A stretch of DNA of 64,000 nt, taken from the NCBI GenBank assembly GCA_035546775.1, contig DASZWD010000020.1, positions 1 to 64,000 on the forward strand, in the 5' to 3' direction. Every line of letters starts with the position of its first letter. Position 1 is the stretch's first letter. Of this stretch, positions 1 to 64,000 are shown in pieces. The position numbers and the translations under genes are program-made. Source of the stretch: Acidimicrobiales bacterium. GTDB taxonomy: Bacteria > Actinomycetota > Acidimicrobiia > Acidimicrobiales > JACCXE01. Below the pieces are notes generated by a model. It did not search any database, had not been told where the DNA came from, and saw only the letters and a program-made list of their open reading frames with translations.

Positions 1-1173
1 GTGCTCGACATTGCCGCCGCGGTCGCCGCCGTCGAGCAACTGTCGGCGCACCCCGAGCCGGCCGCGCCGACGCTCACGGCGGACGAGGACGCGCTCGGGG
101 AACCGGCGTCGGACGCCGACGCTGTCGTGCTCGCCGCGACCGCCGCTGGCACGGCGCCGTCGGGAACGCACGAAGAAGCCGACGCAGGCGAAGCCGACGA
201 AGACGAAGCGCCCGAGGCGCCCCGCTTCGAGCCCGCCGACCTGCGCGCCCGCATCCACGAGTTCGCCACGGAGTCCGACGAAGCCGAGCCCGAGCCCGAG
301 CCCGAGCCGGAGTTGGCACTGCACGCGGAGACGGAGACCGAGCCGGTCGAAGCGGAGCCGGTCGAAGCCGAGCCGCTGGAAGCCGAAGCGGACGAAGCCG
401 ACGCGGAGCCGCCCACCTGGCAACGCAACCTCGGCGACACCGCGCTGCCCTACTTCCTCGTCGAGAACGACACCCCCGAACCGGAGGAGCCGGTCCTGCC
501 GGCGGTCACCGCCACCTCGAGCGTCGAGGACCTCCGCGCGACCCTCGTGCGCCCGATGCCCAAGGCAGCGGCGGAGCCGAAGCCGCCGGCGTCGATCGCC
601 CGCACCCTCGCCGAGATTCCCGTCCTGCTCGTCGTCGCCGCGGTTATCGCGTTCTTGGTCAAGACGTTCCTGGCGCAGGCGTATTACATCCCGTCGGGTT
701 CGATGCTGCCGCAGCTGCAGATCAACGACCGCGTCGTCGTCACCAAACTGGCCTACAAGGCACATGACCCGCGGCGCGGCGACATCATCGTGTTCGACGA
801 CCCGCGCCCGGGTGCGTCGAACGGCAACGGTGACGAAGGGTTGCTGCGCAAGGTCGGCGAAGGCATCGGCATCGTCCAGCCGTCCACCGACGAGTTCATC
901 AAGCGCGTCATCGGCTTGCCGGGCGAGACCGTCGAAGGCAAGCACGGACACGTCTACATCAACGGGCATCGCCTTATCGAGCCCTATCTGAAGCCGAGCG
1001 TGGTCACGTCCGACTTCGCCCCGGTCAAGGTCCAGCAAGGCAAGTTGTGGGTGATGGGCGACAACCGCACCGGCTCGGCCGACAGTCGGGTGTTCGGCCA
1101 GATCAAGATCAACACGATCGTCGGCCGCGCCATGGTGAAGGTGTGGCCGTTCGACCACATCTCGTTCCTGTAG
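1..1173 (+). CDS. lepB: Signal peptidase I with long acidic N-terminal extension (5' end may lie outside window)
   Basis: Membrane serine protease that removes signal peptides from Sec/Tat-exported proteins. The catalytic core is C-terminal: one membrane segment (about residues 206-226), the SGSM box with nucleophile Ser234, a RRGDIIVF strand, the general-base Lys301 in KRVIGLPG, and the GDNRTGSADSR box. About 195 residues before the core are Glu/Ala/Pro-rich, with EPEP runs and repeated VEAEP units; this acidic cytoplasmic extension is not part of the usual family. The reading frame is open to base 1, so the GTG at base 1 may not be the true start. Actinobacteria usually carry rnhB next; here DUF2469 follows directly. 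The enzyme would process the many secreted proteins encoded in this window. Confidence 0.93.
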   Translation: MLDIAAAVAAVEQLSAHPEPAAPTLTADEDALGEPASDADAVVLAATAAGTAPSGTHEEADAGEADEDEAPEAPRFEPADLRARIHEFATESDEAEPEPEPEPELALHAETETEPVEAEPVEAEPLEAEADEADAEPPTWQRNLGDTALPYFLVENDTPEPEEPVLPAVTATSSVEDLRATLVRPMPKAAAEPKPPASIARTLAEIPVLLVVAAVIAFLVKTFLAQAYYIPSGSMLPQLQINDRVVVTKLAYKAHDPRRGDIIVFDDPRPGASNGNGDEGLLRKVGEGIGIVQPSTDEFIKRVIGLPGETVEGKHGHVYINGHRLIEPYLKPSVVTSDFAPVKVQQGKLWVMGDNRTGSADSRVFGQIKINTIVGRAMVKVWPFDHISFL

Positions 1174-1193
1174 GTCGCGTTACACCGCCGTCG

Positions 1194-1199
1194 TACACT
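1194..1199 (+). promoter_or_regulatory. Possible -10 box (TACACT) of a leaderless transcript for DUF2469
   Basis: TACACT ends 8 nt before the ATG at 1208, and no Shine-Dalgarno sequence separates them. This is the spacing expected when transcription starts at or next to the start codon. No convincing -35 box is visible, so this is a weak call. Confidence 0.3.
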
Positions 1200-1207
1200 C
1201 CGTAACG

Positions 1208-1507
1208 ATGAGTAGCTCACCCGAAGATCTCGAACGGTACGAAACCGAGATCGAGCTGCAGCTGTTCCAGGAGTACCGAGCGGTGCTCCCGATGTTCAAG
1301 TACGTCGTGGAGACGGAACGGCGCTTCTATCTGGCCAACGAGGTCAAGCTCACACCGATGGGCGAGGGCGATCGCGGCTGGATCGAAGTCGAACTCTCCG
1401 ACGCCTGGGTGTGGGACATGTACCGCCCGGCCCGCTTCGTATCGTCGGTGCGCGTGGTCACCTTCAAAGACGTCAACGTCGAGGAGCTTCCCGAAAAGGA
1501 GCTGTAG
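1208..1507 (+). CDS. DUF2469 family protein
   Basis: A 99-residue protein of the actinobacterial DUF2469 family, recognised by its ERYETEIELQLFQEYR start, the central VVETERRFYLANEV block and the DAWVWDMYR motif. The family has no established function. In actinobacteria it sits between lepB/rnhB and yraN, as here, although rnhB is missing. It looks soluble and acidic, with no signal peptide or membrane segment. Its TAG stop shares one base with the GTG start of yraN, so the two are probably translationally coupled. Confidence 0.9.
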   Translation: MSSSPEDLERYETEIELQLFQEYRAVLPMFKYVVETERRFYLANEVKLTPMGEGDRGWIEVELSDAWVWDMYRPARFVSSVRVVTFKDVNVEELPEKEL

Positions 1508-1851
1508 TGAGTCACGGCGGCATCGCGCTGGGCAAGCGCGGCGAGCGCCTGGCGACTGCGTGGTACGAGGCCAACGGCTTCACCGTGGTGGCGCGCAACT
1601 GGCGCTGCGACATCGGTGAGATCGACCTCGTCGCCACGCGCGGCGCCCAGGTCGTCATCGCGGAGGTGAAGACACGGGCGAGCGACCGCTTCGGAGTGCC
1701 GGCGGCCGCCGTCGGAATCGCCAAGCAACGCAAGCTGCGCCAACTGGCGACCACGTGGCTGGCGACTCGCGGCGAGTACTACGACGAAGTGCGTTTCGAC
1801 GTGGTGTCGATCATCGGGAACGCCGTCGAGGTGATCCCGGCCGCCTTCTAG
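1507..1851 (+). CDS. yraN: YraN/UPF0102 family nuclease-like protein
   Basis: A 114-residue UPF0102 protein with the restriction-endonuclease-like fold of the Holliday-junction resolvase group. It shows the family pattern: GxxGExLA..WYEANGF, then NWRC..GEIDLVA and the VIAEVKTR strand, which supply the Asp and Glu-x-Lys metal-site residues. Start GTG 1507 overlaps the DUF2469 stop (TAGTG); an upstream in-frame ATG at 1411 lies inside DUF2469 and would add a low-complexity leader. Its conserved position before comM and dprA suggests a role in DNA processing. The last 41 nt overlap a convergent minus-strand gene. Confidence 0.88.
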   Translation: MSHGGIALGKRGERLATAWYEANGFTVVARNWRCDIGEIDLVATRGAQVVIAEVKTRASDRFGVPAAAVGIAKQRKLRQLATTWLATRGEYYDEVRFDVVSIIGNAVEVIPAAF

Positions 1852-2035
1852 TGCGTTGGTGCCAACACGCCTTGTGCCAGTGGCGGCGCTGCTCCGGCAC
1901 GTCGAGCGGTACCACCACGAAATGAGCGACGCCGACGGCGATGTCCTGGTTGCAGCCGGGGCAGAGGTACTGCTTGCGCGCCTGGAAGGGGTGGACGAGG
2001 GCGACTTCGAGGTTGTCGTCGTCCTCGTCGCTCAA
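1811..2035 (-). CDS. Small zinc-ribbon-like protein (VHPFQ...CPGC...HWHKACW family)
   Basis: A 74-residue reading frame starting at TTG 2035, which overlaps the stop of the upstream minus-strand gene (TTGA). After an acidic start (SDEDDD) it carries ALVHPFQARKQYLCPGCNQ and then RRHWHKACW. CxxC and HxxxC could hold a zinc ion. This pattern is familiar from small actinobacterial proteins loosely labelled 'ATP/GTP-binding protein'; no function is established. The basic C-terminal tail (RRRPGSPRRRSR) is read through the antisense of yraN, so the true family sequence may end near the WHQR and the tail may be recent. Automated calling would probably miss it because a much longer antisense frame of the crotonase gene covers it. 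Confidence 0.68.
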   Translation of the reverse strand: MSDEDDDNLEVALVHPFQARKQYLCPGCNQDIAVGVAHFVVVPLDVPEQRRHWHKACWHQRTRRRPGSPRRRSR

Positions 2036-2142
2036 CCCAGCAGCGCCCACAGCACGAGCAGGATCACCACGACGAAGGCCGCGATCACCATCGCGTAATC
2101 CGACGTGCGGCGCTTCTGCGCCCGGAAGGGGTTGAGGCCCAT
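2032..2142 (-). CDS. 36-residue single-pass membrane protein
   Basis: ATG 2142 opens a 36-residue frame beginning MGLNPFRAQKRRTSDYAMVI and continuing with a hydrophobic helix (about residues 18-35). The basic N-terminus followed by a helix predicts an inner-membrane protein with its N-terminus in the cytoplasm. GGAGG lies immediately before the ATG, with unusually short spacing. Its TGA overlaps the TTG start of the zinc-ribbon-like gene, so the two probably form a coupled two-gene unit transcribed against yraN. The MGLNPFR start resembles short actinobacterial membrane proteins, but no function can be given. Confidence 0.6.
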   Translation of the reverse strand: MGLNPFRAQKRRTSDYAMVIAAFVVVILLVLWALLG

Positions 2143-2165
2143 ACCTCCAAGTATCGTCCGAGCGC

Positions 2166-2942
2166 ATGGAGACCATCGAAGTCGCGCGGGCGGACGGGAT
2201 CGTCACGGTGACGATGAACCGGCCGGAACGCAAGAACGCCGTCGTCACCCAGATGTGGCATGAGCTCACCGCCACCTTTCGCGAGGTGAGCGCGTCGAAG
2301 GACGACCGCGTGCTCGTGCTGACCGGCGCCGGCGGCGACTTTTGCTCCGGCGCCGACCTGTCGCCCGGCGCCGGGGGCGCCGACGAGTCGACCGGCCTCG
2401 ACGGGATGCGCCTCGCCACGGAGTGCTGCCTGGCGCTGCACCGCGTCATCAAGCCGACGATCGCCAAGGTGCCCGGCGTCGCCGTCGGTGTCGGCTGCAA
2501 CCTGGCGCTCGGCTGCGACCTGATCGTCGCCGGTGAGTCGGCGCGCTTCTCGGAGATTTTCGTGCGCCGCGGCCTGGCTATCGACGGCGGCGGCTCGTGG
2601 CTGCTGCCGCGCCTCATCGGCCTGCACAAGGCCAAGGAGCTGGCGTTCTTCGGCGACGTCATCAGCTCGGCCGAGGCCGAGCGCATCGGCATCGTCAACC
2701 ACGTCGTGCCCGACGACCAGCTCGACAAGTTCGTCGGCGAGTGGGCAACGCGCCTGTCGCATCTGCCGCCGATCCAGCTCTCCGCGATCAAGAACCAGCT
2801 CAACAGCTCGTTCCTGAACACGATGGACAAGGCGCTCGAAGACGAGGGGTGGGCGCAGTCGGTCAACATGAAGACCGACGATTTCCGCGAGGCGGTGCGG
2901 GCGTTCCTGCAAAAGGACACGCCGGTTTTCAAGGGCCGCTAA
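2166..2942 (+). CDS. Enoyl-CoA hydratase/isomerase (crotonase) family protein
   Basis: A 258-residue crotonase-fold protein acting on acyl-CoA thioesters. FCSGADLS and GVAVGVGCNLALGCD supply the two oxyanion-hole segments. The active-site loop reads IDGGGSWLLP: the second catalytic position is Asp140 rather than Glu, and the W-LLP pattern is typical of PaaG-like ring-oxepin/dienoyl isomerases rather than classical hydratases. Isomerase activity is therefore at least as likely as hydration; the substrate cannot be read from sequence. The gene stands alone between the minus-strand small genes and comM. Confidence 0.88.
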   Translation: METIEVARADGIVTVTMNRPERKNAVVTQMWHELTATFREVSASKDDRVLVLTGAGGDFCSGADLSPGAGGADESTGLDGMRLATECCLALHRVIKPTIAKVPGVAVGVGCNLALGCDLIVAGESARFSEIFVRRGLAIDGGGSWLLPRLIGLHKAKELAFFGDVISSAEAERIGIVNHVVPDDQLDKFVGEWATRLSHLPPIQLSAIKNQLNSSFLNTMDKALEDEGWAQSVNMKTDDFREAVRAFLQKDTPVFKGR

Positions 2943-3025
2943 GGCGTTACACCGTCTCGCTACTGTGCGGGACGTATCGCGGTTTCGGCCGTCCTAGGTA
3001 GTCCGCCTCCCGTGAGGAGTCGGCC

Positions 3026-4537
3026 GTGCTTGCCGCAATCCCATCAGCGACGCTGCTCGGCGTCGACGGTCTTCCCGTGCGCGTCGAAGTGCACGTATCG
3101 GTCGGGCTTCCCGGCTTCACCATCGTCGGTCTTCCCGACACGGCGTGTCGCGAGTCGCGCGACCGCGTACGTGCCGCGGTGCTGTCGTCGGGGTTCTCGT
3201 GGCCCCAAAAGCGCATCACCGTCAACCTCGCGCCGTCGGGGCTACGCAAGACGGGCGCGGGCCTCGACCTGGCGATCGCCGTCGGTGTGCTGGCGGCATC
3301 GGGCGACGTTCCCCTCGAAGCGCTCGACGGTATCGGCTTCATCGGCGAGCTCGGCCTCGACGGGCGGGTGCGCCGTGTACCCGGCGTGGTGTGCATGGCG
3401 CCCGCGCTGGCCGGCCCAGTCGTGGTCGTGGCCCACGAAGCGGCCGCCGAAGCCTCGGTCCTGCCCGACCGCCCAGTGCGCAGCGTGGGGCACCTGCGCG
3501 AACTCGTCGACGCATTGCGCGGCGACGCGCCGTGGCCCGATGCGCCGCCCGCTCGGGCAGCGCGCTTCTGCGTGCCCATCCCCGACATGGCCGACATCCG
3601 CGGCCAACAGCTTGGGCGCCACGCCATCGAGGTCGCGGCCGCCGGTGGGCATCACACGTTGCTCCTCGGCCCGCCGGGCGCCGGCAAGACGATGCTGGCG
3701 CGTCGTCTCATCGGGTTGTTGCCGCCCCTCACCACCGAGCAAGCCCTCGAAACCACGCGGGCGCATTCGGCCGCAGGGCTGGAGCTGCCGCCCGAGGGGT
3801 TGATCACCCGCCCACCATTTCGCGCGCCGCACCACAGCGCGTCGACGGCCGGCATCGTCGGAGGCGGCGGGGCGCGTCTGCGGCCGGGCGAGATCAGCTG
3901 CGCCACCGGTGGTGTGCTGTTCATGGACGAACTGGCCGAATTCTCGACGTCCGTGCTCGAAGCGCTGCGCCAGCCGCTCGAAGAGGGCGTCATCCGCGTA
4001 ACGCGCGCCGCAGGCTCGGTCACGTTTCCCGCCCGGTTCTTGTTGATCGCCGCGATGAACCCGTGCCCGTGCGGTGCCGGCGGCGTACTCGACGCCTGCC
4101 GATGCAACGAGCAGGCGTTGACGCGGTATCAGCGTCGCCTGTCGGGGCCGCTGATCGATCGATTCGACATTCGCTTGGCGATTCACCGCCCAGAGCCCAA
4201 ACAGCTGATCGCCGACGAGAAAGGTGAACCCACCGCGAGCGTTGCGGCACGCGTGGCCGCGGTGCGGGCGTTGGCGTACGCCCGCAGCGGCGGCACCAAC
4301 GCGGAGTTGACCGACGACGGCCTGGCGCGATTCGCCGCGCTGCACCCCGATGCCAAGCGACTCCTCGAGTTCCGCCTACGCGCCGGTTCCCTCAGCGCCC
4401 GCGGTCTCACGCGCATTCGGCGCGTGGCGCGCACGCTGGCCGACCTCGACGGTCGCGAGGGCCAACTCAACGAGGAAGACGTCGCCACGGCGCTCGAAAT
4501 GCGCCATGACTTCACCGAACTGCGGTCGCTGTCATGA
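3026..4537 (+). CDS. comM: ComM/YifB-family AAA+ ATPase (Mg-chelatase-like)
   Basis: A 503-residue YifB/ComM protein. The order is an N-terminal Lon-protease-like domain without obvious catalytic residues, a Walker A (GPPGAGKT) near residue 215, a chelatase-type insert with FRAPHHS, a Walker B (GGVLFMDEL), MNPCPCG, and a C-terminal Mg-chelatase domain with RxxR. In naturally competent bacteria ComM is a branch-migration helicase that integrates imported DNA. The GTG start follows GAGGAG about 6 nt upstream. The stop overlaps the dprA start by 4 nt (ATGA), making a competence/recombination pair. Older annotations call this family a Mg-chelatase subunit; nothing here supports chlorophyll synthesis. 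Confidence 0.93.
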   Translation: MLAAIPSATLLGVDGLPVRVEVHVSVGLPGFTIVGLPDTACRESRDRVRAAVLSSGFSWPQKRITVNLAPSGLRKTGAGLDLAIAVGVLAASGDVPLEALDGIGFIGELGLDGRVRRVPGVVCMAPALAGPVVVVAHEAAAEASVLPDRPVRSVGHLRELVDALRGDAPWPDAPPARAARFCVPIPDMADIRGQQLGRHAIEVAAAGGHHTLLLGPPGAGKTMLARRLIGLLPPLTTEQALETTRAHSAAGLELPPEGLITRPPFRAPHHSASTAGIVGGGGARLRPGEISCATGGVLFMDELAEFSTSVLEALRQPLEEGVIRVTRAAGSVTFPARFLLIAAMNPCPCGAGGVLDACRCNEQALTRYQRRLSGPLIDRFDIRLAIHRPEPKQLIADEKGEPTASVAARVAAVRALAYARSGGTNAELTDDGLARFAALHPDAKRLLEFRLRAGSLSARGLTRIRRVARTLADLDGREGQLNEEDVATALEMRHDFTELRSLS

Positions 4538-5409
4538 GCGACGACGTGTGGTCGCGCGATGACCCGCGGTTGCCCGGCGCACTGGCCGCCGATCCCGATC
4601 CACCGCAGCAGTTGTACGTGCGCGGCGACCCCTCCGCCCTCGAGCTGCGGCGCGTCGCCATCGTCGGCACCCGCAACTGCACGGCGTACGGGCGCACGTT
4701 CGCGCGCCGTCTCGGCACGGAGTTGGCCGAGGCCGGTGTGGCCGTCGTGTCAGGGTTGGCCATCGGCATCGACGGCGCCGCGCACGAAGGTGTGCTCGAC
4801 GCGCGGGGTGTCCCCATCGGCGTCGTTGCCACCGGCCTCGACGTCGTCTATCCGCGTCGCCATCGTTCGTTGTGGGACCGCGTCGCCCGCAGCGGCCTAC
4901 TCGTGTCCGAAGAACCACCGCACACGCGGCCAACGCAGTGGGGCTTCCCGCGCCGCAACCGCATCATCGCCGCGCTCTCCGAAATAGTCGTGGTCGTCGA
5001 GTCGTCGGCAAAGGGGGGTTCGATGCACACCGTCGACGCCGCGCTGGCGCGGGGCATCAACGTGATGGCGGTGCCGGGCCCGGTGGGTGCGGTCACCTCC
5101 GACGGGACGAACCGCCTGCTCGTCGACGGCGTACCGCCCGTGACGTGTACCGACGACGTCCTGCTGGCGCTCGGACTCGAGACCTCACGCCGCTCATTCG
5201 AGTTGCCCGCGCCGCGCCGGAGTCGGCTGTCGGCGCGGGCGCGCGCGGTGCTCGACGTCCTCGACTTCGTGCCGATGCCGACCGATGCCCTGATCGAGGC
5301 TTCGGGGTTCACCCGTGGTGAGGTGCTGGTCGCGCTGCAGGAACTGGCGGCGGCGCGCCAAGCCGAAGGTGGGGGAGGGTGGTGGCACCGCATGCCGACG
5401 CGCCGGTAA
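4534..5409 (+). CDS. dprA: DNA-processing protein DprA
   Basis: A 291-residue DprA/Smf protein that loads RecA on incoming single-stranded DNA. The Rossmann-like core shows VAIVGTRNCTAYG, SGLAIGIDGAAHEG, YPRRH, PRRNRIIAALS, and the ESSAKGGSMHT pattern of the family. A C-terminal winged-helix-like segment (about residues 228-285) follows. The usual N-terminal SAM-like domain is short or absent. It is coupled to comM through ATGA. Together with comM it indicates that the lineage keeps DNA-uptake processing genes, though no uptake machinery is in the window. Confidence 0.94.
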   Translation: MSDDVWSRDDPRLPGALAADPDPPQQLYVRGDPSALELRRVAIVGTRNCTAYGRTFARRLGTELAEAGVAVVSGLAIGIDGAAHEGVLDARGVPIGVVATGLDVVYPRRHRSLWDRVARSGLLVSEEPPHTRPTQWGFPRRNRIIAALSEIVVVVESSAKGGSMHTVDAALARGINVMAVPGPVGAVTSDGTNRLLVDGVPPVTCTDDVLLALGLETSRRSFELPAPRRSRLSARARAVLDVLDFVPMPTDALIEASGFTRGEVLVALQELAAARQAEGGGGWWHRMPTRR

Positions 5410-5493
5410 TTGCCTCTTTCGGCGGCCGGGAGTGATCGCTACGTTCGGCCAACCGCTTCCCCCTCGGTCTTCCCGTGACCAAGGAGCATGCCC

Positions 5494-7263
5494 GTGCGCC
5501 GCTTTGCTGCGGCGCTGGCGATGGCTGCGGCCATCGCCGTCCTCGCTGGGTTCGCGCCCCCAGCCTCCGCCGCGCCCGTCACGTATGTGGCACCGGTCAG
5601 CGGCCCTGTAACCGATCCCTTCCGCCCTCCGTCGACGCAATACGGCGCCGGCAACCGCGGCCTCGAATACAAGACCAACCCCGGCGACGGCGCCCGCGCG
5701 TCGGCCCCCGGTCGCGTCACCTTCGCCGGCCAGGTCGGCGGACAGCTGCACGTCGTCATCCAACACAGCGACGGCGTGCGTACCAGCTACTCGTTCCTGC
5801 GCTCGATCACGGTGCGGGTCGGTCAGGTGCTGCGCCAAGGCGACGCGCTCGGCACGACCAACGACACGTTTCATTTCGGCGCGCGTATCGGCGACGCCTA
5901 CGTCGACCCTGCGATCTTGATCGCCAGCGGCCCGGCGCGCGTGCATCTCGTACCGGACGGCGAGTTCAGCGAACAAGGCGCCCATCGCGACGGGTGGGCG
6001 CTGGCACAGTCCGTCGTCGACCACTTCGGCGCCGTCAGCGCCAGCGCCTACGACTGGATGAAGCCCGGCGTCGCGGTGGGATCCACGACCGTCACGCAGA
6101 TGGCCGACGCGCTCGAGAGCGTGGGGCGCGCCGCCGTCGCCGCAGCCGGCTCCGCGTCGGGCTCGGCGCGCGACGCGCTGGCGCGCTTCGGCCATCAAAT
6201 CGTCGCCGTTGCCGGCCAGGTCCGCGCCGGGACGTTCGATCTGATGCACGACTCGGCGCAACCTCTCATCGGTCTCCTCGACCGAGTCGTGAACCTCGGA
6301 GAGTGGGCCGGACCCTTCGCCGCGCTCGCCGCCGCGCTCGCCGACATCATCGAGGCGTGGGCGCAGCCGTGCACGCCTACCGACGTCGACCCGCCCCCGA
6401 TCGTCGCGCCGCAGAACCGGATCGCGGTGTTCGTCGCCGGGCTGGGCTCGCACTCGAGTGGTCCCCACGCGCCCGAGAACCTGTCGCGCGAGCTGGACTC
6501 GACTGCACTGGGCTACTGGCCGCAGAACGTCTACGACTTCTCGTACCGCGGCGGTCGCGACCCGGCGCCGTACAAGCCGCGTGACACGACGCAGCCGCTG
6601 GAGAACGACGCCCGTCACCTGCGCGACCTGCTCGACCAGATCGCGAAAGACCACCCCGGGGCACAGGTCGATCTCATCGCCCACAGCCAAGGCGGGCTGA
6701 TCGTGCGTGAAGCCCTGGCACACGACTACGACGGGCCCGGCCACGAAATGCCCACGATCGACCACGTGGTAACGCTGGCGACGCCGCACCACGGCGCCGA
6801 TGGCGCCACGGCTGCCGCCTGGATGCGGTGGTCGGTCGAGGGTCGGGCCATTCGGCGACTGGCGCACCATGGCTTTAAAGGGTTCGACGTCACCGGACCG
6901 GGCGTGGCCGAGCTTTCGGAAACATCGGACTTCATCAAGCGGATCAACGCCCGGCCGTTGCGCGACGACGTGCAGTACACGTCGATCGCGTCGGCGGCGG
7001 ACCTCACCGTGCCAGCGGTGCGGGCGCGGTTGGCGAACGCGACCAACGTCATTGTGGACGCCCGGCCGTCGTCGCCCGTCACCGGCAGTCACAGCAGCAT
7101 CAAGCAGTCGCCGGCGGCGCGGCGCGAAGTCGAACTCGCAATCGCCGATCGCCCGCCGACGTGTCAGCCCGCCGTCGCCACGGCGACTCGCGCCTTTACC
7201 GGCGCCGCCATTGCCACCGGCGAAGACATTGCCGGCTTCGGCGCCAGCGGAATCGTCCCGTGA
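5494..7263 (+). CDS. Secreted degenerate LytM/M23-like domain fused to lipase-like alpha/beta hydrolase
   Basis: A 589-residue exported protein with a Sec signal peptide (RRFAAALAMAAAIAVLAGFAPPASA). Residues about 27-150 follow the LytM/M23 beta-sheet pattern (PVSGPVTDPF, ASAPGRVTFAG, GQVLRQGDALG), but the zinc ligands are largely lost: the HxGxD site reads NRGLE and the HxH site reads FHF. After a helical linker, residues about 310-500 form an alpha/beta hydrolase with nucleophile Ser398 in AHSQGG and a TPHHGAD segment typical of triacylglycerol-lipase/PGAP1-like esterases. GTG 5494 is preferred because AAGGAG lies 7 nt upstream; ATG 5488 is only 1 nt from it. The fusion suggests an envelope-bound esterase. 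Substrate unknown. Confidence 0.8.
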   Translation: MRRFAAALAMAAAIAVLAGFAPPASAAPVTYVAPVSGPVTDPFRPPSTQYGAGNRGLEYKTNPGDGARASAPGRVTFAGQVGGQLHVVIQHSDGVRTSYSFLRSITVRVGQVLRQGDALGTTNDTFHFGARIGDAYVDPAILIASGPARVHLVPDGEFSEQGAHRDGWALAQSVVDHFGAVSASAYDWMKPGVAVGSTTVTQMADALESVGRAAVAAAGSASGSARDALARFGHQIVAVAGQVRAGTFDLMHDSAQPLIGLLDRVVNLGEWAGPFAALAAALADIIEAWAQPCTPTDVDPPPIVAPQNRIAVFVAGLGSHSSGPHAPENLSRELDSTALGYWPQNVYDFSYRGGRDPAPYKPRDTTQPLENDARHLRDLLDQIAKDHPGAQVDLIAHSQGGLIVREALAHDYDGPGHEMPTIDHVVTLATPHHGADGATAAAWMRWSVEGRAIRRLAHHGFKGFDVTGPGVAELSETSDFIKRINARPLRDDVQYTSIASAADLTVPAVRARLANATNVIVDARPSSPVTGSHSSIKQSPAARREVELAIADRPPTCQPAVATATRAFTGAAIATGEDIAGFGASGIVP

Positions 7264-7277
7264 AGAAAGGACCCGCC

Positions 7278-8429
7278 ATGCGTCTCGTGCGCACTATTGC
7301 GATCGGCATCACGTTGGTGTTCGTCGCGCTCGTCACCGCCGCGTTCGCCCTGCAACGGTCGGCACCGCGGCCACGGGTGCGCCCGGTGGTCGCGGCGCGC
7401 AGCATTCATCCCGCCGTCGAAGAGCGCTGGCGCGTATCGATCGACGGCGACGTCGTCGGTCTGCCCGCCACCGACCAAGCCGGGGTCGTCGTCACCGCGG
7501 GCGAGTCGCAGGTGCTCGCCGTGTCTCGCGACGGCGTGGTCGACTGGCGCGCCGCGCTTCCGGGTGCGTTGGCGGACGCACCACGCCTCGACGGCGATGC
7601 AGTGTTCGTAGCGGCCGCGCGTGCTGTGGCCGCGTTCGCCCGTTCCGACGGTCGCCCGTTGTGGTCGGTGGCGACGACGGCGAGCGACGACGAGAACCGG
7701 GCCAACCGACCGGCGGTCGTCGGCGACACCGTGGTGGTCACGACTGCTGATGGGCTTGCACTCGGCCTCGACCGCTCGACGGGCGCGGAACGGTGGCGCA
7801 CGGTGCTGCCGACGGCGATCACCTCCGAACCGGCTGCCGGCGCGACCGCCGGCGGCGACCCCGTGGTGGTCGTCGTCGGCGTCGGCGAGTGGTGGGGGAT
7901 CGATCCGATCACGGGCTCGACTCTGTGGAGCGGCGACCTGGGGGTGTACGGCACGTCGTCACCGGTCGTGTATCCCGAGGGCCTCGACTTGGTCGCCGCG
8001 GTTGCCTCGAACGAGCGAATGGTCGCGGTCGACGCTCACACGGGTACGCCGCGATGGTCGTCGCCCGCCGAACAGAGCGAGTTGTTCCAGGTGCCGGTCA
8101 TCGCGGACAACGGCAACGAACTGCTCGTCCCCGACCACTGGGGTCGCCTGCGCGCCTATAGCCCTGACGACGGCCACCGCACGTGGGCGGTGAAAGGGGC
8201 TGACACCGCCGCCGAATTCGGCGCACCGGTGTGGCTGTCCGACCAATTCGTGGCCTTGCCGCTCGACGGCCACGGCCCGCGGCTGGCGTCGCCCCGCGGC
8301 GCGTTCCGCCTGCGGCCGCCCGCTGACGGTTGGGGGGTCGCCGACCTGCCGGGGGCGGGGCTCGTGGTGACGACGGCCGGCGCGAAAGGCCCGAACTACG
8401 TGCTGCTTTATTCGGTCCGCTACCATTGA
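7278..8429 (+). CDS. Secreted or membrane-anchored PQQ-like beta-propeller protein
   Basis: A 383-residue protein with an uncleaved anchor or signal peptide (residues about 5-27), then repeated blades of the PQQ/BamB type: [63 protein letters not shown]. The repeated G-x-x-x-W motif is the blade signature. No quinoprotein dehydrogenase cofactor residues stand out, so a scaffold role is likelier than catalysis. ATG 7278 has AAAGGA 8 nt upstream and lies 14 nt after the hydrolase stop, so the two exported proteins probably share a transcript. Confidence 0.82.
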
Positions 8430-8559
8430 AGGCCGCTCAATCGTTGGGCGTATCCATAAACCATCACCTGCCGCACGCGCACATTCGGTCACCGACGGTC
8501 AACACGATTGGCTCGGTGCGACGCCTGCGGATCGTCAACCGAACAAGGAGCACACAAAC
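8430..8559 (+). promoter_or_regulatory. rpsB upstream/leader region
   Basis: This 130-nt non-coding stretch must hold the rpsB-tsf promoter. A CACCGA/TCGGTG inverted repeat and an AAGGAG ribosome-binding site 9 nt before the GTG are visible. Ribosomal protein S2 autoregulation is known elsewhere, but no recognised leader motif could be identified here. Confidence 0.3.
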
Positions 8560-9483
8560 GTGGCTGTTGTCACCATGAAGCAACTGCTGGAGGCCGGAGT
8601 CCACTTCGGTCACCAGACCCGGCGCTGGAACCCGAAGATGAAGCGGTTCATCCTCGGCGAGCGCAACGGCATCTACCTGATCGACCTCAACCAGACGCTC
8701 GAGCGCACGGCGGTCGCCTACGAGTTCGTGCGTGACCTCGTGTCGGAGAACGGCACGATCCTCTTCGTCGGCACCAAGAAGCAGACGCAGGACCCCGTCG
8801 CCCGCTACGCCTCGGAATGCGGCATGCCCTACATCAACGAGCGCTGGCTCGGCGGCATGCTCACCAACTTCCAGACGATCCTGGCCCGGGTCAAGAAGAT
8901 GCAGGACTACGAGCGCATGCTCGCGGCCGGCGACTTCGACAACATGCCGAAGAAGGAAGCTCTCATCCTGCGCCGTGAGCTCGTCAAGCTGCAGCGCAAC
9001 CTCGGCGGCATCCGTGGCCTTTCCCGGCTCCCCGACGCCATCTTCGTCATCGACACGAAGAAGGAGCACCTCGCCGTCACCGAGGCCAACAAGCTCAAGT
9101 TGCCGGTTGTCGCCGTGGTCGACACCAACTGCGACCCCGACGTCATCCAGTACGTCATCCCCGGCAACGACGACGCCATCCGCGCCGGCAACCTGCTGTG
9201 CCGCGTGATCGCCGAGGCCGTCGAGGAAGGCCGCTTCATCGCCAGCCGCCGCGCCCGCGCCGCCGCCGATGCGGCCGGCCCCTCCGTGGTCGAGCGCAGC
9301 GAAGAAGAAGAGGCTCGGCGCGCGCAGCAGCAGGCCGAAGCCCGTCGCCAGGCGGCTCTCCAGGCCCAGGAGCGCGAGGCCCGCCTCGCCGCGCAAACGG
9401 CGCAGCCCGACGCGGCGCCGGCCGCGGCGCCCACCGAATCCGAAGCAGACGTGAACGCAGACAAAGGACCCGATCCCTCGTAA
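8560..9483 (+). CDS. rpsB: 30S ribosomal protein S2 with charged C-terminal tail
   Basis: A 307-residue S2 protein of the small ribosomal subunit. The core begins [24 protein letters not shown] and includes [10 protein letters not shown] and [13 protein letters not shown]2 is usually about 230-260 residues; here roughly 60 extra residues (about 245-307) form a Glu/Arg/Ala/Gln-rich, probably helical tail followed by an Ala/Pro-rich end. Extended S2 tails are common in actinobacteria. Start GTG 8560 has AAGGAG upstream. The TAA stop overlaps the tsf ATG (TAATG). Confidence 0.97.
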
Positions 9484-10283
9484 TGGCTATTTCCGCGAAA
9501 GAAGTGCAGGCGCTGCGCCAGGCCACCGGCGCCGGGATGATGGACGCCAAGCGCGCCCTCGAAGAAAGCAACGGCGACCACGAAGCGGCCGCCCTGTGGC
9601 TGCGTGAGCGTGGCCTCGGCAAAGCCGCAGAGCGCTCCGACCGCGAGAACGCGGAGGGCGCCATCGCCATGGCCCGCAACGGCAACGTCGCTGCCCTCGT
9701 ACAGCTCAAGTGCGAGACCGACTTCGTCGCCAAGTCGCCGGACTTCGTGAACCTCGCCAACGATCTGGCCCAGGCCGTCGTCGACAAGGGCGAAGGGGCG
9801 ACCACCGATCTCGGCGACGCCATCGACGACCTGAAGGTGACGCTGAAGGAGAACATCGAGCTCGGCCAGGTCGTGCGCTTCGAGGCGCCCGAAGGCCACG
9901 TGCTCGACACCTACCTTCACATCCAGAACGGTCGCGGTGTCAACGGCATCCTCATCGAGCTCGACGGCGGTACCACCGAACTCGCCCACGACATCGCCCT
10001 CACCGCGGCGTTCAGCCGCCCGGGTGCCGTCACGCGCGACGAGGTCGACGCGGCGCTCGTCGCCGCCGAACGCGAGCAGCTCGAGAAGGAAACGCTGAAC
10101 GAGGGCAAGCCGGAGAACGCCGTCGCCAAGATCGTCGAGGGCAAGCTCACCGGCTGGTTCAAGCGCATGCCCGGGGGCGTCTTGATGGACCAGCCCTTTG
10201 CCAAGGAGCCGAAGCAGTCGATCGCCCAGACGCTGGGCGACGTCAAGATCGTTCGGTTCGCCCAAGTCCTGATCGGCGAGTAA
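9483..10283 (+). CDS. tsf: Elongation factor Ts
   Basis: A 266-residue EF-Ts, the nucleotide-exchange factor for EF-Tu. The N-terminal UBA-like domain reads AKEVQALRQATGAGMMDAKRAL, followed by LKCETDFVAKS, the TDFV motif that contacts EF-Tu. Length and domain order are normal. ATG 9483 overlaps the rpsB stop, so expression is coupled to S2. An upstream in-frame extension inside rpsB is Arg/Gly-rich shadow and was not used. Confidence 0.97.
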   Translation: MAISAKEVQALRQATGAGMMDAKRALEESNGDHEAAALWLRERGLGKAAERSDRENAEGAIAMARNGNVAALVQLKCETDFVAKSPDFVNLANDLAQAVVDKGEGATTDLGDAIDDLKVTLKENIELGQVVRFEAPEGHVLDTYLHIQNGRGVNGILIELDGGTTELAHDIALTAAFSRPGAVTRDEVDAALVAAEREQLEKETLNEGKPENAVAKIVEGKLTGWFKRMPGGVLMDQPFAKEPKQSIAQTLGDVKIVRFAQVLIGE

Positions 10284-10293
10284 ACACATAACC

Positions 10294-11061
10294 GTGGCCC
10301 CAGCCGAGCGAAGCGAGGCGTCCCAGAGTGATGGACCACGGTGGGACCGGGTCGTTCTCAAGCTTTCAGGTGAGGCGTTCGCCTCCTCGTCATCCGTCGA
10401 CACGATCGACATGGACATCGTCGACCGCATCGCCGGTGAGTTGGCCGACGCGCGCGAGGAACTCGGGATCGAGATCGCCGTCGTCGTCGGCGGCGGCAAC
10501 ATCTGGCGCGGCGCCATCGGCGCCGGCGAGGGGATGGACCGCGCCCAGGCCGACTACATGGGCATGCTGGCCACGGTCATCAACGCCCTGGCGCTTCAGG
10601 ATGCCCTGGAGCGCAAGGGGGCTGAGGTGCGGGTCCAGTCGGCCATCGGCATGGACCAGATCGCGGAGCCGTATATCCGGCGCCGCGCCATCCGGCACCT
10701 CGAAAAGGGCCGCATCGTCATTTTCGCCGCCGGGATGGGCAATCCGTTCTTCACCACGGACACGCCCGCGGCGCTGCGCGCCGTCGAGATCGAGGCGGGG
10801 GTGCTGCTCAAGGGCACCCACGGCGGCGTCGACGGGGTCTATTCGGCCGATCCGCGCCGCAACCCCGACGCCGTGAAACTCGACGAAGTGTCCTTCATGG
10901 AGGTCGTCAACCAGGACCTTCGCGCCATGGATCTGACCGCGATCACCTTCTGCAAGGACAACGACCTGCCCATCCTGGTCTTCGACGTGATGACCCCCGG
11001 CAACGTGCGTCGCGCTCTTGTGGGTGACTCCATAGGTACGCTCATTACCAATGGAGGATGA
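10294..11061 (+). CDS. pyrH: UMP kinase
   Basis: A 255-residue bacterial UMP kinase (amino-acid-kinase fold) that makes UDP for pyrimidine synthesis. Motifs include VVLKLSGEAF, VVVGGGNIWRG, GNPFFTTDTPAALRA and LLKGTHGGVDGVYSADPR. The only in-frame start before the core is GTG 10294, giving a 14-residue Ser/Glu/Ala lead encoded by the palindromic run GAGCGAAGCGAGG. No clear Shine-Dalgarno site precedes it, so reinitiation after tsf is likely. The 3' end overlaps frr by 11 nt. Confidence 0.96.
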   Translation: MAPAERSEASQSDGPRWDRVVLKLSGEAFASSSSVDTIDMDIVDRIAGELADAREELGIEIAVVVGGGNIWRGAIGAGEGMDRAQADYMGMLATVINALALQDALERKGAEVRVQSAIGMDQIAEPYIRRRAIRHLEKGRIVIFAAGMGNPFFTTDTPAALRAVEIEAGVLLKGTHGGVDGVYSADPRRNPDAVKLDEVSFMEVVNQDLRAMDLTAITFCKDNDLPILVFDVMTPGNVRRALVGDSIGTLITNGG

Positions 11062-11623
11062 TTCGCTCATCGGCCTCACGCTGGCCGAATGCAAGGACAA
11101 GATGGCCCATACGGTCACGCACGCCAGTCACGACTTCGCGACGGTGCGCACCGGGCGGGCGTCTTCGACCATGGTCGAGAACCTCCGGGTCGACTACTAC
11201 GGGTCGCCGACGCCGCTGCAGCAGCTCGCCAACTTCAGCGTGCCCGAGCCGCGGCTGCTCGTGATCTCGCCCTTCGACAAGGGCGCGCTCAAGGAGATCG
11301 AGAAGGCGATCACCAACTCTGACCTGGGCATCCAGCCCAGCAGCGACGGCAGCGTCATCCGGCTCACGTTCCCGGAACTGACCCAGGAGCGACGCAAGGA
11401 AATGGTGAAGCTGGTCCACGCCAAGGCCGAGGACGCCCGGGTGGCGGTGCGCAACGAGCGCCGCGCCGCCCGCAAAGCCCTCGAGAACCTGGAAAAGGAC
11501 GGCGACATCACGAGCGACGAACTCGATCGAGCCGAGAAAGACCTCGAGAAGATCACGCAGCAGGCGGTCGCCGACATCGACCGTCTGCTCGCGACCAAAG
11601 AGCAGGAACTGCTCGAGGTCTGA
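11051..11623 (+). CDS. frr: Ribosome recycling factor
   Basis: A 190-residue ribosome recycling factor that splits post-termination ribosomes with EF-G. Visible signatures are HDFATVRTGRASSTMVENLRV, YGSPTPLQQLANFSVPEPR, ISPFDK and the helical ERRKEMVKLVHAKAEDARV region. Length is normal. The ATG at 11051 lies within the last codons of pyrH (ACC AAT GGA GGA TGA), and that GGAGG would sit after the ATG, so translational coupling with pyrH is the likely route of initiation. Confidence 0.97.
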   Translation: MEDDSLIGLTLAECKDKMAHTVTHASHDFATVRTGRASSTMVENLRVDYYGSPTPLQQLANFSVPEPRLLVISPFDKGALKEIEKAITNSDLGIQPSSDGSVIRLTFPELTQERRKEMVKLVHAKAEDARVAVRNERRAARKALENLEKDGDITSDELDRAEKDLEKITQQAVADIDRLLATKEQELLEV

Positions 11624-11644
11624 TCGCCCGACAGAGGGGGAGCG

Positions 11645-13189
11645 ATGGACGAGTGGGATGACAACTTCGACGAAGAGGGCGACGCTCCTCGGCCGCGCGC
11701 CGAGGGCGTGCGCATTCTCGGTGCCGAGGAGGCGGCGGCCGCCGTGTCGGCCCAGCGCGCCGGCGACGCCGCTCCGCCTCCCGAACCGCTGAAGTTCGCC
11801 CGGGCCAGTGAACCGTCGCCGGCACCACCGGTCGAGACCCCGCTGTTCCCCCGTGACGACAACGATCCGACGCTGAGTGCCGTGCCGACGCCGGCGGCGC
11901 CGCCGAACCTGCCTCACTGGACGGAGCCGCCTACCGGCGAGGTGCCGGCGGTGCTGAGTGGCCGCTTCGGGGAAAGCGACGCCGACCTCGACCTCACCGA
12001 GGCCACCGACGACGACGATCTCGCCGCCTGGTCGGCGCTTTCCGGCGGTGCGCCGCGGTGGCGCGACCAGCACGACGATTGGGACGACGCCGGCTACGAC
12101 GACGCGTCCGTCCTCGCGGGCGGCGACCGCCCGCTCGGCGCGCTCGACGAGAGCCGGACCGGCTCGATGTTCGACTTCGACGACGATGACGACGCCGACT
12201 CGTTCGGCAACTTGGGCGTCGACGACGAGATCGCTCCCATCCCGCTCAAGCCCGCCGGTGTCGGCGGAGGCGGCGGGGGAGGCGGCCTGCCGCCCCGGCC
12301 TCGCCCGCCGCGCCCGACCCGTGCGGGCCCGGCCGGTCGGCGCATGGCGCCGGGTCCCGCGGCCGGCGCGCCCCGCGACCTGCAAGCGGCGCTGTTGCTT
12401 GCCGGTGGCCTCGGCGCCGTCGCTCTGATCCTGTTCAAGCTCGGCCCGGCGTGGTCGATGATCCTGGCCACCGCCGTCGTCTTGATGGCGTCCGCCGAGC
12501 TCTACGACGTGTTCCGCCGCGCCGGCTACCAGCCGGCAACGCTCGTCGGCCTCGTGGGCACGCTGGGGATCATGATTGGTGCGTACCAGAAGGGCGAGAC
12601 CGCCCTGCCGCTGGCGCTGGTGCTCGTCACCGCGGCCACGTTCGCCTGGTACCTGATACGCGTGGTGCACGCGCGTCCGATGGTGAATGTCGCCACGACG
12701 CTCCTCGCCTTCGTATGGACCGGTGTGCTCGGCAGTTACGCCGCGCTGCTGCTCGGCGTGGGCAAGGGGCACGACCACACCGGCGTTGCGCTGGTACTCG
12801 GCGTCGTGATCGCGGTGGTCGCCAACGACACCGGGGCGTACTTCGTCGGCAGCCGCATGGGCAGCCGGCCCTTGGCGCCCGAGATCAGCCCCAACAAGAC
12901 GGTGGAGGGCGTCATCGGCGGAGCGGTGATCTCGATCGTCGTGACGGTGCTCATCCTCGCCTACGTCCCCCACGTGCATCCCTGGGACGGCGGCAAGGCG
13001 CTGTGGCTGGCGGTCGTCGTGTCGCTCGTCGCCCCGCTGGGCGACCTCGCCGAATCCATGATCAAGCGCGACCTCGGCATCAAGGACATGGGCCACCTGC
13101 TGCCGGGTCACGGCGGCGTGCTCGACCGCTTCGACGCGCTGCTCTTCTGCCTGCCGGCGGCGTACTACCTGCTGCGCGTCATCGCGTAG
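11645..13189 (+). CDS. cdsA: Phosphatidate cytidylyltransferase with large acidic N-terminal extension
   Basis: A 514-residue CDP-diacylglycerol synthase, the branch-point enzyme of phospholipid synthesis. The C-terminal 270 residues contain about eight membrane helices, NDTGAYFVGSRMG and the family signature running from SMIKR through KDMGHLLPGHGG to LDR (about residues 472-496). The first about 240 residues are soluble, Asp/Glu/Pro-rich, with a poly-Gly stretch, and are not in the standard enzyme. Similar extensions on LepB and InfB in this window suggest a lineage habit. RBS GAGGGGGAG lies just upstream. The gene continues the frr-cdsA-dxr order of actinobacteria. Confidence 0.94.
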   Translation: MDEWDDNFDEEGDAPRPRAEGVRILGAEEAAAAVSAQRAGDAAPPPEPLKFARASEPSPAPPVETPLFPRDDNDPTLSAVPTPAAPPNLPHWTEPPTGEVPAVLSGRFGESDADLDLTEATDDDDLAAWSALSGGAPRWRDQHDDWDDAGYDDASVLAGGDRPLGALDESRTGSMFDFDDDDDADSFGNLGVDDEIAPIPLKPAGVGGGGGGGGLPPRPRPPRPTRAGPAGRRMAPGPAAGAPRDLQAALLLAGGLGAVALILFKLGPAWSMILATAVVLMASAELYDVFRRAGYQPATLVGLVGTLGIMIGAYQKGETALPLALVLVTAATFAWYLIRVVHARPMVNVATTLLAFVWTGVLGSYAALLLGVGKGHDHTGVALVLGVVIAVVANDTGAYFVGSRMGSRPLAPEISPNKTVEGVIGGAVISIVVTVLILAYVPHVHPWDGGKALWLAVVVSLVAPLGDLAESMIKRDLGIKDMGHLLPGHGGVLDRFDALLFCLPAAYYLLRVIA

Positions 13190-13208
13190 CGATGCAAAGA
13201 CGCATCGC
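13189..13208 (+). other. Small hairpin between cdsA and dxr
   Basis: GCGATGC and GCATCGC form a perfect 7-bp inverted repeat around a 6-nt loop (AAAGAC). There is no U-tract, so it is not an intrinsic terminator; it could pause transcription or protect mRNA ends between the two cistrons. Confidence 0.4.
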
Positions 13209-13214
13209 CTGACC

Positions 13215-14357
13215 ATGGACGTAGCCGTACTCGGCTCGACCGGGTCGATCGGCACGCAGACCCTTGACGTCGTCGAGCGCAATCCGGACCTGTTCCGGGT
13301 CGTGGCCCTCGGGGCTCATCGCTCGGTGGGCGCGCTCGTCGAACAAGCGGCGCGCTACCAACCGGCCGTCGTCGTGTGCGACGCGTCGGTCGCCGACGAG
13401 GTGCGGGCCAACGTGTCGGCGCGCGTGCTCGTCGGCACCGAGGGTTTGGCGGAGGCTGCCGCGTCGGCCGACGTCGTGCTCAACGCCGTCGTCGGCTTCG
13501 CTGGCCTGCCGGTGACACTCGCCGCCCTCGAAGCCGGCAAGCGCCTGGCGCTGGCCAACAAGGAGTCGCTGATCGCGGCCGGTCCCGTCGTGCAGAAGGC
13601 GCGGCGGACGCCCGGTGCCGAACTTGTCCCCGTCGACTCCGAACACGGCGCCATCCATCAGTGCCTCCGCGCCGGACAAGCAACCGAAGTGGCCAAGCTC
13701 GTCCTCACCGCCAGCGGCGGACCCTTCCGCGGCCGCACGCCGGCCGAGCTCGAAGCCGTCACTATCGACGACGCCCTGGCGCACCCCACGTGGAACATGG
13801 GTCCCAAGATCACGGTTGACTCGTCCACGCTGATGAACAAGGGCCTGGAAGTGATCGAAGCGCACGAGCTGTTCGGCATCGGGTACGACCAGATCGACGT
13901 GGTGGTCCACCCCCAGTCGATCGTGCACTCGATGGTGACCTTCCGCGACGGATCGACGATCGCCCAACTCTCGGATCCCGACATGCGCCTGCCGATTGGC
14001 TATGCGATGGGGATGCCGGACCGCTTGCCGACGCCGTTCGGTGCGCTCGACTGGAGCGTCACCCGCCGCCTCGACTTCGAAGCGCCCGACCGCGACGCCT
14101 TTCCCGCACTCGGTCTCGCCTACGAAGCGGGACGCCGCGGTGGTGTCGCCCCGACCTGGCTGAGCGCCGCGAACGAAGAGGCCGTTGATGCCTTTTTGCA
14201 CGGTCAGATCCCATGGGTGGCGATCTGTGCAGTCATACAGGAGGTCCTCGCGGCGGCACCGAACCATTCGCCCAGTACCGTTTCTGACGTGCTGGACGCC
14301 GACGCTGAGGCTCGGCAACTGGCACGCCGAGCTATCCAGGCGAGGAAAAACCAATGA
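13215..14357 (+). CDS. dxr: 1-deoxy-D-xylulose 5-phosphate reductoisomerase
   Basis: A 380-residue DXP reductoisomerase, the committed step of the MEP isoprenoid pathway. It has VAVLGSTGSIGTQTLDV (NADPH site), LANKESLIAAGP, VDSEHGAIHQCL (metal-binding Asp and Glu), ASGGPF, and HPTWNMGPKITVDSSTLMNKGLE. Length is standard. It works in the same pathway as ispG, two genes downstream. The stop overlaps the protease gene by 4 nt (ATGA). Confidence 0.97.
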   Translation: MDVAVLGSTGSIGTQTLDVVERNPDLFRVVALGAHRSVGALVEQAARYQPAVVVCDASVADEVRANVSARVLVGTEGLAEAAASADVVLNAVVGFAGLPVTLAALEAGKRLALANKESLIAAGPVVQKARRTPGAELVPVDSEHGAIHQCLRAGQATEVAKLVLTASGGPFRGRTPAELEAVTIDDALAHPTWNMGPKITVDSSTLMNKGLEVIEAHELFGIGYDQIDVVVHPQSIVHSMVTFRDGSTIAQLSDPDMRLPIGYAMGMPDRLPTPFGALDWSVTRRLDFEAPDRDAFPALGLAYEAGRRGGVAPTWLSAANEEAVDAFLHGQIPWVAICAVIQEVLAAAPNHSPSTVSDVLDADAEARQLARRAIQARKNQ

Positions 14358-15649
14358 CAGCCACGCACAGCCGGCCCGAATCCGATGTCGACACGACGAA
14401 TCCACCGTCAAACGGCGTCGACGCGCAGGGGCTGATGCGTCTCGGCATCATCGTGGCGCTGCTGACGGCGCTGAGCATCGCGCTGCACATCGGCGGCGGC
14501 GTGCTGGTGGTAGTCGCCATCCTGGCGATGATCATGATGCACGAGTTCGGTCACTTCATTACGGCGCGCTGGGCCGGCATGAAGGTCACCGACTTCTTCG
14601 TCGGCTTCGGCCCCGTGCTGTGGTCAGTGCAGAAGGGCGAGACCCGCTACGGCGTGCGGGCGCTGCCCGCGGGCGGCTACGTCCGAGTCATCGGCATGAA
14701 CAACCTCGAAGAGGTGGCGCCCGAAGACGAGTCGCGCACCTACCGGGCCAAGAGCTACTTCCAGCGTGTCCGCTTCGCCGTCGCCGGCTCAGTCACCCAC
14801 TTCCTCATGGCTTACCTGCTGATGGTGGCGCTGCTCGCCGGCGTCGGCGTCGCGGCCACCACGACCACGCTCGACCGCGTGATTCACCGCAACACCGACG
14901 GCTCGTTCTCACCCGCCTACGCGGTGGGCATGCGCGCCGGCGACAAGATCGTGGCGCTCAACGGCACCCCGATGTCGAGCACCGACTTCGACAAGGTCGC
15001 CAAGGTGATCCAGAACTCGGCGGGTCGCTCGATCGACGTGACCGTCGACCGCGCCGGGCGCCGCGTCAACTTCATCGTCACCCCGACCGACACCCGCACG
15101 GCTGCGGAGATCGCGCAGGGCGCGCCGGCCGTGGGCCACATCGGCATCGAGGCCAAGGAAGCGACCGTCCGCAAGCCGCTGCCGGTCGCCATGTGGCACG
15201 GCGCCACCGAGGTCGAGCACGTCACCGTCGACTCGGCCAAGGCCCTTGTCGGGATGTTCAGCAAGTCGAACGTCAAGAACTACGGCAAGCAGCTGACCGA
15301 GACCGGTCCGGCTGACCCGAAGAAAGACGGCAACCGTCTGCTCAGCCCCGTCGGCCTCGCTCGCATCGCCAACGCCTCGGCGAAGGAAGGCGTCGGCTCG
15401 ACGCTGTTCCTGCTCATCGCCATCAACGTGTTCGTCGGCATCTTCAACATGCTGCCGCTGCCGCCCTTCGACGGTGGCCACGTCGCCGTGGCGACCTATG
15501 AGGAGATTGCGTCGCGCATCAAGGGCCGCCGCCACACGATGGACATGAACAAGATGCTGCCCGTCGCCTACGTCGTGGTGGTGGCGCTCGCACTGCTGAG
15601 CCTCAGCGCGCTGTGGCTCGACATCGTGCACCCGTTCAAGCTGGGATAA
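14354..15649 (+). CDS. rseP: Site-2 protease family zinc metalloprotease (RseP/Rip1-like)
   Basis: A 431-residue intramembrane metalloprotease (M50). The zinc motif HEFGH lies in the second hydrophobic segment, a PDZ domain (about residues 180-280) follows, and FNMLPLPPFDGGH provides the third zinc ligand near the C-terminus. By analogy with mycobacterial Rip1 and E. coli RseP it would cleave anti-sigma factors or other membrane proteins after a site-1 cut. Its position between dxr and ispG is the common actinobacterial order. About 25 non-conserved residues precede the first helix. Confidence 0.94.
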   Translation: MTATHSRPESDVDTTNPPSNGVDAQGLMRLGIIVALLTALSIALHIGGGVLVVVAILAMIMMHEFGHFITARWAGMKVTDFFVGFGPVLWSVQKGETRYGVRALPAGGYVRVIGMNNLEEVAPEDESRTYRAKSYFQRVRFAVAGSVTHFLMAYLLMVALLAGVGVAATTTTLDRVIHRNTDGSFSPAYAVGMRAGDKIVALNGTPMSSTDFDKVAKVIQNSAGRSIDVTVDRAGRRVNFIVTPTDTRTAAEIAQGAPAVGHIGIEAKEATVRKPLPVAMWHGATEVEHVTVDSAKALVGMFSKSNVKNYGKQLTETGPADPKKDGNRLLSPVGLARIANASAKEGVGSTLFLLIAINVFVGIFNMLPLPPFDGGHVAVATYEEIASRIKGRRHTMDMNKMLPVAYVVVVALALLSLSALWLDIVHPFKLG

Positions 15650-15659
15650 TCCACTCCAT

Positions 15660-16886
15660 ATGGAGTTCAACGGCACGGCGGCCGCGCGCCGCAGCACGCG
15701 TCAGGTCAACGTCGGCGGTGTGCTGGTCGGTGGGGGAGCACCGATCAGCGTGCAGTCGATGACGATCACCAAGACCGCCGACGTCGAAGGGACGCTCCAG
15801 CAGATCTACGCCCTGGCGGCCGCGGGCGCCGACATCGTGCGCTGCACCTGCAACGAGGTCGAGGCGGCCGAGGGCCTGGCGCAGATCGTGCCTCGCTCGC
15901 CGGTGCCGCTGGTGGCCGACATCCACCACCAGTACAAGATGGCGCTTGCCGCCCTCGACGCTGGTGTGGCGTGCCTGCGGTTGAACCCCGGCAACATCCG
16001 TAACCCCGAGCACATCAAGACCGTCGCTCGCGAAGCGAAGGACCGCGGCGTGCCGATCCGCATCGGCGTCAACGCCGGATCGCTCGACAAGGACCTGTAC
16101 GACAAGTACGGCGGCGCCACACCTGAAGCGCTCGTCGAGTCGGCGCAGCTCGAGATGCGGTACTTCGACGAGGTCGACTTCCACGACGTGAAGATCTCGG
16201 TCAAGGCGAGCAACGTGCCGTTGATGATCGAGTCGTACCGTCAGCTTGCAGACGTCACCGATGCGCCGCTGCACCTCGGCGTGACCGAGGCCGGTCCGCC
16301 ACCCGCCGGGTTGATCAAGGGCACCGCCGGTATCGCCACGCTGCTCGCCGAGGGTATCGGCGACACGATCCGCTACTCACTGACGGCGGATCCGGTCGAA
16401 GAGGCCCGCGCCGGCCGCCAGCTCCTCGAAGCGATGGGGTTGCGCGAGCGCAAGAATGTCGACCTCATTGCGTGCCCGTCATGCGGCCGCGCCGAGATCG
16501 ACGTGTACAAGGTGGCCGGCGACGCGCTGGCGGCGTTCGGCGATCGCGAGATCCCGCTCCAGGTGGCGGTGATGGGTTGCGTCGTCAACGGTCCGGGTGA
16601 GGCGCGCGACGCCGACATCGGCATCGCGGCTGGGCGCAACAAGGGGCACCTGTTCGTGAAGGGCGTCAACGTCGCCGTGGTGCCCGAGGCTGAGATGGTC
16701 GACGCGCTCGTCGAGTGGGCCGAATACATCGTCGAGCACGGCGCCGACGCGGCGATCGCCAAAGCCGACGTCGCCAAGGCGACGCGCGAAGCCGAACGCG
16801 ACCGCGCCGCGTTGCTCGACGACAAGGGCGCCGACGCGAACAACAGCGCGCAGCGGATCGATTTGATCCGCAAAGACACCGCCTGA
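15660..16886 (+). CDS. ispG: 4-hydroxy-3-methylbut-2-enyl diphosphate synthase
   Basis: A 408-residue IspG (GcpE) of the MEP pathway, a [4Fe-4S] enzyme converting MEcPP to HMBPP. The TIM-barrel half shows PISVQSMT, ADIVRCTCNEVEAAEGL and LRLNPGNI; the C-terminal half supplies the cluster cysteines in CPSCGR and MGCVVNGPGEA. A Lys/Ala/Asp-rich tail of about 40 residues extends past the core. With dxr it makes this a MEP-pathway gene cluster. Confidence 0.97.
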   Translation: MEFNGTAAARRSTRQVNVGGVLVGGGAPISVQSMTITKTADVEGTLQQIYALAAAGADIVRCTCNEVEAAEGLAQIVPRSPVPLVADIHHQYKMALAALDAGVACLRLNPGNIRNPEHIKTVAREAKDRGVPIRIGVNAGSLDKDLYDKYGGATPEALVESAQLEMRYFDEVDFHDVKISVKASNVPLMIESYRQLADVTDAPLHLGVTEAGPPPAGLIKGTAGIATLLAEGIGDTIRYSLTADPVEEARAGRQLLEAMGLRERKNVDLIACPSCGRAEIDVYKVAGDALAAFGDREIPLQVAVMGCVVNGPGEARDADIGIAAGRNKGHLFVKGVNVAVVPEAEMVDALVEWAEYIVEHGADAAIAKADVAKATREAERDRAALLDDKGADANNSAQRIDLIRKDTA

Positions 16887-16953
16887 CCGATTCCGATGTG
16901 GCACTTGTCATGGCGTACGCGTGAACGCGGTGATTGACTGAACCTCGCGGCGC

Positions 16954-16975
16954 GGGCACAACCGAAGGGGGAGGG
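16954..16975 (+). promoter_or_regulatory. Leader motif with Shine-Dalgarno, shared with the Ig-repeat gene at 19.6 kb
   Basis: GGGCACAACCG-AAGGGGGAGG immediately precedes the RTX gene. A near-identical copy (GGGCACAACTCGC-AAGGGGGCGG) precedes the Ig-repeat secreted protein at 19604-19626. The similarity extends beyond a ribosome-binding site, so a shared control element for secreted proteins is possible. Confidence 0.4.
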
Positions 16976-16979
16976 ATTC

Positions 16980-18161
16980 ATGCGAACGACGCGTGTGTTG
17001 CCGATTGCCGTTGCTCTATTCGCCTGGCTGGCGCTGTCCGCGGTGGTGGCGCCTCGGGCGTCGGCCGACTCGGTGCTCTACGACCAGTTTCCCGTCGACC
17101 CCGCAGGCAACGCGGCGATCTCGGTCGACAGCCCCACCGACGCTTTCGACTCTGAAGGTGCCGCCGACTTCGTCGTGCCGAGCGGTCAGACCTGGAACCT
17201 GTCGCGCGTGGTCGCGGCGCAATTCGACAGCACCACCGCGGGCGTCGACACGATCCGCGTACGGATCTATACCGACGCCGCCGGCACGCCGGGTAGCGTG
17301 CTGTTCGACCAGACCGACGCCAGCACCGGCACCGGGACGCCGCAGGGGACCGAGACAATCACGCTGAACCCCGTGATCGCGTTGTCGGCGGGCACCTACT
17401 GGTTGTCGCTCCAGGCGATCGCGACCCAACCCTCCTGGTACTGGGGCTCGGCGGACATCACCGCCGGCAGCCTCGGGATGTGGCGCAACCCACCTGACGG
17501 GTTCGGCACCGGGTGCACCAACTTCAGCGCGACGTCGGGTTGCCTCAGCGTGGGCGACAATTCCCTGCGCGACTACGAGTTCCAACTCGTGGGGACGGCG
17601 GGCACGGGTGCGTTGTGCGACGGGCTGACGCCGACGATCACCGGGAGCGGCACGATCAACGGGACGTCGGGCGCCGACGTGATCTTGGGATCGAGCGGTC
17701 CGGATGACATCAGTGGTGGTGGTGGTGCTGACACGATCTGCGCGGGCGACGGTGACGACGTCGTCCACGGTGGTGGTGGTGCGGACCGGATCGACGGCGG
17801 CGCGGGCAAGGATCAGGTGTTCGGTCAGGCGGGTGACGACGTGATCTCGGGTGGCGGCGACAACGACACGTTGAAGGGTCAGGACGGCGCGGATCAGATC
17901 GCGGGGGGTCAGGGCAACGACAAGATTGCCGGGGGCACGGGTGACGACTTCTTGTCGGGCGGCGACGGCAACGACCACCTCTTCGGCAACGACGGTACCG
18001 ACTCGGCCAACGGCAGCGCCGGCAACGACACGATGATCGGGGGCGCGGGCGACGACGACCTGCACGGCAACGCCGGTGATGACTCGCTCGACGGCGGGAG
18101 CGGGAGCGACACCTGCAAGGGCGGCGGCGGGACCGACACGCTTTCGGAGTGCGACAACTAG
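16980..18161 (+). CDS. Secreted RTX calcium-binding repeat protein
   Basis: A 393-residue exported protein. A Sec signal peptide ends near APRASA (about residue 30). Residues about 31-210 form a beta-rich domain with no family recognised (VRIYTDAAGTPGSVLFDQ resembles carbohydrate-binding or pre-RTX modules). From about residue 228 there are tandem GGxGxDxux repeats that coil into a calcium-loaded parallel beta-roll. It ends with DTLSECDN, the Cys-containing end common in actinobacterial RTX proteins. RTX proteins of proteobacteria use type I secretion; this one carries a Sec signal instead. It sits between ispG and proS, where no such gene is expected. Confidence 0.85.
   Translation: MRTTRVLPIAVALFAWLALSAVVAPRASADSVLYDQFPVDPAGNAAISVDSPTDAFDSEGAADFVVPSGQTWNLSRVVAAQFDSTTAGVDTIRVRIYTDAAGTPGSVLFDQTDASTGTGTPQGTETITLNPVIALSAGTYWLSLQAIATQPSWYWGSADITAGSLGMWRNPPDGFGTGCTNFSATSGCLSVGDNSLRDYEFQLVGTAGTGALCDGLTPTITGSGTINGTSGADVILGSSGPDDISGGGGADTICAGDGDDVVHGGGGADRIDGGAGKDQVFGQAGDDVISGGGDNDTLKGQDGADQIAGGQGNDKIAGGTGDDFLSGGDGNDHLFGNDGTDSANGSAGNDTMIGGAGDDDLHGNAGDDSLDGGSGSDTCKGGGGTDTLSECDN
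17662..18143 (+). repeat. RTX nonapeptide repeat tract (coding)
   Basis: About 16-17 tandem copies of the glycine-aspartate nonapeptide (GGxGNDxL-like) lie inside the secreted protein. The DNA is repetitive because the protein is; the codons vary between copies, so this is an old repeat rather than a recent expansion. Confidence 0.8.
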
Positions 18162-18179
18162 CCACCTAATCTCGGCCGC

Positions 18180-19586
18180 ATGGCCGCTCCCGTACTCACG
18201 CCTCAGGGCGAGGACTTTCCCCGCTGGTATCAGGACGTCATCACCAAGGCGGAGCTGGCCGACAACGGGCCGGTGCGCGGCACGATGGTCATCCGCCCGA
18301 CGGCGTACGCGATCTGGGAGCGCCTGCAGTCCGAAATGGACGCCCGCATCAAGGCCGTCGGGGTCGACAACGCCTACTTCCCGCTGTTCATCCCCGAGAG
18401 CTACCTGCGCCGTGAAGCCGAGCACGTCGAGGGGTTCTCGCCCGAACTGGCCGTGGTCACCCACGGCGGCGGGAAGGAGCTCGAAGAGCCCGTCGTGGTG
18501 CGCCCGACGAGCGAGACGATCATCAACTCGTACTTCTCGAAGTGGGTGCAGAGCTACCGCGACCTGCCGCTGCTGATCAACCAGTGGGCCAACGTCGTGC
18601 GCTGGGAGCTGCGGCCGCGGCTGTTCCTGCGCACGACCGAGTTCCTTTGGCAAGAGGGGCACACGTGCCACGCCACCGAGGCCGACGCGCACGATTTCGC
18701 GTTGCGCATCCTCAACGAGGTCTACGAAGCCACGGTGCGCGACGTGCTGGCCATTCCCGTCCTCCTGGGGCGCAAGACCGAACGCGAGCGCTTCGCCGGT
18801 GCCACCTACACGTGGGCGATGGAAGCGATGATGGGCGACGGCAAGGCGTTGCAAATGGGTACGTCGCACGAACTGGGCCAGAACTTCGGACGCGCCTTCG
18901 ACACGACCTTCCAGACTTCGGAGGGGAACACCGACTTCGTGTGGCAGACGTCGTGGGGTTCCTCGACGCGCATGCTCGGCGGCTTGATCATGACCCACGG
19001 CGACGATCGCGGGTTGCGGCTGCCGCCGTCGGTGGCGCCGACGCAGTGCGTGGTCGTCGTCGTGCGCGACGAGAACGGCGCCGGCGATGCGGCCCGCGCC
19101 CTCGTGGCCGAGTTGGCCGACATGCGGGTGAAGCTCGACGACCGCGTGGACGTCGCCTTCGGTCGTCGCGCCGTCGACCACGAGTTGAAGGGCATTCCGG
19201 TCCGGGTGGAAGTCGGACCGCGCGATCTCGCCGACGGCAACGTCACCGTCGTGCGGCGCGACACCGGGGACAAGACGACCGTCGCCGTTGCCGGCGCCGC
19301 CGCCGCCGTGCGCGACGCGCTCGGCGCCGTCCAGGCGTCGCTGTTCGCCGCCGCGCAGGAACGGCTCGCGGCGCGCACCGTGGAGGTCTCGTCGATTGCC
19401 GAAGCGATCGAAGCGGCCCAGACGGGCTTCGCCGTGCTGCCCGGCGCGCTGGCCGACGAGGCCGGCGAAGACGCCCTCAACGCCGCGTCCGTGTCGATTC
19501 GCTGCCTGCGCCGCGCTGACGGAACGCTGCCGGATACCACGGACAACGTCGAAGACCTCGTAGCCATCGTCGCGCGGGCGTACTAA
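18180..19586 (+). CDS. proS: Prolyl-tRNA synthetase, archaeal/eukaryote-like short type
   Basis: A 468-residue class II ProRS. Motif 1 lies in GTMVIRPTAYAIWE, motif 2 in LFLRTTEFLWQEGHT, and motif 3 in MTHGDDRGLRLPP. There is no INS editing domain between motifs 2 and 3, and the protein ends in AY like the archaeal-type (type 3) enzymes with their C-terminal tyrosine. This form occurs in several actinobacterial lineages alongside or instead of the long bacterial type. ProRS is usually next to rimP-nusA in this neighbourhood; here about 9.6 kb of accessory genes intervene. Confidence 0.95.
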   Translation: MAAPVLTPQGEDFPRWYQDVITKAELADNGPVRGTMVIRPTAYAIWERLQSEMDARIKAVGVDNAYFPLFIPESYLRREAEHVEGFSPELAVVTHGGGKELEEPVVVRPTSETIINSYFSKWVQSYRDLPLLINQWANVVRWELRPRLFLRTTEFLWQEGHTCHATEADAHDFALRILNEVYEATVRDVLAIPVLLGRKTERERFAGATYTWAMEAMMGDGKALQMGTSHELGQNFGRAFDTTFQTSEGNTDFVWQTSWGSSTRMLGGLIMTHGDDRGLRLPPSVAPTQCVVVVVRDENGAGDAARALVAELADMRVKLDDRVDVAFGRRAVDHELKGIPVRVEVGPRDLADGNVTVVRRDTGDKTTVAVAGAAAAVRDALGAVQASLFAAAQERLAARTVEVSSIAEAIEAAQTGFAVLPGALADEAGEDALNAASVSIRCLRRADGTLPDTTDNVEDLVAIVARAY

Positions 19587-19603
19587 CGTCCTTCTCGCGG
19601 GTG

Positions 19604-19626
19604 GGGCACAACTCGCAAGGGGGCGG
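19604..19626 (+). promoter_or_regulatory. Leader motif with Shine-Dalgarno, second copy
   Basis: This is the partner of the element at 16954-16975, positioned the same few bases before the ATG of another exported-protein gene. AAGGGGG provides the ribosome-binding site. Confidence 0.4.
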
Positions 19627-19628
19627 CG

Positions 19629-21761
19629 ATGCGGCAGGCGCGCACGTTTCTCATGGTCATCCTCGCGGTGACCTCGGTTCTGGTCGCGATCGGCGCCGAC
19701 ACGCCCAAAGCCGCCGCCGACAGCTGCAGCGACTGCGGCGAGAGCGACACTGACCTGCTCTTCATCTACAACAACAGCAACGTAACGTCGGCTCCCTACG
19801 GCCAGCCCGTCATCCTCGACGCGATCGTGAGCGACGTCAGCGGATCGTGCGACATCGGCGACTGCAATACGCCGTCGGGCAAGGTGTACTTCTTCGACAA
19901 CGGCGACACGGGTTACTTCGCGCTCGCGCCCGCCGATCCCGATGACTACACGCCTGACGACTCGACGGATACGAACGCCGGTTTCGAAGCGACAGTGGCC
20001 AACCTGGCGGTCGGTACGCACTCGATCCGCGCCCTGTACCAGAGCCCGATCGAAAGCCTCGAGAATCCGCATCACTTCGACAACAGCGAGGACACGAAGT
20101 CGCTCGAGATCACGCAGGCGAGCAGTTCGATCTCTGGATCCGTGAGCGCCAGCTCGTCGGCCTACGGCAGCGGACTCCTCTTCGGCGCCCACGTCGCCCC
20201 GAACCCGGCGGTCGACCCGTCAGCGTCGCTGCCGACGGGCAACGTCGAACTCGTCGACGTCACCGGCGGCGGAAACACCACCCTCCAGACCAAGGCCATC
20301 AACGCGTCCGGCGACGTGTCCTTCACCGAGTCGAGCCTCAGCGTCGGCGTGCACAAGATCGTCATGGTCTACGACGGCGACACGAACTACAACGCCCACT
20401 CGACGGACCAGTTCACCCAGACCGTGACGCAGGCCAACACGACGACCGGCGTCGCCGTCACGCCGAATCCCTCCACGTACAACACCTCGGTAACGATGAC
20501 CGCCACCGTGTCGCCCACCAACGCGACCGGCAGCGTGACCTTCACCGTCGACGGCGCCTCGACGTTCACCGCGACCGTCAGCGGCGGCACCGCGACGGCG
20601 ATGCACGCCGGCTTCGGTGCGGGCCCCCACTCGATCTCGGCCGCGTACTCCGGCGACACCAACTACGTCGGCAGCACGGGCACGAGCAGCTTCACCGTCG
20701 ACAAGGCCGGCACCATGACGGGCCTCTCTTCGTCGCCGAACCCCTCGGTCTTCGGGCAACCCGTCACGATCACTGGCACCGTGTCGCCGTCGACGGCACC
20801 CGGGTCGGTGCTGTTCTCCGACGGCGCCTCGTCGCTCGGCTCCGGCACGCTGAGCAGCGGCACGGCCAGCGTGACGACGAGCGCGCTGTCTGTCGGCTCG
20901 CACACGCTCAACGGGCACTATGCCGGCGACGACAATTACGAGTCGAGTGACGCGTCACCGATCACGCAGGTGGTCAACAAGGCGGACACCACCACCGTGC
21001 TCACCGGTCCTGCGCACGCCGTCGACTTCGGCGGTAACGCCAAGCTCACGGTGGCGGTGGGCGCGGTGGCACCCGGAGCGGGCACGCCGAGCGGAACCGT
21101 CACGCTGCGGGAGGGACCGGCAGTGCTCGGTACCTCATCGCTCCACAGCGGCGCCGGCGCCTTCACCGTGGCCAACCTGCTGCCCGGAAGTCACTCGATG
21201 ATCGCCACCTACAGCGGCGATGGGAACTTCAACGGGAGCACTTCGTCGCCCGTCGTTGTGAGCGTCACCTGCAAGACGAACAAGACCAGCCCGAGCGGCA
21301 GCTTCACCGCCGGTAGCGGTTCGACGTGCGTCACCGGCGACGTCAACGGGTCGATCAACCTCTCTTCGGGGGCGCGGCTGTTCATTTCCCACGCCACCGT
21401 GACCGGCGACATCGTCGGGTCCAGCGCGTCGCAACTGGCGCTGTGCGGCGTGACGATGCGCGGCAACCTGAACCTGGCGAACACCAAGGGCCCGATCGTG
21501 ATCGGCGACGCCGTCAACAACCGCTGCGCCGGCAACACGATCAGCGGCATCGTGAGCATCATGAGCACCGCCAAGGGCCTCATCGTCGGCGACAACACGC
21601 TGGCGAAGGACCTCAACCTCAACAGCAACCACAAGGGCACGGCGGTGGAGAACAACCTGATCACGGGCCAGTTGTCGTGCAGCAGCAACCAGCCGAAACC
21701 GACGAACAACGGCCGCCCGAATCACGCCGGTGCCCGCTATGGGCAGTGCGTGACTCTCTAA
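19629..21761 (+). CDS. Secreted Ig-like repeat protein with C-terminal beta-helix-like domain
   Basis: A 710-residue exported protein. The signal peptide ends near DTPKAAADS, followed by CSDCGESD, then about five tandem bacterial Ig-like modules of 85-95 residues. Each has the G.V.F.dg...lg...l..G.a......l..G.Hsi.a.Y.GD.ny..S pattern (Big_5/Ig-like 3 type). The C-terminal 160 residues (SGSTCVTGDVNGSINLSSGA...) look like short stacked beta-strands with four cysteines. No LPxTG or membrane anchor is present, so it is released or held non-covalently. The stop overlaps the convergent giant surface-protein gene by 4 nt. Adhesion or matrix role is inference. Confidence 0.82.
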   Translation: MRQARTFLMVILAVTSVLVAIGADTPKAAADSCSDCGESDTDLLFIYNNSNVTSAPYGQPVILDAIVSDVSGSCDIGDCNTPSGKVYFFDNGDTGYFALAPADPDDYTPDDSTDTNAGFEATVANLAVGTHSIRALYQSPIESLENPHHFDNSEDTKSLEITQASSSISGSVSASSSAYGSGLLFGAHVAPNPAVDPSASLPTGNVELVDVTGGGNTTLQTKAINASGDVSFTESSLSVGVHKIVMVYDGDTNYNAHSTDQFTQTVTQANTTTGVAVTPNPSTYNTSVTMTATVSPTNATGSVTFTVDGASTFTATVSGGTATAMHAGFGAGPHSISAAYSGDTNYVGSTGTSSFTVDKAGTMTGLSSSPNPSVFGQPVTITGTVSPSTAPGSVLFSDGASSLGSGTLSSGTASVTTSALSVGSHTLNGHYAGDDNYESSDASPITQVVNKADTTTVLTGPAHAVDFGGNAKLTVAVGAVAPGAGTPSGTVTLREGPAVLGTSSLHSGAGAFTVANLLPGSHSMIATYSGDGNFNGSTSSPVVVSVTCKTNKTSPSGSFTAGSGSTCVTGDVNGSINLSSGARLFISHATVTGDIVGSSASQLALCGVTMRGNLNLANTKGPIVIGDAVNNRCAGNTISGIVSIMSTAKGLIVGDNTLAKDLNLNSNHKGTAVENNLITGQLSCSSNQPKPTNNGRPNHAGARYGQCVTL

Positions 21762-24700
21762 GGCGCGTCGAGTTGCTTCTGGGTGGTGATCGTCGTCGTC
21801 GGTGACGTGTTGCCGGCGGCGTCCGCCTGCGACACCTTGGTCGTCAGTGTGCCGCGGTTGATCTTCGACACGTCGAGCTTCGTGTCGTACGTGCTCGCCA
21901 CACACTTCTGCGTCCGAACCTGATTCTGCTGGCGGTTCGACCCGCTGACCTCGACAGTCACCTTGGCGTCGGTCTCGCACGTGCCGCGTACGTGAATCGC
22001 CTGCGCCTGGGCCAGGGTCCGGATCGGATCGGGGGTGAACGCCGCCGAGGGGGCGGTGGGCACGACCGTGTCCTTCTTGAGTGCGAACTCGGTGAAGCCC
22101 ATCACCGCGCCCGACTTGTTCTTCTCCGTGGCGCGGAACAGGACCTTGGCGCCATCCTTGAAGCCCGATGCGTCTGCCGTGGTGCGCAGGAACCCACTGG
22201 CTGCGGGACAAGCAAACGCAGGACCGTTGTTGGCGGCGTTCGGCTTCTTGCTGTCGTAAAGCGTGATGCTCACGTCGGTTCCGGTGCTGCACGAGACGGC
22301 CAGCGGGATTTGCGTCTGGTTCGCCGCGTTGATGGCGTCCGCACCCGGCGAGACGAAACGATGGGTGCTCTTGGTCGTGGTGACGACGCGGTCCGGGCCC
22401 GCCGTTCCCGACGCGTCGAGGAAGTGCGCGGAGACGGTGATAGTGCCGGGGACGAGCGTGCGCAGGTCGAAGCTGCGGTCGTAGCCCCCAGTGTTGGGGC
22501 AGGCGAAGAGTTGCGGCACCGCGTTGGTCGCCGGATCGTCGTCGTTGACGGCTAGCGACACCTGGTATGGCGCCACGCAGGTTCCTGCGATGTGCACGGC
22601 CGAGTCCGTCCCGTCGCTCGGGATCGTCGTCGGGTTGATTGTGGGCGCGTCCGGCTGCGGAATGCTCGCCGTCGCCTTCGTCGCCGTGTCCTTCTCAACC
22701 ACGCCGGTGTTGCCAGCGGGGTCGACCTGGCGGGCCTTCAGTTCGACTCTCTCGTCGTTGAACGCCGAGGCGTTGAACGTGCCGGAGAACGTGCCGTCGT
22801 CGCCGCACACGATGTAGGCGACGGACTTCGAGTGCTGGTGCTGATCGACCGCCTTGATCGCGGTGATGGTGTTGCCCGCCACGCACGTGCCCGTGAACGG
22901 AACCGTCGCCTGATTCGCCGGCGTGATGACGCTCGGTGTGATGTCGATCGAGCCCTCCGCGTCGGTCGGCGCGACAGTGTCCTTCAAGGGGCGGTTCGGA
23001 TCGGTCGCCGGAGTTCCGCGGTTGCCGGCGGCGTCGAACTCGACGGCGGCGATGGTGATGAGGTCGCCCTCGGCCATGTCGCGGGCGTCGAAGGAGAGGT
23101 GGAAGCTGTTCGACGCGCACGTGAAGGAAACGAAGCTCTCGTGGCCGTGAGCGTCTCCAATGGCCACGTTGACGGGGTTGCCCGTCGTGCACGTGCCGAT
23201 GTAGGGCACGGCGGCCTGGTTCGAGGCGGCGTTGATGTAAGCCGGGACGATGTTCACCGTCGTGCCTGTGGGCCCGAGGGTGTCCTTGATCGCCGTGTCG
23301 GTGTCGGGGGAGTGGGCGACGTTGGCCGCGTCGGTCTGTACCGCGGCGGCCGTGATCGTCGCGTCGTCGGACAACGTGGACGCGTCGAACGTCGCCGAGT
23401 AGGCACCCCCGACGCAGGTGAACTGGGGCACTGTCACGGTGTGGTCGTGGAGGTCGGACACGGTGATGTCGACCCTGTTCCCGGTGACGCAGGTACCCGT
23501 GTACGGGACCGCGGCCTGGTTGGCGGCGTTGATGTATGCCGGCGTGATGTCGATGCTGCCCTCCGCGTCCGGCGGTGTCGTGGTCTTCTGCGCGGTGTCG
23601 GCCCCCGGAGTGCTGGTGTTGCCAGCGCCATCGGTCTGCGTAACCGCCGCAGCGATCGTGCCGTCGGCGAGCGCCGACGCGTCGATGGTGATGCTGTACC
23701 CGCCGGCTACGCAGGTCTGCGAACCCGTCACGTCGTTCGTCGCCGAGGATGCATCCACGACGAGAAGAGACACGGTGTCGCCCGTCTCGCAGGTGCCGTC
23801 GATCGACACCGCGGTCGCGTTGTCAGCGGTGACGGGATCGGTCGTGATCGTGACGGTGGGCGCGCCGGGCACGACGGCGTCCTTGCTGGTGGTGTCCGTT
23901 CCAGCCGGGCCGGTGTTACCCGCGGTGTCGGTCTGGGTGACCGACGCGGTGATCGTGCCGTCGTCCAGCGATTGCAGGTCCAGCGTGAACGACGCGAGGC
24001 CGCCGCCGGGGCACGTCATGGACGCCGTGACGTCATTGGTGCTCGCGTTCGTGTCCGCCGCGGTGAGGTTCAGGGTCGCGCCCGACTCGCAACTGGCGGT
24101 CACGCCAACGGCGCTGGCGTTGCCTGCGTTGATTGGTGCGGTCGTGATCGTGACGGTCGACGCCGCCGGTCCGGCCACGTCGCCGAAGGTGAGGTCGACG
24201 AAGGTTGCGCCGTACACGGGTTTCCAGCCGCGTCCGTCGGCGAAGGGAGTCTGGGTCACGGTGGCGAACGTGCCCGTGACCGACGAGCCCGTCGCGATCC
24301 GAATGGTCGTGCCCACTGCCGGTTCGACGTCGGGCTGTGCCGCGATGTCGAGCGTTCCGCCGATTGCGATCGTCGACGTCGAACTCAGTTGGTCGAAGTC
24401 GGACGTGGTATCCCAGATGTGCTCGACCCACGATCCCGCGCTCGCGCCGGTCTGGTCGAAGGGCGCGGACTGTGCGAGGCGTTGGGCGCCCGTGCCGGGT
24501 TCGAAGTGGCCGTGGTTCACTATCGGCATCACGGAGCTGCGATGCGCGGGACCGGTGACGACGATGAACCTTCCGTTGTTGGTGAGGGTGAAGTTGGTGT
24601 TCAGCAGGGCGTCGTAAATGCCCGACGACCGCAGCGCCAACTCACCGTTGTTGGTGAACGGCGCGGTCGCGTTCAGCTTTGCCGGATCGCCGTTGTTGCC

Positions 24701-26179
24701 TTCGATCGTAAGCACTTCGAGCGGGTCGATGTCCCCGGTGAAGGTGAGGTTGTAGTGCGAAGTGAACAGCCCGGAGCCGACGAGACCGGGCGTCATCGTG
24801 AGCGTGGCATTCTCGAGCAGGACCGGGTTGCTGCCGGTCACCGAGCCTGCGCCCTGCACGAAGGTGCCGGCCCCGCTGACCAGAGTCTGCCCACTGGTGA
24901 ACTGGCGGATCTCGCCTGAAGCGTTGTTCAGCGTGTCGCCGACATGGACGGTGAGCGTGGCGCCGTCGCGCACAAAGATCTGACCGCTCGCTCCCGTGTT
25001 GGTGATCGTGTGGCCCGTGAAGTCGGTCTGCGCGGAGCGGGCGATGTCCAGGCGGCCGGGGTTGACGATGTCGGCGGCGAGTTGCAGGTTGCCCGTGCCG
25101 CCGCCGACGGACTCGCTGCCGACGCCGGTCACCGAACCGGTGGTGATGATCGAACCGAAGCCCGAGCCGTAGTCGGCGTTGGTGATCTTGGCTCCGTTGA
25201 TCGTGCGCAGCCGGGCGTCGTAGATGTTTTCGGCGACCAAGTCGATCGTGCCGTTGTTAACCAGGTCGGCTCCGATGGTGAGGTTCGCCGGGTTGCCGTT
25301 GTTCGCCGCGAGCACGACCACGTCGTCGGGACGGAGGTCGCCCGACAGGTTCACGTCGTAGCGGGCCAGCACGTCGGTCTTGGTGCGCGTGCCGCCGCCG
25401 ACGAATTGCAGGTTGCCGGCGTTGAGTTCGATGGGGAAGCGCGTGAAGGTGCGATCGGTCTCGCCGCCTTGCTTGAGCGTGCCGCCGTTGATGACGAAGT
25501 GGAGCTTGTCGTGCACGCGGATGAGGCCGTCGCTGTTGTCGAACGTGTCCGGGGCAAACATCGTGAAGGTCGCACCGCTGGCGACGTCGAACACGCCGGT
25601 TGCTGTGTTCGTGATCGTGCGGCCCAGGCCTTCCGTCCTTGCATCGCGCGCGATTGAAATGGTGCCGGAGTTCTTGATGTTGGCGTTCAGGTTCTCCGCG
25701 CTCGAACTGGACGGGGCGGGTGACGCCGTGATGGTGCCCGTGTTGGTCAACACTGCGGCGGTCGCAGTCTTCAGCGTGGCGCCGTAGATGCCATCGGGGA
25801 GCAGGCGAATCAGGCCCGCGCTCGACGAGTCGGCGTTGAGCGTCAGCGTCGTGGGATTGAAGGTGCCCGGTCGGATGTCGAGCACGGCACTCGGATTCGA
25901 GATGTCGAGCGCGTTGACGAAGTAGTCACCGGAGGGGATCGTCACGATCACCGCGGCGGGGATGCACGCGTTCGTCACCCCCGTCGGCACGCCGTTGTTC
26001 CAATTCCCGGCGTCGGTCCAGATGCCGTTGGCCGTCGATGTCCAGGTCGTGTCGCACGGGATGGAAGCGTCGGCCGAGCTGTGGGTGGTCCACCACCCCG
26101 CCAACGCCAACCCGGCGACGAGCGCCGCCCGAACGAATGCGCGCCGCGCGAAAGGATGAATTGACCTTTGCCCCGTCAT
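21758..26179 (-). CDS. Giant secreted protein: beta-helix-like half plus eight Cys-paired Ig-like repeats
   Basis: A 1473-residue exported protein starting at ATG 26179 (MTGQRSIHPFARRAFVRAAL, then a hydrophobic signal segment ending near SSADAS). The frame is open upstream to 26953, but that part is antisense of the FHA gene. Residues about 35-670 show stacked beta-strand units (LTIGADLVNNGTIDLVAENIYDA; LTNNGRF), typical of pectin-lyase-like or filamentous adhesin folds. Residues about 670-1473 are eight repeats of about 100 residues, each with one Cys in a GTC-like strand and a second Cys about 25-35 residues later, probably a disulfide. No sortase, RTX or membrane anchor is seen. It is divergent from the FHA-HTH/kinase pair. 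A surface adhesin is the likeliest role. Confidence 0.82.
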   Translation of the reverse strand: MTGQRSIHPFARRAFVRAALVAGLALAGWWTTHSSADASIPCDTTWTSTANGIWTDAGNWNNGVPTGVTNACIPAAVIVTIPSGDYFVNALDISNPSAVLDIRPGTFNPTTLTLNADSSSAGLIRLLPDGIYGATLKTATAAVLTNTGTITASPAPSSSSAENLNANIKNSGTISIARDARTEGLGRTITNTATGVFDVASGATFTMFAPDTFDNSDGLIRVHDKLHFVINGGTLKQGGETDRTFTRFPIELNAGNLQFVGGGTRTKTDVLARYDVNLSGDLRPDDVVVLAANNGNPANLTIGADLVNNGTIDLVAENIYDARLRTINGAKITNADYGSGFGSIITTGSVTGVGSESVGGGTGNLQLAADIVNPGRLDIARSAQTDFTGHTITNTGASGQIFVRDGATLTVHVGDTLNNASGEIRQFTSGQTLVSGAGTFVQGAGSVTGSNPVLLENATLTMTPGLVGSGLFTSHYNLTFTGDIDPLEVLTIEGNNGDPAKLNATAPFTNNGELALRSSGIYDALLNTNFTLTNNGRFIVVTGPAHRSSVMPIVNHGHFEPGTGAQRLAQSAPFDQTGASAGSWVEHIWDTTSDFDQLSSTSTIAIGGTLDIAAQPDVEPAVGTTIRIATGSSVTGTFATVTQTPFADGRGWKPVYGATFVDLTFGDVAGPAASTVTITTAPINAGNASAVGVTASCESGATLNLTAADTNASTNDVTASMTCPGGGLASFTLDLQSLDDGTITASVTQTDTAGNTGPAGTDTTSKDAVVPGAPTVTITTDPVTADNATAVSIDGTCETGDTVSLLVVDASSATNDVTGSQTCVAGGYSITIDASALADGTIAAAVTQTDGAGNTSTPGADTAQKTTTPPDAEGSIDITPAYINAANQAAVPYTGTCVTGNRVDITVSDLHDHTVTVPQFTCVGGAYSATFDASTLSDDATITAAAVQTDAANVAHSPDTDTAIKDTLGPTGTTVNIVPAYINAASNQAAVPYIGTCTTGNPVNVAIGDAHGHESFVSFTCASNSFHLSFDARDMAEGDLITIAAVEFDAAGNRGTPATDPNRPLKDTVAPTDAEGSIDITPSVITPANQATVPFTGTCVAGNTITAIKAVDQHQHSKSVAYIVCGDDGTFSGTFNASAFNDERVELKARQVDPAGNTGVVEKDTATKATASIPQPDAPTINPTTIPSDGTDSAVHIAGTCVAPYQVSLAVNDDDPATNAVPQLFACPNTGGYDRSFDLRTLVPGTITVSAHFLDASGTAGPDRVVTTTKSTHRFVSPGADAINAANQTQIPLAVSCSTGTDVSITLYDSKKPNAANNGPAFACPAASGFLRTTADASGFKDGAKVLFRATEKNKSGAVMGFTEFALKKDTVVPTAPSAAFTPDPIRTLAQAQAIHVRGTCETDAKVTVEVSGSNRQQNQVRTQKCVASTYDTKLDVSKINRGTLTTKVSQADAAGNTSPTTTITTQKQLDAP
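21761..24177 (-). repeat. Eight tandem about 300-bp coding repeats (Cys-paired Ig-like domains)
   Basis: Eight consecutive units of about 300 bp encode V-x-I-x-P-x-x-I/V-x-x-x-N-x-x-x-V-x-x-x-G-x-C modules, each ending AxQxDxAGN followed by a TKDxx linker. Divergence between units is high, so they are ancient duplications. They are similar in kind to the C-terminal modules of the sulfatase at 46.8-49.5 kb. Confidence 0.7.
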
Positions 26180-26214
26180 GCATTCGAGGGTAGGGAGCGG
26201 AAGTGTCGGGAGTC

Positions 26215-26242
26215 TGTCCCCTAAACGGGACATTGCTGTCCC
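26215..26242. promoter_or_regulatory. Operator-like TGTCCC/GGGACA cluster between giant protein gene and FHA-HTH gene
   Basis: TGTCCC-N6-GGGACA-N4-TGTCCC lies in the 69-bp gap between two divergent start codons. The first two boxes form a perfect inverted repeat; the third is a direct copy ending 6 nt before the FHA ATG, where a -10 box would fall if the mRNA is leaderless. A dimeric regulator bound here could control both genes. The FHA-HTH protein itself is the obvious candidate. Confidence 0.5.
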
Positions 26243-26248
26243 ATTACG

Positions 26249-26851
26249 ATGCATCTCGTGCCAACCTACATCGAGGCCTGGCAGCCCTCGGGGCCGGAGC
26301 GTGCGTCGCTTGACGGCGAGCGACTGTCGATCGGCAAGAGCCCGGCGAACGATCTCGTCGTGCGCGATGCCACGGCGTCGCGGTTGCACGCCGTCATCGA
26401 GCGCCTCGGCCCAGGCTGGGTGATCCGCGACCTCGGCAGCCGCAACGGCACCTTCGTAAACGGCGAGCGCATCGTGGCCGATCGCGCCCTGCGCGGTGGG
26501 GATGAGATCCGCGTGGGCGCGGCGCGGCTGATCCTGCGCACCGACAATGTGGCGGTCGGCGAGTCGTCCACCGCCGTGGTGAATCCCGCGCCCAACCTCA
26601 CCGCACGCGAGCGCGAGGTGCTGCGCGCCTTGTGCCGCCCGCTCCTCGCCGGCGACCTCCTTACTGCACCGGCGCCGGCGCGGGTCGTGGCCGACGAGTT
26701 GTTCCTGTCCGAAGAGGCGGTGAAGAAGCACTTGCAGCGGCTGTACGTGAAGTTCGGCATTGAAGGCGGATCGCCGGCCGAGCGGCGCACCCGGCTGGCA
26801 AACGAGGCGTTCCGGCGCGGCGCCGTCGGCATGGGGGATCTCGACCGTTGA
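26249..26851 (+). CDS. FHA domain-HTH transcriptional regulator
   Basis: A 200-residue protein with an N-terminal FHA domain (about residues 20-95; IGKSPANDLVV, ASRLHAVIE and DLGSRNGTFVNG are the phosphothreonine-pocket signatures). A C-terminal LuxR/GerE-like helix-turn-helix follows (about 112-180): LTAREREVLRALC, then VADELFLSEEAVKKHLQRLYVKFGI. The combination predicts a DNA-binding protein whose activity depends on recognising a phosphothreonine. The kinase gene directly downstream starts inside its stop codon (TTGA), so both are made together. No Shine-Dalgarno site precedes ATG 26249; GTG 26258 is an alternative start. Confidence 0.86.
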   Translation: MHLVPTYIEAWQPSGPERASLDGERLSIGKSPANDLVVRDATASRLHAVIERLGPGWVIRDLGSRNGTFVNGERIVADRALRGGDEIRVGAARLILRTDNVAVGESSTAVVNPAPNLTAREREVLRALCRPLLAGDLLTAPAPARVVADELFLSEEAVKKHLQRLYVKFGIEGGSPAERRTRLANEAFRRGAVGMGDLDR

Positions 26852-29190
26852 GCTTGGTGGCGGGCCGGTACGCGCTTCTCGAACAACTCGGTGCCGGTGG
26901 ACAGGGAACGGTCTTTCGCGCCGACGACACGCACACCGGTGAAGCGGTGGCACTCAAGCGACTCGACGGTCCGAGCGTCGCGCCCGTCGTGCCGCCGCAT
27001 CCCGGCGTCGTTGCTCGGCGCGGCGACGCGGTGCACGACGGTGCTTCATGGGCGGTCATGGACTGGATCGACGGCCGCAGTGCCGCGACGGACCTACGTG
27101 CGAACGGCCCATTGTTGGCCGACGAGGTTCTGCGCCTGCTCGCGGCGGTCGCCGACGCGCTCGAGCATCTGCACGCTCACGGTGTCGTTCACGGTGACGT
27201 GAAGCCGGCGAACATCGTCGTGCGCCGCGACGGCGCGCCCGTGCTCGTCGACCTCACGGCGCCGCGGCCTGGCCACGGCACCGACGGCTACCGCGCGCCG
27301 GAGGTCGCCGCGGGCGCCCTGCCGGGCGCTTCCGCCGACACCTATGGTCTCGCGGCGACCGCCGTCGCGCTGCTGACCGGCGACCCGCCGGCGGGCGCCG
27401 GCGCCGCGCTGAACTCGATCTCTCCCGTGTGGCGGCGCGGTCTCGCGACGGATCCGGCTCGGCGGCCGCGACCCACCGAACTCGTGGCCGCCGTCGCGGA
27501 AAGCACACCGTCCAACCTGCCCCCACCGCTGACGGACGGCGACCGGCCCGACGAATTGGCGCGCCTGTTGGAGCTGCTCGCAGCGCACCGGTTGGTGTCG
27601 GTGACGGGACTGGCGGGCGTTGGCAAGGCGCGGCTCGTCGTAGAGGCCGGTAACCATCTGCGGCATCGCTACCCCGGCGGAGTGTGGCGCGTGCGCGTCG
27701 ATGACGGACTGGTCCCCGCGTCGGTACGCGCGCTCTCCATGCCGGCGACGGCGGCGCTGGAGGACATAGCAGTGCGCCTCGGTGCTCTGCCCACGCTGTT
27801 CATCGTCGACGGCGCTGCGACGGCGGCGGAGGTCGACGAACTGCTGGCGGCGTGTAAAGGCATCGCGATGGTGCGCGCTGGCAAGGAGCCGCTGGGAATT
27901 GTGAACGAGGCCGTCGTTCCTTTGGTGCCCCGAGGCGAGGTTGTCCGCTTCGCGCTCTCCAAGGACGACCGGGCCGCGCTCGTGCGTTTGTCGACGTTCC
28001 GTGCGCCGTTCGACTCCGCCTTGGCCTGCGAGTTGGCATGCGTCGACGGTCCGCAGCTCTCCGATTTCGTGGCGCGCGGGCTGATCGAGGCGCTGGCGTC
28101 GGACACGTTCAGTGTCGCGTTCGAAGTCGGAGACGAAGACCTTGCGGTGCTGGCGGCCCTTCGCGCCTGGACGGCGAGGCGACTCGGGCACGGTGACATC
28201 CGGGCGTTCGAGCAAGCCCGTCCGCTGGTGGGTCGCGCCGTCGTGACGGGTGACGACGAATGGCTCGCCGAAGTGATCGCTGGATACGCCGACGAGGGGG
28301 TCTGCCGCGGTTTCGGAACGGAGGTTTACGCGGTACTCGACGCCGTTCGTGCCGCGCCCGGGACGTTCCCGCAGGCGTTCCGGCCTGCGTGTTTCGCCGA
28401 GGTGAGCAACCGCCACCTTCATCTCGAGGACATCACGGAGTGGGCGGCCCGCACCGGCGACGACGGAATTGCGGCGATCTGTGCGCTGCGCCATCTGGCG
28501 CGCCTCGACGACGACGAGTACACCGCGACGGAACTGCGCGGCCTGATCGCGACGTTTGTGGAAGTCGGCGACGAGTACACCGAAGCAGTGGCATGGGCTG
28601 ACCTCGGCATCACGCTCGCCGGCCGGGGCGACACGGAAGGAGGCGTCGCCGCGTTGCGCCGATCGGCCCATCTCGCGCAGGCTGCGCCCAACCCCTGGAC
28701 AGCGGGTATGGCGCACAACGCGCTGTCGACGCTCGTCGGCGTCGACCTGCGAGCGCCGGCGGCCGCGGCCGAGCACGCGCGCGAAGCGCTGGCGTGGTTC
28801 GAGCGCGCCGGCCATGCGATGCGCGTCTCCCAGGCGCGGGCCAACCTTGCGCTGTACACGTTTGACCTGGGTGCGCACGACGAAGCTCTTGACATCGCCG
28901 AGCGCGCCCTCGTCGACGCCGCCGCTTTAGGCGCACCCAGGTACGTCGTGGTCCCGCTGACGGTGATCGCCCTTGCCCATGCGAGCACGGATCCGGAGCG
29001 GACGCTGATGCTCATCGCCGCCGCGGACAACCTCGACCCTGGTCTCGGGACACGTCCACCCGACCGGGAACGTCTTGGTGCGGCGCGCATCGCTGCTCGC
29101 GCTGCGCTGGGTTCGGCGGCGGACGAAGTCGAGGCGCGGGGCGCGGCGCTCGATCTGCCGGCAGCGGTAGAGATAGCCCTTGCGCCCTAA
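26848..29190 (+). CDS. Ser/Thr protein kinase-ATPase-TPR multidomain protein
   Basis: A 780-residue protein. A Hanks-type kinase (about residues 1-220) has the Gly loop GAGGQG (15-20), Lys37, HGD-V-K-P-A-N (115-122) in place of HRDxKPxN, Asp135 in VDLT in place of DFG, and YRAPE. Only about 13 residues separate Lys37 from HPGVV, so the C-helix with its conserved Glu seems missing. A STAND/AAA-like ATPase follows; its Walker A reads GLAGVGKA (254-261), with Ala instead of Ser/Thr. The C-terminal 300 residues are helical TPR-like. TTG 26848 overlaps the FHA stop; TTG 26854 or GTG 26857 are alternatives. No membrane segment, unlike PknB. Probable partner of the FHA-HTH protein. Confidence 0.84.
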   Translation: MSLVAGRYALLEQLGAGGQGTVFRADDTHTGEAVALKRLDGPSVAPVVPPHPGVVARRGDAVHDGASWAVMDWIDGRSAATDLRANGPLLADEVLRLLAAVADALEHLHAHGVVHGDVKPANIVVRRDGAPVLVDLTAPRPGHGTDGYRAPEVAAGALPGASADTYGLAATAVALLTGDPPAGAGAALNSISPVWRRGLATDPARRPRPTELVAAVAESTPSNLPPPLTDGDRPDELARLLELLAAHRLVSVTGLAGVGKARLVVEAGNHLRHRYPGGVWRVRVDDGLVPASVRALSMPATAALEDIAVRLGALPTLFIVDGAATAAEVDELLAACKGIAMVRAGKEPLGIVNEAVVPLVPRGEVVRFALSKDDRAALVRLSTFRAPFDSALACELACVDGPQLSDFVARGLIEALASDTFSVAFEVGDEDLAVLAALRAWTARRLGHGDIRAFEQARPLVGRAVVTGDDEWLAEVIAGYADEGVCRGFGTEVYAVLDAVRAAPGTFPQAFRPACFAEVSNRHLHLEDITEWAARTGDDGIAAICALRHLARLDDDEYTATELRGLIATFVEVGDEYTEAVAWADLGITLAGRGDTEGGVAALRRSAHLAQAAPNPWTAGMAHNALSTLVGVDLRAPAAAAEHAREALAWFERAGHAMRVSQARANLALYTFDLGAHDEALDIAERALVDAAALGAPRYVVVPLTVIALAHASTDPERTLMLIAAADNLDPGLGTRPPDRERLGAARIAARAALGSAADEVEARGAALDLPAAVEIALAP

Positions 29191-29197
29191 AACGCTC

Positions 29198-29203
29198 TAT
29201 AAT
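29198..29203 (+). promoter_or_regulatory. -10 box (TATAAT) of the rimP-nusA operon
   Basis: A perfect TATAAT in otherwise GC-rich sequence lies 8 nt after the kinase stop. No standard -35 hexamer is seen at 17 bp. Transcription would start near 29210, giving a leader of about 85 nt that contains the terminator hairpin. Confidence 0.6.
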
Positions 29204-29237
29204 CGAACGCCGCAGTTCAAAACGTTCGACACCGGTT

Positions 29238-29273
29238 GAGCGTGGACTCCTTTGGGGTCCACGCTCTTTTATT
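29238..29273 (+). terminator. Intrinsic terminator/attenuator in the rimP-nusA leader
   Basis: A 13-bp stem (29238-29250 with 29254-29266, one T-G wobble) closes on a TTT loop and is followed by TTTTATT, a textbook intrinsic terminator. It lies downstream of the TATAAT box and 20 nt before the rimP ATG, so it would terminate the operon's own leader as well as read-through from the kinase gene. A second inverted repeat (TCGAACG 29203-29209 / CGTTCGA 29223-29229) lies just upstream. NusA-dependent termination in the leader of the nusA operon is known in Bacillus; the same logic here is inference. Confidence 0.8.
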
Positions 29274-29293
29274 GCACCTTGAAAGGAGAGGGG

Positions 29294-29776
29294 ATGGAGT
29301 TCGCCGACACCGTGCGCACGCTCGTCGAACCGGCCCTCGCCGCCAAGGGCTACGAAGTGTTCGACGTGGAATTCGGTGGCGGTCGCCTCGTCGTAACCGT
29401 CACTCGGCCCGGCCAGGCCCTCGACCTCGAGGCCCTCACCGAGGCCAACCACGTCGTGTCGGACCTGCTCGACGAGCACGACCCGATCCCGGCCGACCAC
29501 TACCTGCTCGAGGTGTCGAGCCCGGGGCTCGAACGGGCCCTGCGCACGCCCGCGCACTTCCACGGCGCCCTCGGCGAGACGGTCAGCATCAAGACGAAGC
29601 CACACGTCGAAGGGGAACGTCGGCACCAGGGCCTGCTCGAGGCCGCCGACGACACCGGCGTGTCGGTTGGCGGCCGCAGGTTCAGTTACGCCGACATCGA
29701 GAAGGCCCGGACCGTGTTCGTCTGGGGCCCCGCACCGAAGCCCACGACCAAGAAGAAGAAAGTCGCCTCCACATGA
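29294..29776 (+). CDS. rimP: Ribosome maturation factor RimP
   Basis: A 160-residue RimP needed for 30S subunit assembly. Recognised by TVRTLVEPALAAKGYEVFDVEF, the HYLLEVSSPGLERAL signature, and a C-terminal Sm-like domain ending in a Lys-rich tail (TTKKKKV). Start ATG 29294 follows AAAGGAGAGGGG; an in-frame ATG-like opening further upstream runs through the terminator and is rejected. Its TGA overlaps nusA (ATGA). Confidence 0.95.
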   Translation: MEFADTVRTLVEPALAAKGYEVFDVEFGGGRLVVTVTRPGQALDLEALTEANHVVSDLLDEHDPIPADHYLLEVSSPGLERALRTPAHFHGALGETVSIKTKPHVEGERRHQGLLEAADDTGVSVGGRRFSYADIEKARTVFVWGPAPKPTTKKKKVAST

Positions 29777-30963
29777 ACGCTGATTTCCTCGACGCTCTGC
29801 AATTGCTCGCCCGCGAAAAGGGCATCTCGGTCGACACGCTGCTCGACGCGCTGGCGAACGCCCTGGTCGCCGCCTACAAGCGGCTCGACACCGCGGCGGA
29901 AGAAGCCGTCGTCACCATCGATCCCGACACCGGCGAGATCAAGGTGTACGGCCAGGAACTCGACGAGGACGGCAACGTCGTGCGCGAGTGGGACGACACG
30001 CCTGAGGACTTCGGCCGCATCGCGGCGCAGACGGCGAAGCAGGTCGTGCTCCAGCGCATCCGTGAAGCCGAGCGCGACATGAAGTACGAGGAGTACGCCG
30101 GGCGCGAGGGCGACATCGTCACCGGCATCATCCAGCAGTCCGACAACCGCTACACGCTCCTCGACTTGGGCAAGGTCGAGGCGCTGATGCCGCAGGCCGA
30201 GCAGGTGCCCTACGAGCGCTACGAGCACGGCAGCCGCCTCAAGGCCTACATCGTCGAAGTGCGCAAGACCACCAAGGGTCCCCAGATCGTCGTGTCGCGC
30301 ACCCACCCCGGTCTGATCAAGCGCCTGTTCGAGCTCGAAGTGCCCGAGATCGCCGGCGGCGTCGTCGAGATCAAGGCCGCGGCGCGCGAGCCGGGGCATC
30401 GCACCAAGATCGCCGTGTGGTCGAACGACCCCAACGTCGACCCCGTTGGTGCGTGCGTCGGCGCTCGGGGTGCCCGCGTGCGCATGGTCACCAACGAGCT
30501 GCGCGGGGAGAAGGTCGACATCGTGCCGTTCAGCGAGGACCAGCAGGAGTTCGTCATGCGCGCCCTCCAGCCGGCCAAGGTAAAGGAAGTCCGCCTCGAC
30601 GAGGAGACGGGCACGGCCACCGTCATCGTCCACGACTTCCAGCTCAGCCTCGCCATCGGCAAAGAAGGCCAGAACGCCCGTCTGGCGGCGCGTCTGACGG
30701 GCTGGCGCATCGACATCAAGTCCGAAACCCAGATCGCCGAGGAAGAAGCCGGGTACGGCGGCGAGGAATGGGCCGAAGGCGAGTGGGTCACCGACCCGGA
30801 TACGGGCGAAATGGTCTGGAAGTCCGCCGAGGGTGACGTGGTCTCGGCCGCCGAGTACGCCGCGGCGGAGGAAGCCGTCGAGGAAGACGAGATCAAAGAG
30901 CTGATGGAAGAGCCGGCCGCCGTCGAACTGTCGGGGGCGACTGAAAGCGAGGCCGACGCATAA
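29773..30963 (+). CDS. nusA: Transcription termination/antitermination factor NusA
   Basis: A 396-residue NusA. The order is an N-terminal RNA-polymerase-binding domain, an S1 domain (GDIVTGIIQQ...LGKVEALMP, about residues 115-180), and two KH domains (KIAVWSNDPNVDPVGACVGARGAR; LSLAIGKEGQNARLAARLTGW). A Glu-rich tail (about 320-396) replaces the acidic repeats of proteobacterial NusA. The start ATG 29773 lies in the rimP stop. The stop codon TAA shares bases with the presumed start of ylxR. Confidence 0.97.
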   Translation: MNADFLDALQLLAREKGISVDTLLDALANALVAAYKRLDTAAEEAVVTIDPDTGEIKVYGQELDEDGNVVREWDDTPEDFGRIAAQTAKQVVLQRIREAERDMKYEEYAGREGDIVTGIIQQSDNRYTLLDLGKVEALMPQAEQVPYERYEHGSRLKAYIVEVRKTTKGPQIVVSRTHPGLIKRLFELEVPEIAGGVVEIKAAAREPGHRTKIAVWSNDPNVDPVGACVGARGARVRMVTNELRGEKVDIVPFSEDQQEFVMRALQPAKVKEVRLDEETGTATVIVHDFQLSLAIGKEGQNARLAARLTGWRIDIKSETQIAEEEAGYGGEEWAEGEWVTDPDTGEMVWKSAEGDVVSAAEYAAAEEAVEEDEIKELMEEPAAVELSGATESEADA

Positions 30964-31217
30964 CGCCGCGGCGGACCTGCATCGGCTGTGGACGAGTCGA
31001 TGCGCCGGGCCCGCTCGCCCGGATCGTGGCCACGCCTGCGGGCGAGGTGCGCTGGAGCGAGGTGTCGGCCGGGCGAGGTGCGTGGCTGTGCGTTGACTCG
31101 CCGGACTGCATCGAAATAGCCAAACGGCGCAAAGCGTTCACAAGGGCGCTGCGCACCGAAATCACGGGCGATCCGGCAATACAACTCAAGGCACCTGGCG
31201 AAGTTATGAGAAGCTAG
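30960..31217 (+). CDS. ylxR: YlxR/DUF448 family nucleic-acid-binding protein with no standard start codon at the expected site
   Basis: The frame after nusA encodes PRRTCIGCGRV, then GRGAWLCVDSPDCIEIAKRRKAFTRALR, the full YlxR (DUF448) pattern. YlxR binds RNA or acts as a nucleoid-linked regulator in other bacteria. An in-frame TGA at 30942-30944 limits the start, and no ATG, GTG or TTG exists before the CxxC motif; the first is GTG 31026, which would delete it. ATA at 30960 overlaps the nusA stop as ATAA, exactly where an ATGA junction would be expected. Either ATA is used, or a ribosome slips from nusA, or base 30962 is an error (G would give ATG and still stop nusA). Length from 30960 is 85 residues. 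Confidence 0.75.
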   Translation: MTPRRTCIGCGRVDAPGPLARIVATPAGEVRWSEVSAGRGAWLCVDSPDCIEIAKRRKAFTRALRTEITGDPAIQLKAPGEVMRS

Positions 31218-31244
31218 AAGGCCGCATTTACAAGAAGGAACGAT

Positions 31245-34181
31245 TTGCCTCAGAAGAAGATTCGAGTGCACGAGCTCGCCAAAGAGCTCGGGATGACGAA
31301 CCAAGAGACACTCGATTTGGCGATCGCGCTCGGAATCGGGGTCAAGACCCACTCCTCGAGCATCGAAGACGCCCAGGCCGACCGCGTCCGTCGTCGCGCC
31401 GATGCCGACGGCCTACGCCGCGAGGTCCAGCCCGAAGAGCCGGCGCCCGTCAAGAAGACCTCCGCCAAGAAGGCCGCCGCGGCGAAGAAAGCTGCGCCCA
31501 AGGAAGAGGCGGCTCCGGTCGAGCCGGCCGCCGAGGCGCCTGCCCCGGTCGAGCCCGCGCCGGCCCCCGCACCCGCCGCCGTCGAGCCGGCCGAGGAGCC
31601 GCTGGCGCCGGCTGCTGCTGCGCCGCCGGCTCCCGAGCCATCGACGCGGGTCACCACCGGCCGCGTCGTCACGTCACGCCCCGCGAGCGAAGTCATCGCG
31701 CCGCGTCCGGCGCCGGTCGAACCGCCGCGTCCGCCAGCCACGCCGCGGCCGTCGGGTCCCGGCAGCCTCGATGGCCCGCCACGCCCGCGTCCAGTGGCCC
31801 CGGCCCAGCAGCCGGCCGCGGCTGCGCCGGCGCCGGCCCCGATCGCGCCGCCTGAAGGCGACACCCCACTTGCGCCCGCGGCTTCCGCGGCGCCTGCCGG
31901 CGCGCCGACTGCGCCCGCCACGCCGCGCCCGCCGATGTCGTCGAGCGGCAAGCCGATCCCGCCGCCTCCCGGTCCGCCCCGTTCGGCCAGTGGCAAGCCG
32001 ATCCCGCCGCCTCCGGGCGTGCGGCGTCCGCTCGGCGCCGGCGGTCCCGGTGGTGGCCCTGGTGGGCCCCGCACGGGCGCACCTGGCCGTGGCGGTCCCG
32101 GGATGGGTGCCGGCCGTCCCGGTGGCCCTGGTGGCGCCCGCACCGGTGGTCCCGGTGGTGGCGGCGGTGGCTATCGCGGTGGTCCCGGTGGTGGCGGGGG
32201 TGGCGGCGGCTTCGGCGCCGGCTTCGGCACCCGTGGTGGCCCCCAAGCCGGCGGCCCCGGTGGCCGTCCCGGTGGCGGTGGCCCCGGTCAACGTGGGCGT
32301 CAGGGAGGCGCGCGTCGCCGTCGGCGTCGTCGCGATATGGAGGAGCTCGGGCCCAGCGCGGTAACGAGTTACACGCCGTCCAACGCGCCGGTCCCCGAAG
32401 GCGAAGTCATCATCGAGCGCGGCTCGTCGGCCCAGGAGGTCGGTCCCAAGCTGAACCGCACCGCCGGCGACGTCGTCCGCTTCCTGTTCCAGCAGGGCGA
32501 GATGGTCACGGCCACGCAGTCGCTCAGCGACGACGCCATCGAGTTGTTCGCCGTCGAACTCGGCGCCACCATCCGTCTCGTCGACCCCGGTCTCGAGCGC
32601 GAGGCGGAACTGACGGCCAAGTACTTCGACGACGAGGACGAGGACGAGGCTGATCTGCGGCCGCGCCCGCCGATCATCACGGTCATGGGTCACGTCGACC
32701 ACGGCAAGACGCTGCTGCTCGACCGCATCCGCAACGCCAACGTCGTCGCCGGTGAGGCCGGTGGCATCACGCAGCACATCGGTGCGTACCAGACGGAGAA
32801 AGACGGCCGTCTGATCACCTTCATCGACACGCCGGGCCACGAAGCCTTCACGGCCATGCGCGCCCGCGGCGCGGACGTCACCGACATCGTCATCCTGATC
32901 GTCGCCGCCGACGACGGCGTCATGCCGACCACCATCGAGGCCATCGACCACGCCAAGGCGGCCGAGGTGCCGATCGTGGTGGCCATCAACAAGATCGACC
33001 GCGAGAACGCCAACCCCGATCGCGTCATGCAGCAGCTGTCCGAGCAAGGCCTCACGCCCGAAGCCTGGGGCGGCGACACCATCGTCGTGCAGATCTCGGC
33101 GCTGCAGAGCCTCGGCATCGACGACCTGCTCGAGCAGATCCTGCTCGTGGCCGACGTGCAGCTGGCCGACGAACTCGTGGCCAATCCCGAAGGCGCCTGC
33201 CGCGGCGTGGTGCTGGAGGCCAACCTCGACACCGGACGCGGCCCGGTCGCGACCGTCATCGTCGAGAACGGCACGCTGCGGGTGGGCGACACGCTGCTCG
33301 CGGGCGCAGCGTGGGGCCGCGTGCGCGCCCTCGTCGACGACAAGGGCGACAACGTGAAGGAGGCGTTGCCGTCGACGCCGGTGCAGGTGCTCGGTCTCAA
33401 CGACGTGCCCGCGGCGGGCGACGACTTCCGCGTCGCCGACGACAAGGCGGCCAAGATTCTCGCCGAGCATCGCGAGCAGCGACAGCGCTTCGCCGGCCTC
33501 GCATCCAGTGCGGCGGCGACGGGTGGCGGCGCCAAGCTCGAGGACATCTTCGAGCAGATCCAGCGCGGCGAGACCGCCACGCTCAACGTCATCCTCAAGG
33601 CCGACGTGCACGGCTCGATGGAGGCGGTCACGGCGTCGCTGCGCAAGCTCGAACGCGACGAAGTGAAGCTCGCTTTCGTGCGCCGCGCCGTCGGCGGCAT
33701 CACCGAATCCGACATCACGCTGGCGGCCACGTCCGGTGCCACGATCATCGGCTTCAACGTGCGTCCGGACCGCAAGGCCCGTGAACTCGCCGAGAACCTC
33801 GGCGTGGAGATGCGTCTCTACGAGATCATCTACAAGCTGCTCGAGGATCTCGAAGCCGCCATGGTCGGCATGCTCAAGCCGGAGTACGAGGAAGTCGTCA
33901 CCGGCGAAGCCGAGGTCCGCGAAGTCTTCTCGACGCCGCGGGGCAAGGTGGCCGGTTGCTACGTCCAGTCGGGCGTCATCACCCGCAACTCGAAGGTGCG
34001 CTACCTGCGCGAGGGCACGATCATCTGGAAGGGCACGCTGCCGTCGCTGCGGCGCTTCAAGGACGACGTGCGCGAAGTGCAGGCCGGCTTCGAATGCGGC
34101 ATGTTGCTCTCCGACTTCTCCGACCTTCAGGTCGGCGACGTCATCGAGACGTTTGAGGAGCGGGAGATTCCTCGCTCGTAG
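31245..34181 (+). CDS. infB: Translation initiation factor IF-2
   Basis: A 978-residue IF-2 starting at TTG 31245 with AAGGA upstream. The N-terminal domain ([20 protein letters not shown]) is followed by a very long Ala/Pro- and then Gly/Pro/Arg-rich linker (about residues 65-365) with repeated GGPGG and KPIPPPPG units. The second IF2-N module, the GTPase (G1 GHVDHGKT at 482-489, [20 protein letters not shown]) and the C-terminal fMet-tRNA-binding domains follow in normal order. The linker is longer than in most bacteria but usual for actinobacteria. The last 41 nt overlap a convergent minus-strand gene. Confidence 0.97.
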
Positions 34182-35211
34182 GCCGCGGGTCGAGGCGGCG
34201 GATGCCAAGTCCGCTCGCCACGGCGATACCGACTCCCAATCCGAACGACGCCGCCACGATCGGCCGCGCCACCGCGGCTGACAGGGCGAAGGGCACCTGT
34301 GAGCGCGAGAGCACGCTGAAGTCGGCGAGACCGCCGACCACGGCGACGATGAGGCCGCAGAACACCGCGGCGAAGAAGCCGTCGACACGCTTGCGCGCCA
34401 GCAACCACACGCCGAGCGCGCCCACGGCCCACGCCGGGATCGACACGATCGACGACGCAAACGTCTGGGCGATGTGCACGCCGAGCCCGCCGGCGTTGGC
34501 GAAGCCGATGGCGAGCGAGTGCACGATGTCGATGACGACGAGCGCGGCGGTCGCGAGCAGCACCGGCACGAACGGTGCAACGAGCAGCGACACCCCTATG
34601 ACGACGACGAGCAGCACCAGTGCCAACAGCAACATCGGCGCCGGCGACGGCCCGGGCACCCACACCAGCGAACCGTGGGCGATGGCCGTCGTCGTCAGGT
34701 CGGTGACTTTGATCTGCCAGTCGTCCTGAACCACATGGCGTTCCCCCGGGTGTTGCCGGATCGGCAGCGGATTGATGCCGCCCATGAAGTGGATGCGATG
34801 GTCGTGCCAGCGCGCCACCTGCCCGCTCGCCACCTTGTGCCACACCGGCTGCTTGCGCGGATCGACGTCGGCAGGTGGGTTCGTGGTGCCCTGACGTGTC
34901 TTGTTGATGTAGGTGGCAGGGGAGTTGAGGTTCTGGAAGACGCCGCGCTTGTCGATGCGCAGGTACTGCTCGTCGACGTAGCCGAGCACGTAGATCGTCT
35001 TGGTGCCGGTGTAGCGCACCTCCACGCGGCTTCCGGCCTCGATGACCTTGATGTGCAGGCCCGGCAGCGTCGGCGACACGCGCGTGAGCGTCGTCTTGTA
35101 GTTGGTGGCGCCCGTGCCCGCGACGGTGTGGGCGAACGCCGGTGACGCCCCTGCCATCAGGAAAGACGCGGCGATCACTACGGTCACGATGATGCGGCGC
35201 ATGCGAGTCAT
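34141..35211 (-). CDS. Exported His-starting domain plus multi-helix membrane protein, possible copper handling
   Basis: A 356-residue protein starting at ATG 35211, with AGGAG 7 nt upstream. A signal peptide (IIVTVVIAASFLMAGASPAFA) would leave histidine as the first mature residue (HTVAGTG), as in CopC-like, YcnI and other copper-binding proteins. The external part (to about residue 190) has a His-rich stretch (WHKVASGQVARWHDHRIHFMGG). Then five or six membrane helices follow (about 195-345). No named family was recognised; copper is inferred from the N-terminal His, the His-rich loop and the divergent YcnI-like neighbour. The 3' end overlaps infB by 41 nt and the start overlaps the divergent gene. 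Confidence 0.65.
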   Translation of the reverse strand: MTRMRRIIVTVVIAASFLMAGASPAFAHTVAGTGATNYKTTLTRVSPTLPGLHIKVIEAGSRVEVRYTGTKTIYVLGYVDEQYLRIDKRGVFQNLNSPATYINKTRQGTTNPPADVDPRKQPVWHKVASGQVARWHDHRIHFMGGINPLPIRQHPGERHVVQDDWQIKVTDLTTTAIAHGSLVWVPGPSPAPMLLLALVLLVVVIGVSLLVAPFVPVLLATAALVVIDIVHSLAIGFANAGGLGVHIAQTFASSIVSIPAWAVGALGVWLLARKRVDGFFAAVFCGLIVAVVGGLADFSVLSRSQVPFALSAAVARPIVAASFGLGVGIAVASGLGIRRLDPRPTSEESPAPQTSR

Positions 35212-35770
35212 CCTCGCGCTCCTGGCCACGCTCACGGTGGTCACCATCGGCGCGGGCGCGCCGCGCGCCGACGCCCACTTCTGTTCGATCCCGGCGACGA
35301 TCAAGGTCGGGCAGGACACGATGGTCAACATCGGGGTGGCCGCGGAGGAGGTGGCCGTCGAGGCAGTCGACATCCAGATCCCTGCCGGGTTCGCCCTGAA
35401 GGAGCCCGTCGGTTACCTCGGCTACACCGGCACCGTGGTGGGCAACTACGCCCACTTCGTCGGTGGGGAGATCGAGCCGTACACCTGCCACTACTTCGGC
35501 TTCTCGGGTCATGCCACCAAGCGGGGCCGTCTGGTCGCCGACATCATCACCACCGACAAGAACGGAACGAAGACCCGGTACTTCGACACGCGCACGATCT
35601 CGCAGTTCCCGGCCGAAGTTATCTACGCCGGCGTCGACCCCGCCGATTACGCGCCGAAGGTGCCGACGTCGTCCGGTGGGGTCAGCATCTGGGTGGCGCT
35701 GGCGGTGGCCGTCGGTGCCGGCGTGCTCGTCGTCGGCGGCGCCGTGCTCGTCAACCGTCGCCGCGCATGA
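35192..35770 (+). CDS. YcnI/DUF1775-like secreted membrane-anchored protein
   Basis: A protein of about 192 residues. The signal peptide (MRVILALLATLTVVTIGAGAPRADA) would be cut before HFCSIPA, exposing an N-terminal His. A beta-sandwich-like domain follows (IGVAAEEVAVEAVDIQIPAGFAL...), then a C-terminal membrane helix and RRR anchor. This layout, His start plus beta domain plus C-terminal helix, matches the YcnI/DUF1775 copper-binding proteins, but similarity is moderate. Starts at 35189, 35192 and 35201 are possible, and none has a good ribosome-binding site. The 5' end overlaps the divergent minus-strand gene, so each promoter must lie inside the other gene. Its stop overlaps the next gene (ATGA). 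Confidence 0.65.
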   Translation: MRRMRVILALLATLTVVTIGAGAPRADAHFCSIPATIKVGQDTMVNIGVAAEEVAVEAVDIQIPAGFALKEPVGYLGYTGTVVGNYAHFVGGEIEPYTCHYFGFSGHATKRGRLVADIITTDKNGTKTRYFDTRTISQFPAEVIYAGVDPADYAPKVPTSSGGVSIWVALAVAVGAGVLVVGGAVLVNRRRA

Positions 35771-36261
35771 GGCGTCTTGTCGCCGGGCTGTGGTTCGGCC
35801 TGGCACTGGCGGTGTTGGTTCAGACCGCGCCCACTCGTGGCAGCGCCCGGCCGCTGCCGGCCGTCGGCAAACCGTTCGTCCGGATGGAGTTACGCGACAG
35901 GGAGGTGATCGTCGCCGCCGCCCGCCGCTTCTTCGGGCCGCGCTACGGCGGCGCCTGGGTCACCGAAACGTCGCTCCACATCGGAGTCGTCGCCGCGCGC
36001 CCCGTCGACGGCTGGCGACTGCGGGGCCACGTGCACTCGAGCGCGGTCGTCGTCGACGCCACACCCCTGAATTACACCGCCCTCTCACGGCGCATCGACG
36101 GCGTCCGGGCGCTGCTTCCGGACAGTCCCAACTCGTTCGTCTTCTGGGAACCGGTCGACGAGCTCGACGTCGTCACGCCCTCAGCTGACGGCATGTTGCG
36201 CGCCCAGATCCGGGCCCAGGCGGCGCCCTTGCGGGTGCGGCTTATCGTCTCGGGCGCCTAG
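35767..36261 (+). CDS. Small exported protein of unknown function
   Basis: A 164-residue protein with a probable signal peptide (MRRLVAGLWFGLALAVLVQT). The mature part has a mixed alpha/beta look (REVIVAAARRFFGPRYGGAWVTE, then several short strands) and no cysteine pair, metal motif or membrane anchor. No family was recognised. It is translationally coupled to the YcnI-like gene and is followed without a gap by rbfA, so it appears to belong to the inserted envelope group rather than to the translation operon. Confidence 0.65.
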   Translation: MRRLVAGLWFGLALAVLVQTAPTRGSARPLPAVGKPFVRMELRDREVIVAAARRFFGPRYGGAWVTETSLHIGVVAARPVDGWRLRGHVHSSAVVVDATPLNYTALSRRIDGVRALLPDSPNSFVFWEPVDELDVVTPSADGMLRAQIRAQAAPLRVRLIVSGA

Positions 36262-36648
36262 ATGCTTCACAATGGAGGGGTGGCAGCGCGGGAGAACACT
36301 CGGCGGTACCCGCGAACGGCGCGGGTGGACCGGCTCGTGCAGGCCGTGGTCGCCGACTCGTTGGAGCGCAATGACGACGAGCGCCTGGGCATGGTCACGG
36401 TCACCGGGGTGCACGTCGACCCCGACCTGCGCCACGCCGTCGTGTTCTATGCCACCCGCGGCGCGGCGGACGACGACGTCGAGGAGGCGCTCGAAGAAGC
36501 GCGGATCGGCGTGCAGCGCGACATCGGCCGCGAGGTACGGATGAAGCGGACGCCCCAGCTCCGATTCGAGCGCGATCCGGCGATGGATGCAGGATGGCGG
36601 ATCGAAGAGATCTTGCGGCAGCAGCGGGAAGGACGCGGTGACCAGTAG
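36262..36648 (+). CDS. rbfA: Ribosome-binding factor A
   Basis: A 128-residue RbfA, a cold-shock 30S maturation factor with a KH-like fold. It has RTARVDRLVQAVVADSLE, then VTVTGVHVDPDLRHAVVFYA and KRTPQLRFERDPAMDAGWRIEEIL, typical of the family. ATG 36262 follows the upstream stop directly and lacks a Shine-Dalgarno site; GTG 36280 has GGAGGG but too close. The conserved sequence starts after both, so the choice is open. The 3' end overlaps the DHH gene by 11 nt. Confidence 0.93.
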   Translation: MLHNGGVAARENTRRYPRTARVDRLVQAVVADSLERNDDERLGMVTVTGVHVDPDLRHAVVFYATRGAADDDVEEALEEARIGVQRDIGREVRMKRTPQLRFERDPAMDAGWRIEEILRQQREGRGDQ

Positions 36649-37627
36649 CGACCTCGACCGGGCAGCGGCGGCGATCCACGCCGCCGACTCCGTGGCGCTG
36701 GCGTGTCACGTCGCGCCCGACGGCGATGCCCTCGGCTCCATGCTCGGCCTCCACCATCTCTGCCTCGCCCACGGCAAGCCCTCGATCGCGTCGTGGCCCG
36801 CGCCGTTCGTGGTGGCGCCCCACTACGCCTACCTGCCCGGCCTCGAGATCGCTACGCCGCCCGAGGAGTTCCCCACCGCCCCCGACGTGATGATCACCTT
36901 CGACTGCGGCTCGCTCGCCCGCCTCGCCGAGTTGGGCGCCTCCGCAGTCAAGGCGCGTGAGCTGATCGTGCTCGACCACCACTTGTCGAACGACCGCTAC
37001 GGCACCATCAACGTCATCGACATCGACGCCGCGGCAACCGCAGTCGTGGTGCGCCGCCTCGCCGAGCGATTGGGGTGGGCGCTGACGCGCGACGCGGCGA
37101 TGTGCCTTTACACCGGCCTCGTCACCGACACCGGACGCTTCCAGTACCAGTCGACCACCCCCGAGGTCTTCGCCCTCGCCGAAGAGCTGGCGCGCTTCGA
37201 CCTGCCGATCCCGGCGCTGTCGCGCCAGCTGTTCGAGGAGCATCGCCTGGCGTATCTGAAGCTCGCCGGCGCCTGCTTGGCGCGCGCCGAGCTCGACGAG
37301 CGCGACGGGTTCGTGATGGCGTGGGTCACCGCTGACGAACTGCACGACAGCGACGTCACCATCGAGGAGACCGAAGGCCTCATCGACCTCGTCCGCCGCA
37401 CGAAAGAAGCCGAGGTGAGCGCGGTGCTGAAGGAAACGCCCGAAGGCATTCGCGTGTCGCTGCGCTCGGTCACCGAAGTCGACGTGTCGGCCGTCGCGGC
37501 CGGGTTCGGCGGTGGCGGGCACCGTTACGCGGCGGGCTTCACGTCGACGGCGTCGCTCGAGTCGGTCAAGGCCGCGCTGCGCGAAGCGGTGGCGGTCGCC
37601 GTCAAGGCTGTCGCTAAGGGCCAGTGA
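36638..37627 (+). CDS. DHH-family phosphoesterase (NrnA-like nanoRNase/pAp phosphatase)
   Basis: A 329-residue DHH/DHHA1 protein. CHVAPDGDALGSMLGL supplies the DxD metal motif, MITFDCG the next Asp, VLDHHLSN the DHH box, and GLVTDTGRF a further Asp. The C-terminal DHHA1 domain ends with FGGGGHRYAAGF, the substrate-binding GGGH loop. NrnA proteins degrade 2-5-nt RNAs and dephosphorylate pAp. Start GTG 36638 has GGAAGGA 5 nt upstream, inside rbfA. It lies between rbfA and truB, as in most actinobacteria and firmicutes. The stop overlaps the truB GTG (GTGA). Confidence 0.92.
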   Translation: MTSSDLDRAAAAIHAADSVALACHVAPDGDALGSMLGLHHLCLAHGKPSIASWPAPFVVAPHYAYLPGLEIATPPEEFPTAPDVMITFDCGSLARLAELGASAVKARELIVLDHHLSNDRYGTINVIDIDAAATAVVVRRLAERLGWALTRDAAMCLYTGLVTDTGRFQYQSTTPEVFALAEELARFDLPIPALSRQLFEEHRLAYLKLAGACLARAELDERDGFVMAWVTADELHDSDVTIEETEGLIDLVRRTKEAEVSAVLKETPEGIRVSLRSVTEVDVSAVAAGFGGGGHRYAAGFTSTASLESVKAALREAVAVAVKAVAKGQ

Positions 37628-38490
37628 TCGACGGATTCGTCGTCATCGACAAGCCGGCGGGGTGGACGAGCCACGACGTGGTGGCGCGCAGCCGCAAGGT
37701 CTTCGGGCAGAAGCGCGTCGGCCACGCCGGCACACTCGATCCCGACGCCACCGGTGTGCTCCTCGTCGGTCTCGGCCGCGCCACGCGTCTGTTGAAGTTC
37801 GTCGGTGACCTCGAGAAGGCCTACGTCGGCGAAGTCGTGTTCGGTGCGACGACGACCACGCTCGACGCCAGCGGTGAGGTCACCGCCACTTTCGACATGA
37901 GCGGGTTGACCCTCGACAACGTGCGCGCCGCCGCGACCGGCTTCGTAGGTGACATCGAGCAAATCCCGCCGATGGTGTCGGCCGTGCAGATCGACGGGCA
38001 ACGGCTGCACAACCTCGCCCGCCAGGGTGTCGAGGTCGAGCGCAAGCCGCGCCCGGTCACCGTGCACTCCTTCGACGTGCGCGACTTCGTGGAACCGGGC
38101 GTCGTGCTCGTAGACGTCGTGTGCTCGACCGGCACGTATATCCGCACGCTGGCCGACGACTTGGGCCGCGCCCTCGGCGGGGGTGCGCATCTGCGCAACC
38201 TGCGCCGGCGGGCGGTGGGCTCGTTCTCGGCCGACGACGCCGTCCCGCTCGACGCGCTGTCACCCGACCACGCCCGCCCGATGGCTGACCTCGTCGTGCA
38301 CCTGCCGACGATCGTCGTCGACGACGACGGTCTCGACGCCGTGGCGCACGGTCGGGCGCTGTTCGACGACACCTTCCTTGGCCTGGTCGCCGATCGCGTC
38401 GGCGTGCTCGACGCCGCGGGCCAACTCGTCGCCGTGTACCAGCCCGTCGACGAACGCCTCGTGCCCGATGTCGTGCTTGTAGGCAGTTAG
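37624..38490 (+). CDS. truB: tRNA pseudouridine(55) synthase TruB
   Basis: A 288-residue pseudouridine synthase that modifies U55 of the T-loop of tRNAs. It has DGFVVIDKPAGWTSHDVV, the catalytic Asp39 in GTLDPDATGVL, GATTTTLDASGEV, and CSTGTYIRTLADDLG. A C-terminal PUA-like segment follows. GTG 37624 overlaps the stop of the DHH gene. Confidence 0.96.
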   Translation: MIDGFVVIDKPAGWTSHDVVARSRKVFGQKRVGHAGTLDPDATGVLLVGLGRATRLLKFVGDLEKAYVGEVVFGATTTTLDASGEVTATFDMSGLTLDNVRAAATGFVGDIEQIPPMVSAVQIDGQRLHNLARQGVEVERKPRPVTVHSFDVRDFVEPGVVLVDVVCSTGTYIRTLADDLGRALGGGAHLRNLRRRAVGSFSADDAVPLDALSPDHARPMADLVVHLPTIVVDDDGLDAVAHGRALFDDTFLGLVADRVGVLDAAGQLVAVYQPVDERLVPDVVLVGS

Positions 38491-38500
38491 CGTCTCGGTC

Positions 38501-39442
38501 GTGGACGTCGTAACCGAGCCGGGGGCCGCTCGCGCCATCGTCGGTGACCGCGGGTCAGTCGTCACGATCGGCGCGTACGACGGCGTGCACCTCGGACACC
38601 GCGCCGTGATCGACGAGGTCCGCCACCTGGCCGAGACGCGGGGCGCGCTCAGCGCCATGGTCACCTTCGATCGGCATCCGGCGACGGTGGTGCGGCCCGA
38701 GTCGGCGCCGTGCCGGTTGACGTCGCTCGAGCAGCGCCTCGAGTTGCTGGAGACGACCGGTCTCGACCTCGTGCTCGTCATCCGGTTCGACGAGGAGCGC
38801 TCGCACGAGACGGCCGAGGCGTTCGTCAACGAAGTGCTGCTCGACGGTTTGCGCGCCCGCGCGATCGTGGTCGGTCACGACTTTCACTTCGGCGCCAAGC
38901 GCGCCGGCAACGTCGAGATGTTGCAGCGCCTCGGCGCGGTGCACGACTTCGACGTGCTCGGTATGCGCCTCGTCGCCACCGGTGACGCCGCGGTGTCCTC
39001 GACCCGCATTCGCGGCTTGCTGCACGACGGCGAGGTCGTGCGCGCCGCCGCCCTGCTCGGCCGGCCCCACGAAGTGCGCGGCACGGTGATGCACGGCGAC
39101 GCCCGTGGGCGCGAACTCGGCTTTCCGACGGCGAACGTGGCGGTGCCCGATGGCGTGTGCCTGCCGGCCGACGGCATCTACGCCGCGCTGTACACGACGC
39201 CCGACGGTGTCGCCCGTCCTGCGGCGGTATCCCTCGGTCGGCGCCCGACGTTCTACGTCGACGCCAAGGCGTCGCTGCTGGAGGCCTACGTCCTCGACTT
39301 CGACGGCGACCTGTACGACCAGCCGGCGGCGGTCGCGTTCGTCGAGCGCCTCCGCGGGGAGCAGCGGTTCGACCACGTCGACGACCTGATCAAGCAGATG
39401 CACGCCGACGTCGCCGCCACCCGAGCCGCGCTGGGCTTCTGA
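38501..39442 (+). CDS. ribF: Bifunctional riboflavin kinase/FAD synthetase
   Basis: A 313-residue RibF making FMN and FAD. The N-terminal adenylyltransferase half has TIGAYDGVHLGHRAVI, VVGHDFHFGAKRAGN and SSTRIR; the C-terminal riboflavin kinase half (about residues 180-305) has GRELGFPTANV and the GIYA strand. Order and length are standard. GTG 38501 follows truB by 10 nt, ending the translation operon. The gene's end is 6 bp from the convergent phosphotransferase gene, so no separate terminator fits between them. Confidence 0.96.
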   Translation: MDVVTEPGAARAIVGDRGSVVTIGAYDGVHLGHRAVIDEVRHLAETRGALSAMVTFDRHPATVVRPESAPCRLTSLEQRLELLETTGLDLVLVIRFDEERSHETAEAFVNEVLLDGLRARAIVVGHDFHFGAKRAGNVEMLQRLGAVHDFDVLGMRLVATGDAAVSSTRIRGLLHDGEVVRAAALLGRPHEVRGTVMHGDARGRELGFPTANVAVPDGVCLPADGIYAALYTTPDGVARPAAVSLGRRPTFYVDAKASLLEAYVLDFDGDLYDQPAAVAFVERLRGEQRFDHVDDLIKQMHADVAATRAALGF

Positions 39443-39448
39443 GCGCGT

Positions 39449-40456
39449 CTACGCAAACGCGGGGTAGGGCGGCAACACGTCGCAACCGGGCCAGCGCGCA
39501 CGCATCGCGCGGGCTATCGCGGTCGCCAGCGTGGCGATCGAGGGGTACGTGTCGGCGTAGCCGGCAAGCATGGCGATGCGGTCGTGCACGTACTGGCGGC
39601 CGCGGGCGGGCGCCGTGATGCCGGCGGGCGCCATCGGCCGATCGGTCTCGGCCAGCCACTGCAACACGTGTGCCATCTGGAACACGTAGGCCACGACCGC
39701 CGCGCCCGTCGCGGCGCGGAACGCGTCCGCCTCGGGCGGGTCGAGCACGGCCATGAACGCGTCCTCCATCTGTTCGGTCGTGCCGCCGGGGAGCGCGGCG
39801 ACACACCAGCACGTGCAGAACGGTGCGCGGGTGTAGGCGGCTTCGCTCGCCGCGTGGCGCCACCCCGCGCCCTCGAAGTCGAACAGCTTCATGGTGCCGT
39901 CGGCGAAGAGCCGGTTGTTGTCGGGACAGGCGTCGCTCGGGCCGAAGGCGAACCACGGCGTGTGCGCGCTGAGTGCGTCTTCGATCGCCGCGATGTCGCC
40001 GTCGACGTCGCCGGCGCACCCGAGCTCGCCGGCGAATGCGAGCAGCGCGTCCACGTTGCCGGCCAAGCTCAACCGCTCTGGTCGCGCGCCCTCGCTCAGC
40101 GACGGCTTGAGCGCCGCGGCCAGCGTTCGGGCCCAGAGCCGCAGTGCGTCGTGGGCGCGCGCCGGGTCGTCGCCCAGCAGCACGTCGGCCAGCGACTCGC
40201 CGGGACCGAAGTCCTCCATCACGACCACCCGCGGCCCGACCGCCACGAGCCCGGGTCGGAAGGCCTGAGGCAGCGTGCGCAGCGCTTCGACTTCGTTGCG
40301 GAAGCGTTCGACGGTTGCGTGCCGCTTGGCGATGTAGGTCTCGCCGTCGATCGCGACCCGGGCCAGCGCGGCGCGCCCGCTGTTGGTGAGGTCCTCGACC
40401 AGCACGGCGCCGGGCAGGACCTCGGCCACCTCGGCGAGCAGCTCGTCAGTCGTCAT
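39449..40456 (-). CDS. Aminoglycoside phosphotransferase-like kinase family protein
   Basis: A 335-residue protein kinase-like phosphotransferase. Lys in ETYIAKRH, Glu in RFRNEVEAL, the catalytic-loop-like [14 protein letters not shown] (the usual HxDxxxxN is degenerate at the His) and LFDFEGAGW as the DFE metal motif. The family covers antibiotic kinases, choline and fructosamine kinases and many unknowns, so no substrate is assigned. Resistance should not be assumed. ATG 40456 lies inside the end of the upstream arfB gene (11-nt overlap), so the pair is coupled. Confidence 0.78.
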
Positions 40457-40847
40457 AGCGGCCCCGGCGTCCCGCCTTGATCTGCGACGTCCGGCGCTTG
40501 GCATCGAGACGGCGTTCCTTCGACGCCTTGGTCGCCCGGGTCGCCACCCGCGGCTTTTCGACCCGCAGCGCGCCCGCCAGCCGCTCGGCCAGGCGGGCGA
40601 GTGCGATCTCCTTGTTCCGCAGCTGGGAACGCTCGTCGCTCGCCACCACCCGCACGACCGGACCGAGCTTCTCCAGCAACCGGGCCTTCTGGCGGGGACC
40701 GAGGGCGGTGGAATTGGCCACGTCAAAGGTGACTTCGACCCGGGAATTCGAGGTGTTCACGTGCTGCCCGCCCGGTCCCGACGACCGCGACACGCTGATC
40801 CGCAGCTCGTGATCAGGGAGAATGCAGCTGCCGGAGACCCGCAACAT
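40446..40847 (-). CDS. arfB: Alternative ribosome-rescue factor ArfB-like peptidyl-tRNA hydrolase
   Basis: A 133-residue protein with the release-factor catalytic motif GPGGQ (Gly26-Gly27-Gln28) after ISVSRSS and followed by [12 protein letters not shown] basic, disordered C-terminal tail ([19 protein letters not shown]) is the part that enters the mRNA channel in ArfB. It would release stalled ribosomes on non-stop mRNA. It lacks the stop-codon recognition domains of RF1/RF2. It is divergent from rpsO, about 97 bp away. Confidence 0.92.
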
Positions 40848-40943
40848 GCTGCAAAAGGTACTGACCTGCTATCTTTGAACCCCGGTTACCGGACGCACGC
40901 GTCCGCTTCCCGTCGATCGAGAAATTCAAGGAAGCCCTGCTCC

Positions 40944-41201
40944 ATGCCCACCACCGCTGAGGTCATCGCCCAATATGGCAAGCACGAGAAGGACTCGGGT
41001 ACGCCCGAGGTCCAGATCGCGTTGCTCGAAGGACGCATCAAGCACCTCACGGAGCACCTGCGCACCCACAAAGGTGACCATCACACCCGCCGTGGTCTGA
41101 TGCAGCTGATCGGTAAGCAGAAGCGCATCAAGGCGTACCTTGAGAAGACCGACATCGAGCGGTACCGAGCGATCGTGGCCGCCCTCGGCCACCGCCGATA
41201 A
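40944..41201 (+). CDS. rpsO: 30S ribosomal protein S15
   Basis: An 85-residue S15 protein: [11 protein letters not shown]-like start, [21 protein letters not shown], and [21 protein letters not shown], the 16S rRNA-binding helices. ATG 40944 lies about 10 nt after AAGGAAG. A TATCTT element at 40870-40875 could be its -10 box. It precedes pnp, the usual order. Confidence 0.96.
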
Positions 41202-41215
41202 CCGAAGCACTACTG

Positions 41216-41238
41216 CGAGCGCCCACCTAGGGCGCTCG
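41216..41238 (+). terminator. Strong hairpin after rpsO (terminator-like, poor U-tract)
   Basis: CGAGCGCCC and GGGCGCTCG form a perfect 9-bp stem with an ACCTA loop, 14 nt after the rpsO stop. Only TT follows, so termination would be weak. Partial termination or a processing site between rpsO and pnp is likely. Confidence 0.6.
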
Positions 41239-41243
41239 TTGCA

Positions 41244-41324
41244 CAACTGGCGACCAGCAGAAGCCAGCTGCCAGTTGCCGTTCCCCGAACACGTGGTTCG
41301 GAGGATGCCAACTGGGAACTGGCT
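41244..41324 (+). promoter_or_regulatory. pnp leader with two mutually exclusive hairpins
   Basis: CAACTGGC (41244-41251) can pair perfectly with GCCAGTTG (41270-41277). The same CCAGTTG (41271-41277) can instead pair with CAACTGG (41309-41315), supported by outer AGCCAG/CTGGCT (41262-41267 with 41319-41324) and inner CCGAAC/GTTCGG (41285-41290 with 41296-41301). Only one can form at a time. PNPase autoregulates its own structured leader in E. coli with RNase III; the switch here is inferred from base pairing. Confidence 0.55.
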
Positions 41325-41361
41325 CACCGTGTCGCCTCACACATAGAGGAGACAACCCAAC

Positions 41362-43722
41362 GTGGGTTCCAAATTCGTTTCAGTGTCGGCGCCGATTTCG
41401 GGCACCGACAAGACGTTGTCGTTCGAGACGGGCAAGCTGGCGCAGCAGTCACAGGGCGCCGTCGTAGCCAAGATCGGCGAGACCACGGTGCTGTGCACCG
41501 CCAACGCCGCCAAGTCGGTCCGTGAGGGCACCGACTTCTTTCCGCTGACCGTCAACGTCGAAGAGCGCATGTACGCCGCCGGCAAGATCCCCGGCAGCTT
41601 CTTCCGCCGTGAAGGCCGTCCGACGGACAACGCCATCCTGACGTGCCGCCTCATCGACCGTCCGCTGCGCCCGTCGTTCCCCGACGGCTTCCGCAACGAC
41701 GTCGACGTCGTCGCCACCATCATCGGCAACGACCAGGAGAACCCGCACGACGTGCTGGCGATCAACGCCGCGTCCGCCGCGCTGCGCATCTCGGGCATCC
41801 CGTTCGAGCACGCCATCGGCGCGGTGCGCATGGGCTTCAGCCAGGAAGGCGAGTGGCTCCCGCACGTGTCCTACGACGACGGCGACGAGTGCACCTTCGA
41901 GATCGTGGTGGCCGGTCGGATCGTCGGTGACGACGTCGCCATCATGATGGTCGAGGCCGGCGGCACCGAGAAGGCGTGGGACTACTACCAGGCCGGCGCC
42001 CCCAAGGTCACCGAAGAGCGCATCGCCGAGGGCCTCGAACAGGCCAAGACGTGGATCCGCGAGTCGTGCCTGCTGCAGGATGAACTGGTCAAGCAGGTCG
42101 GCGAGGTCGAGCCGCTGCAGTTCACCGTCGGCGTCGACTACGAGGACGACGTGTACGAGCGCGTTGCCGCCATCGCGTCCGACGACATCGCCAAGGCGTG
42201 CACCATCATCCAGAAGGCCGAGCGCAACGATGCCCTTGACGCCATCGCCGCCAGCGCGCAGGAGACCCTCGCCGAGGAGTTCCCCGACCGCGGCAAGGAG
42301 ATCAAGGCTGCGGTTCGCTCGCTGACCAAGAAGGCGGTGCGCGCCCGCATCGTCAACGACGGCGTGCGCATGGACGGCCGCGGTCCGGCGGACCTGCGCC
42401 CGATCTCAGCCGAGGTCGGCCTCATCCCCACGGCGCACGGCACTGGCCTGTTCCAGCGTGGTGAGACCCAGGTTCTCAACGTCCTCACCCTGGGCATGCC
42501 GAAGATGGACCAGATGCTCGACAACATCGCCGGCGAAGACAAGAAGCGCTACATGCACCACTACAACATGCCGCCCTTCGCCAACGGCGAGACGGGCCGC
42601 ATGGGTTCGCCCAAGCGCCGCGAGATCGGCCACGGCCTGCTCGCCGAGCGCGCCCTGCTCCCGGTCGTGCCCCACGTCGAAGAGTTCCCGTACGCGCTGC
42701 GCCTGGTGTCCGAAGTGCTGGCGTCGAACGGCTCGACGTCGATGGCGTCGGTGTGCTCGTCGACGCTGTCGCTGATGGACGGCGGCGTGCCGATCAAGGC
42801 GCCCGTCGCCGGCATCGCCATGGGCCTCGTCTACGCCGAGGGCAAGTACACGCCGCTGACCGACATCCTCGGCGCCGAAGACGCCTTCGGTGACATGGAC
42901 TTCAAGGTCGCCGGCACCGCCGACTTCGTCACCGCGCTTCAGCTCGACACCAAGATCGACGGCCTGCCCGCCGAGGTGCTCGCCCAAGCACTCACCCAGG
43001 CCCGCGACGCCCGCCTCAAGATCCTCGAGATCATGGCCAGCGCCATCGCCGAGCCGCGTGAGGAAGTGGCCGACAGTGCCCCGAAGATCGTCAGCTTCGA
43101 GATCCCGATCGACAAGATCGGCGAGGTCATCGGCCCCAAGGGCAAGGTCATCAACGCCATCCAGCAGGAAACCGGCGCCGACATCGGCGTCGACGACGAC
43201 GGCATGGTGGGCACGGTCACCATCGGCTCGACCGACGGTGGCGCCGTCGCCGAGGCCCGTCGCCGCATCGAGCTGATCCTCGACCCGCCCCGGGCGCACG
43301 TGGGTGAGACGTACAAGGGCCGCGTGGTGAACATCACCAAGTTCGGCGCGTTCGTCAACATTCTCCCGGGCCGCGACGGCCTGCTGCACATCAGCAAGCT
43401 CGGCCAGGGCAAGCGCATCGACAAGGTCGAAGACGTCGTCGATCTCGGTGACGAGGTCGAGGTGCGTGTCGACGACATCGACCAGCAGGGCAAGGTCAGC
43501 CTGTCGATCGCCGGCGACGCGCCGGCGGCCAAAGAAGGCGGCGCGTCGACTGAGGCGTCGTCGGAAGGTGGCGCCGTCGCCACGGCCAGTTTCGAGGAAT
43601 TCCTCGACGAAGAGCTGGGCGATTCGCTCGGTGATCTCGGCCCCGCCGAGGAGCGTGCGCCGCGCAGCGAGGGGGACCGCGGTCCGCGTCGCAACCCGCG
43701 TCGCGGTGGCGGACGCCGCTAG
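41362..43722 (+). CDS. pnp: Polyribonucleotide nucleotidyltransferase (PNPase)
   Basis: A 786-residue 3'-5' exoribonuclease/RNA polymerase that uses phosphate. There are two RNase PH-like domains (the second, with the active site, includes LFQRGETQVL and the FGDMDFKVAGT segment), a helical linker, a KH domain (EVIGPKGKVINAIQQETGA) and an S1 domain (YKGRVVNITKFGAFVNILPG). The C-terminal 70 residues are acidic and then Arg/Gly-rich. GTG 41362 follows GAGGAG. Actinobacterial PNPase (GPSI) has the same layout. Confidence 0.97.
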   Translation: MGSKFVSVSAPISGTDKTLSFETGKLAQQSQGAVVAKIGETTVLCTANAAKSVREGTDFFPLTVNVEERMYAAGKIPGSFFRREGRPTDNAILTCRLIDRPLRPSFPDGFRNDVDVVATIIGNDQENPHDVLAINAASAALRISGIPFEHAIGAVRMGFSQEGEWLPHVSYDDGDECTFEIVVAGRIVGDDVAIMMVEAGGTEKAWDYYQAGAPKVTEERIAEGLEQAKTWIRESCLLQDELVKQVGEVEPLQFTVGVDYEDDVYERVAAIASDDIAKACTIIQKAERNDALDAIAASAQETLAEEFPDRGKEIKAAVRSLTKKAVRARIVNDGVRMDGRGPADLRPISAEVGLIPTAHGTGLFQRGETQVLNVLTLGMPKMDQMLDNIAGEDKKRYMHHYNMPPFANGETGRMGSPKRREIGHGLLAERALLPVVPHVEEFPYALRLVSEVLASNGSTSMASVCSSTLSLMDGGVPIKAPVAGIAMGLVYAEGKYTPLTDILGAEDAFGDMDFKVAGTADFVTALQLDTKIDGLPAEVLAQALTQARDARLKILEIMASAIAEPREEVADSAPKIVSFEIPIDKIGEVIGPKGKVINAIQQETGADIGVDDDGMVGTVTIGSTDGGAVAEARRRIELILDPPRAHVGETYKGRVVNITKFGAFVNILPGRDGLLHISKLGQGKRIDKVEDVVDLGDEVEVRVDDIDQQGKVSLSIAGDAPAAKEGGASTEASSEGGAVATASFEEFLDEELGDSLGDLGPAEERAPRSEGDRGPRRNPRRGGGRR

Positions 43723-43727
43723 CGCGC

Positions 43728-44984
43728 TTGCTGAACTCCACCCGTCTTGACTCGGGCCTAACCGTCGTTACCGAGCGCGTCCCTGCGGCGCGCTCGGTGG
43801 CGTACGGGGCCTGGGTGGGCACCGGTTCGCGCGACGAGTCCGCCGAACTTGCCGGGGCGTCGCATTTCCTCGAGCACCTGCTGTTCAAGGGGACGGCGAC
43901 TCGTTCGACCGCCGACATCGCCGAGGCGATCGACGCCATGGGCGGTGACATGAACGCCTTCACGTCGCGCGAGCACACCGGCTTTCACGTCAAGTGCCTC
44001 GACGACGACGGCGCCGAAGCCCTCGACATCCTCGTCGACATCATGGCGGCGCCGGTGATCGCGCCGGCCGACGTAGAAGTCGAGCGGGGCGTGATCGTCG
44101 AGGAGATTCTCGAACGCGACGACGAACCCGCCGATTGGGTGCACGATTTCGTTCTCCAGTCGACGTATCCGCACAACGCTCTGGGCAATGACGTCCTCGG
44201 CTCGCAAGAGTCCATCGAGGTGATGCCCCGCGACGCCATCGCCGAGTTTTTCGCCACCAACTACACGCCGGCGAACATCGTCGTCGCCGCGGCCGGCGCC
44301 GTCGACCACGACGCGGTGTGCGCCGCCGGTGAGGCGATCGCCGCGGCGCGGGCCGCAGCGCCCGCAGGCAAGGCGCGGCCGACGCCAGCGCGCCCGGCGG
44401 CCGCGGTGGCCGTCGACGTGCAGGACACCGAACAGGTGCATCTGTGCATCGCGCTGCCCACCGTCGACCAGCACAGCGACGACCGTTACGCCCTCGCCGT
44501 CGTCGACCAGCTGCTCGGCGGAGGGTTGTCGTCGCGGCTGTTCCAGGAGGTGCGCGAGAAGCGGGGCCTGGCGTACACGATCTACAGCTACCGGTCGCTG
44601 TTCAGCGACGCCGGCCTGCTCGTTATCTGCGCGGGCACCGCGCCGGCGAAGGTGTGCGACACGCTCGACATCATCGGCACGGAGTTGGCGCGCGTCGCCC
44701 ACGACGGTGTCGCCGCCCGCGAGCTCGACATCGCCCGGCGCCACCTCGTCGGGGCGTTCCACCTCGGTCTCGAAGACACGGGGTCGCGCATGGCGAGCAT
44801 CGCGTCGTCGCAACTGGCGCTCGGGCGCGTCGACGAGGTCGACGTGGCGGCGCAGCGCATTCGCGACGTGACGGCCGAAGACGTGACGCGCGTCGTCCAG
44901 GACCTCGCCGCTGCACCCCGCGTCGTGGCCGTCGTCGGCCCGGTGAGTGAAACCGAGATCTCCGAACACGTCGCTCGCTGGTAA
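43728..44984 (+). CDS. M16 family zinc peptidase (processing-peptidase-like)
   Basis: A 418-residue insulinase-family protein. The inverted zinc motif HFLEH (His46, Glu49, His50) is followed about 75 residues later by the distal Glu in EVERGVIVEEILERDD. The C-terminal inactive-like half has the GLSSRLFQEVREKRGLAYTIYSY pattern. It corresponds to the pepR/YmxG-type gene found after pnp in actinobacteria and bacilli. The start is TTG 43728, 5 nt after pnp, so it is likely read through from pnp. No signal peptide; cytoplasmic peptide or protein processing is inferred. Confidence 0.92.
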   Translation: MLNSTRLDSGLTVVTERVPAARSVAYGAWVGTGSRDESAELAGASHFLEHLLFKGTATRSTADIAEAIDAMGGDMNAFTSREHTGFHVKCLDDDGAEALDILVDIMAAPVIAPADVEVERGVIVEEILERDDEPADWVHDFVLQSTYPHNALGNDVLGSQESIEVMPRDAIAEFFATNYTPANIVVAAAGAVDHDAVCAAGEAIAAARAAAPAGKARPTPARPAAAVAVDVQDTEQVHLCIALPTVDQHSDDRYALAVVDQLLGGGLSSRLFQEVREKRGLAYTIYSYRSLFSDAGLLVICAGTAPAKVCDTLDIIGTELARVAHDGVAARELDIARRHLVGAFHLGLEDTGSRMASIASSQLALGRVDEVDVAAQRIRDVTAEDVTRVVQDLAAAPRVVAVVGPVSETEISEHVARW

Positions 44985-44993
44985 AAACAGCGG

Positions 44994-45779
44994 ATGGCAG
45001 ATCCCATTCGCGTTGGCGTGTTCGGGGCCGCAGGTCGCATGGGTCGCACCATCTGCGCCGCCGTAGCCGCTGACGGCGCGCTCGAACTGGTGGCGGGCGT
45101 CGACCCGTACGCCGAGGGCGAGTCGGTGCAGGGCATCACGGTGGCCAAGGAGGCGCACGCCTTCGCCGACGCCGGCGTGCAGGTGGCCATCGACTTCACG
45201 GTGATCGACGCGGCCCGCGTCAACGCCGCGTGGTGCGCCACGCACGCCACCCACGCGGTGATCGGCACCAGCGGCTTCGGTGACAAGGACATCGACGACT
45301 TGCGCCACTTGTTCACCGGCGACGGGGCGCCCAATTGCATCGTCGCCGCCAACTTCGCCGTGGGCGCGGTCCTCGACGGCTACCTGGCGGCCAAAGCGGC
45401 GCCGTTCTTCGACACAGTCGAGATCATCGAGATGCACCACGACGGCAAAAAGGACGCACCGTCGGGCACCGCCATCGACACCGCGCAGCGCATCGCAGCG
45501 GCGCAGGGGGAGTGGGCGGCGGACCCGACGACCATCGAACACATCGCGGGCGCCCGCGGCGCCAAGGGCGCGGCCGGCATCCCGATTCACTCCGTGCGCA
45601 TGCGCGGCATGATCGCCTCGCAAGAGGTGATCTTCGGCACCACCGGCCAGTCGCTCACGATCCGCCATGACACCTTCGACCGCACGTCGTTCATGCCGGG
45701 CGTGCTGATGGCGACGAAGGCGGTCGTCGACCGCCCGGGGCTCACCGTGGGTCTCGCCGACCTGATGGGGCTGAGCTGA
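44994..45779 (+). CDS. dapB: 4-hydroxy-tetrahydrodipicolinate reductase
   Basis: A 261-residue DapB of the lysine/diaminopimelate pathway. It has [15 protein letters not shown] for NAD(P)H and [18 protein letters not shown], the catalytic signature. Length is standard. The TGA overlaps the ATG of the next dehydrogenase (TGATG). dapA lies about 9 kb away in the same direction, separated by the sulfatase/TetR/ferritin-like group; the two are often close in actinobacteria. Confidence 0.96.
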
Positions 45780-46819
45780 TGCGCGCCGTCACCGCCTACG
45801 CGACCGCGGCTCCCGGCGCGCCGTTCGAGAAGACGACCATCGAGCGCCGCGACCTCGGCGCCCACGACGTATCGGTCGCCATCAAGTACGCCGGCATCTG
45901 CCACTCCGACATCCACACCGCGCGGGGCGAATGGGGTGAGACGATCTACCCGCTGGTGCCGGGCCACGAGATCACCGGCGTCGTCGACGCCGTCGGTTCC
46001 GCGGTCACGCGGCACAAGGTCGGCGACCGCGTCGGTGTCGGTGTCATCGTCGACTCGTGCCGCGAGTGCGCGTCGTGCGTCACCGATCGTGAGCAGTACT
46101 GCGAGGTCGGCGCCACCGAGACCTACGGCGCCATCGGCCGCGACGGGCGGGTCACTCACGGCGGCTACTCGACGCACGTCGTCGTCGACCAGGACTTCGT
46201 GTTTCGCATCCCCGACGCGCTCGCCCTCGACGCCGCCGCGCCGCTGCTGTGCGCCGGAATCACGCTGTACTCGCCGCTGCGGCACTGGGGCGCGGGAAAC
46301 GGTAAGTCGGTGGCCATTGTGGGCATGGGTGGGCTCGGTCACCTCGGGGTGCAGCTGGCCCACGCGATGGGGGCGGAGGTGACGGTGCTGTCGCACAGCC
46401 TCGCCAAGCAGGACGACGGCGCGCGGCTCGGTGCCAGCGCGTACTACGCCACCAGTGACGCAGCGACCTTCGACGCGTTGCGGGGCCGCTTCGACCTGAT
46501 CGTGAGCACGGTGTCGGTGCCGATCGACCTCGAGGAGTACCTGTCGCTCCTGCGGGTGGACGGGGCCTTCGTGCTCGTCGGGCTGCCGCCGGAGAAGATG
46601 GAGTTCAAGGCCGGGTGGGTGGCAACCGACCGCCGCACCCTCGCCGGTTCCTGCATCGGTGGTCTCGCCGAGACCCAGGAGATGCTCGACTTCTGCGCGC
46701 GGCACGGCGTTGCCGCCCTCGTCGAGACGATCCCGGCGTCACAGATCGACGAGGCATGGGACCGCGTCGTCGCCAGCGACGTGCGCTACCGCTTCGTCAT
46801 CGACGCGTCGACGATGTAA
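45779..46819 (+). CDS. Zinc-dependent NAD(P) alcohol dehydrogenase, cinnamyl-type
   Basis: A 346-residue medium-chain dehydrogenase. Catalytic zinc ligands lie in GICHSD and GHE; structural zinc in [15 protein letters not shown]. The Rossmann motif [14 protein letters not shown] follows. The pattern matches the cinnamyl-alcohol/YahK-like subgroup, usually NADPH-linked aldehyde reductases. The substrate is not known. The stop directly abuts the stop of the convergent sulfatase gene (46819/46820). Confidence 0.9.
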
Positions 46820-49537
46820 CTACGCCGTGATCGTCCAGTGGCGCGTGGCGGCGGGGCCGGCGGTGCCGTTGGCCGTGGCGCGCACCGCGAAGGTGTGGTC
46901 GCCGATCGCCTGGTCCTCGTAGACGACCGGACTCGAACACGGCGTGAAGGCGGTGCTGTCGAGGGCGCATTCGAACGTCGCTCCCTTGACGTCGGCGGTA
47001 AACGCGAAGCCCGACACCTCGTTGGTGGTCGTGCCCGACGGGCCGGCCGTGATCGTGGTCGTCGGCATGCCCGAGGCGCGCACGGCGCCGCCGCTCGGTG
47101 CGCTGCTCGACTGCGTCCAGGTCTGGGTGAGGATGGGCGACAGGTTGCCGGCGGCGTCGTAGGCGCGCGAGCGCAGCACGTGCGGCCCGTCGGCGAGCGA
47201 GTACAGGATCATGAACGTCGGGTCGCCGTCGAAGTACGGCCCGCCGTCGACGGAGAACACCCACTTCACGGTTTCGTTCGCACTGACCTTCACGAAGGGG
47301 TCCGGACCCATCGTCCCCGCCGGCGACGTGCCGCTGATCGTCGGCGCGGTGCGGTCGATGACCCACTGGTAGTTGGTCGTCGCGGCGTTACCGACGGCGT
47401 CGACGGCGGTGACGCCGAGAACGTGCGTGCCGTTGGCCAGGGTGCCGGTGGTGAGTGTGCCGCTGTCGCACGGCGACTGAGCCCCGGTGTCGATCCGGCA
47501 CATCACCGGTGCGCCGACCGGTTCACCGAAGCCGAAGGCGAACGACGCCGTTTGCTGCTTGGTTTGCCGCGCCGGCGCGCTCGTGAACGCCGCCGTGGGT
47601 CCGGCGTTGTCGACGCGGAACCACGCCTCGCTCGGTGGGCTCGTCTGCACCCCGCCCGGCCCGGTGCCGCGCACGCGGAAGATCCAACGACCGTCGCGCA
47701 GGTTGCTGTAGGCGTATCCGGTGTCGGGCGAGCACGGCTTCCAGGCGCCGACGCCCGTCGCGCTGAGTTGGCACTCGACGTTGGTGGTGGCCACGGCCGG
47801 CCGGAACCGGATCGTGCCCGAGCGCTGGCGGCTGGCAGCGGGCACGCCGCTGATGCCATACGACGGCCCGACGCGGTGGATCGAGAACGTGCGCGTTTCC
47901 GGCGTCGGGTCGGCCGTGCCGTTCGGGGCGACGGCGGCCACGCGGAACGTGTAGTCACCGTCGGCGAGCGGGCCGGCGGCGAAGCCGGCGGCGGGGCACG
48001 GGCCGTCAGACACGACGACGGCGTCGCGCAGCAAGCTGCAGGTGAAGGTCGCGGTGCGTGTGTCGGCGAAGTAGGTGAAGCCGACGGTGCGCACCGCCAC
48101 CAACGACCCGTTCGGTCCCGTGGTGGCGCGCAGCAGCGTCGTGTTGGGTGTGTGGGGTGCCGTGCGCTGTTGTAGTTCGGTGTCGAGCCGCGCCTGTTCG
48201 GCCGCCCACGTCGGGTTGCCGGCCAGGTTGTGCAGTTCGTTCGGATCCGCGCTGAGGTCGTACAGCTCGCGCTCACCGGTCGCGTAGGCCACGTACTTCA
48301 TTCGGCTCTCGACGACACCCAAGAACGACGGGGGCGCGAACGCACCGAGGCTCCAGTACAGCGGGCGCGTCACGCCGCACGGGTAGCTCGGGCCCTCGCA
48401 GTGCTCGATGATCGCGGCGCTGCGTACCGTGGCGGCGTCGCCGCGCACGAGCGGCATCAGCGACGTTCCGTCGACGTTCCACTGAATGCCCGCCTCGTCG
48501 GCGAAGGTCGGGGCGAAGTCGATGTTCTGCACGAGGGCGTGCGACGTCGTGCCGACGAGCGACGCCTTCATCTGCGCCGGGTAGCGGATCGCCATCGGCG
48601 TGCGCACCGCCTCCTCGTAGGCAACCTCCTTGAAGTGGCCGCGGTGCTCGCCGTAGAGGTAGCCGTTGTCCGACACGTAGACCACGAGCGTGTTGTTCGC
48701 CCGCGCGCCGAGGCCGGCGAGCAGCGTCTTGACCGAGTCGTCGAGGCCGCGCACGGCGCGGGTCATCGACACGAAGTCGTTGTCGAGCCGAGCGGTGAGG
48801 CCGGCGTCGAAGGGCGGGATGCGCGTGTAGTTCGGCTTGTTCGCCGCTGTGGTGTCCTCGTTCCATGACGGGCCCCGCGGCGGCGTCACCGGCAGGGTGG
48901 CGTAGCGCGGGTCGTTCGCCGGCATGTGGGGCGACGTCGGCGTGTACATGGCGAAGAACGGCTTGTCCGCCGGCGTGGACCCGATGAAGTCGGTCAGGTA
49001 GTCGGCGAGGATTTCTGGGGCGACGCCGGTGCGGTTCGTCCACGTGCCGTTGACGTTGAGCTTCGGGTCGACGAGCGAGTACGACGAGCCGCCGTTGCCC
49101 TGACACACCCACAGGTCGAACTCGGGCTTGGGGCTGGCGCACGCGTGGCTGTTGAGGTACTTGCCGGCGATGGCCGTGCGGTAGCCCGCCTGGTGGAGGG
49201 CGTCGACGATCGTCGGGCGGGTCATGTCGAGTTCGTTGCTATCGACGCCCGTGTTCTGTTCGAACAATCCGGTGAGGAGCTCGCTGCGCGACGGGCAGCA
49301 CAGGCTCGAGGCGACGTAGTGGCGGTCGAACAACTCGCCCCGGTCGACGATCTGGCTGAACACCGTCGGCATGAGCGACCGGTTGAACGTCGAGTTGGCC
49401 TGGTCGTCAGCGACGATCATGAGGATGTTCGGCTTCGGCGGCGTCAGTGCGGCCGAGTGCGCCGGCGCGGTCGACAGCGCAACCGCGAGCGTGGTAACGA
49501 GCGCCAGCACCGTCGCGAGATGCAGGAAGCGCCTCAC
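46820..49537 (-). CDS. Secreted arylsulfatase-type enzyme with C-terminal Cys-paired Ig-like modules
   Basis: A 905-residue exported sulfatase. The signal peptide ends near TAPAHSA. NILMIVADDQ supplies the metal-binding Asp pair, C80-C-P-S-R the formylglycine motif (Cys80 is the residue to be oxidised), then GKYL and YVSDNGYLYGEHRGHFKE. After the catalytic domain (about to residue 440) come about four to five modules of 80-90 residues, each with a Cys pair and a W or F-x-V-R-A pattern. GTG 49537 overlaps the DedA stop (GTGA). The sulfatase-maturing enzyme is not in the window. Substrate unknown; sulfated polysaccharides are plausible. Confidence 0.86.
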   Translation of the reverse strand: MRRFLHLATVLALVTTLAVALSTAPAHSAALTPPKPNILMIVADDQANSTFNRSLMPTVFSQIVDRGELFDRHYVASSLCCPSRSELLTGLFEQNTGVDSNELDMTRPTIVDALHQAGYRTAIAGKYLNSHACASPKPEFDLWVCQGNGGSSYSLVDPKLNVNGTWTNRTGVAPEILADYLTDFIGSTPADKPFFAMYTPTSPHMPANDPRYATLPVTPPRGPSWNEDTTAANKPNYTRIPPFDAGLTARLDNDFVSMTRAVRGLDDSVKTLLAGLGARANNTLVVYVSDNGYLYGEHRGHFKEVAYEEAVRTPMAIRYPAQMKASLVGTTSHALVQNIDFAPTFADEAGIQWNVDGTSLMPLVRGDAATVRSAAIIEHCEGPSYPCGVTRPLYWSLGAFAPPSFLGVVESRMKYVAYATGERELYDLSADPNELHNLAGNPTWAAEQARLDTELQQRTAPHTPNTTLLRATTGPNGSLVAVRTVGFTYFADTRTATFTCSLLRDAVVVSDGPCPAAGFAAGPLADGDYTFRVAAVAPNGTADPTPETRTFSIHRVGPSYGISGVPAASRQRSGTIRFRPAVATTNVECQLSATGVGAWKPCSPDTGYAYSNLRDGRWIFRVRGTGPGGVQTSPPSEAWFRVDNAGPTAAFTSAPARQTKQQTASFAFGFGEPVGAPVMCRIDTGAQSPCDSGTLTTGTLANGTHVLGVTAVDAVGNAATTNYQWVIDRTAPTISGTSPAGTMGPDPFVKVSANETVKWVFSVDGGPYFDGDPTFMILYSLADGPHVLRSRAYDAAGNLSPILTQTWTQSSSAPSGGAVRASGMPTTTITAGPSGTTTNEVSGFAFTADVKGATFECALDSTAFTPCSSPVVYEDQAIGDHTFAVRATANGTAGPAATRHWTITA

Positions 49538-50238
49538 TCGTTCTCGTTGGCTTCGATCGACGCTTCGAGCTCGTCGGCCATGGCGCTGACGCCGCGCATC
49601 TCGGCCGGTTCCGTCCCCTTCTTGCGGTTCATCGCCCACTGGAGCGCGAACAGCGCGATGGAGATCGCGACCAGCGGCCACTGGTAGTGGTGGATGAAGC
49701 GCAGCACCGGGTCGAGCACCGGCTTGAACAGGTTCGCCGTCTTGCGGATGAAGATCAGTCGGGCGACGGTGCCGGTCACGTTGAGGGTGACGAACCACGG
49801 GATGTTCATGCCCGATGCGCCCGCCAGTAAGCACACGTAGGCGTTGGGCGCCAGGAACACGATGACCGGCCCGGCGCGCGTGAACCACTTCTTGATGAAC
49901 GGCACGGTCCCGCTGTTGCCGGTGTTGCGTTCGATCCAGTCGAGGGCGCCGTCGCCGAACCAGCGGCCGAGGAGGAAGTAGAGCGGGTCGGTGAGCACCA
50001 GGCGGAAGAACGACACGCCGTAGAACACGACGGGGTTCACGCGGTTCGACGCCAGGATCAGGTAGCGGTTGATCGGGTTGAAGAAGATCACGACGACCGG
50101 GTGGCTGTTGATCAACGCCGGCGAGGCGAATCCGACGATGGTGCCCGACGCCCAGAACGCCACGATCGGGACGAGCAGGATCGTCAGTTTCTTCCGACGA
50201 GCGCGGCGCTCCTCGTCGGTGCGCACCGGCTCGGTCAT
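49534..50238 (-). CDS. DedA/VTT-family membrane protein
   Basis: A 234-residue membrane protein. After a basic cytoplasmic start (RRARRKKLTILLVPIV) it has four to five hydrophobic segments and the DedA-like block RAGPVIVFLAPNAYVCLLAGASGMNIPWF. DedA proteins act in lipid recycling and membrane homeostasis in other bacteria. ATG 50238 is chosen; ATG 50262 would overlap the divergent TetR start. The C-terminal tail is Glu-rich, and its TGA overlaps the sulfatase GTG. The link to a sulfatase is unusual. Confidence 0.8.
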   Translation of the reverse strand: MTEPVRTDEERRARRKKLTILLVPIVAFWASGTIVGFASPALINSHPVVVIFFNPINRYLILASNRVNPVVFYGVSFFRLVLTDPLYFLLGRWFGDGALDWIERNTGNSGTVPFIKKWFTRAGPVIVFLAPNAYVCLLAGASGMNIPWFVTLNVTGTVARLIFIRKTANLFKPVLDPVLRFIHHYQWPLVAISIALFALQWAMNRKKGTEPAEMRGVSAMADELEASIEANENE

Positions 50239-50244
50239 CGCGTG

Positions 50245-50254
50245 ATCGTACGAT
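50245..50254. promoter_or_regulatory. Palindromic operator candidate between dedA and tetR
   Basis: ATCGTACGAT is a perfect 10-bp palindrome in the 22-bp gap between the divergent start codons of the DedA gene and the first TetR gene. Its position fits self-control by the TetR protein and control of the dedA-sulfatase pair. Confidence 0.5.
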
Positions 50255-50260
50255 GCCTCC

Positions 50261-50842
50261 ATGCGGGCTCGCGAGCGCGGCGTGTCGACCGAGCGCTTGC
50301 TCCAGGCGACCTTCGCCTGCGTGGCGCGCTACGGGATCGCCAAGACGACGATCGAAGACGTCGCCCGCGAGGCCGGGATCAGCCGCGCCACCGTCTACCG
50401 CCAGTTCCCCGGCGGCAAGGACCAGCTCATCAGCGAGACGATCCGGTGGGAGACAGCCCGGTTCTTCGCCGAGTTGGCCGAAGCCATCGACCACGCGCCG
50501 GATTTCGAGACGACATTGGAGGAGGCGATCGTGTTCGCCCGCGCCGCGCTGGCCCAACACGCCGTGTTCCAGAAGGTGCTCGAAACCGAACCCGACCTCC
50601 TGCTGCCGCGGATGAGCGTGGACGACTCGCTGGTGCGGGCCATGGTCGCCACCTTCCTGAAGACCCACCTGGCGCCCGAGGCCGAGCGCCTGGCCGACGG
50701 CGTGACCGTCGACCAGGTCGCCGACCACGTTTCGCGGCTGCTTTTGTCGTTCTTCAACGCCGAGGGGAGCTGGGACCTCACCGACCGCGATCAAGTGAAT
50801 CGCCTGGTCAGAACGCAGCTTTTGGCCGGAGTGTTCCGATAA
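50261..50842 (+). CDS. TetR-family transcriptional regulator (first)
   Basis: A 193-residue TetR/AcrR-type repressor. The N-terminal helix-turn-helix is complete (TIEDVAREAGISRATVYRQFPGGKDQL, about residues 27-53), and the rest is a helical ligand domain without recognised specificity. It is divergent from dedA-sulfatase with a palindrome between. ATG 50261 has no Shine-Dalgarno site. Its HTH is nearly identical to that of the next TetR gene, so the two arose by duplication. Confidence 0.88.
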   Translation: MRARERGVSTERLLQATFACVARYGIAKTTIEDVAREAGISRATVYRQFPGGKDQLISETIRWETARFFAELAEAIDHAPDFETTLEEAIVFARAALAQHAVFQKVLETEPDLLLPRMSVDDSLVRAMVATFLKTHLAPEAERLADGVTVDQVADHVSRLLLSFFNAEGSWDLTDRDQVNRLVRTQLLAGVFR

Positions 50843-50857
50843 GACGCTGAGACACCA

Positions 50858-50892
50858 TTGACAGTGAGACAGATCTGTCGTTATCGTCTCAC
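50858..50892 (+). promoter_or_regulatory. Promoter with embedded TetR operator for the second TetR gene
   Basis: TTGACA (50858-50863) and TTATCG (50881-50886) are spaced 17 bp, a near-consensus promoter; transcription would begin at or next to the start codon at 50893-50896, giving a leaderless mRNA. The spacer holds the 12-bp palindrome GACAGATCTGTC (50868-50879). A wider pair, GTGAGAC (50864-50870) and GTCTCAC (50886-50892), brackets the -10 box. TGAGACA also occurs just upstream. Autorepression by the TetR product is the likely purpose. Confidence 0.7.
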
Positions 50893-50895
50893 GTG

Positions 50896-51522
50896 ATGCC
50901 CGTCATCGATTTGCGCGCCAGGGAAGAAGTGACGGGTGACGACCGCATCGTGGATGCGACGCTGCGCTGCGTCGCGCGTTGGGGCTTGGCCAAGACCACG
51001 CTCGAAGACGTCGCCCGCGAGGCCGGCATCAGCCGGGCGACGCTGTATCGCACCGTGCCCGGCGGCAAGGACAACCTCATGGCGCTGGTGTCGGCCGTCG
51101 AGCTGAACCGCTTCTTCGGCGAACTGCACGCAGCTGTCCAGTCGGCCACCACGCTCGAAGACACGATCGTGACCGGCGTGGTCACCGCGGCACGCCACCT
51201 TCAGCACCACGGCGCCCTCAAGTTCATGATCGAGCACGAACCCGAACAGATCCTGCCCCAGTTCGCCTTCGGCAACCTCGACCGCCTGCTCGCCAACGTG
51301 CGCACGTTTGCCGCGCCCTATCTCGAGCCGTGGCTCGGCGCCGACGCCGGCCGCGGCGCCGAATGGCTGACGCGCATCGTGTTGTCCTACGCCTGCGCGC
51401 CGTCGGCCGAGTTCGACCTCACCGACGAGGCGTCCGCCCGCCGCCTCGTGCGCACCTTCGTCATGCCCAGTCTCTCGTCGTCATCCTCAACAAAGGAATC
51501 CGTGTCCCATGTCAGTCACTGA
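50896..51522 (+). CDS. TetR-family transcriptional regulator (second)
   Basis: A 208-residue TetR-type regulator; ATG 50896 is chosen over GTG 50893 because both lie at the likely transcript start. The HTH reads TLEDVAREAGISRATLYRTVPGGKDNL, almost the same as its neighbour. The C-terminal domain differs (LKFMIEHEPEQILPQF). The 3' end overlaps the ferritin-like gene by 14 nt, so regulator and enzyme are cotranscribed and the promoter above probably controls both. Confidence 0.88.
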   Translation: MPVIDLRAREEVTGDDRIVDATLRCVARWGLAKTTLEDVAREAGISRATLYRTVPGGKDNLMALVSAVELNRFFGELHAAVQSATTLEDTIVTGVVTAARHLQHHGALKFMIEHEPEQILPQFAFGNLDRLLANVRTFAAPYLEPWLGADAGRGAEWLTRIVLSYACAPSAEFDLTDEASARRLVRTFVMPSLSSSSSTKESVSHVSH

Positions 51523-52678
51523 AAACCCAATCTCCGAGAACGCCGCCATCATCGGCCGCGAGGACATCAACGACCTCGAAGCCATCCTCTCGGTCACCAA
51601 CACCGAGCGCGACGCCATCATCAGCAACGTCGCCTCGAACTACGACTCGATCTTCACGTGGGACTACGAGAAGGGCCACCGCCCGAAGCTCGACCGTCTC
51701 TACGAGAAGGCGAAGACGTCGATGTGGAACGGTCAGACCGACCTGCCGTGGGAGACGCCCGTCGACCAGGAAGAGGTAGCCCGCAACAACGCGGCGGCCA
51801 ACAGCACCGGCCTGAGCCAGAACATGGACCTCGCGGGCACGCCGTTCGAGAAGTGGGGCGACAAGGAATTTCTGCAGGTCGCCATCGAGTCGCAGAACTG
51901 GACGCTCAGCCAGTTCATGCACGGCGAGCAGGGCGCGCTGATCTGCACGGCCCGCATCGTCGAGTCGGTGCCGTGGATCGACGCCAAGTACTACGCGTCG
52001 ACGCAGGTGATGGACGAGGCCCGCCACGTCGAGGTCTTCGCCAAGTACCTCGACGAGAAGCTGTCGGGGCACTACCCGATCAACGCCCACCTGAAGATGC
52101 TCCTCGACGACATCATCCAGGACAGCCGCTGGGACATGACCTATCTCGGCATGCAGATCATGGTCGAGGGCCTCGCCCTCGCCGCCTTCGGCTTCATCCA
52201 CCAGCTCACCACCGAGCCGCTGCTCAAGCAGCTGCTGCGCTACGTCATGAGCGACGAGGCGCGCCACGTCGCGTTCGGCGTGCTGTCGCTGCAGGACTAC
52301 TACCAGGAGCTCACGGCCGCTGAGCTGCGCGAGCGCCAGGAGTTCGCCTTCGAGGCTGCCGTGCGCATGCGCGACCGCTTCCTCCAGCAGGAAGTGTGGG
52401 AGCGCATGGGCATCCCGGTGAAGGACGCCGTGCAGCTCGTCATGCAGGCGCCGGAGCGGCAGGGCTTCCAGTCGATGCTGTTCTCCAAGATCGTGCCGAA
52501 CTGCAAGAAGCTCGGCCTGCTCGACGCCGGCGCCGACAAGGGCAAGCCGGGCTGGCTGCGCGAGAAGTTCACCGAGCTCGGCGTCATCGCCTTCGAGGAC
52601 TGGGCCGACACCGGCGAGGAGTACGAGATGTTCGCCCTCGCCAACGGCGAAACGCAGGGCTCGTCCAAGACCGCGTAG
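51509..52678 (+). CDS. Ferritin-like diiron protein (long form)
   Basis: A 389-residue helical protein with two ExxH metal pairs, Glu170-Ala-Arg-His173 and Glu250-Ala-Arg-His253, both in DEARHV, plus Glu140 in HGEQGAL as a likely further ligand. The spacing fits a four-helix-bundle diiron oxygenase, such as the acyl-ACP desaturase or AurF-type N-oxygenase groups, but it is too divergent to assign. It is common in actinobacteria next to TetR genes. AAAGGA lies upstream within tetR. Lipid oxidation is a plausible role, given the nearby dehydrogenases. No signal peptide. Confidence 0.83.
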   Translation: MSVTENPISENAAIIGREDINDLEAILSVTNTERDAIISNVASNYDSIFTWDYEKGHRPKLDRLYEKAKTSMWNGQTDLPWETPVDQEEVARNNAAANSTGLSQNMDLAGTPFEKWGDKEFLQVAIESQNWTLSQFMHGEQGALICTARIVESVPWIDAKYYASTQVMDEARHVEVFAKYLDEKLSGHYPINAHLKMLLDDIIQDSRWDMTYLGMQIMVEGLALAAFGFIHQLTTEPLLKQLLRYVMSDEARHVAFGVLSLQDYYQELTAAELRERQEFAFEAAVRMRDRFLQQEVWERMGIPVKDAVQLVMQAPERQGFQSMLFSKIVPNCKKLGLLDAGADKGKPGWLREKFTELGVIAFEDWADTGEEYEMFALANGETQGSSKTA

Positions 52679-52696
52679 TTCCCCCCACTACGCCCC

Positions 52697-52743
52697 AACT
52701 GGGCGCGTCAGCTCGTGGTTTTCACGGGTTGACGCGCCCAGTT
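52697..52743. terminator. Large perfect inverted repeat, bidirectional terminator candidate
   Basis: AACTGGGCGCGTCA (52697-52710) and TGACGCGCCCAGTT (52730-52743) are perfect complements. The interior continues the stem with GCTCGTG/CACGGGT (wobble pairs) around a GTTTT loop, giving a near-continuous 21-bp hairpin. CGCCCC and GGGGCG flank it. It lies between the convergent ferritin-like and alcohol dehydrogenase genes. There is no U-run after the stem, so it may terminate weakly, or serve as a transcript end in both directions. Confidence 0.65.
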
Positions 52744-52766
52744 CGCGTTCGGGGCGAGGTTCGGTG

Positions 52767-53852
52767 TCAGTTGAAGACGATGACGTCGCGGGCGATCTCG
52801 CCGGTCTTCATGGCTTCGAAGCCGTCGTTGATCTCGTCGAGGCTGATGCGGGCCGACACCAGTTCGTCGAGCATGAGCCGGCCGTCCATGTAGAGGTCGA
52901 CGTAGCGCGGCATGTCGAAGCGGAAGCGGTTCGAGCCCATGTTCGAGCCCTGGATCTTCTTTTCGGCGAGGAAGTCGAAGCCGTTGAGTTCGACCGACTG
53001 GCCGATCGGGATCATGCCGACGACCGTGGCGGTGCCGCCCTGCGCCAGCATCTGCCACGCCTGCTCGGCGGTCGCCTTGAGCCCGATCGCTTCGAAGGAG
53101 AACTCGACGCCGCCGCCGGTCAATGCCTGCACCTGCGACACCGCGTCGCCGTTCGACGCGTTGACGAGGTCGGTGGCACCGAACTGCTCGGCCATCTTCA
53201 GCTTCGTCTCGTTCATGTCGACGGCGATGATGCGCGACGCACCCGCGATGCGGGCGCCTTGCACGATGTTGAGCCCGACGCCGCCGCAGCCGATGACCGC
53301 GACCGTCGCCATGGCGGGCACCGCCGCGGTGCGGAACACGGCGCCGAGGCCGGTCGTGACCGAGCAGCCGATGAGGGCGGCGCGGTCGAGCGGCATGTCC
53401 TTGCGGATCTTCACCAGCGCGTTCTCGTGGATCAGCATGTTCTCGGCGAAGCTCGACAGGTGCAGGAACTGATGGCACGGCGAGCCGTCGGGCATCGAGA
53501 GGCGCTGCGGGCCGGTGAAGTCGCGGGTCAGGCCTTCTTTCGTGCAGCGGTTCGGGAAGCCGGACAGGCAGTACTCGCACTTGCCGCAGAAGACCGACAG
53601 GCACGTGATGACGTGATCGCCCGGCTGCACGTAGGTCACGCCGGGTCCGACAGCCTCGACCACGCCGGCGGACTCGTGACCGAGCACCGTGGGAGTCGGA
53701 TACGGGTAGGCGCCCGTCATGAAGTGGAGGTCGCTGTGGCACAGCCCGGCGGCCGCGGTGCGCACCAGCACCTCGCCGGGGCCGGGTTCGCCGATGGTGA
53801 CCTCGTCGATGTCGAGTTGTCCGGGAATCGTCTTGAGAACGGCAGCACGCAT
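52767..53852 (-). CDS. Zinc-dependent alcohol/formaldehyde-type dehydrogenase
   Basis: A 361-residue medium-chain dehydrogenase. Catalytic zinc residues are in GLCHSD and LGHESAG; structural zinc ligands in CGKCEYCLSGFPNRC; the NAD fold in GCGGVGLNIVQGA. It resembles class III/mycothiol-type and related actinobacterial ADHs, which often act on aldehydes or long alcohols. Start ATG 53852 begins MRAAVLKTIPGQLD. It reads alone on the minus strand, facing the ferritin-like gene. Confidence 0.9.
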   Translation of the reverse strand: MRAAVLKTIPGQLDIDEVTIGEPGPGEVLVRTAAAGLCHSDLHFMTGAYPYPTPTVLGHESAGVVEAVGPGVTYVQPGDHVITCLSVFCGKCEYCLSGFPNRCTKEGLTRDFTGPQRLSMPDGSPCHQFLHLSSFAENMLIHENALVKIRKDMPLDRAALIGCSVTTGLGAVFRTAAVPAMATVAVIGCGGVGLNIVQGARIAGASRIIAVDMNETKLKMAEQFGATDLVNASNGDAVSQVQALTGGGVEFSFEAIGLKATAEQAWQMLAQGGTATVVGMIPIGQSVELNGFDFLAEKKIQGSNMGSNRFRFDMPRYVDLYMDGRLMLDELVSARISLDEINDGFEAMKTGEIARDVIVFN

Positions 53853-53900
53853 GGGTCGACTCTTGCACTTCTGACCACGCGGTGCCCGTAGTCTGCGCAG

Positions 53901-54563
53901 GTGGCTGTCGCATCCGATCCGGCGTTTCTCGCTCTGCACTTGGTGCGCGTGCGCGGCGTGACGCAGAGCGCGGAAATCGCGGCGGCGACGGGCCTCGACG
54001 AAGCGACCGTCGACGCCGCTATGCGGCGTCACCAGGCGGACGAGTTTGTGACGTTGCGCACCGGCGCCCTCGCCGGGTGGGCGCTCACAGCCTTCGGCCG
54101 CGACGAAGACGCGCAGCGCGCCGCCACCGAACTCGACGGGGCCGGACTCCGAACGACGGTCGACGCGCTGTACCGCCGCTTCCTCGTGCTCAACCCGCAG
54201 TTGTTGCGGCTGTGTACCGACTGGCAGCTGTTCCCGCCCGTCGACAACGCGACGCCGCCCGAGCGCAACCGGCACGAAGATGCCGACTACGACGCCGAGG
54301 TGCTGGCCCGTCTCGCCAAAGTCGATAGCGCCGCGCAGCCGATCTGCGCTGAACTGGGCGATGCCCTCGCACGCTTCGGCAACTACGGACGCCGGCTCGC
54401 CGCAGCGCGCGCCCGCGTCGAAGCCGGCGAGCACGACTGGATGACGAAACCGATGATCGACAGTTACCACTCCGTGTGGTTCGAACTGCACGAAGATCTT
54501 CTCGCCACGCTCGGCATCGAGCGGGGGAGCGAACCGGCACAGGTGGAGGAACAAGCGTCGTGA
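53901..54563 (+). CDS. Winged-helix-like regulator-type protein of unknown function
   Basis: A 220-residue protein. Residues about 8-65 look like a MarR/wHTH DNA-binding domain (LVRVRGVTQSAEIAAATGLDEATVDAAMRRH...GWALTAFGRD). The C-terminal part is helical and ends with MIDSYHSVWFELHEDLLATLGIER, a block recognisable in other actinobacterial regulators but without assigned function. GTG 53901. Its stop overlaps the dapA start (GTGA), suggesting that it is co-expressed with, and may respond to, lysine or diaminopimelate metabolism. That link is inference. Confidence 0.7.
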   Translation: MAVASDPAFLALHLVRVRGVTQSAEIAAATGLDEATVDAAMRRHQADEFVTLRTGALAGWALTAFGRDEDAQRAATELDGAGLRTTVDALYRRFLVLNPQLLRLCTDWQLFPPVDNATPPERNRHEDADYDAEVLARLAKVDSAAQPICAELGDALARFGNYGRRLAAARARVEAGEHDWMTKPMIDSYHSVWFELHEDLLATLGIERGSEPAQVEEQAS

Positions 54564-55471
54564 GGAATGCAGGCCGGTGGGGACAGATCCTTACCGCAAT
54601 GGTCACGCCGATGCACGCGGACGGATCCGTCGACTACGACGGCGTCGCCACGCTGGCGCGGTACTTGCAGGACAACGGCAACGACGGACTCGTCGTCACC
54701 GGCACGACGGGTGAGTCGCCCGTGCTCACCGACACCGAACGCGTCGAGGTGTGGCGCGCCGCCATCGAGGCGGTCACGATCCCGGTCATCGCCGGGTCGG
54801 GCACCAACGACACCGCCCACTCCGTCGAGATGACCAAGGAGGCCAAGCGCGTCGGCGCCGCCGCGGTGCTGGCGGTGACGCCGTATTACAACCGGCCCTC
54901 GCAGTCGGGCCTCTACGGCCATTTCAAGGCGATCGCCGAGTGCACCGACCTGCCGGTGATGCTCTACGACATCCCGATTCGCTCGGGCCGCAAGATCGCC
55001 AACGAGACCTTCCTCAAGCTGATCGCCGACTGCTCCACCATCGTGGCCAACAAGGACGCGGCGAAGGACCCGTCGTCGACCGCGATGCTGCTGCGCGACG
55101 CGCCCGACTACTTCGAGGTGTACTCGGGTGACTCGTCGCTCACGCTGCCGTTCCTGGCGGTCGGTGCCTGCGGCGTCGTGGGCGTCGCCAGCCACTGGAC
55201 CGCCGCGGCGCAAAAGGAGATGATCGAGGCGTTCTCCAAGGGCGACGTCGACCGCGCCCGCGAGCTCAACGCCGCGCTCGCCGCGTCCTACGACTTCGAA
55301 GGCAGCGACGCGTATCCCAACCCGGTGCCGACCAAAACGGTGATGCGACGGCTGGGTTTGCCCGTCGGCCAGTGCCGGCTGCCGATGGGTCCGGGGTCGC
55401 CCGAACTCGACGCCGCGGCCGACGCGTTGCTGGCATCGCTCGGGTCGATGGCCGCGCCCAAGTACAAATAA
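54560..55471 (+). CDS. dapA: 4-hydroxy-tetrahydrodipicolinate synthase
   Basis: A 303-residue class I aldolase making the first diaminopimelate intermediate. It has GTTGESPVLT (Thr pair), VTPYYNRPSQ, Tyr136 in LYDIPIR and the Schiff-base Lys165 in VANKDA. The usual YNVPGRT block is changed to YDIPIRS; that is unusual but keeps Tyr and Arg. Start GTG 54560 has GGAGG upstream and overlaps the upstream stop. It ends 3 nt before rnj, the actinobacterial dapA-rnj order. Confidence 0.93.
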   Translation: MRNAGRWGQILTAMVTPMHADGSVDYDGVATLARYLQDNGNDGLVVTGTTGESPVLTDTERVEVWRAAIEAVTIPVIAGSGTNDTAHSVEMTKEAKRVGAAAVLAVTPYYNRPSQSGLYGHFKAIAECTDLPVMLYDIPIRSGRKIANETFLKLIADCSTIVANKDAAKDPSSTAMLLRDAPDYFEVYSGDSSLTLPFLAVGACGVVGVASHWTAAAQKEMIEAFSKGDVDRARELNAALAASYDFEGSDAYPNPVPTKTVMRRLGLPVGQCRLPMGPGSPELDAAADALLASLGSMAAPKYK

Positions 55472-55474
55472 GGG

Positions 55475-57130
55475 ATGGCAGCACCGGTTCGAGTCATCTT
55501 TCTGGGCGGACTCGGGGAGATCGGGCGCAACTGCGCCGTGGTCGAAGTCGACAACCGGCTGCTGCTCATCGACTGCGGGCTCATGTTCCCGAGCCTCGAC
55601 ATGCCCGGTGTCGACCTCGTACTGCCGGACTTCACCTTCCTGCGCGAGAACGCCGACCGGGTCGAAGCGTGCGTGCTCACCCACGGCCACGAGGACCACG
55701 TCGGCGCGCTGCACTTCCTGCTGCGTGACCTGTCGTTCCCGCTCTACGGCTCGGCGCTCACGCTGGGCCTGGCCCGCAACCGCATCGACGAAGCCGGCCT
55801 CACGAAGCGCACCGACTTCCGGCCGGTCAACTCCGACGGCGACCGGGTGCAGATCGGCCCCTTCGACGTCGAGTTCATCCCCGTCACCCACTCGGTGCCC
55901 CACGCCTTCGCCATCGCGCTCCACACGCCCCAGGGGATCATCCTGCACTCGGGCGATTGGAAGCTCGACCTCACGCCGGTCGACGGGCGCACCACCAACA
56001 TCGCTCGCATCGGCGCGCTGGCATCCGAGCACGGCATCCGCCTGCTGCTGGGTGACTCCACCAACGCCGAGAGCGCCGGCCACACCGTGTCGGAAACCGT
56101 GATCGGCGAGGCGCTGCGCGACCTGTTTCGCGACAACGAGGACAAGCGCGTGATCGTTACGTGCTTCGCCTCCCACATCCATCGCATCCAGCAGGTGATG
56201 GACGCGGCGGTCAAGCACGGGCGCACGATTGCCACCCTCGGCCGCTCGATGGGCAAGAACGTGGCGCTGGCCCGCAGCCTCGGCTTGCTCGACGTGCCCG
56301 ACAACGCGGTGGTCGACATCGACGATCTCGGCGACCTGCCGCCCGAGAAGGTGTGCGTCGTGTCGACGGGGTCGCAGGGCGAGCCGCTGAGCGCCCTGGC
56401 GTTGATGGCGGCGGGCGAGAACCGGCGCATCAAGGTGGGTGAGGGCGACGTCGTGATCCTGTCGAGCCACGCCATCCCCGGCAACGAGAGCAACGTCGGC
56501 AAGGTGATCGACGGCCTGCACCGCCTCGGCTGCGACGTGGTGCACTCCGGTATCGCCCAGGTGCACGTGTCGGGCCACGCCAAGGGCGAGGAACTCAAGA
56601 CGCTGCTCACGCTGGCCCAGCCCGAGTTCTTCATCCCCGTGCACGGCGAGTTCCGCCACCTGACGCACCACGCGCGCTTGGCCAAGATGCTCGGCATGTC
56701 GGACAACCACGTGCTGCTGTGCGAGGACGGCGATGTGATCGAGTTGTCCGACGACGGCATCGACTTCGCCGACACCGTGCCCGCCGGGTACCTCTACGTC
56801 GACGGCATCGTCGGCGACGTGGGCGAGTTCGTGCTGCGCGACCGCAAGGTACTGGCCGACGAAGGCGTCGTGATCGTCGTGGTGACGGTCGACGCGCAGA
56901 CCGGTGAAGTCGTGAGCGGTCCCGAGATCATCACGCGCGGTTGGGTCTACGCCCCCGAAGCCGAAGGCCTGCTGGACGAAGCGCGCGAGGCGGTGCGCGC
57001 CCACGTCAGCAGTGTGCAGACCAACGACGCCGACACGCTGCGCAAGGCGGCGCGCTCGGCGCTGGGCAAGTTCGTGAGCGAGCGCACGCGGCGCCGCCCC
57101 ATGATCGTGCCCATCGTCATGGAAGTGTGA
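55475..57130 (+). CDS. rnj: Ribonuclease J
   Basis: A 551-residue metallo-beta-lactamase/beta-CASP ribonuclease with 5'-3' exo- and endonuclease roles in RNA decay and rRNA maturation. The zinc motif HGHEDH covers residues 70-75; later motifs include VTHSVPHAF, LHSGDWKLD, GDSTNAE, STGSQGEP, SSHAIPGNE and HVSGHA. Length fits the single actinobacterial RNase J. It overlaps the convergent flavin monooxygenase gene by 14 nt. Confidence 0.97.
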   Translation: MAAPVRVIFLGGLGEIGRNCAVVEVDNRLLLIDCGLMFPSLDMPGVDLVLPDFTFLRENADRVEACVLTHGHEDHVGALHFLLRDLSFPLYGSALTLGLARNRIDEAGLTKRTDFRPVNSDGDRVQIGPFDVEFIPVTHSVPHAFAIALHTPQGIILHSGDWKLDLTPVDGRTTNIARIGALASEHGIRLLLGDSTNAESAGHTVSETVIGEALRDLFRDNEDKRVIVTCFASHIHRIQQVMDAAVKHGRTIATLGRSMGKNVALARSLGLLDVPDNAVVDIDDLGDLPPEKVCVVSTGSQGEPLSALALMAAGENRRIKVGEGDVVILSSHAIPGNESNVGKVIDGLHRLGCDVVHSGIAQVHVSGHAKGEELKTLLTLAQPEFFIPVHGEFRHLTHHARLAKMLGMSDNHVLLCEDGDVIELSDDGIDFADTVPAGYLYVDGIVGDVGEFVLRDRKVLADEGVVIVVVTVDAQTGEVVSGPEIITRGWVYAPEAEGLLDEAREAVRAHVSSVQTNDADTLRKAARSALGKFVSERTRRRPMIVPIVMEV

Positions 57131-58472
57131 CGGCGGCGACGTAGCCGTCCGGGCGGATCATCACCGCCTGCGGCAGCGGCACCCGGCCGATCACCGGCAA
57201 CTCGCACGTCGTCGCCGTGCACTGCGCCGCCAGGTCGAGCTCGACGGGTTGCGCGGCGTGGAGCCGTTCGTAGACGCGATCGTTACGCAGGTCGAGGTCG
57301 GGCATGCGCCGTCCGACGAGCGGGTGGTCGCCGCCGAGGTCGTAGAACACGTCGAGGCCCGTCACCATGCCGGCGACGTAGCGGCGCGGCTCGTCCATCG
57401 CCAGCAGTTCGATCGTGATGTCGCGCATGGCGTCGTGGCGTTCGTCGGCGATGCTGAGCGCCACCTGCGCCATCGTGTTGTGCAGCACGCGGGCGGCGAC
57501 GGGATGGCGCTCGGCGTGGTACGTGTCGAGCAGTGCGTCGGGCGCGGCGCCGCGCAGCACCTGGCCGAGCTTCCAGCCGAGGTTGACGGCGTCCTGCACG
57601 CCCACGTTGAGGCCCTGGCCGCCTTGCGGCCCGTGAATGTGGGCGGCGTCGCCGGCGACGAACACGCGCCCGGATCGGTACGTCGCCGCCTGGCGGGTGG
57701 CGTCGCCGAAGCGCGAGATCCACGTGGGGTTGCGGAGGCCGAAGTCGGTGCCGTACTTGGCCACGAGCAAGGCGTGGGCGTCCTCGAAGGTCGGTTCGCC
57801 GTCGTGGCTGACCGCATCCTCCTTCAGTGCGAAGCGGTAGCGGCCGTCGTCGACGCCGGGGTTGGCCGGCCCGAGTCCACCGCCCTCGCGGCGCATCCCG
57901 ACTTCGGGGTCGGTCATCTCCGCTTCGCAGATGAGGAAGGTGGCGGTGGCGTCGTAGCCGACGAAGTCGATCCCCGCCGTCTTGCGCACCACGCTGCGGC
58001 CGCCGTCGCAGCCGACGAGGTAGGTGGCGCGTACGGCGTCGCCGTCGTCGAGGGTGACGGTGACGCCGTCGTCGTCTTGCACGAAGCCGCGCACGTCGCG
58101 GCGGCGCATGATCGGCGCCCCGAGTTCGTCGAGCACCCAGCCCGCGAGGATGCGCTCGATGTCGCGCTGCCACAGGCCGAGCAGGTAGTTGTGGCGCGTC
58201 GGGAAGTCGGAGATGTCGAGGAAGATCCCGGCAAAGCCGGCGGCGGGATGCTTCTGGCCGGCGTCGACGAACCGGTCGACCACGCCGCGCTGGTCGAGCA
58301 CCTCCAGCGTGCGCGGGTGCAGCCCGCCGGCGCGTGAACCATCGAGGTCTTGGGTCGCCCGGCGTTCGACGATGACGGCGTCGACGCCCGCCAGTCGCAG
58401 TTCCGCCGCCAACATCAACCCGGTCGGTCCGCCGCCGGCGATCACCACATCGTGCGCGTTCATCGGCGGCAT
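57117..58472 (-). CDS. FAD-dependent aromatic-ring monooxygenase (group A, Rox-like)
   Basis: A 451-residue flavoprotein. VVIAGGGPTGLMLAAELRLAG is the FAD-binding Rossmann start, VGCDGGRSVVRK the DG motif, and GRVFVAGDAAHIHGPQGGQGLN the GD motif that binds FAD ribityl. The overall pattern is close to the PheA/TfdB group that includes rifampicin monooxygenases. A C-terminal thioredoxin-like tail is present. Substrate cannot be assigned. ATG 58472 or 58463 is the start. It is alone on the minus strand between rnj and an SDR. Confidence 0.85.
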   Translation of the reverse strand: MPPMNAHDVVIAGGGPTGLMLAAELRLAGVDAVIVERRATQDLDGSRAGGLHPRTLEVLDQRGVVDRFVDAGQKHPAAGFAGIFLDISDFPTRHNYLLGLWQRDIERILAGWVLDELGAPIMRRRDVRGFVQDDDGVTVTLDDGDAVRATYLVGCDGGRSVVRKTAGIDFVGYDATATFLICEAEMTDPEVGMRREGGGLGPANPGVDDGRYRFALKEDAVSHDGEPTFEDAHALLVAKYGTDFGLRNPTWISRFGDATRQAATYRSGRVFVAGDAAHIHGPQGGQGLNVGVQDAVNLGWKLGQVLRGAAPDALLDTYHAERHPVAARVLHNTMAQVALSIADERHDAMRDITIELLAMDEPRRYVAGMVTGLDVFYDLGGDHPLVGRRMPDLDLRNDRVYERLHAAQPVELDLAAQCTATTCELPVIGRVPLPQAVMIRPDGYVAAVTLP

Positions 58473-58558
58473 GGTGAGGACTCGAGGGTCCTTGCCGCAA
58501 GCCCCCCACCTCGCGGTAGGTTGGTAGTGCCGGGGGAGTGATCCGCTAGAAAGCGCCC

Positions 58559-59401
58559 ATGGCGTTCACCGGAATCGCAGGCAAGGTCGCACTCGTCACG
58601 GGAGCGGCGCGCCCGAGGGGGATTGGTCGGGCGACGGCGCTGATGCTCGCTCGCGAAGGTGCCGACGTCATCTGCGTCGATCTCGGCGCGCCGATGGCCG
58701 ACTTCCCGCACCACGGCGTCGCCGAGCCGACCGATCTCGAGACGATCGTGCAGGAGATCGAAGCGATGGGCCGGCGCGCTGTTGGCATCAAGGCGGACTG
58801 CACCGACGAAGCGCAAGTCGAAGCGGCGGTCGCGGAAGGCACCGAGGCCCTCGGTGAGATCTCGCTGCTGGCCAACGTCGTCGGCGGCGGCGGCTTCGGC
58901 ATGGGCGCGGGCCCGCTCACGTACCTGCCGACGGATCAGTTCGACAAGATGATCTCGCTCAACTTGCGCAGCATGTTCCTCATGACCCGCGCCGTTGCCG
59001 CGCGCATGGTCGCCGCCGGGACGAAGGGGCAGATCTGTTCGGTGTCGTCGCAGGCGGGCAAGCGCGGCATGCCGCCGCTCGGCGCCTATTGCGCGGCGAA
59101 GGCCGGGATCATCATGCTGACCCAGACATGGGCGATTGAGCTGGGCCCGTCAGGCATCACGGTCAACGCCGTGTGCCCGGGCACGGTCGACACCGACCTG
59201 CTGAACAAGGACCATCAGATGGAGAACATCTTCAGCGGTCAACCCGGTGGGTTCGACGCGTGGCTGCAAAGCCAGATCCCGCTCGGGCGCATGCAGACCG
59301 CCGAGGACGTCGCCAACTCGATCGTCTTCCTCCTCAGCAACGAGGGCAACTACATCACCGGCGAGGCGCTCAACACGAGCGGCGGCCAGACGATGGTCTG
59401 A
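58559..59401 (+). CDS. Short-chain dehydrogenase/reductase
   Basis: A 280-residue classical SDR: TGAARPRGIGRATA cofactor motif, LLANVVGGGG in place of NNAG, SVSSQ with the catalytic Ser, and YCAAKAG as the YxxxK site. The insert after the cofactor motif and GGVNTSGGQTMV-like end are like actinobacterial SDRs; substrate unknown. Cofactor preference is not clear. The next gene, a thioesterase, begins 2 nt after its stop, so the two form a unit, possibly for acyl-CoA metabolism. Confidence 0.9.
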   Translation: MAFTGIAGKVALVTGAARPRGIGRATALMLAREGADVICVDLGAPMADFPHHGVAEPTDLETIVQEIEAMGRRAVGIKADCTDEAQVEAAVAEGTEALGEISLLANVVGGGGFGMGAGPLTYLPTDQFDKMISLNLRSMFLMTRAVAARMVAAGTKGQICSVSSQAGKRGMPPLGAYCAAKAGIIMLTQTWAIELGPSGITVNAVCPGTVDTDLLNKDHQMENIFSGQPGGFDAWLQSQIPLGRMQTAEDVANSIVFLLSNEGNYITGEALNTSGGQTMV

Positions 59402-59402
59402 C

Positions 59403-59831
59403 GTGGCGGGATCCGTCACCATCCCGCCGCCGGTCATGACGGCCGGCGAACTCGACGACTTCCTCGTCAAGGCGTTCTTCAACCAGCGCGCCTATCACGT
59501 GTCGGAGGTGACCGACCGCGGTGTCGTGCTCACGATCCCGATCGGCCCCGAACACGAGCGGCCCGGCGGCACGGTGAGCGGGCCGACGATGATGTCGCTG
59601 AGCGACGCCGCCGCCTGGCTGGCGACGCTGTCGCGCATCGGCCCCGTCGCCCTCGCGGTCACCACGAATCTCAACATCAACTTCCTGCGCAAGCCGTCGC
59701 TCGACCAGGACCTGTTCGCCGAAGCGAACCTGATCAAGCTGGGCAAGCGCCTGTCGGTGACCGAGGTCGGTTGCTATTCGGGCGACCACCTCGTGTCGCA
59801 CGCAACGGTGACGTACTCGATCCCTGCCTAG
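59403..59831 (+). CDS. PaaI-type hotdog-fold thioesterase
   Basis: A 142-residue hotdog protein. GGTVSGPTMMSLSDAAAWLA is the substrate/catalytic helix region and TNLNINFLRKP the following strand, as in PaaI/YbgC-like acyl-CoA thioesterases. GTG 59403, 2 nt after the SDR stop. It would hydrolyse a CoA thioester; specificity is unknown. Confidence 0.85.
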   Translation: MAGSVTIPPPVMTAGELDDFLVKAFFNQRAYHVSEVTDRGVVLTIPIGPEHERPGGTVSGPTMMSLSDAAAWLATLSRIGPVALAVTTNLNINFLRKPSLDQDLFAEANLIKLGKRLSVTEVGCYSGDHLVSHATVTYSIPA

Positions 59832-59885
59832 CACCGGCTACCCTCCACCTCGGGCGGACCGAACGTAGGTACGGTTTATCTGGCC

Positions 59886-62219
59886 ATGGCCACAACGAAG
59901 CGAGGCCCCGCTCGCACTCGGAAAGCCCCGGCGACGACGCGTCGTCCCGCGGCAAAGAAGAACGCGTCGACGCTCGAACGCGTCCGCAAATCACTCGCCA
60001 CCCACCTCGGCCGCCAGTCCGACGACGTGTGGGGACTCCTCCTCGTCGCCTTCGGCGTCGTGTGCGCCCTCGGCATCTACGCCGACCTCACGGGGCCGGT
60101 CGGGCGCTTCCTGCGCGACCTCGCCGGCCTGCTGTTCGGGTGGGGCCGACTCGCGCTCCCCGTCGCCGTCGCCGGCGTCGGCGTGGCGTTGCTGCAGGGC
60201 CGGCCGCGCCAGGAACCGGCGCGGGTCGTCATCGGCACGACGTTCATGGTGCTGGCCGGGACCGGTCTCATCCACTTGGCCCAGGGCGCGCCGGCGTGGA
60301 CCGATCCCGCCGACGAGCTGCGCAACGCCGGCGGTCTCGTGGGCGTTGCCATCGCCGAGCCGCTGCGCAGCCTGCTGGCGGTGCCGGGCGCGGCGCTCAT
60401 CTTGGTGGTCCTCGGCCTCGTCGGCCTGCTCGTCGTGTTGAAGTTGTCGGCGCGCGAGGCGTGGGGCCATCTCGTCCACGGCCTCAAGAAGGCGGTCGAC
60501 GTGCTGAGCGGTTCGGCGCGCCACATCGCGGCGGCCACGACCACCGACGTCGAGGAGCGCATCGACGCGTCGCGGCGTCATCCGACGCGCCAGAAGAAGC
60601 CGGCGCTCGAAGTCGTGCCGCCGCCCACCGAAGACGACGCGCCGGAGGTAACCGAACCCGAGCCCGACCCCGAGATCACCGTGTCGGTGCCCGAAACCAC
60701 CGAGCCCGTCGCGGCGGACCAGCTGGCCATCGACCTGGGCCCCGCGCACCGCGAGGGTCCCTGGCGCCTGCCGCCCCTGGCGCTGCTGAAGCGATCGAAG
60801 GCCGTCGAGATCGACCGCCGCCAGATCGAAGCCGGCGGCCGCACGCTCGAGCACGCGCTGGCGGCCCACGGCGTCGAGACGCGCCTCGTGGGCATGACCG
60901 TCGGGCCCACCGTCACCCGCTACGAACTCGAACTGGGCCCGGGTGTGAAGGTCGCCAAGGTCACGAGCCTCCACAAGGACATCGCCTACGCGATGGCGTC
61001 GCCCGACGTCCGCATCCTGGCGCCGATCCCGGGCAAGTCGGCCATCGGTGTCGAGGTGCCCAACCGCGATCGCCAGCTCGTCGCCCTTGCCGACATCCTC
61101 GGCTCTGAGGAAGCCCGCAAGTCGACGCATCCGCTCGAGGTCGCGCTGGGCAAGGACATCGCGGGCCGTGCGGTCATGGCGAACCTCGCCGAGATGCCGC
61201 ACATCCTCATCGCCGGCGCCACCGGCGCCGGTAAGTCGAGCTGCATCAACAGCCTGATCACCTCGGTGCTGGTGCGCTCGACGCCCGACCAGGTGCGCAT
61301 GATCCTGATCGACCCCAAGCGCGTCGAGCTCGGTCAGTACAACGCGTTGCCGCACCTGCTCACCCAGGTCGTCGTCAACCCCAAGCGCGCCGCCAACGCG
61401 CTGAACTGGGCGGTGAAGGAAATGGAGCGGCGCTACGAGTTGCTCTACGAGGTCGGCGTGCGCGACATCACCGGCTACAACGCCGCGTTCGATCGTGGCG
61501 ATCTGCAACCCGAGCCGGGAGAGGACAAGGAGTACAAGCGCCTTCCGTTCATCCTCGTGGTGGTCGACGAGCTGGCCGACCTGATGATGGTGGCGGCCCG
61601 CGACGTCGAAGAGTCGATCTGTCGTATCGCGCAGATGGCCCGCGCCGTCGGCATCCACCTCGTCATCGCGACGCAGCGCCCGTCAGTCGACGTCATCACC
61701 GGCGTCATCAAGGCCAACGTGCCGTCGCGCCTGGCCTTCGCCGTGTCGAGCCAGACCGACAGCCGCGTCATCCTCGACCAGCCCGGTGCCGAGCGTCTCG
61801 TCGGCAAGGGCGACATGCTGTTGCTGACGGCGAACTCGTCGAGCGGCCGGCGAGTGCAGGGCGCATGGGTGGGCGAGGACGAAGTGCGCAAAGTGGCGGG
61901 GCACTGGAAGCGCCAGGCGCGCGCCGAATACGTCGAAGGCGTCGAAGGCGAAGACGCGGGACCGGGGGAGCGCACCTTCGGCGGCGCCGGCGGTGATTCC
62001 GACGACGAGCTGCTGCGCGCTGCCCGTGACCTCGTCGTGCGCAGCCAGCTCGGTTCGACGTCGATGCTGCAGCGCAAGCTCAAGGTCGGCTTCGCCCGCG
62101 CCGGTCGCCTGATGGACTTGCTCGAAGAAAATGGTGTCGTCGGACCGTCCGAAGGATCGAAGGCACGCGCCGTGCTGATGACGGTCGAGGAACTCGAGGC
62201 GCTCGACCAGGCCTCCTAG
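59886..62219 (+). CDS. ftsK: DNA translocase FtsK
   Basis: A 777-residue FtsK/SpoIIIE protein that moves chromosomal DNA through the division septum. A basic N-terminus is followed by four or so membrane helices (about residues 45-190) and a Glu/Pro linker. The motor then has GATGAGKS (444-451), LVVVDELADLMM, ATQRPSVDVITG and SSQTDSRVILD. The C-terminal gamma winged helix (DDELLRAARDLVVRSQLGS...) reads polar DNA motifs. All domains are intact. It is in the usual place after rnj, with three metabolic genes between. Confidence 0.96.
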   Translation: MATTKRGPARTRKAPATTRRPAAKKNASTLERVRKSLATHLGRQSDDVWGLLLVAFGVVCALGIYADLTGPVGRFLRDLAGLLFGWGRLALPVAVAGVGVALLQGRPRQEPARVVIGTTFMVLAGTGLIHLAQGAPAWTDPADELRNAGGLVGVAIAEPLRSLLAVPGAALILVVLGLVGLLVVLKLSAREAWGHLVHGLKKAVDVLSGSARHIAAATTTDVEERIDASRRHPTRQKKPALEVVPPPTEDDAPEVTEPEPDPEITVSVPETTEPVAADQLAIDLGPAHREGPWRLPPLALLKRSKAVEIDRRQIEAGGRTLEHALAAHGVETRLVGMTVGPTVTRYELELGPGVKVAKVTSLHKDIAYAMASPDVRILAPIPGKSAIGVEVPNRDRQLVALADILGSEEARKSTHPLEVALGKDIAGRAVMANLAEMPHILIAGATGAGKSSCINSLITSVLVRSTPDQVRMILIDPKRVELGQYNALPHLLTQVVVNPKRAANALNWAVKEMERRYELLYEVGVRDITGYNAAFDRGDLQPEPGEDKEYKRLPFILVVVDELADLMMVAARDVEESICRIAQMARAVGIHLVIATQRPSVDVITGVIKANVPSRLAFAVSSQTDSRVILDQPGAERLVGKGDMLLLTANSSSGRRVQGAWVGEDEVRKVAGHWKRQARAEYVEGVEGEDAGPGERTFGGAGGDSDDELLRAARDLVVRSQLGSTSMLQRKLKVGFARAGRLMDLLEENGVVGPSEGSKARAVLMTVEELEALDQAS

Positions 62220-62254
62220 GCGCGAGAACCTACGGCGCGGGGCGTTATCTATCT

Positions 62255-62953
62255 ATGCCCAGCACCCTTTCCCGCGCGCTGCGTCGCGCTGCAAATCGAC
62301 TTGATCAGCGCGGCGTCGACCGCCGAGCCGTTGCCCGTCAGATCGTCGGCGGCGCTTGGGAGGAGATGGGCCAGCACCAGTTCAACTTCCTCGTGGAGCA
62401 GGGCCTCCAGCCGAGCGACTGGATGCTCGACGTCGGCTGCGGGGCGTTGCGCGGCGGTGTGCACTTCATCCGCTACCTCGAGCCCGGGCATTACTGCGGG
62501 ATCGAGCGTGAGCAATGGATTCTCGACGTCGGCGCCGAGGAACTCGCCGACGCCGGTCTGACCGACCGGGCGCCCGTCCTGCTGTGCAACCGGGACTTCG
62601 AGTTCGACAAGTTCGGTCGGCAGTTCGACGTCGCCCTCGCGCAGTCGGTCTTCACCCACATCCCGCTCAACAACATCCACCGGTGTCTCGTGCGCATGTC
62701 CGAGGCACTGCGCCCCGGCGGCGTGTTCTACGCCACCTTTCTCGACAACCCGGGTGACCCCAACGATCTGTCGCCGATCGAGTTCCCGCAGAAGGACGGA
62801 CCGCCGTCGGTCACGTATCCCGACCGCGACCCGTTCCGCTACCACGTGCGGTTTTTCGAGGATCTCGTCAACGGCCTGCCCCTGAAGCTCGAGCACATCG
62901 GCGACTGGGGTTCGCCGCGGGGCCAGTCGATGCTGGCGTTCCACAAGGTCTGA
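62255..62953 (+). CDS. SAM-dependent methyltransferase (class I)
   Basis: A 232-residue Rossmann-fold methyltransferase: MLDVGCGALRGG (motif I), then YCGIEREQ, FDVALAQSVFTHIPLNNI, and LRPGGVFYATF. The core resembles methyltransferases acting on small molecules or sugars. A 35-residue helical lead is present. The substrate is not known. It is followed by a clear terminator. Confidence 0.84.
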   Translation: MPSTLSRALRRAANRLDQRGVDRRAVARQIVGGAWEEMGQHQFNFLVEQGLQPSDWMLDVGCGALRGGVHFIRYLEPGHYCGIEREQWILDVGAEELADAGLTDRAPVLLCNRDFEFDKFGRQFDVALAQSVFTHIPLNNIHRCLVRMSEALRPGGVFYATFLDNPGDPNDLSPIEFPQKDGPPSVTYPDRDPFRYHVRFFEDLVNGLPLKLEHIGDWGSPRGQSMLAFHKV

Positions 62954-62977
62954 GTCTCACCCGCCGCCCAGACGCGC

Positions 62978-63012
62978 AAGAGGGCCGGCGCTTCGTTGCA
63001 CCGGCCCTCTTT
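62978..63012 (+). terminator. Intrinsic terminator after methyltransferase gene
   Basis: AAGAGGGCCGG (62978-62988) pairs perfectly with CCGGCCCTCTT (63001-63011) across a 12-nt loop, 24 nt after the stop codon. It ends in a short T run. The same stem read in reverse would also end minus-strand transcripts from the gene at 63.1 kb. Confidence 0.8.
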
Positions 63013-63041
63013 GCTCAGTAGAGCGAGGTTGTTGCTACGCC

Positions 63042-63066
63042 GCGAGACGCATGTGCGACTTGCGCT
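63042..63066 (+). repeat. 25-bp direct repeat, copy 1 (fossil gene tail)
   Basis: This copy matches 63101-63125 exactly over 25 bp, with a period of 59 bp. Read on the minus strand it encodes RKSHMRLAA with its own TAG, preceded in frame by a TAA, so only 14 codons are open. It looks like the leftover 3' end of a duplicate of the small membrane-protein gene just upstream. Confidence 0.75.
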
Positions 63067-63093
63067 GCTGTCTTTCTGGTTAGCGAAGCGCTG

Positions 63094-63414
63094 TTACGCA
63101 GCGAGACGCATGTGCGACTTGCGCTCTTCCGGCTCTTCGCCCTCGGACGCGCCCAGCCAGTGGTGGAGACCACGCCACACGCTGGTGGTGCCGGCGAGCG
63201 CGACGCCCGTCAGCAGATGGCCCACGGTGGCGTTGCGCACGGCGATGTGCCAACCGGTGAACATGCTGTAGTCCATCCAGTAGGCGACGCCGATACCCAT
63301 GGCCAACATCACGAAGCCGTGATAGCGCCGGAGCATCGGCACGAGATCCTCGAGGAAGTTGGCGACGGCGAAGATGCCGAGACCGACGAAGGCGAGGGTC
63401 AGAAAGTCATGCAT
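63094..63414 (-). CDS. Small three-helix membrane protein
   Basis: A 106-residue membrane protein starting at ATG 63414, with a strong AGGAGG 8 nt upstream. Three hydrophobic segments (LTLAFVGLGIFAVANFLEDL; GFVMLAMGIGVAYWMDYSM; VGHLLTGVALAGTTSVWRGL), then an acidic and basic tail ending ERKSHMRLAA. No family was recognised. The tail's DNA is duplicated downstream. It is divergent from thrB. Confidence 0.72.
   Translation of the reverse strand: MHDFLTLAFVGLGIFAVANFLEDLVPMLRRYHGFVMLAMGIGVAYWMDYSMFTGWHIAVRNATVGHLLTGVALAGTTSVWRGLHHWLGASEGEEPEERKSHMRLAA
63101..63125 (+). repeat. 25-bp direct repeat, copy 2 (inside the membrane-protein gene)
   Basis: This is the coding copy, forming the last codons of the small membrane protein. 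The stop differs from copy 1 (TAA versus TAG) and the Ala codon differs, showing that the copies are not a fresh duplication. Confidence 0.75.
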
Positions 63415-63487
63415 GAGTACTGCCTCCTGACGGGAGGGGAAGTTGTTTCCCGTCACTGCTTTCGACCACGCCGTCGACGAAAAAGTG

Positions 63488-63500
63488 ACAACTAGGTTGT
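63488..63500. promoter_or_regulatory. Short inverted repeat before thrB
   Basis: ACAAC-TAG-GTTGT is a perfect 5-bp-arm inverted repeat ending 4 nt before the thrB ATG, which lacks a Shine-Dalgarno site. It could be an operator or part of a leaderless promoter; the evidence is slight. Confidence 0.3.
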
Positions 63501-63504
63501 TGCA

Positions 63505-64000
63505 ATGCGCGCCAGATGTCCGTGTAGTTCAGCCAACTTGGGACCCGGCTTCGACGCGCTCGCGCTGGCGCTGAGTCTCTACGTCGACGTCTCCGTGGAG
63601 CCGGCGGACGCGCTGTCGATCACGGCCCACGGCGAGGGCGAGGACTTCCCGGTGGGTCCCGATCACATGGCGGCGCGCGTGGTGCGGGATGTGCTGGGTC
63701 ACGACAACGTCGCGATCACCATCCGTTCCGAAATCCCGGTGGCGCGGGGCCTCGGGAGCAGCGCGGCGCTGGCGGCTGCCACCGCCGCCGCCGCCGGCGC
63801 CGCCGAACCACTCGCGGTTGCCACCGCCGTGGACGGCCACGCCGAGAACGCGGCGGCGTCCGTACTCGGCGGCCTCGTCGTGGGCACCATGGTCGGCGAC
63901 ACACCCGTCGCCGAACGCCTGGCCGTCGACGACCGGCTGGCGTTCGTCGTCGTCATCCCCGACCGGATGCTGTCGACGCGTGACGCCCGCGCCGCCTTGC
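63505..64000 (+). CDS. thrB: Homoserine kinase, 5' part (cut by window end)
   Basis: The first 165 codons of a GHMP kinase. CPCSSANLGPGFDALALALSLY is the homoserine-kinase N-terminus and PVARGLGSSAAL the ATP-binding GHMP motif. It phosphorylates homoserine in threonine synthesis. The rest lies beyond base 64000. The start ATG 63505 follows TTGTTGCA with no ribosome-binding site, so leaderless initiation is possible. Its presence fits the amino-acid (dap) genes nearby. Confidence 0.9.
   Translation, partial: MRARCPCSSANLGPGFDALALALSLYVDVSVEPADALSITAHGEGEDFPVGPDHMAARVVRDVLGHDNVAITIRSEIPVARGLGSSAALAAATAAAAGAAEPLAVATAVDGHAENAAASVLGGLVVGTMVGDTPVAERLAVDDRLAFVVVIPDRMLSTRDARAAL

Follow-up and report, generated by a model that had tools for sequence, protein, structure and literature searches.

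The question raised by this locus is what a LytM domain with a seemingly broken metal site does on the same chain as a lipase-like hydrolase, in a gene that lies close to rpsB. The window, i.e., the whole stretch of DNA analysed (64,000 nucleotides; Acidimicrobiales bacterium, assembly GCA_035546775.1, contig DASZWD010000020.1, positions 1 to 64,000 of the forward strand), carries the fusion gene as a single, intact and complete frame (ORF reading) in a housekeeping run with the order comM-like gene, dprA (4534-5409), fusion gene, PQQ/BamB-like propeller gene, rpsB, tsf (Table 1); dprA, the propeller gene and rpsB were named by Pfam, comM and tsf by eye from their frames. GTG 5494 is the likelier start, since the AAGGAG element stands 7 bases upstream of it, against a spacing of just 1 base for ATG 5488; residues of the fusion protein were counted from ATG 5488. 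The propeller gene is probably co-transcribed with the fusion gene; in three partly overlapping sets, 6/63, 6/27 and 4/22 fused rows have a propeller match on the same stretch as the fusion. The fusion protein is the sole M23 match above the family cut-off in its own genome, a second M23 match (L088) being weak and below the cut-off; one Amidase_3 and four NlpC/P60 matches of this genome are candidate partners. The N-terminal TACKGD of its only Amidase_3 protein (L258) resembles a lipobox, i.e., a lipoprotein signal.

Table 1: Features of the fusion locus; positions are those of the window, residues are counted from ATG 5488.
Feature	Position	Strand	Basis
LytM-hydrolase fusion gene	5494..7263	+	ORF, Pfam, orthologues; alternative ATG start 5488
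RBS-like AAGGAG	5481..5486	+	direct sequence reading; 7 bases ahead of GTG 5494
Sec-type signal peptide (putative)	5494..5571	+	by eye: hydrophobic stretch, then A-S-A ahead of LytM; model helix 3-19
Degenerate M23/LytM domain, residues 31-149	5578..5934	+	Pfam, model, structure matches, MepM alignment
Helical, poorly conserved linker, residues 151-292	5938..6363	+	model helices; 151-199 pLDDT <50; entropy 2.08
Alpha/beta hydrolase, putative triad S400-D505-H535, flanking conserved C295 and C559	6370..7164	+	Pfam, structure matches, conservation
PQQ/BamB-like beta-propeller gene	7278..8429	+	Pfam PQQ_2 E 2.8e-28; starts 14 bases past fusion stop
rpsB, conserved neighbour	8560..9483	+	Pfam Ribosomal_S2 E 1.2e-94; synteny

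With its putative signal peptide the fusion protein is probably secreted. Peptidase_M23 (PF01551) was matched at residues 56-140 (E 5e-12; 46.2 bits, cut-off 28.7), and the AlphaFold2 model (60 sequences; mean pLDDT 81.8) has a beta-sheet core at this place, which puts the domain in the M23/LytM fold; pLDDT of the LytM part is mostly >90 (ten-residue blocks 85-98 over residues 31-140). Structure matches (VIA-align) of residues 31-148: Csd3, Z 20.2, 1.7 A, 114 aligned; StM23, Z 19.4; DipM, Z 19.3; EnvC, Z 18.1-18.7. A LytM-like sheet in residues 27-150, on which the earlier note had staked its reading of the domain, is thus present with confidence (AlphaFold model, Z 18-20). No LysM or SH3 family was found by Pfam in the fusion protein at E 1.

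Alpha/beta-hydrolase families were matched over about residues 340-510: DUF7379 (38.8 bits), Lipase_2 (PF01674; 28.9 bits, cut-off 20.3), Palm_thioest and DUF676 above their cut-offs, PGAP1 slightly under it (24.0 vs 24.3). The model of this region has pLDDT of 71-97 (ten-residue blocks over residues 311-560), and residues 306-561 were superimposed (VIA-align) on Streptomyces lipase 5h6b (Z 19.8, 3.6 A, 217 aligned), PlaB (Z 19.4), BlEst2 (Z 18.7) and CALB 1tca (Z 18.4); identity to the solved hydrolases 5h6b, BlEst2 and 1tca is 16-24%. The motif AHSQGG contains the conserved S400 as a nucleophile of GxSxG type and, judged by motif and conservation, the triad S400-D505-H535 is intact on a serine lipase/esterase fold. 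Conservation of the triad: fused order rows, S 26/27, D 27/27, H 26/27 (the remainder are gaps); class rows, S, D and H each 16/16; phylum rows, S 6/6, D 4/6, H 4/6 (the misses are segments cut short, L198 and L207). C295 and C559 are present in 27/27 order rows and in 13/16 and 15/16 class rows, respectively; the pair fits a disulphide closing the exported domain. The GxSxG-type nucleophile, Asp and His are common to the fusion protein and the hydrolases of the Lipase_2, DUF676, PGAP1 and DUF7379 families; the N-terminal LytM domain and the two conserved flanking cysteines set it apart from them. Family matches in an alignment of 60 rows, the window protein included (A2; relatives partly gathered by LytM motifs), are divided as well (DUF7379 54, DUF676 47, PGAP1 38, Palm_thioest 35, Tle3 35, Lipase_2 13, the last at E 0.001) and do not point to one substrate; the safe guess is an ester or acyl lipid. 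Pfam M23 is matched by every row of A2 at E 0.001 (60/60), as expected for rows gathered as relatives, and the 60/60 counts at N56 and S400 in A2 are biased by the motif-based gathering; row counts of the order, class and phylum, used here, are less biased than those of A2 and of the named loci described below.

The metal site of the LytM domain was mapped by alignment to MepM, NlpD and EnvC of E. coli K-12. MepM H314, D318, H362, H393 and H395 align to N56, E60, F103, T127 and H129: one of three zinc ligands is kept (H129), two are changed (H-to-N at N56, D-to-E at E60), and both catalytic His are replaced (F103 and T127). The signature of active M23 metallopeptidases, HxxxD and HxH plus a catalytic His (as described in the consulted part of PMC8416486), is absent; as far as sequence can tell, the domain is no longer a peptidase, and a LytM domain with a broken metal site places it among the degenerate LytM factors. 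The earlier note held that most zinc ligands are lost, which stands; its detail on FHF does not, for not both His of HxH are gone, T127-F-H129 keeping the second. Its main statement, a degenerate LytM domain fused to an intact lipase-like hydrolase, is borne out by Pfam, the model, the MepM alignment and the conservation of the triad.

What is known of degenerate LytM factors comes mainly from Proteobacteria, where they regulate wall hydrolases (from the consulted sections of PMC8416486 and PMC10336132), and the likeness drawn earlier to EnvC and NlpD proved apt: NlpD (N279, D283, H328, R358, H360) and DipM have the H-to-N change at the first ligand, as here; DipM likewise retains one of three metal ligands, and its dead-site groove docks autolysins, which mutants support (PMC10336132, same sections). 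EnvC has a gap, V324, Y368, S399 and Y401 at the five positions; the first His of HxH is lost in EnvC and NlpD, like T127 of the fusion protein, whereas NlpD and DipM retain His where the latter has F103. R133 aligns to EnvC R405, which is named among the residues involved in amidase activation (PMC10336132, same sections); Arg occurs here in 52/55 order rows (27/27 fused, 25/28 single) and also in relatives whose metal site is intact (class 20/20), so R133 does not single out a regulator. In contrast to NlpD, EnvC and DipM, the fusion protein has no LysM match, carries a C-terminal enzyme, and its gene adjoins rpsB in Actinomycetota; NCBIfam equivalog scores are far from those of orthologues (NlpD, 22.1 bits vs 311; EnvC, 16.2 vs 270; DipM, 36.7 vs 900).

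Distribution in the order: 99 genomes, the own one included, were searched; 63 match the fusion protein and 36 gave no match. Of the other 62 matching genomes, 55 supplied regions (the seven omitted have best E of 1e-4 to 1e-10); L073 and L088 gave no LytM row, which left 55 order rows including that of the window. In L073 the hydrolase adjoins rpsB and is interrupted by the contig end. Both domains form one open frame in 27/55 order rows, and LytM stands without the hydrolase in the other 28; unfused orthologues being as common as fused ones, the hydrolase is dispensable to the role of LytM. rpsB lies on the same stretch in 53/55 rows; of the other two, L051 ends at the contig end, and no rpsB was found within about 2.1 kb downstream in L054. 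Named genomes were scanned with peptide patterns including GNRG and AHS[QL]GG, and the best 80 of 291 candidates gave 79 distinct loci, 63 fused and 16 LytM-only; 63/79 is not a frequency, since the candidates were ranked by likeness to the fused-protein alignment and found through motif patterns. Among the 63 fused loci from these best 80, 43 stop <300 bases short of rpsB and 11 farther away, 2 overlap rpsB as the frames were read and 7 have no rpsB on the stretch. The record titles are mostly Acidimicrobiia, Acidimicrobiales, Microthrix or Actinomycetota, a few just "bacterium"; records titled Bifidobacterium breve (L103, L141, L165), Acidobacteria (L098) and Chloroflexota (L116) carry an Acidimicrobiia-type fusion, and these titles may be wrong. 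One locus (L059, minus strand, 7465-9166) has the fusion as two frames of 447 and 201 residues, a frame error or a broken gene. Chance or a frame error as the origin of the fusion itself was ruled out by the single frame in 27/55 order rows and 63/79 named loci (best 80 of 291).

Distribution beyond the order: in the class survey 324/394 genomes match the profile and in at least 58/394 a single match covers both domains (order, 36; other orders, 22), a lower bound counted by eye (query start <=23, end >=507; two-piece fusions excluded); one of the 58 (G238) has an internal stop. In the phylum survey 228/296 genomes match the LytM profile, many of which matches may be other M23 proteins. Class and phylum loci (59 usable regions) were hand-picked from the top of the match lists, neither being an even draw: 16/20 class and 6/39 phylum loci are fused. 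Four of these six adjoin rpsB (L205, L207, L209, L237) and two lie elsewhere (L198 and L200, no rpsB in the 12 kb fetched); 33/39 phylum loci lack the hydrolase, and several genes (L211-L213, L216-L221, L227) are divergent from rpsB, not upstream and co-directional. Ten plasmid records gave weak matches, all confined to the LytM part of the query. The fusion is thus widespread in the class and, more widely in the phylum, occurs in some genomes from other classes. According to the earlier note a peptidoglycan-tethered esterase would be a new architecture as far as the sequence tells: a limited text search returned no literature on LytM plus lipase in Acidimicrobi or on a LytM-lipase fusion, and the accessible portion of one report, in which six Actinomycetota MAGs are counted with wall-bound lipases, names no LytM fusion (PMC11495043); in genomes, as just described, the fusion is widespread in the class. 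It is neither a one-off nor a new kind of system; it belongs with the degenerate LytM factors, as a conserved variant.

The metal site appears to have been lost in steps. Outside the order the first zinc ligand is His in 20/20 class and 38/39 phylum rows, the exception being L198 with Asn, perhaps a separate loss; inside the order it is Asn in 52/55 (one D, one S, one gap). Position 60 is Asp in 20/20 class and 38/39 phylum rows and E, D, T or A within the order (one gap). Judged from these rows, the H-to-N loss is almost confined to the order; on a tree built without the motif columns 4 H/N changes are needed. Rows that lie, or are presumed to lie, in the rpsB slot number 96 (order, 55; class, 18; phylum, 23; two order rows have no rpsB on the stretch). 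Among them, His was observed at 103 in none and at 127 in two (L044, L207; some gaps at 127), and none retains both catalytic His. L044 is a fused orthologue with His at the first HxH position; its other four site residues are N, E, F and H. Among the single phylum loci away from rpsB, 4/14 have His at 103. With the catalytic His missing in rpsB-slot rows and Asn at the first ligand within the order, catalysis looks lost in rpsB-linked LytM proteins throughout the phylum sample, the order having gone further. M. tuberculosis Rv2891 is a possible member of these rpsB-linked M23 proteins. Rv2891 is listed, in the part of the source consulted, as one of three M23-domain genes (PMC8594824).

The stepwise loss, the catalytic His in rpsB-linked phylum rows and then the first zinc ligand in the order, would suit a LytM half that is a decaying relic on a hydrolase working alone, but this is the least probable of the readings considered: the LytM domain varies less than the hydrolase and thus is not decaying (mean column entropy, bits: A2, LytM 1.35, hydrolase 1.89, linker (160-290) 2.08; A1, 24 rows gathered by whole-protein similarity, 1.21, 1.73 and 1.79, respectively), its identity to the protein of a genus-mate is 74% vs 65% for the hydrolase, and it persists alone in 28/55 order rows. 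In LytM-only genomes the hydrolase was sought elsewhere, and just generic hydrolase matches (near 1e-5 to 1e-6) were found, which points to loss rather than fission. On the LytM tree (113 rows and 114 columns, the overly short L040 omitted) the fused label needs 14 changes, with only 6 starred branches; in the hydrolase tree (48 rows, L039 omitted) the 26 order rows form one clade (99/93), which fits vertical inheritance in the order and is not proof of a single fusion, since the tree contains no unfused hydrolases. Position 88 is His in 41/48 fused vs 9/65 single rows and position 103 is Phe in 38/48 vs 14/65 (113 rows); the link to the fusion is strong in the raw table and comes down, with relatedness counted, to one starred independent pair. 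The pattern at H88 hints that the groove changed together with the fusion, and it also bears on a rebuilt site, in which N56, E60 and H129 would bind metal together with H88 or the near-invariant H93 in an unusual peptidase. Such a site is very unlikely: both catalytic His are absent, the link of H88 rests on one supported independent pair, and H93 is present also in EnvC and NlpD, which are known to be inactive.

Many relatives have kept both domains together next to rpsB, and the dead LytM domain therefore probably aims or controls the enzyme. The reading we prefer, to which we give an even chance, is a secreted lipase or esterase that an inactive LytM domain, serving for docking, positions or controls. 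A serine hydrolase of esters (a lipase, phospholipase or esterase) would be exported by Sec into the wall zone; like EnvC and DipM, the protein would keep the dead groove for docking, and this groove would most likely bind a partner of the wall-growth or division machinery, i.e., a wall hydrolase, less likely a peptidoglycan stem peptide; binding would place or switch the fused hydrolase, which would then cut ester bonds on the outer side of the membrane. The chief alternative to docking is direct binding to peptidoglycan: active LytM folds bind peptidoglycan peptides, and N56, H93 and H129, near-invariant within the order at or near the old site, would agree with a dead site that still holds on to stem peptides or cross-bridges and so fixes the hydrolase to the wall. 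Such tethering is possible, and we regard it as doubtful, for the LytM domain of DipM binds proteins, localisation being ascribed mainly to its LysM domains (PMC10336132, the sections consulted), and LysM and SH3 matches are missing here at E 1. It is unlikely, on our assessment, that regulation comes first, LytM activating an amidase as EnvC, NlpD and DipM do and the hydrolase being an accessory passenger; the substitutions resemble those of NlpD (N279, D283, R358, H360), the genome has one Amidase_3 gene, and LytM stands alone in about half of the order rows, but NlpD keeps H328 where the fusion protein has F103, and the triad, retained in the inspected rows of order and class, indicates that the passenger is itself under selection.

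Under docking as preferred above, LytM may be an in-cis regulator of the lipase, so that cleavage of envelope lipids or wall esters is timed by cell-wall growth; we put this forward only tentatively. Were it true, degenerate LytM regulators would exist outside Proteobacteria as a general class that has gone unrecognised, made up of the phylum's rpsB-linked LytM proteins. A conserved rpsB-linked family of broken LytM proteins in Actinomycetota, together with its lipase-like fusion, offers a direct test of a dead LytM domain with a built-in client. The hosts of the fusion are little-studied actinobacteria of lineages that include the sludge filament Candidatus Microthrix (record titles L096, L105, L128), and the fusion suggests that in the lineages bearing it wall growth is linked to lipid or ester turnover.

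Follow-up and report, generated by a model that had tools for sequence, protein, structure and literature searches.

A kinase-linked FHA-HTH regulator divergent from a giant exported-protein gene in an Acidimicrobiales genome

The window, as the whole stretch of DNA analysed is called here, comprises 64,000 nucleotides of contig C20 from the 3.75-Mb draft genome (97.5% complete) of an Acidimicrobiales bacterium. Along the locus lie, in order, a gene for a 1473-aa exported protein on the minus strand (21758-26179), a gap of 69 bp, and on the plus strand a gene for an FHA-HTH regulator (26249-26851) followed by one for a 780-aa kinase-like/STAND-like protein with helical (TPR-like) repeats (26848-29190). 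All three open reading frames described in an earlier sequence-only reading of this DNA were recovered in an ORF check, and the divergent starts are separated by exactly 69 bp (26180-26248), as it had claimed. The FHA-HTH frame has 200 codons from ATG 26249. Since homologues in the family alignment begin at the residue matching Val4 of this ORF (GTG 26258), with a TACGAT motif 7 nt upstream, GTG 26258 is more likely to be the true start; depending on the start, the divergent genes share 69-78 bp. The stop of the FHA-HTH gene had also been said to overlap the start of the kinase gene. Its TGA (26849-26851) does overlap the TTG start at 26848, but the kinase gene could also start at GTG 26857 and the overlap is therefore not certain.

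The FHA-HTH protein matches FHA (7.5e-19) and GerE (2.2e-06) in Pfam, which bears out its earlier identification. It is composed of an FHA domain (about residues 18-98), a disordered linker containing Thr108 (99-115) and a LuxR/GerE-type HTH (about 117-189). The AlphaFold (AF2) model has a pLDDT of 89, with residues 103-108 of the linker disordered. With the FHA fold, Foldseek ranks the FHA domains of GarA, OdhI and EmbR first, and the HTH gives profile matches to ChrA, VpsT, GerE, VraR and DosR. FHA domains that read phosphothreonine have conserved GR, SxxH and NG motifs (PMC1262709). In the window copy SRLH and NG are present and GR is GK, the phosphate-binding Arg being replaced by Lys30. 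A 31-member alignment shows the same layout throughout, namely FHA, variable linker, then HTH. Within it, FHA residues Ser44, Arg45, His47, Asn66, Gly67 and Thr68 show little or no variation. In 12 of 30 sequences, among them all four members linked to a kinase-STAND gene, the GR motif has Lys, Ala, Ser or Leu in place of its Arg (G114 and G239 have Ala or Ser). Linker Thr108 is aligned in 27 of the 31 sequences and the remaining four carry a Thr at most two residues away; the adjoining columns (109-114) reach at most 16/31, the linker being otherwise variable and of low confidence in the model. Thr108 may thus be inferred as the best candidate for a switch residue and the likeliest phospho-acceptor.

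The 780-aa protein matches Pkinase (2.3e-19) and, below its cut-off, AAA_16 (5.7e-04), and its best Foldseek match is PknB. In its AF2 model the kinase and NTPase domains are predicted with high confidence and an alpha-helical array occupies about residues 580-730, in keeping with the TPR-like repeats reported for this region. Hanks-type Ser/Thr kinases are marked by the beta3 Lys, alphaC Glu, HRD Asp, Asn and DFG Asp. Compared with its nearest relatives, the kinase domain retains the beta3 Lys, the catalytic Asp of HGD (a form common to these relatives), the Asn and the metal-binding Asp (in DLT). It has lost the alphaC helix and its Glu, DFG has become DLT and the activation segment is much shortened; in the model no helix occurs between beta3 (33-39) and beta4 (57-63), a region of high confidence. 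The P-loop ATPase assigned to it stands in so far as a Walker A-like GLAGVGKAR is present, but the Ser/Thr of Walker A is lost. Measured against the STAND motifs (Walker A GK[ST], an hhhD-type Walker B and the downstream motifs), the protein falls outside the family definition, with GKA for GK[ST], VDGA for LDNCEH and AGK for TSR; FVGR, LDNCEH and TSR are all kept by relatives and lost here. With motifs in the kinase, STAND and FHA regions thus partly degenerate, homology is not enough to presume kinase output, and on its motifs this kinase partner is unusual and perhaps weakly active. The same genome has six other Pkinase matches.

The 1473-aa product, read from ATG 26179, carries a signal peptide in which RRAFVRA resembles a twin-arginine motif, and it has weak matches to bacterial Ig-like repeats (Big_13 / Ca_tandemer). 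It had been described as a surface protein, a location that stays putative, no sorting or anchor signal being visible at the C-terminus. No relatives were found in its own genome. Directly after proS, the gene for an exported protein of 710 aa that contains five Ig-like domains of the Big_3_5 type (19629-21761) is convergent with that of the 1473-aa protein, the two genes overlapping by about 4 bp. An exported protein with RTX repeats (16980-18161) sits between ispG and proS, genes that are directly adjacent in several relatives.

In relatives within the order, ispG-proS-rimP-nusA are contiguous, with rimP beginning shortly after the end of proS. In the window, about 9.7 kb separates proS from rimP, and this interval is taken up by the Big_3_5 protein, the 1473-aa protein and the FHA-HTH/kinase pair. 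An intrinsic-terminator-like hairpin with a 13-bp stem and T tail (29238-29266, plus strand) separates the pair from rimP-nusA-infB, although 2.0 sites of any quality are expected in shuffled sequence, so that the site count itself is not significant. The GC content of the pair (0.705-0.709, against 0.69 in the surroundings) is not informative as to a foreign origin. Nor is a role in anti-phage defence claimed, as PADLOC gave only generic kinase-domain matches (PD-T4-6, mad6) and no defence genes occur among the neighbours.

Between the divergent genes lies an operator-like array, TGTCCC-N6-GGGACA-N4-TGTCCC (26215-26242). The full array has no other match within three mismatches in the window (0.11 expected in shuffles). 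Its dyad core TGTCCC-N6-GGGACA occurs once in 3.7 Mb, where rough base composition predicts about 0.4 occurrences, so the uniqueness of the core alone proves little; the single copy does rule against the core being a dispersed repeat or mobile-element end. Conservation of the array was looked for upstream of FHA-HTH homologues and was not found. In actinobacteria, leaderless promoters carry a TANNNT motif 5-8 nt from the start codon. Putative -10 elements of this type are present for both genes, TACGAT (26245-26250, plus strand) 7 nt before GTG 26258 and TACCCT (26187-26192, minus strand) 7 nt before ATG 26179. Of the ATG/GTG triplets in the window, 0.7% are preceded by such a motif, compared with 6 of 16 homologue starts, the latter counted with the start codon free to shift by a few codons. 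The array lies between the two putative -10s. It covers the -35/spacer region of the putative FHA-HTH promoter and, relative to that of the exported protein, positions of about -36 to -63, a geometry which would fit autorepression of the FHA-HTH gene and activation of the exported-protein gene.

Homologues of the FHA-HTH protein were sought in 298 genomes of the order, including its own, many of the comparison genomes being MAGs. Full or near-full loci numbered 17, in 15 of the 297 other genomes; one genome with contig-end fragments and two with the FHA only fall outside this count. Outside the order, homologues occur in Nocardia, Rhodococcus, Prescottella and Mycobacterium. The window protein, with its N-terminal FHA and C-terminal LuxR-type HTH, is a full-length member of what the alignment indicates is a real family of regulators, and no paper naming such a family was found in the open-access literature searched. 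Its tree does not resolve the kinase-STAND-linked members as a single clade.

At 13 of the 17 FHA-HTH loci in the 15 genomes a kinase gene (Pfam Pkinase) is found no more than 5 kb away, against 0.30 expected (P about 3e-20, independence assumed). Counted by family, the linkage holds in six of seven, with P about 2e-7 even at tripled rates, phylogeny being only partially corrected for in these statistics. The four loci lacking a nearby kinase include contigs that end close by. A search of all 298 genomes with the kinase domain only gave G114, G239 and G145 as best non-self matches (3e-30, 2e-29 and 3e-24), and each of these kinases adjoins an FHA-HTH homologue. Together, the recurring linkage and the position of the best kinase matches make the assignment of a kinase-linked FHA-HTH regulator well supported.

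The arrangement of the linked genes, as called at homologue loci by a GC-based script, varies. Kinase and FHA-HTH genes are in tandem in the window and at L123, L133, L038 and L068, divergent at L121 and L114, on the same strand with a gap of about 0.58 kb at L118 and L120, and part of a vWA/PP2C/kinase cluster at L127, L130 and relatives. No kinase was found near the Nocardia and Rhodococcus members. The linked kinases include kinase-STAND proteins, kinase-cyclase-STAND-WD40 proteins, membrane kinases and the kinases of vWA/PP2C/kinase triads; this diversity suggests that what they share as an input is phosphorylation. The regulator is linked less to one kinase type than to Ser/Thr kinases as a class. 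At L121 (5873-10639) the kinase is a 1589-aa protein that combines nSTAND1 and WD40 domains with a cyclase-like stretch, and its gene is divergent from the FHA-HTH gene across about 60 bp. At L120 (2432-5125) a MalT-like LuxR STAND regulator is encoded directly downstream of the FHA-HTH gene, which itself follows a kinase-STAND gene. The FHA-HTH genes at L127 (1591-5718) and L130 (4.7-8.8 kb) stand beside PP2C, kinase and vWA genes in the manner of a TerY-P triad, and possibly represent dedicated transcription factors of such triads.

The exported protein does not share in this conservation. Among the 297 other genomes there is no relative of meaningful coverage, only a short Ig-repeat match in one, and a heuristic signal-peptide and length filter, applied to 37 FHA-HTH loci out to 8 kb or the contig end, detected no comparable exported gene. 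A conserved triad of regulator, kinase and exported protein was consequently rejected, and the self-contained three-gene module proposed earlier is not supported; for the triad as a general system, this is the outcome that the sequence-only reading had itself named as a refutation. From these surveys the triad thus appears lineage-specific or accidental. The array within the 69-bp region between two putative leaderless-type promoters makes control of the exported gene plausible, and it is possible, as a guess, that the pair controls it in this genome. The interpretation in the sequence-only reading is accordingly partly supported: the kinase-linked regulator is upheld and the triad is not.

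The FHA-HTH/kinase pairing being a conserved genomic association, phospho-control of the regulator, which had been put forward from the domains, is its best reading, though the partial degeneracy of the window kinase, STAND and FHA motifs had been overlooked. The account which we favour, by a little, is that of a kinase-linked FHA-LuxR transcription switch with linker Thr108, a self-binding FHA and the array as its target. It builds on what the sequences show, namely the domain content, a kinase linkage that recurs, the Thr conserved in the linker, and the array with the promoter-like motifs, and from these we infer a signal, a site of phosphorylation, binding to DNA and a target. The kinase-STAND-TPR protein would sense a signal, probably via its helical repeats, and would control the adjacent regulator by phosphorylation or by phosphate-dependent docking. 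Thr108, once phosphorylated, would dock onto an FHA domain, either in cis or on a second subunit, by analogy with GarA/OdhI and EmbR. This contact would be the simplest mechanism and could alter how the LuxR-type HTH dimerises and binds DNA. The array is probably the regulator's binding site, through which it would act on its own operon and perhaps on the divergent exported gene.

Counted against this switch are the loss of alphaC and its Glu, the DLT, the very short activation segment, the Walker A without Ser/Thr, the loss of the FHA Arg, the kinase-free homologues of Nocardia and Rhodococcus and the lack of conservation of the array. The lesions in the 780-aa protein, together with the missing helix between beta3 and beta4, the FVGR, LDNCEH and TSR motifs that only relatives keep and the six other Pkinase matches in the genome, would suit a catalytically dead or nearly dead protein acting as a docking or anti-activator scaffold for the FHA-HTH regulator, with phosphorylation supplied by another kinase of the genome or not needed at all. 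This is a doubtful alternative, as the retained beta3 Lys, HGD Asp, Asn and DLT Asp mean that the protein is no pseudokinase by the usual three-motif rule, and HGD is common to its nearest relatives. Less probable again is an FHA domain which does not bind phosphate and serves in dimerisation or docking only, the regulator responding to binding of its STAND/TPR partner. Substitution of the GR Arg in 12 of 30 sequences, including every kinase-STAND-linked member, speaks for it, but the other FHA residues listed above are almost unchanged and Arg to Lys is a conservative replacement.

That the pair and the exported protein have no regulatory link, and became neighbours only through insertion of both into the proS-rimP interval, is judged to have nearly even chances. 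The uninterrupted proS-rimP order in relatives, as against the 9.7 kb here, and the lack both of an exported giant near other pairs and of any real homologue in the order are in line with such insertion; against it, the two genes are divergent across a mere 69-78 bp, with the dyad array between both promoter-like motifs.

For most bacterial Ser/Thr kinases no dedicated transcription factor is known. A small FHA-LuxR protein recurring beside several kinase architectures would thus resemble a response regulator in offering an output that is portable, and the conserved linker Thr makes the proposed switch directly testable. In the broadest form of the idea, FHA-LuxR proteins would be a general Ser/Thr kinase output with a self-binding linker Thr, and here a near-pseudokinase sensor would control a giant exported protein. 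We regard this as a long shot; if true, FHA-LuxR would be a one-protein phosphothreonine analogue of response regulators, serving kinase-STAND proteins, membrane kinases and TerY-P triads.

Among known systems, EmbR/PknH of Mycobacterium tuberculosis likewise pairs an FHA-bearing transcription factor with a Ser/Thr kinase and is a proven precedent (PMC4601284), and the EmbR FHA is among the closest solved folds. EmbR, however, has an OmpR-type DNA-binding domain (wHTH), BTAD and a C-terminal FHA, whereas the window protein shows FHA and GerE only, with the FHA N-terminal to a LuxR/GerE-type HTH. PknH is a transmembrane kinase, unlike the soluble kinase-STAND-TPR protein of the window. By analogy the pair looks like an uncharacterised cousin that works like EmbR/PknH and lies outside that family; in EmbR/PknH itself, the EmbR FHA domain is needed for interaction with PknH and phosphorylation raises DNA binding (PMC4601284). 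In the same species PknK, a soluble Ser/Thr kinase that carries a STAND region at its C-terminus, phosphorylates the transcription factor VirS (PMC4601284). The combination of a soluble kinase bearing a STAND region with a transcription factor is shared, but VirS is of the AraC type without FHA, and the window kinase and STAND motifs are degenerate.

GarA and OdhI provide the closest fold to the window FHA, and in both a phosphothreonine outside the FHA can be bound by the protein's own FHA as an internal switch. Their phospho-site is N-terminal to the FHA and they have no HTH, whereas the candidate Thr here lies between FHA and HTH; the principle of the internal switch by FHA-bound phosphothreonine is described in PMC4601284. 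TerY-P triads consist of vWA, PP2C and Ser/Thr kinase genes (PMC11090510). Several FHA-HTH homologues (L127, L130 and others) lie in such clusters, but the three adjacent genes do not occur in the window, where neither vWA nor PP2C adjoins the pair and its neighbours are the exported protein and rimP. Finally, the AfsK/AfsR pathway also unites Ser/Thr kinase, STAND NTPase, TPR and DNA-binding domains. Its DNA-binding protein bears the NTPase and TPR, whereas in the window these are part of the kinase protein and it is an FHA domain that the DNA-binding protein carries.
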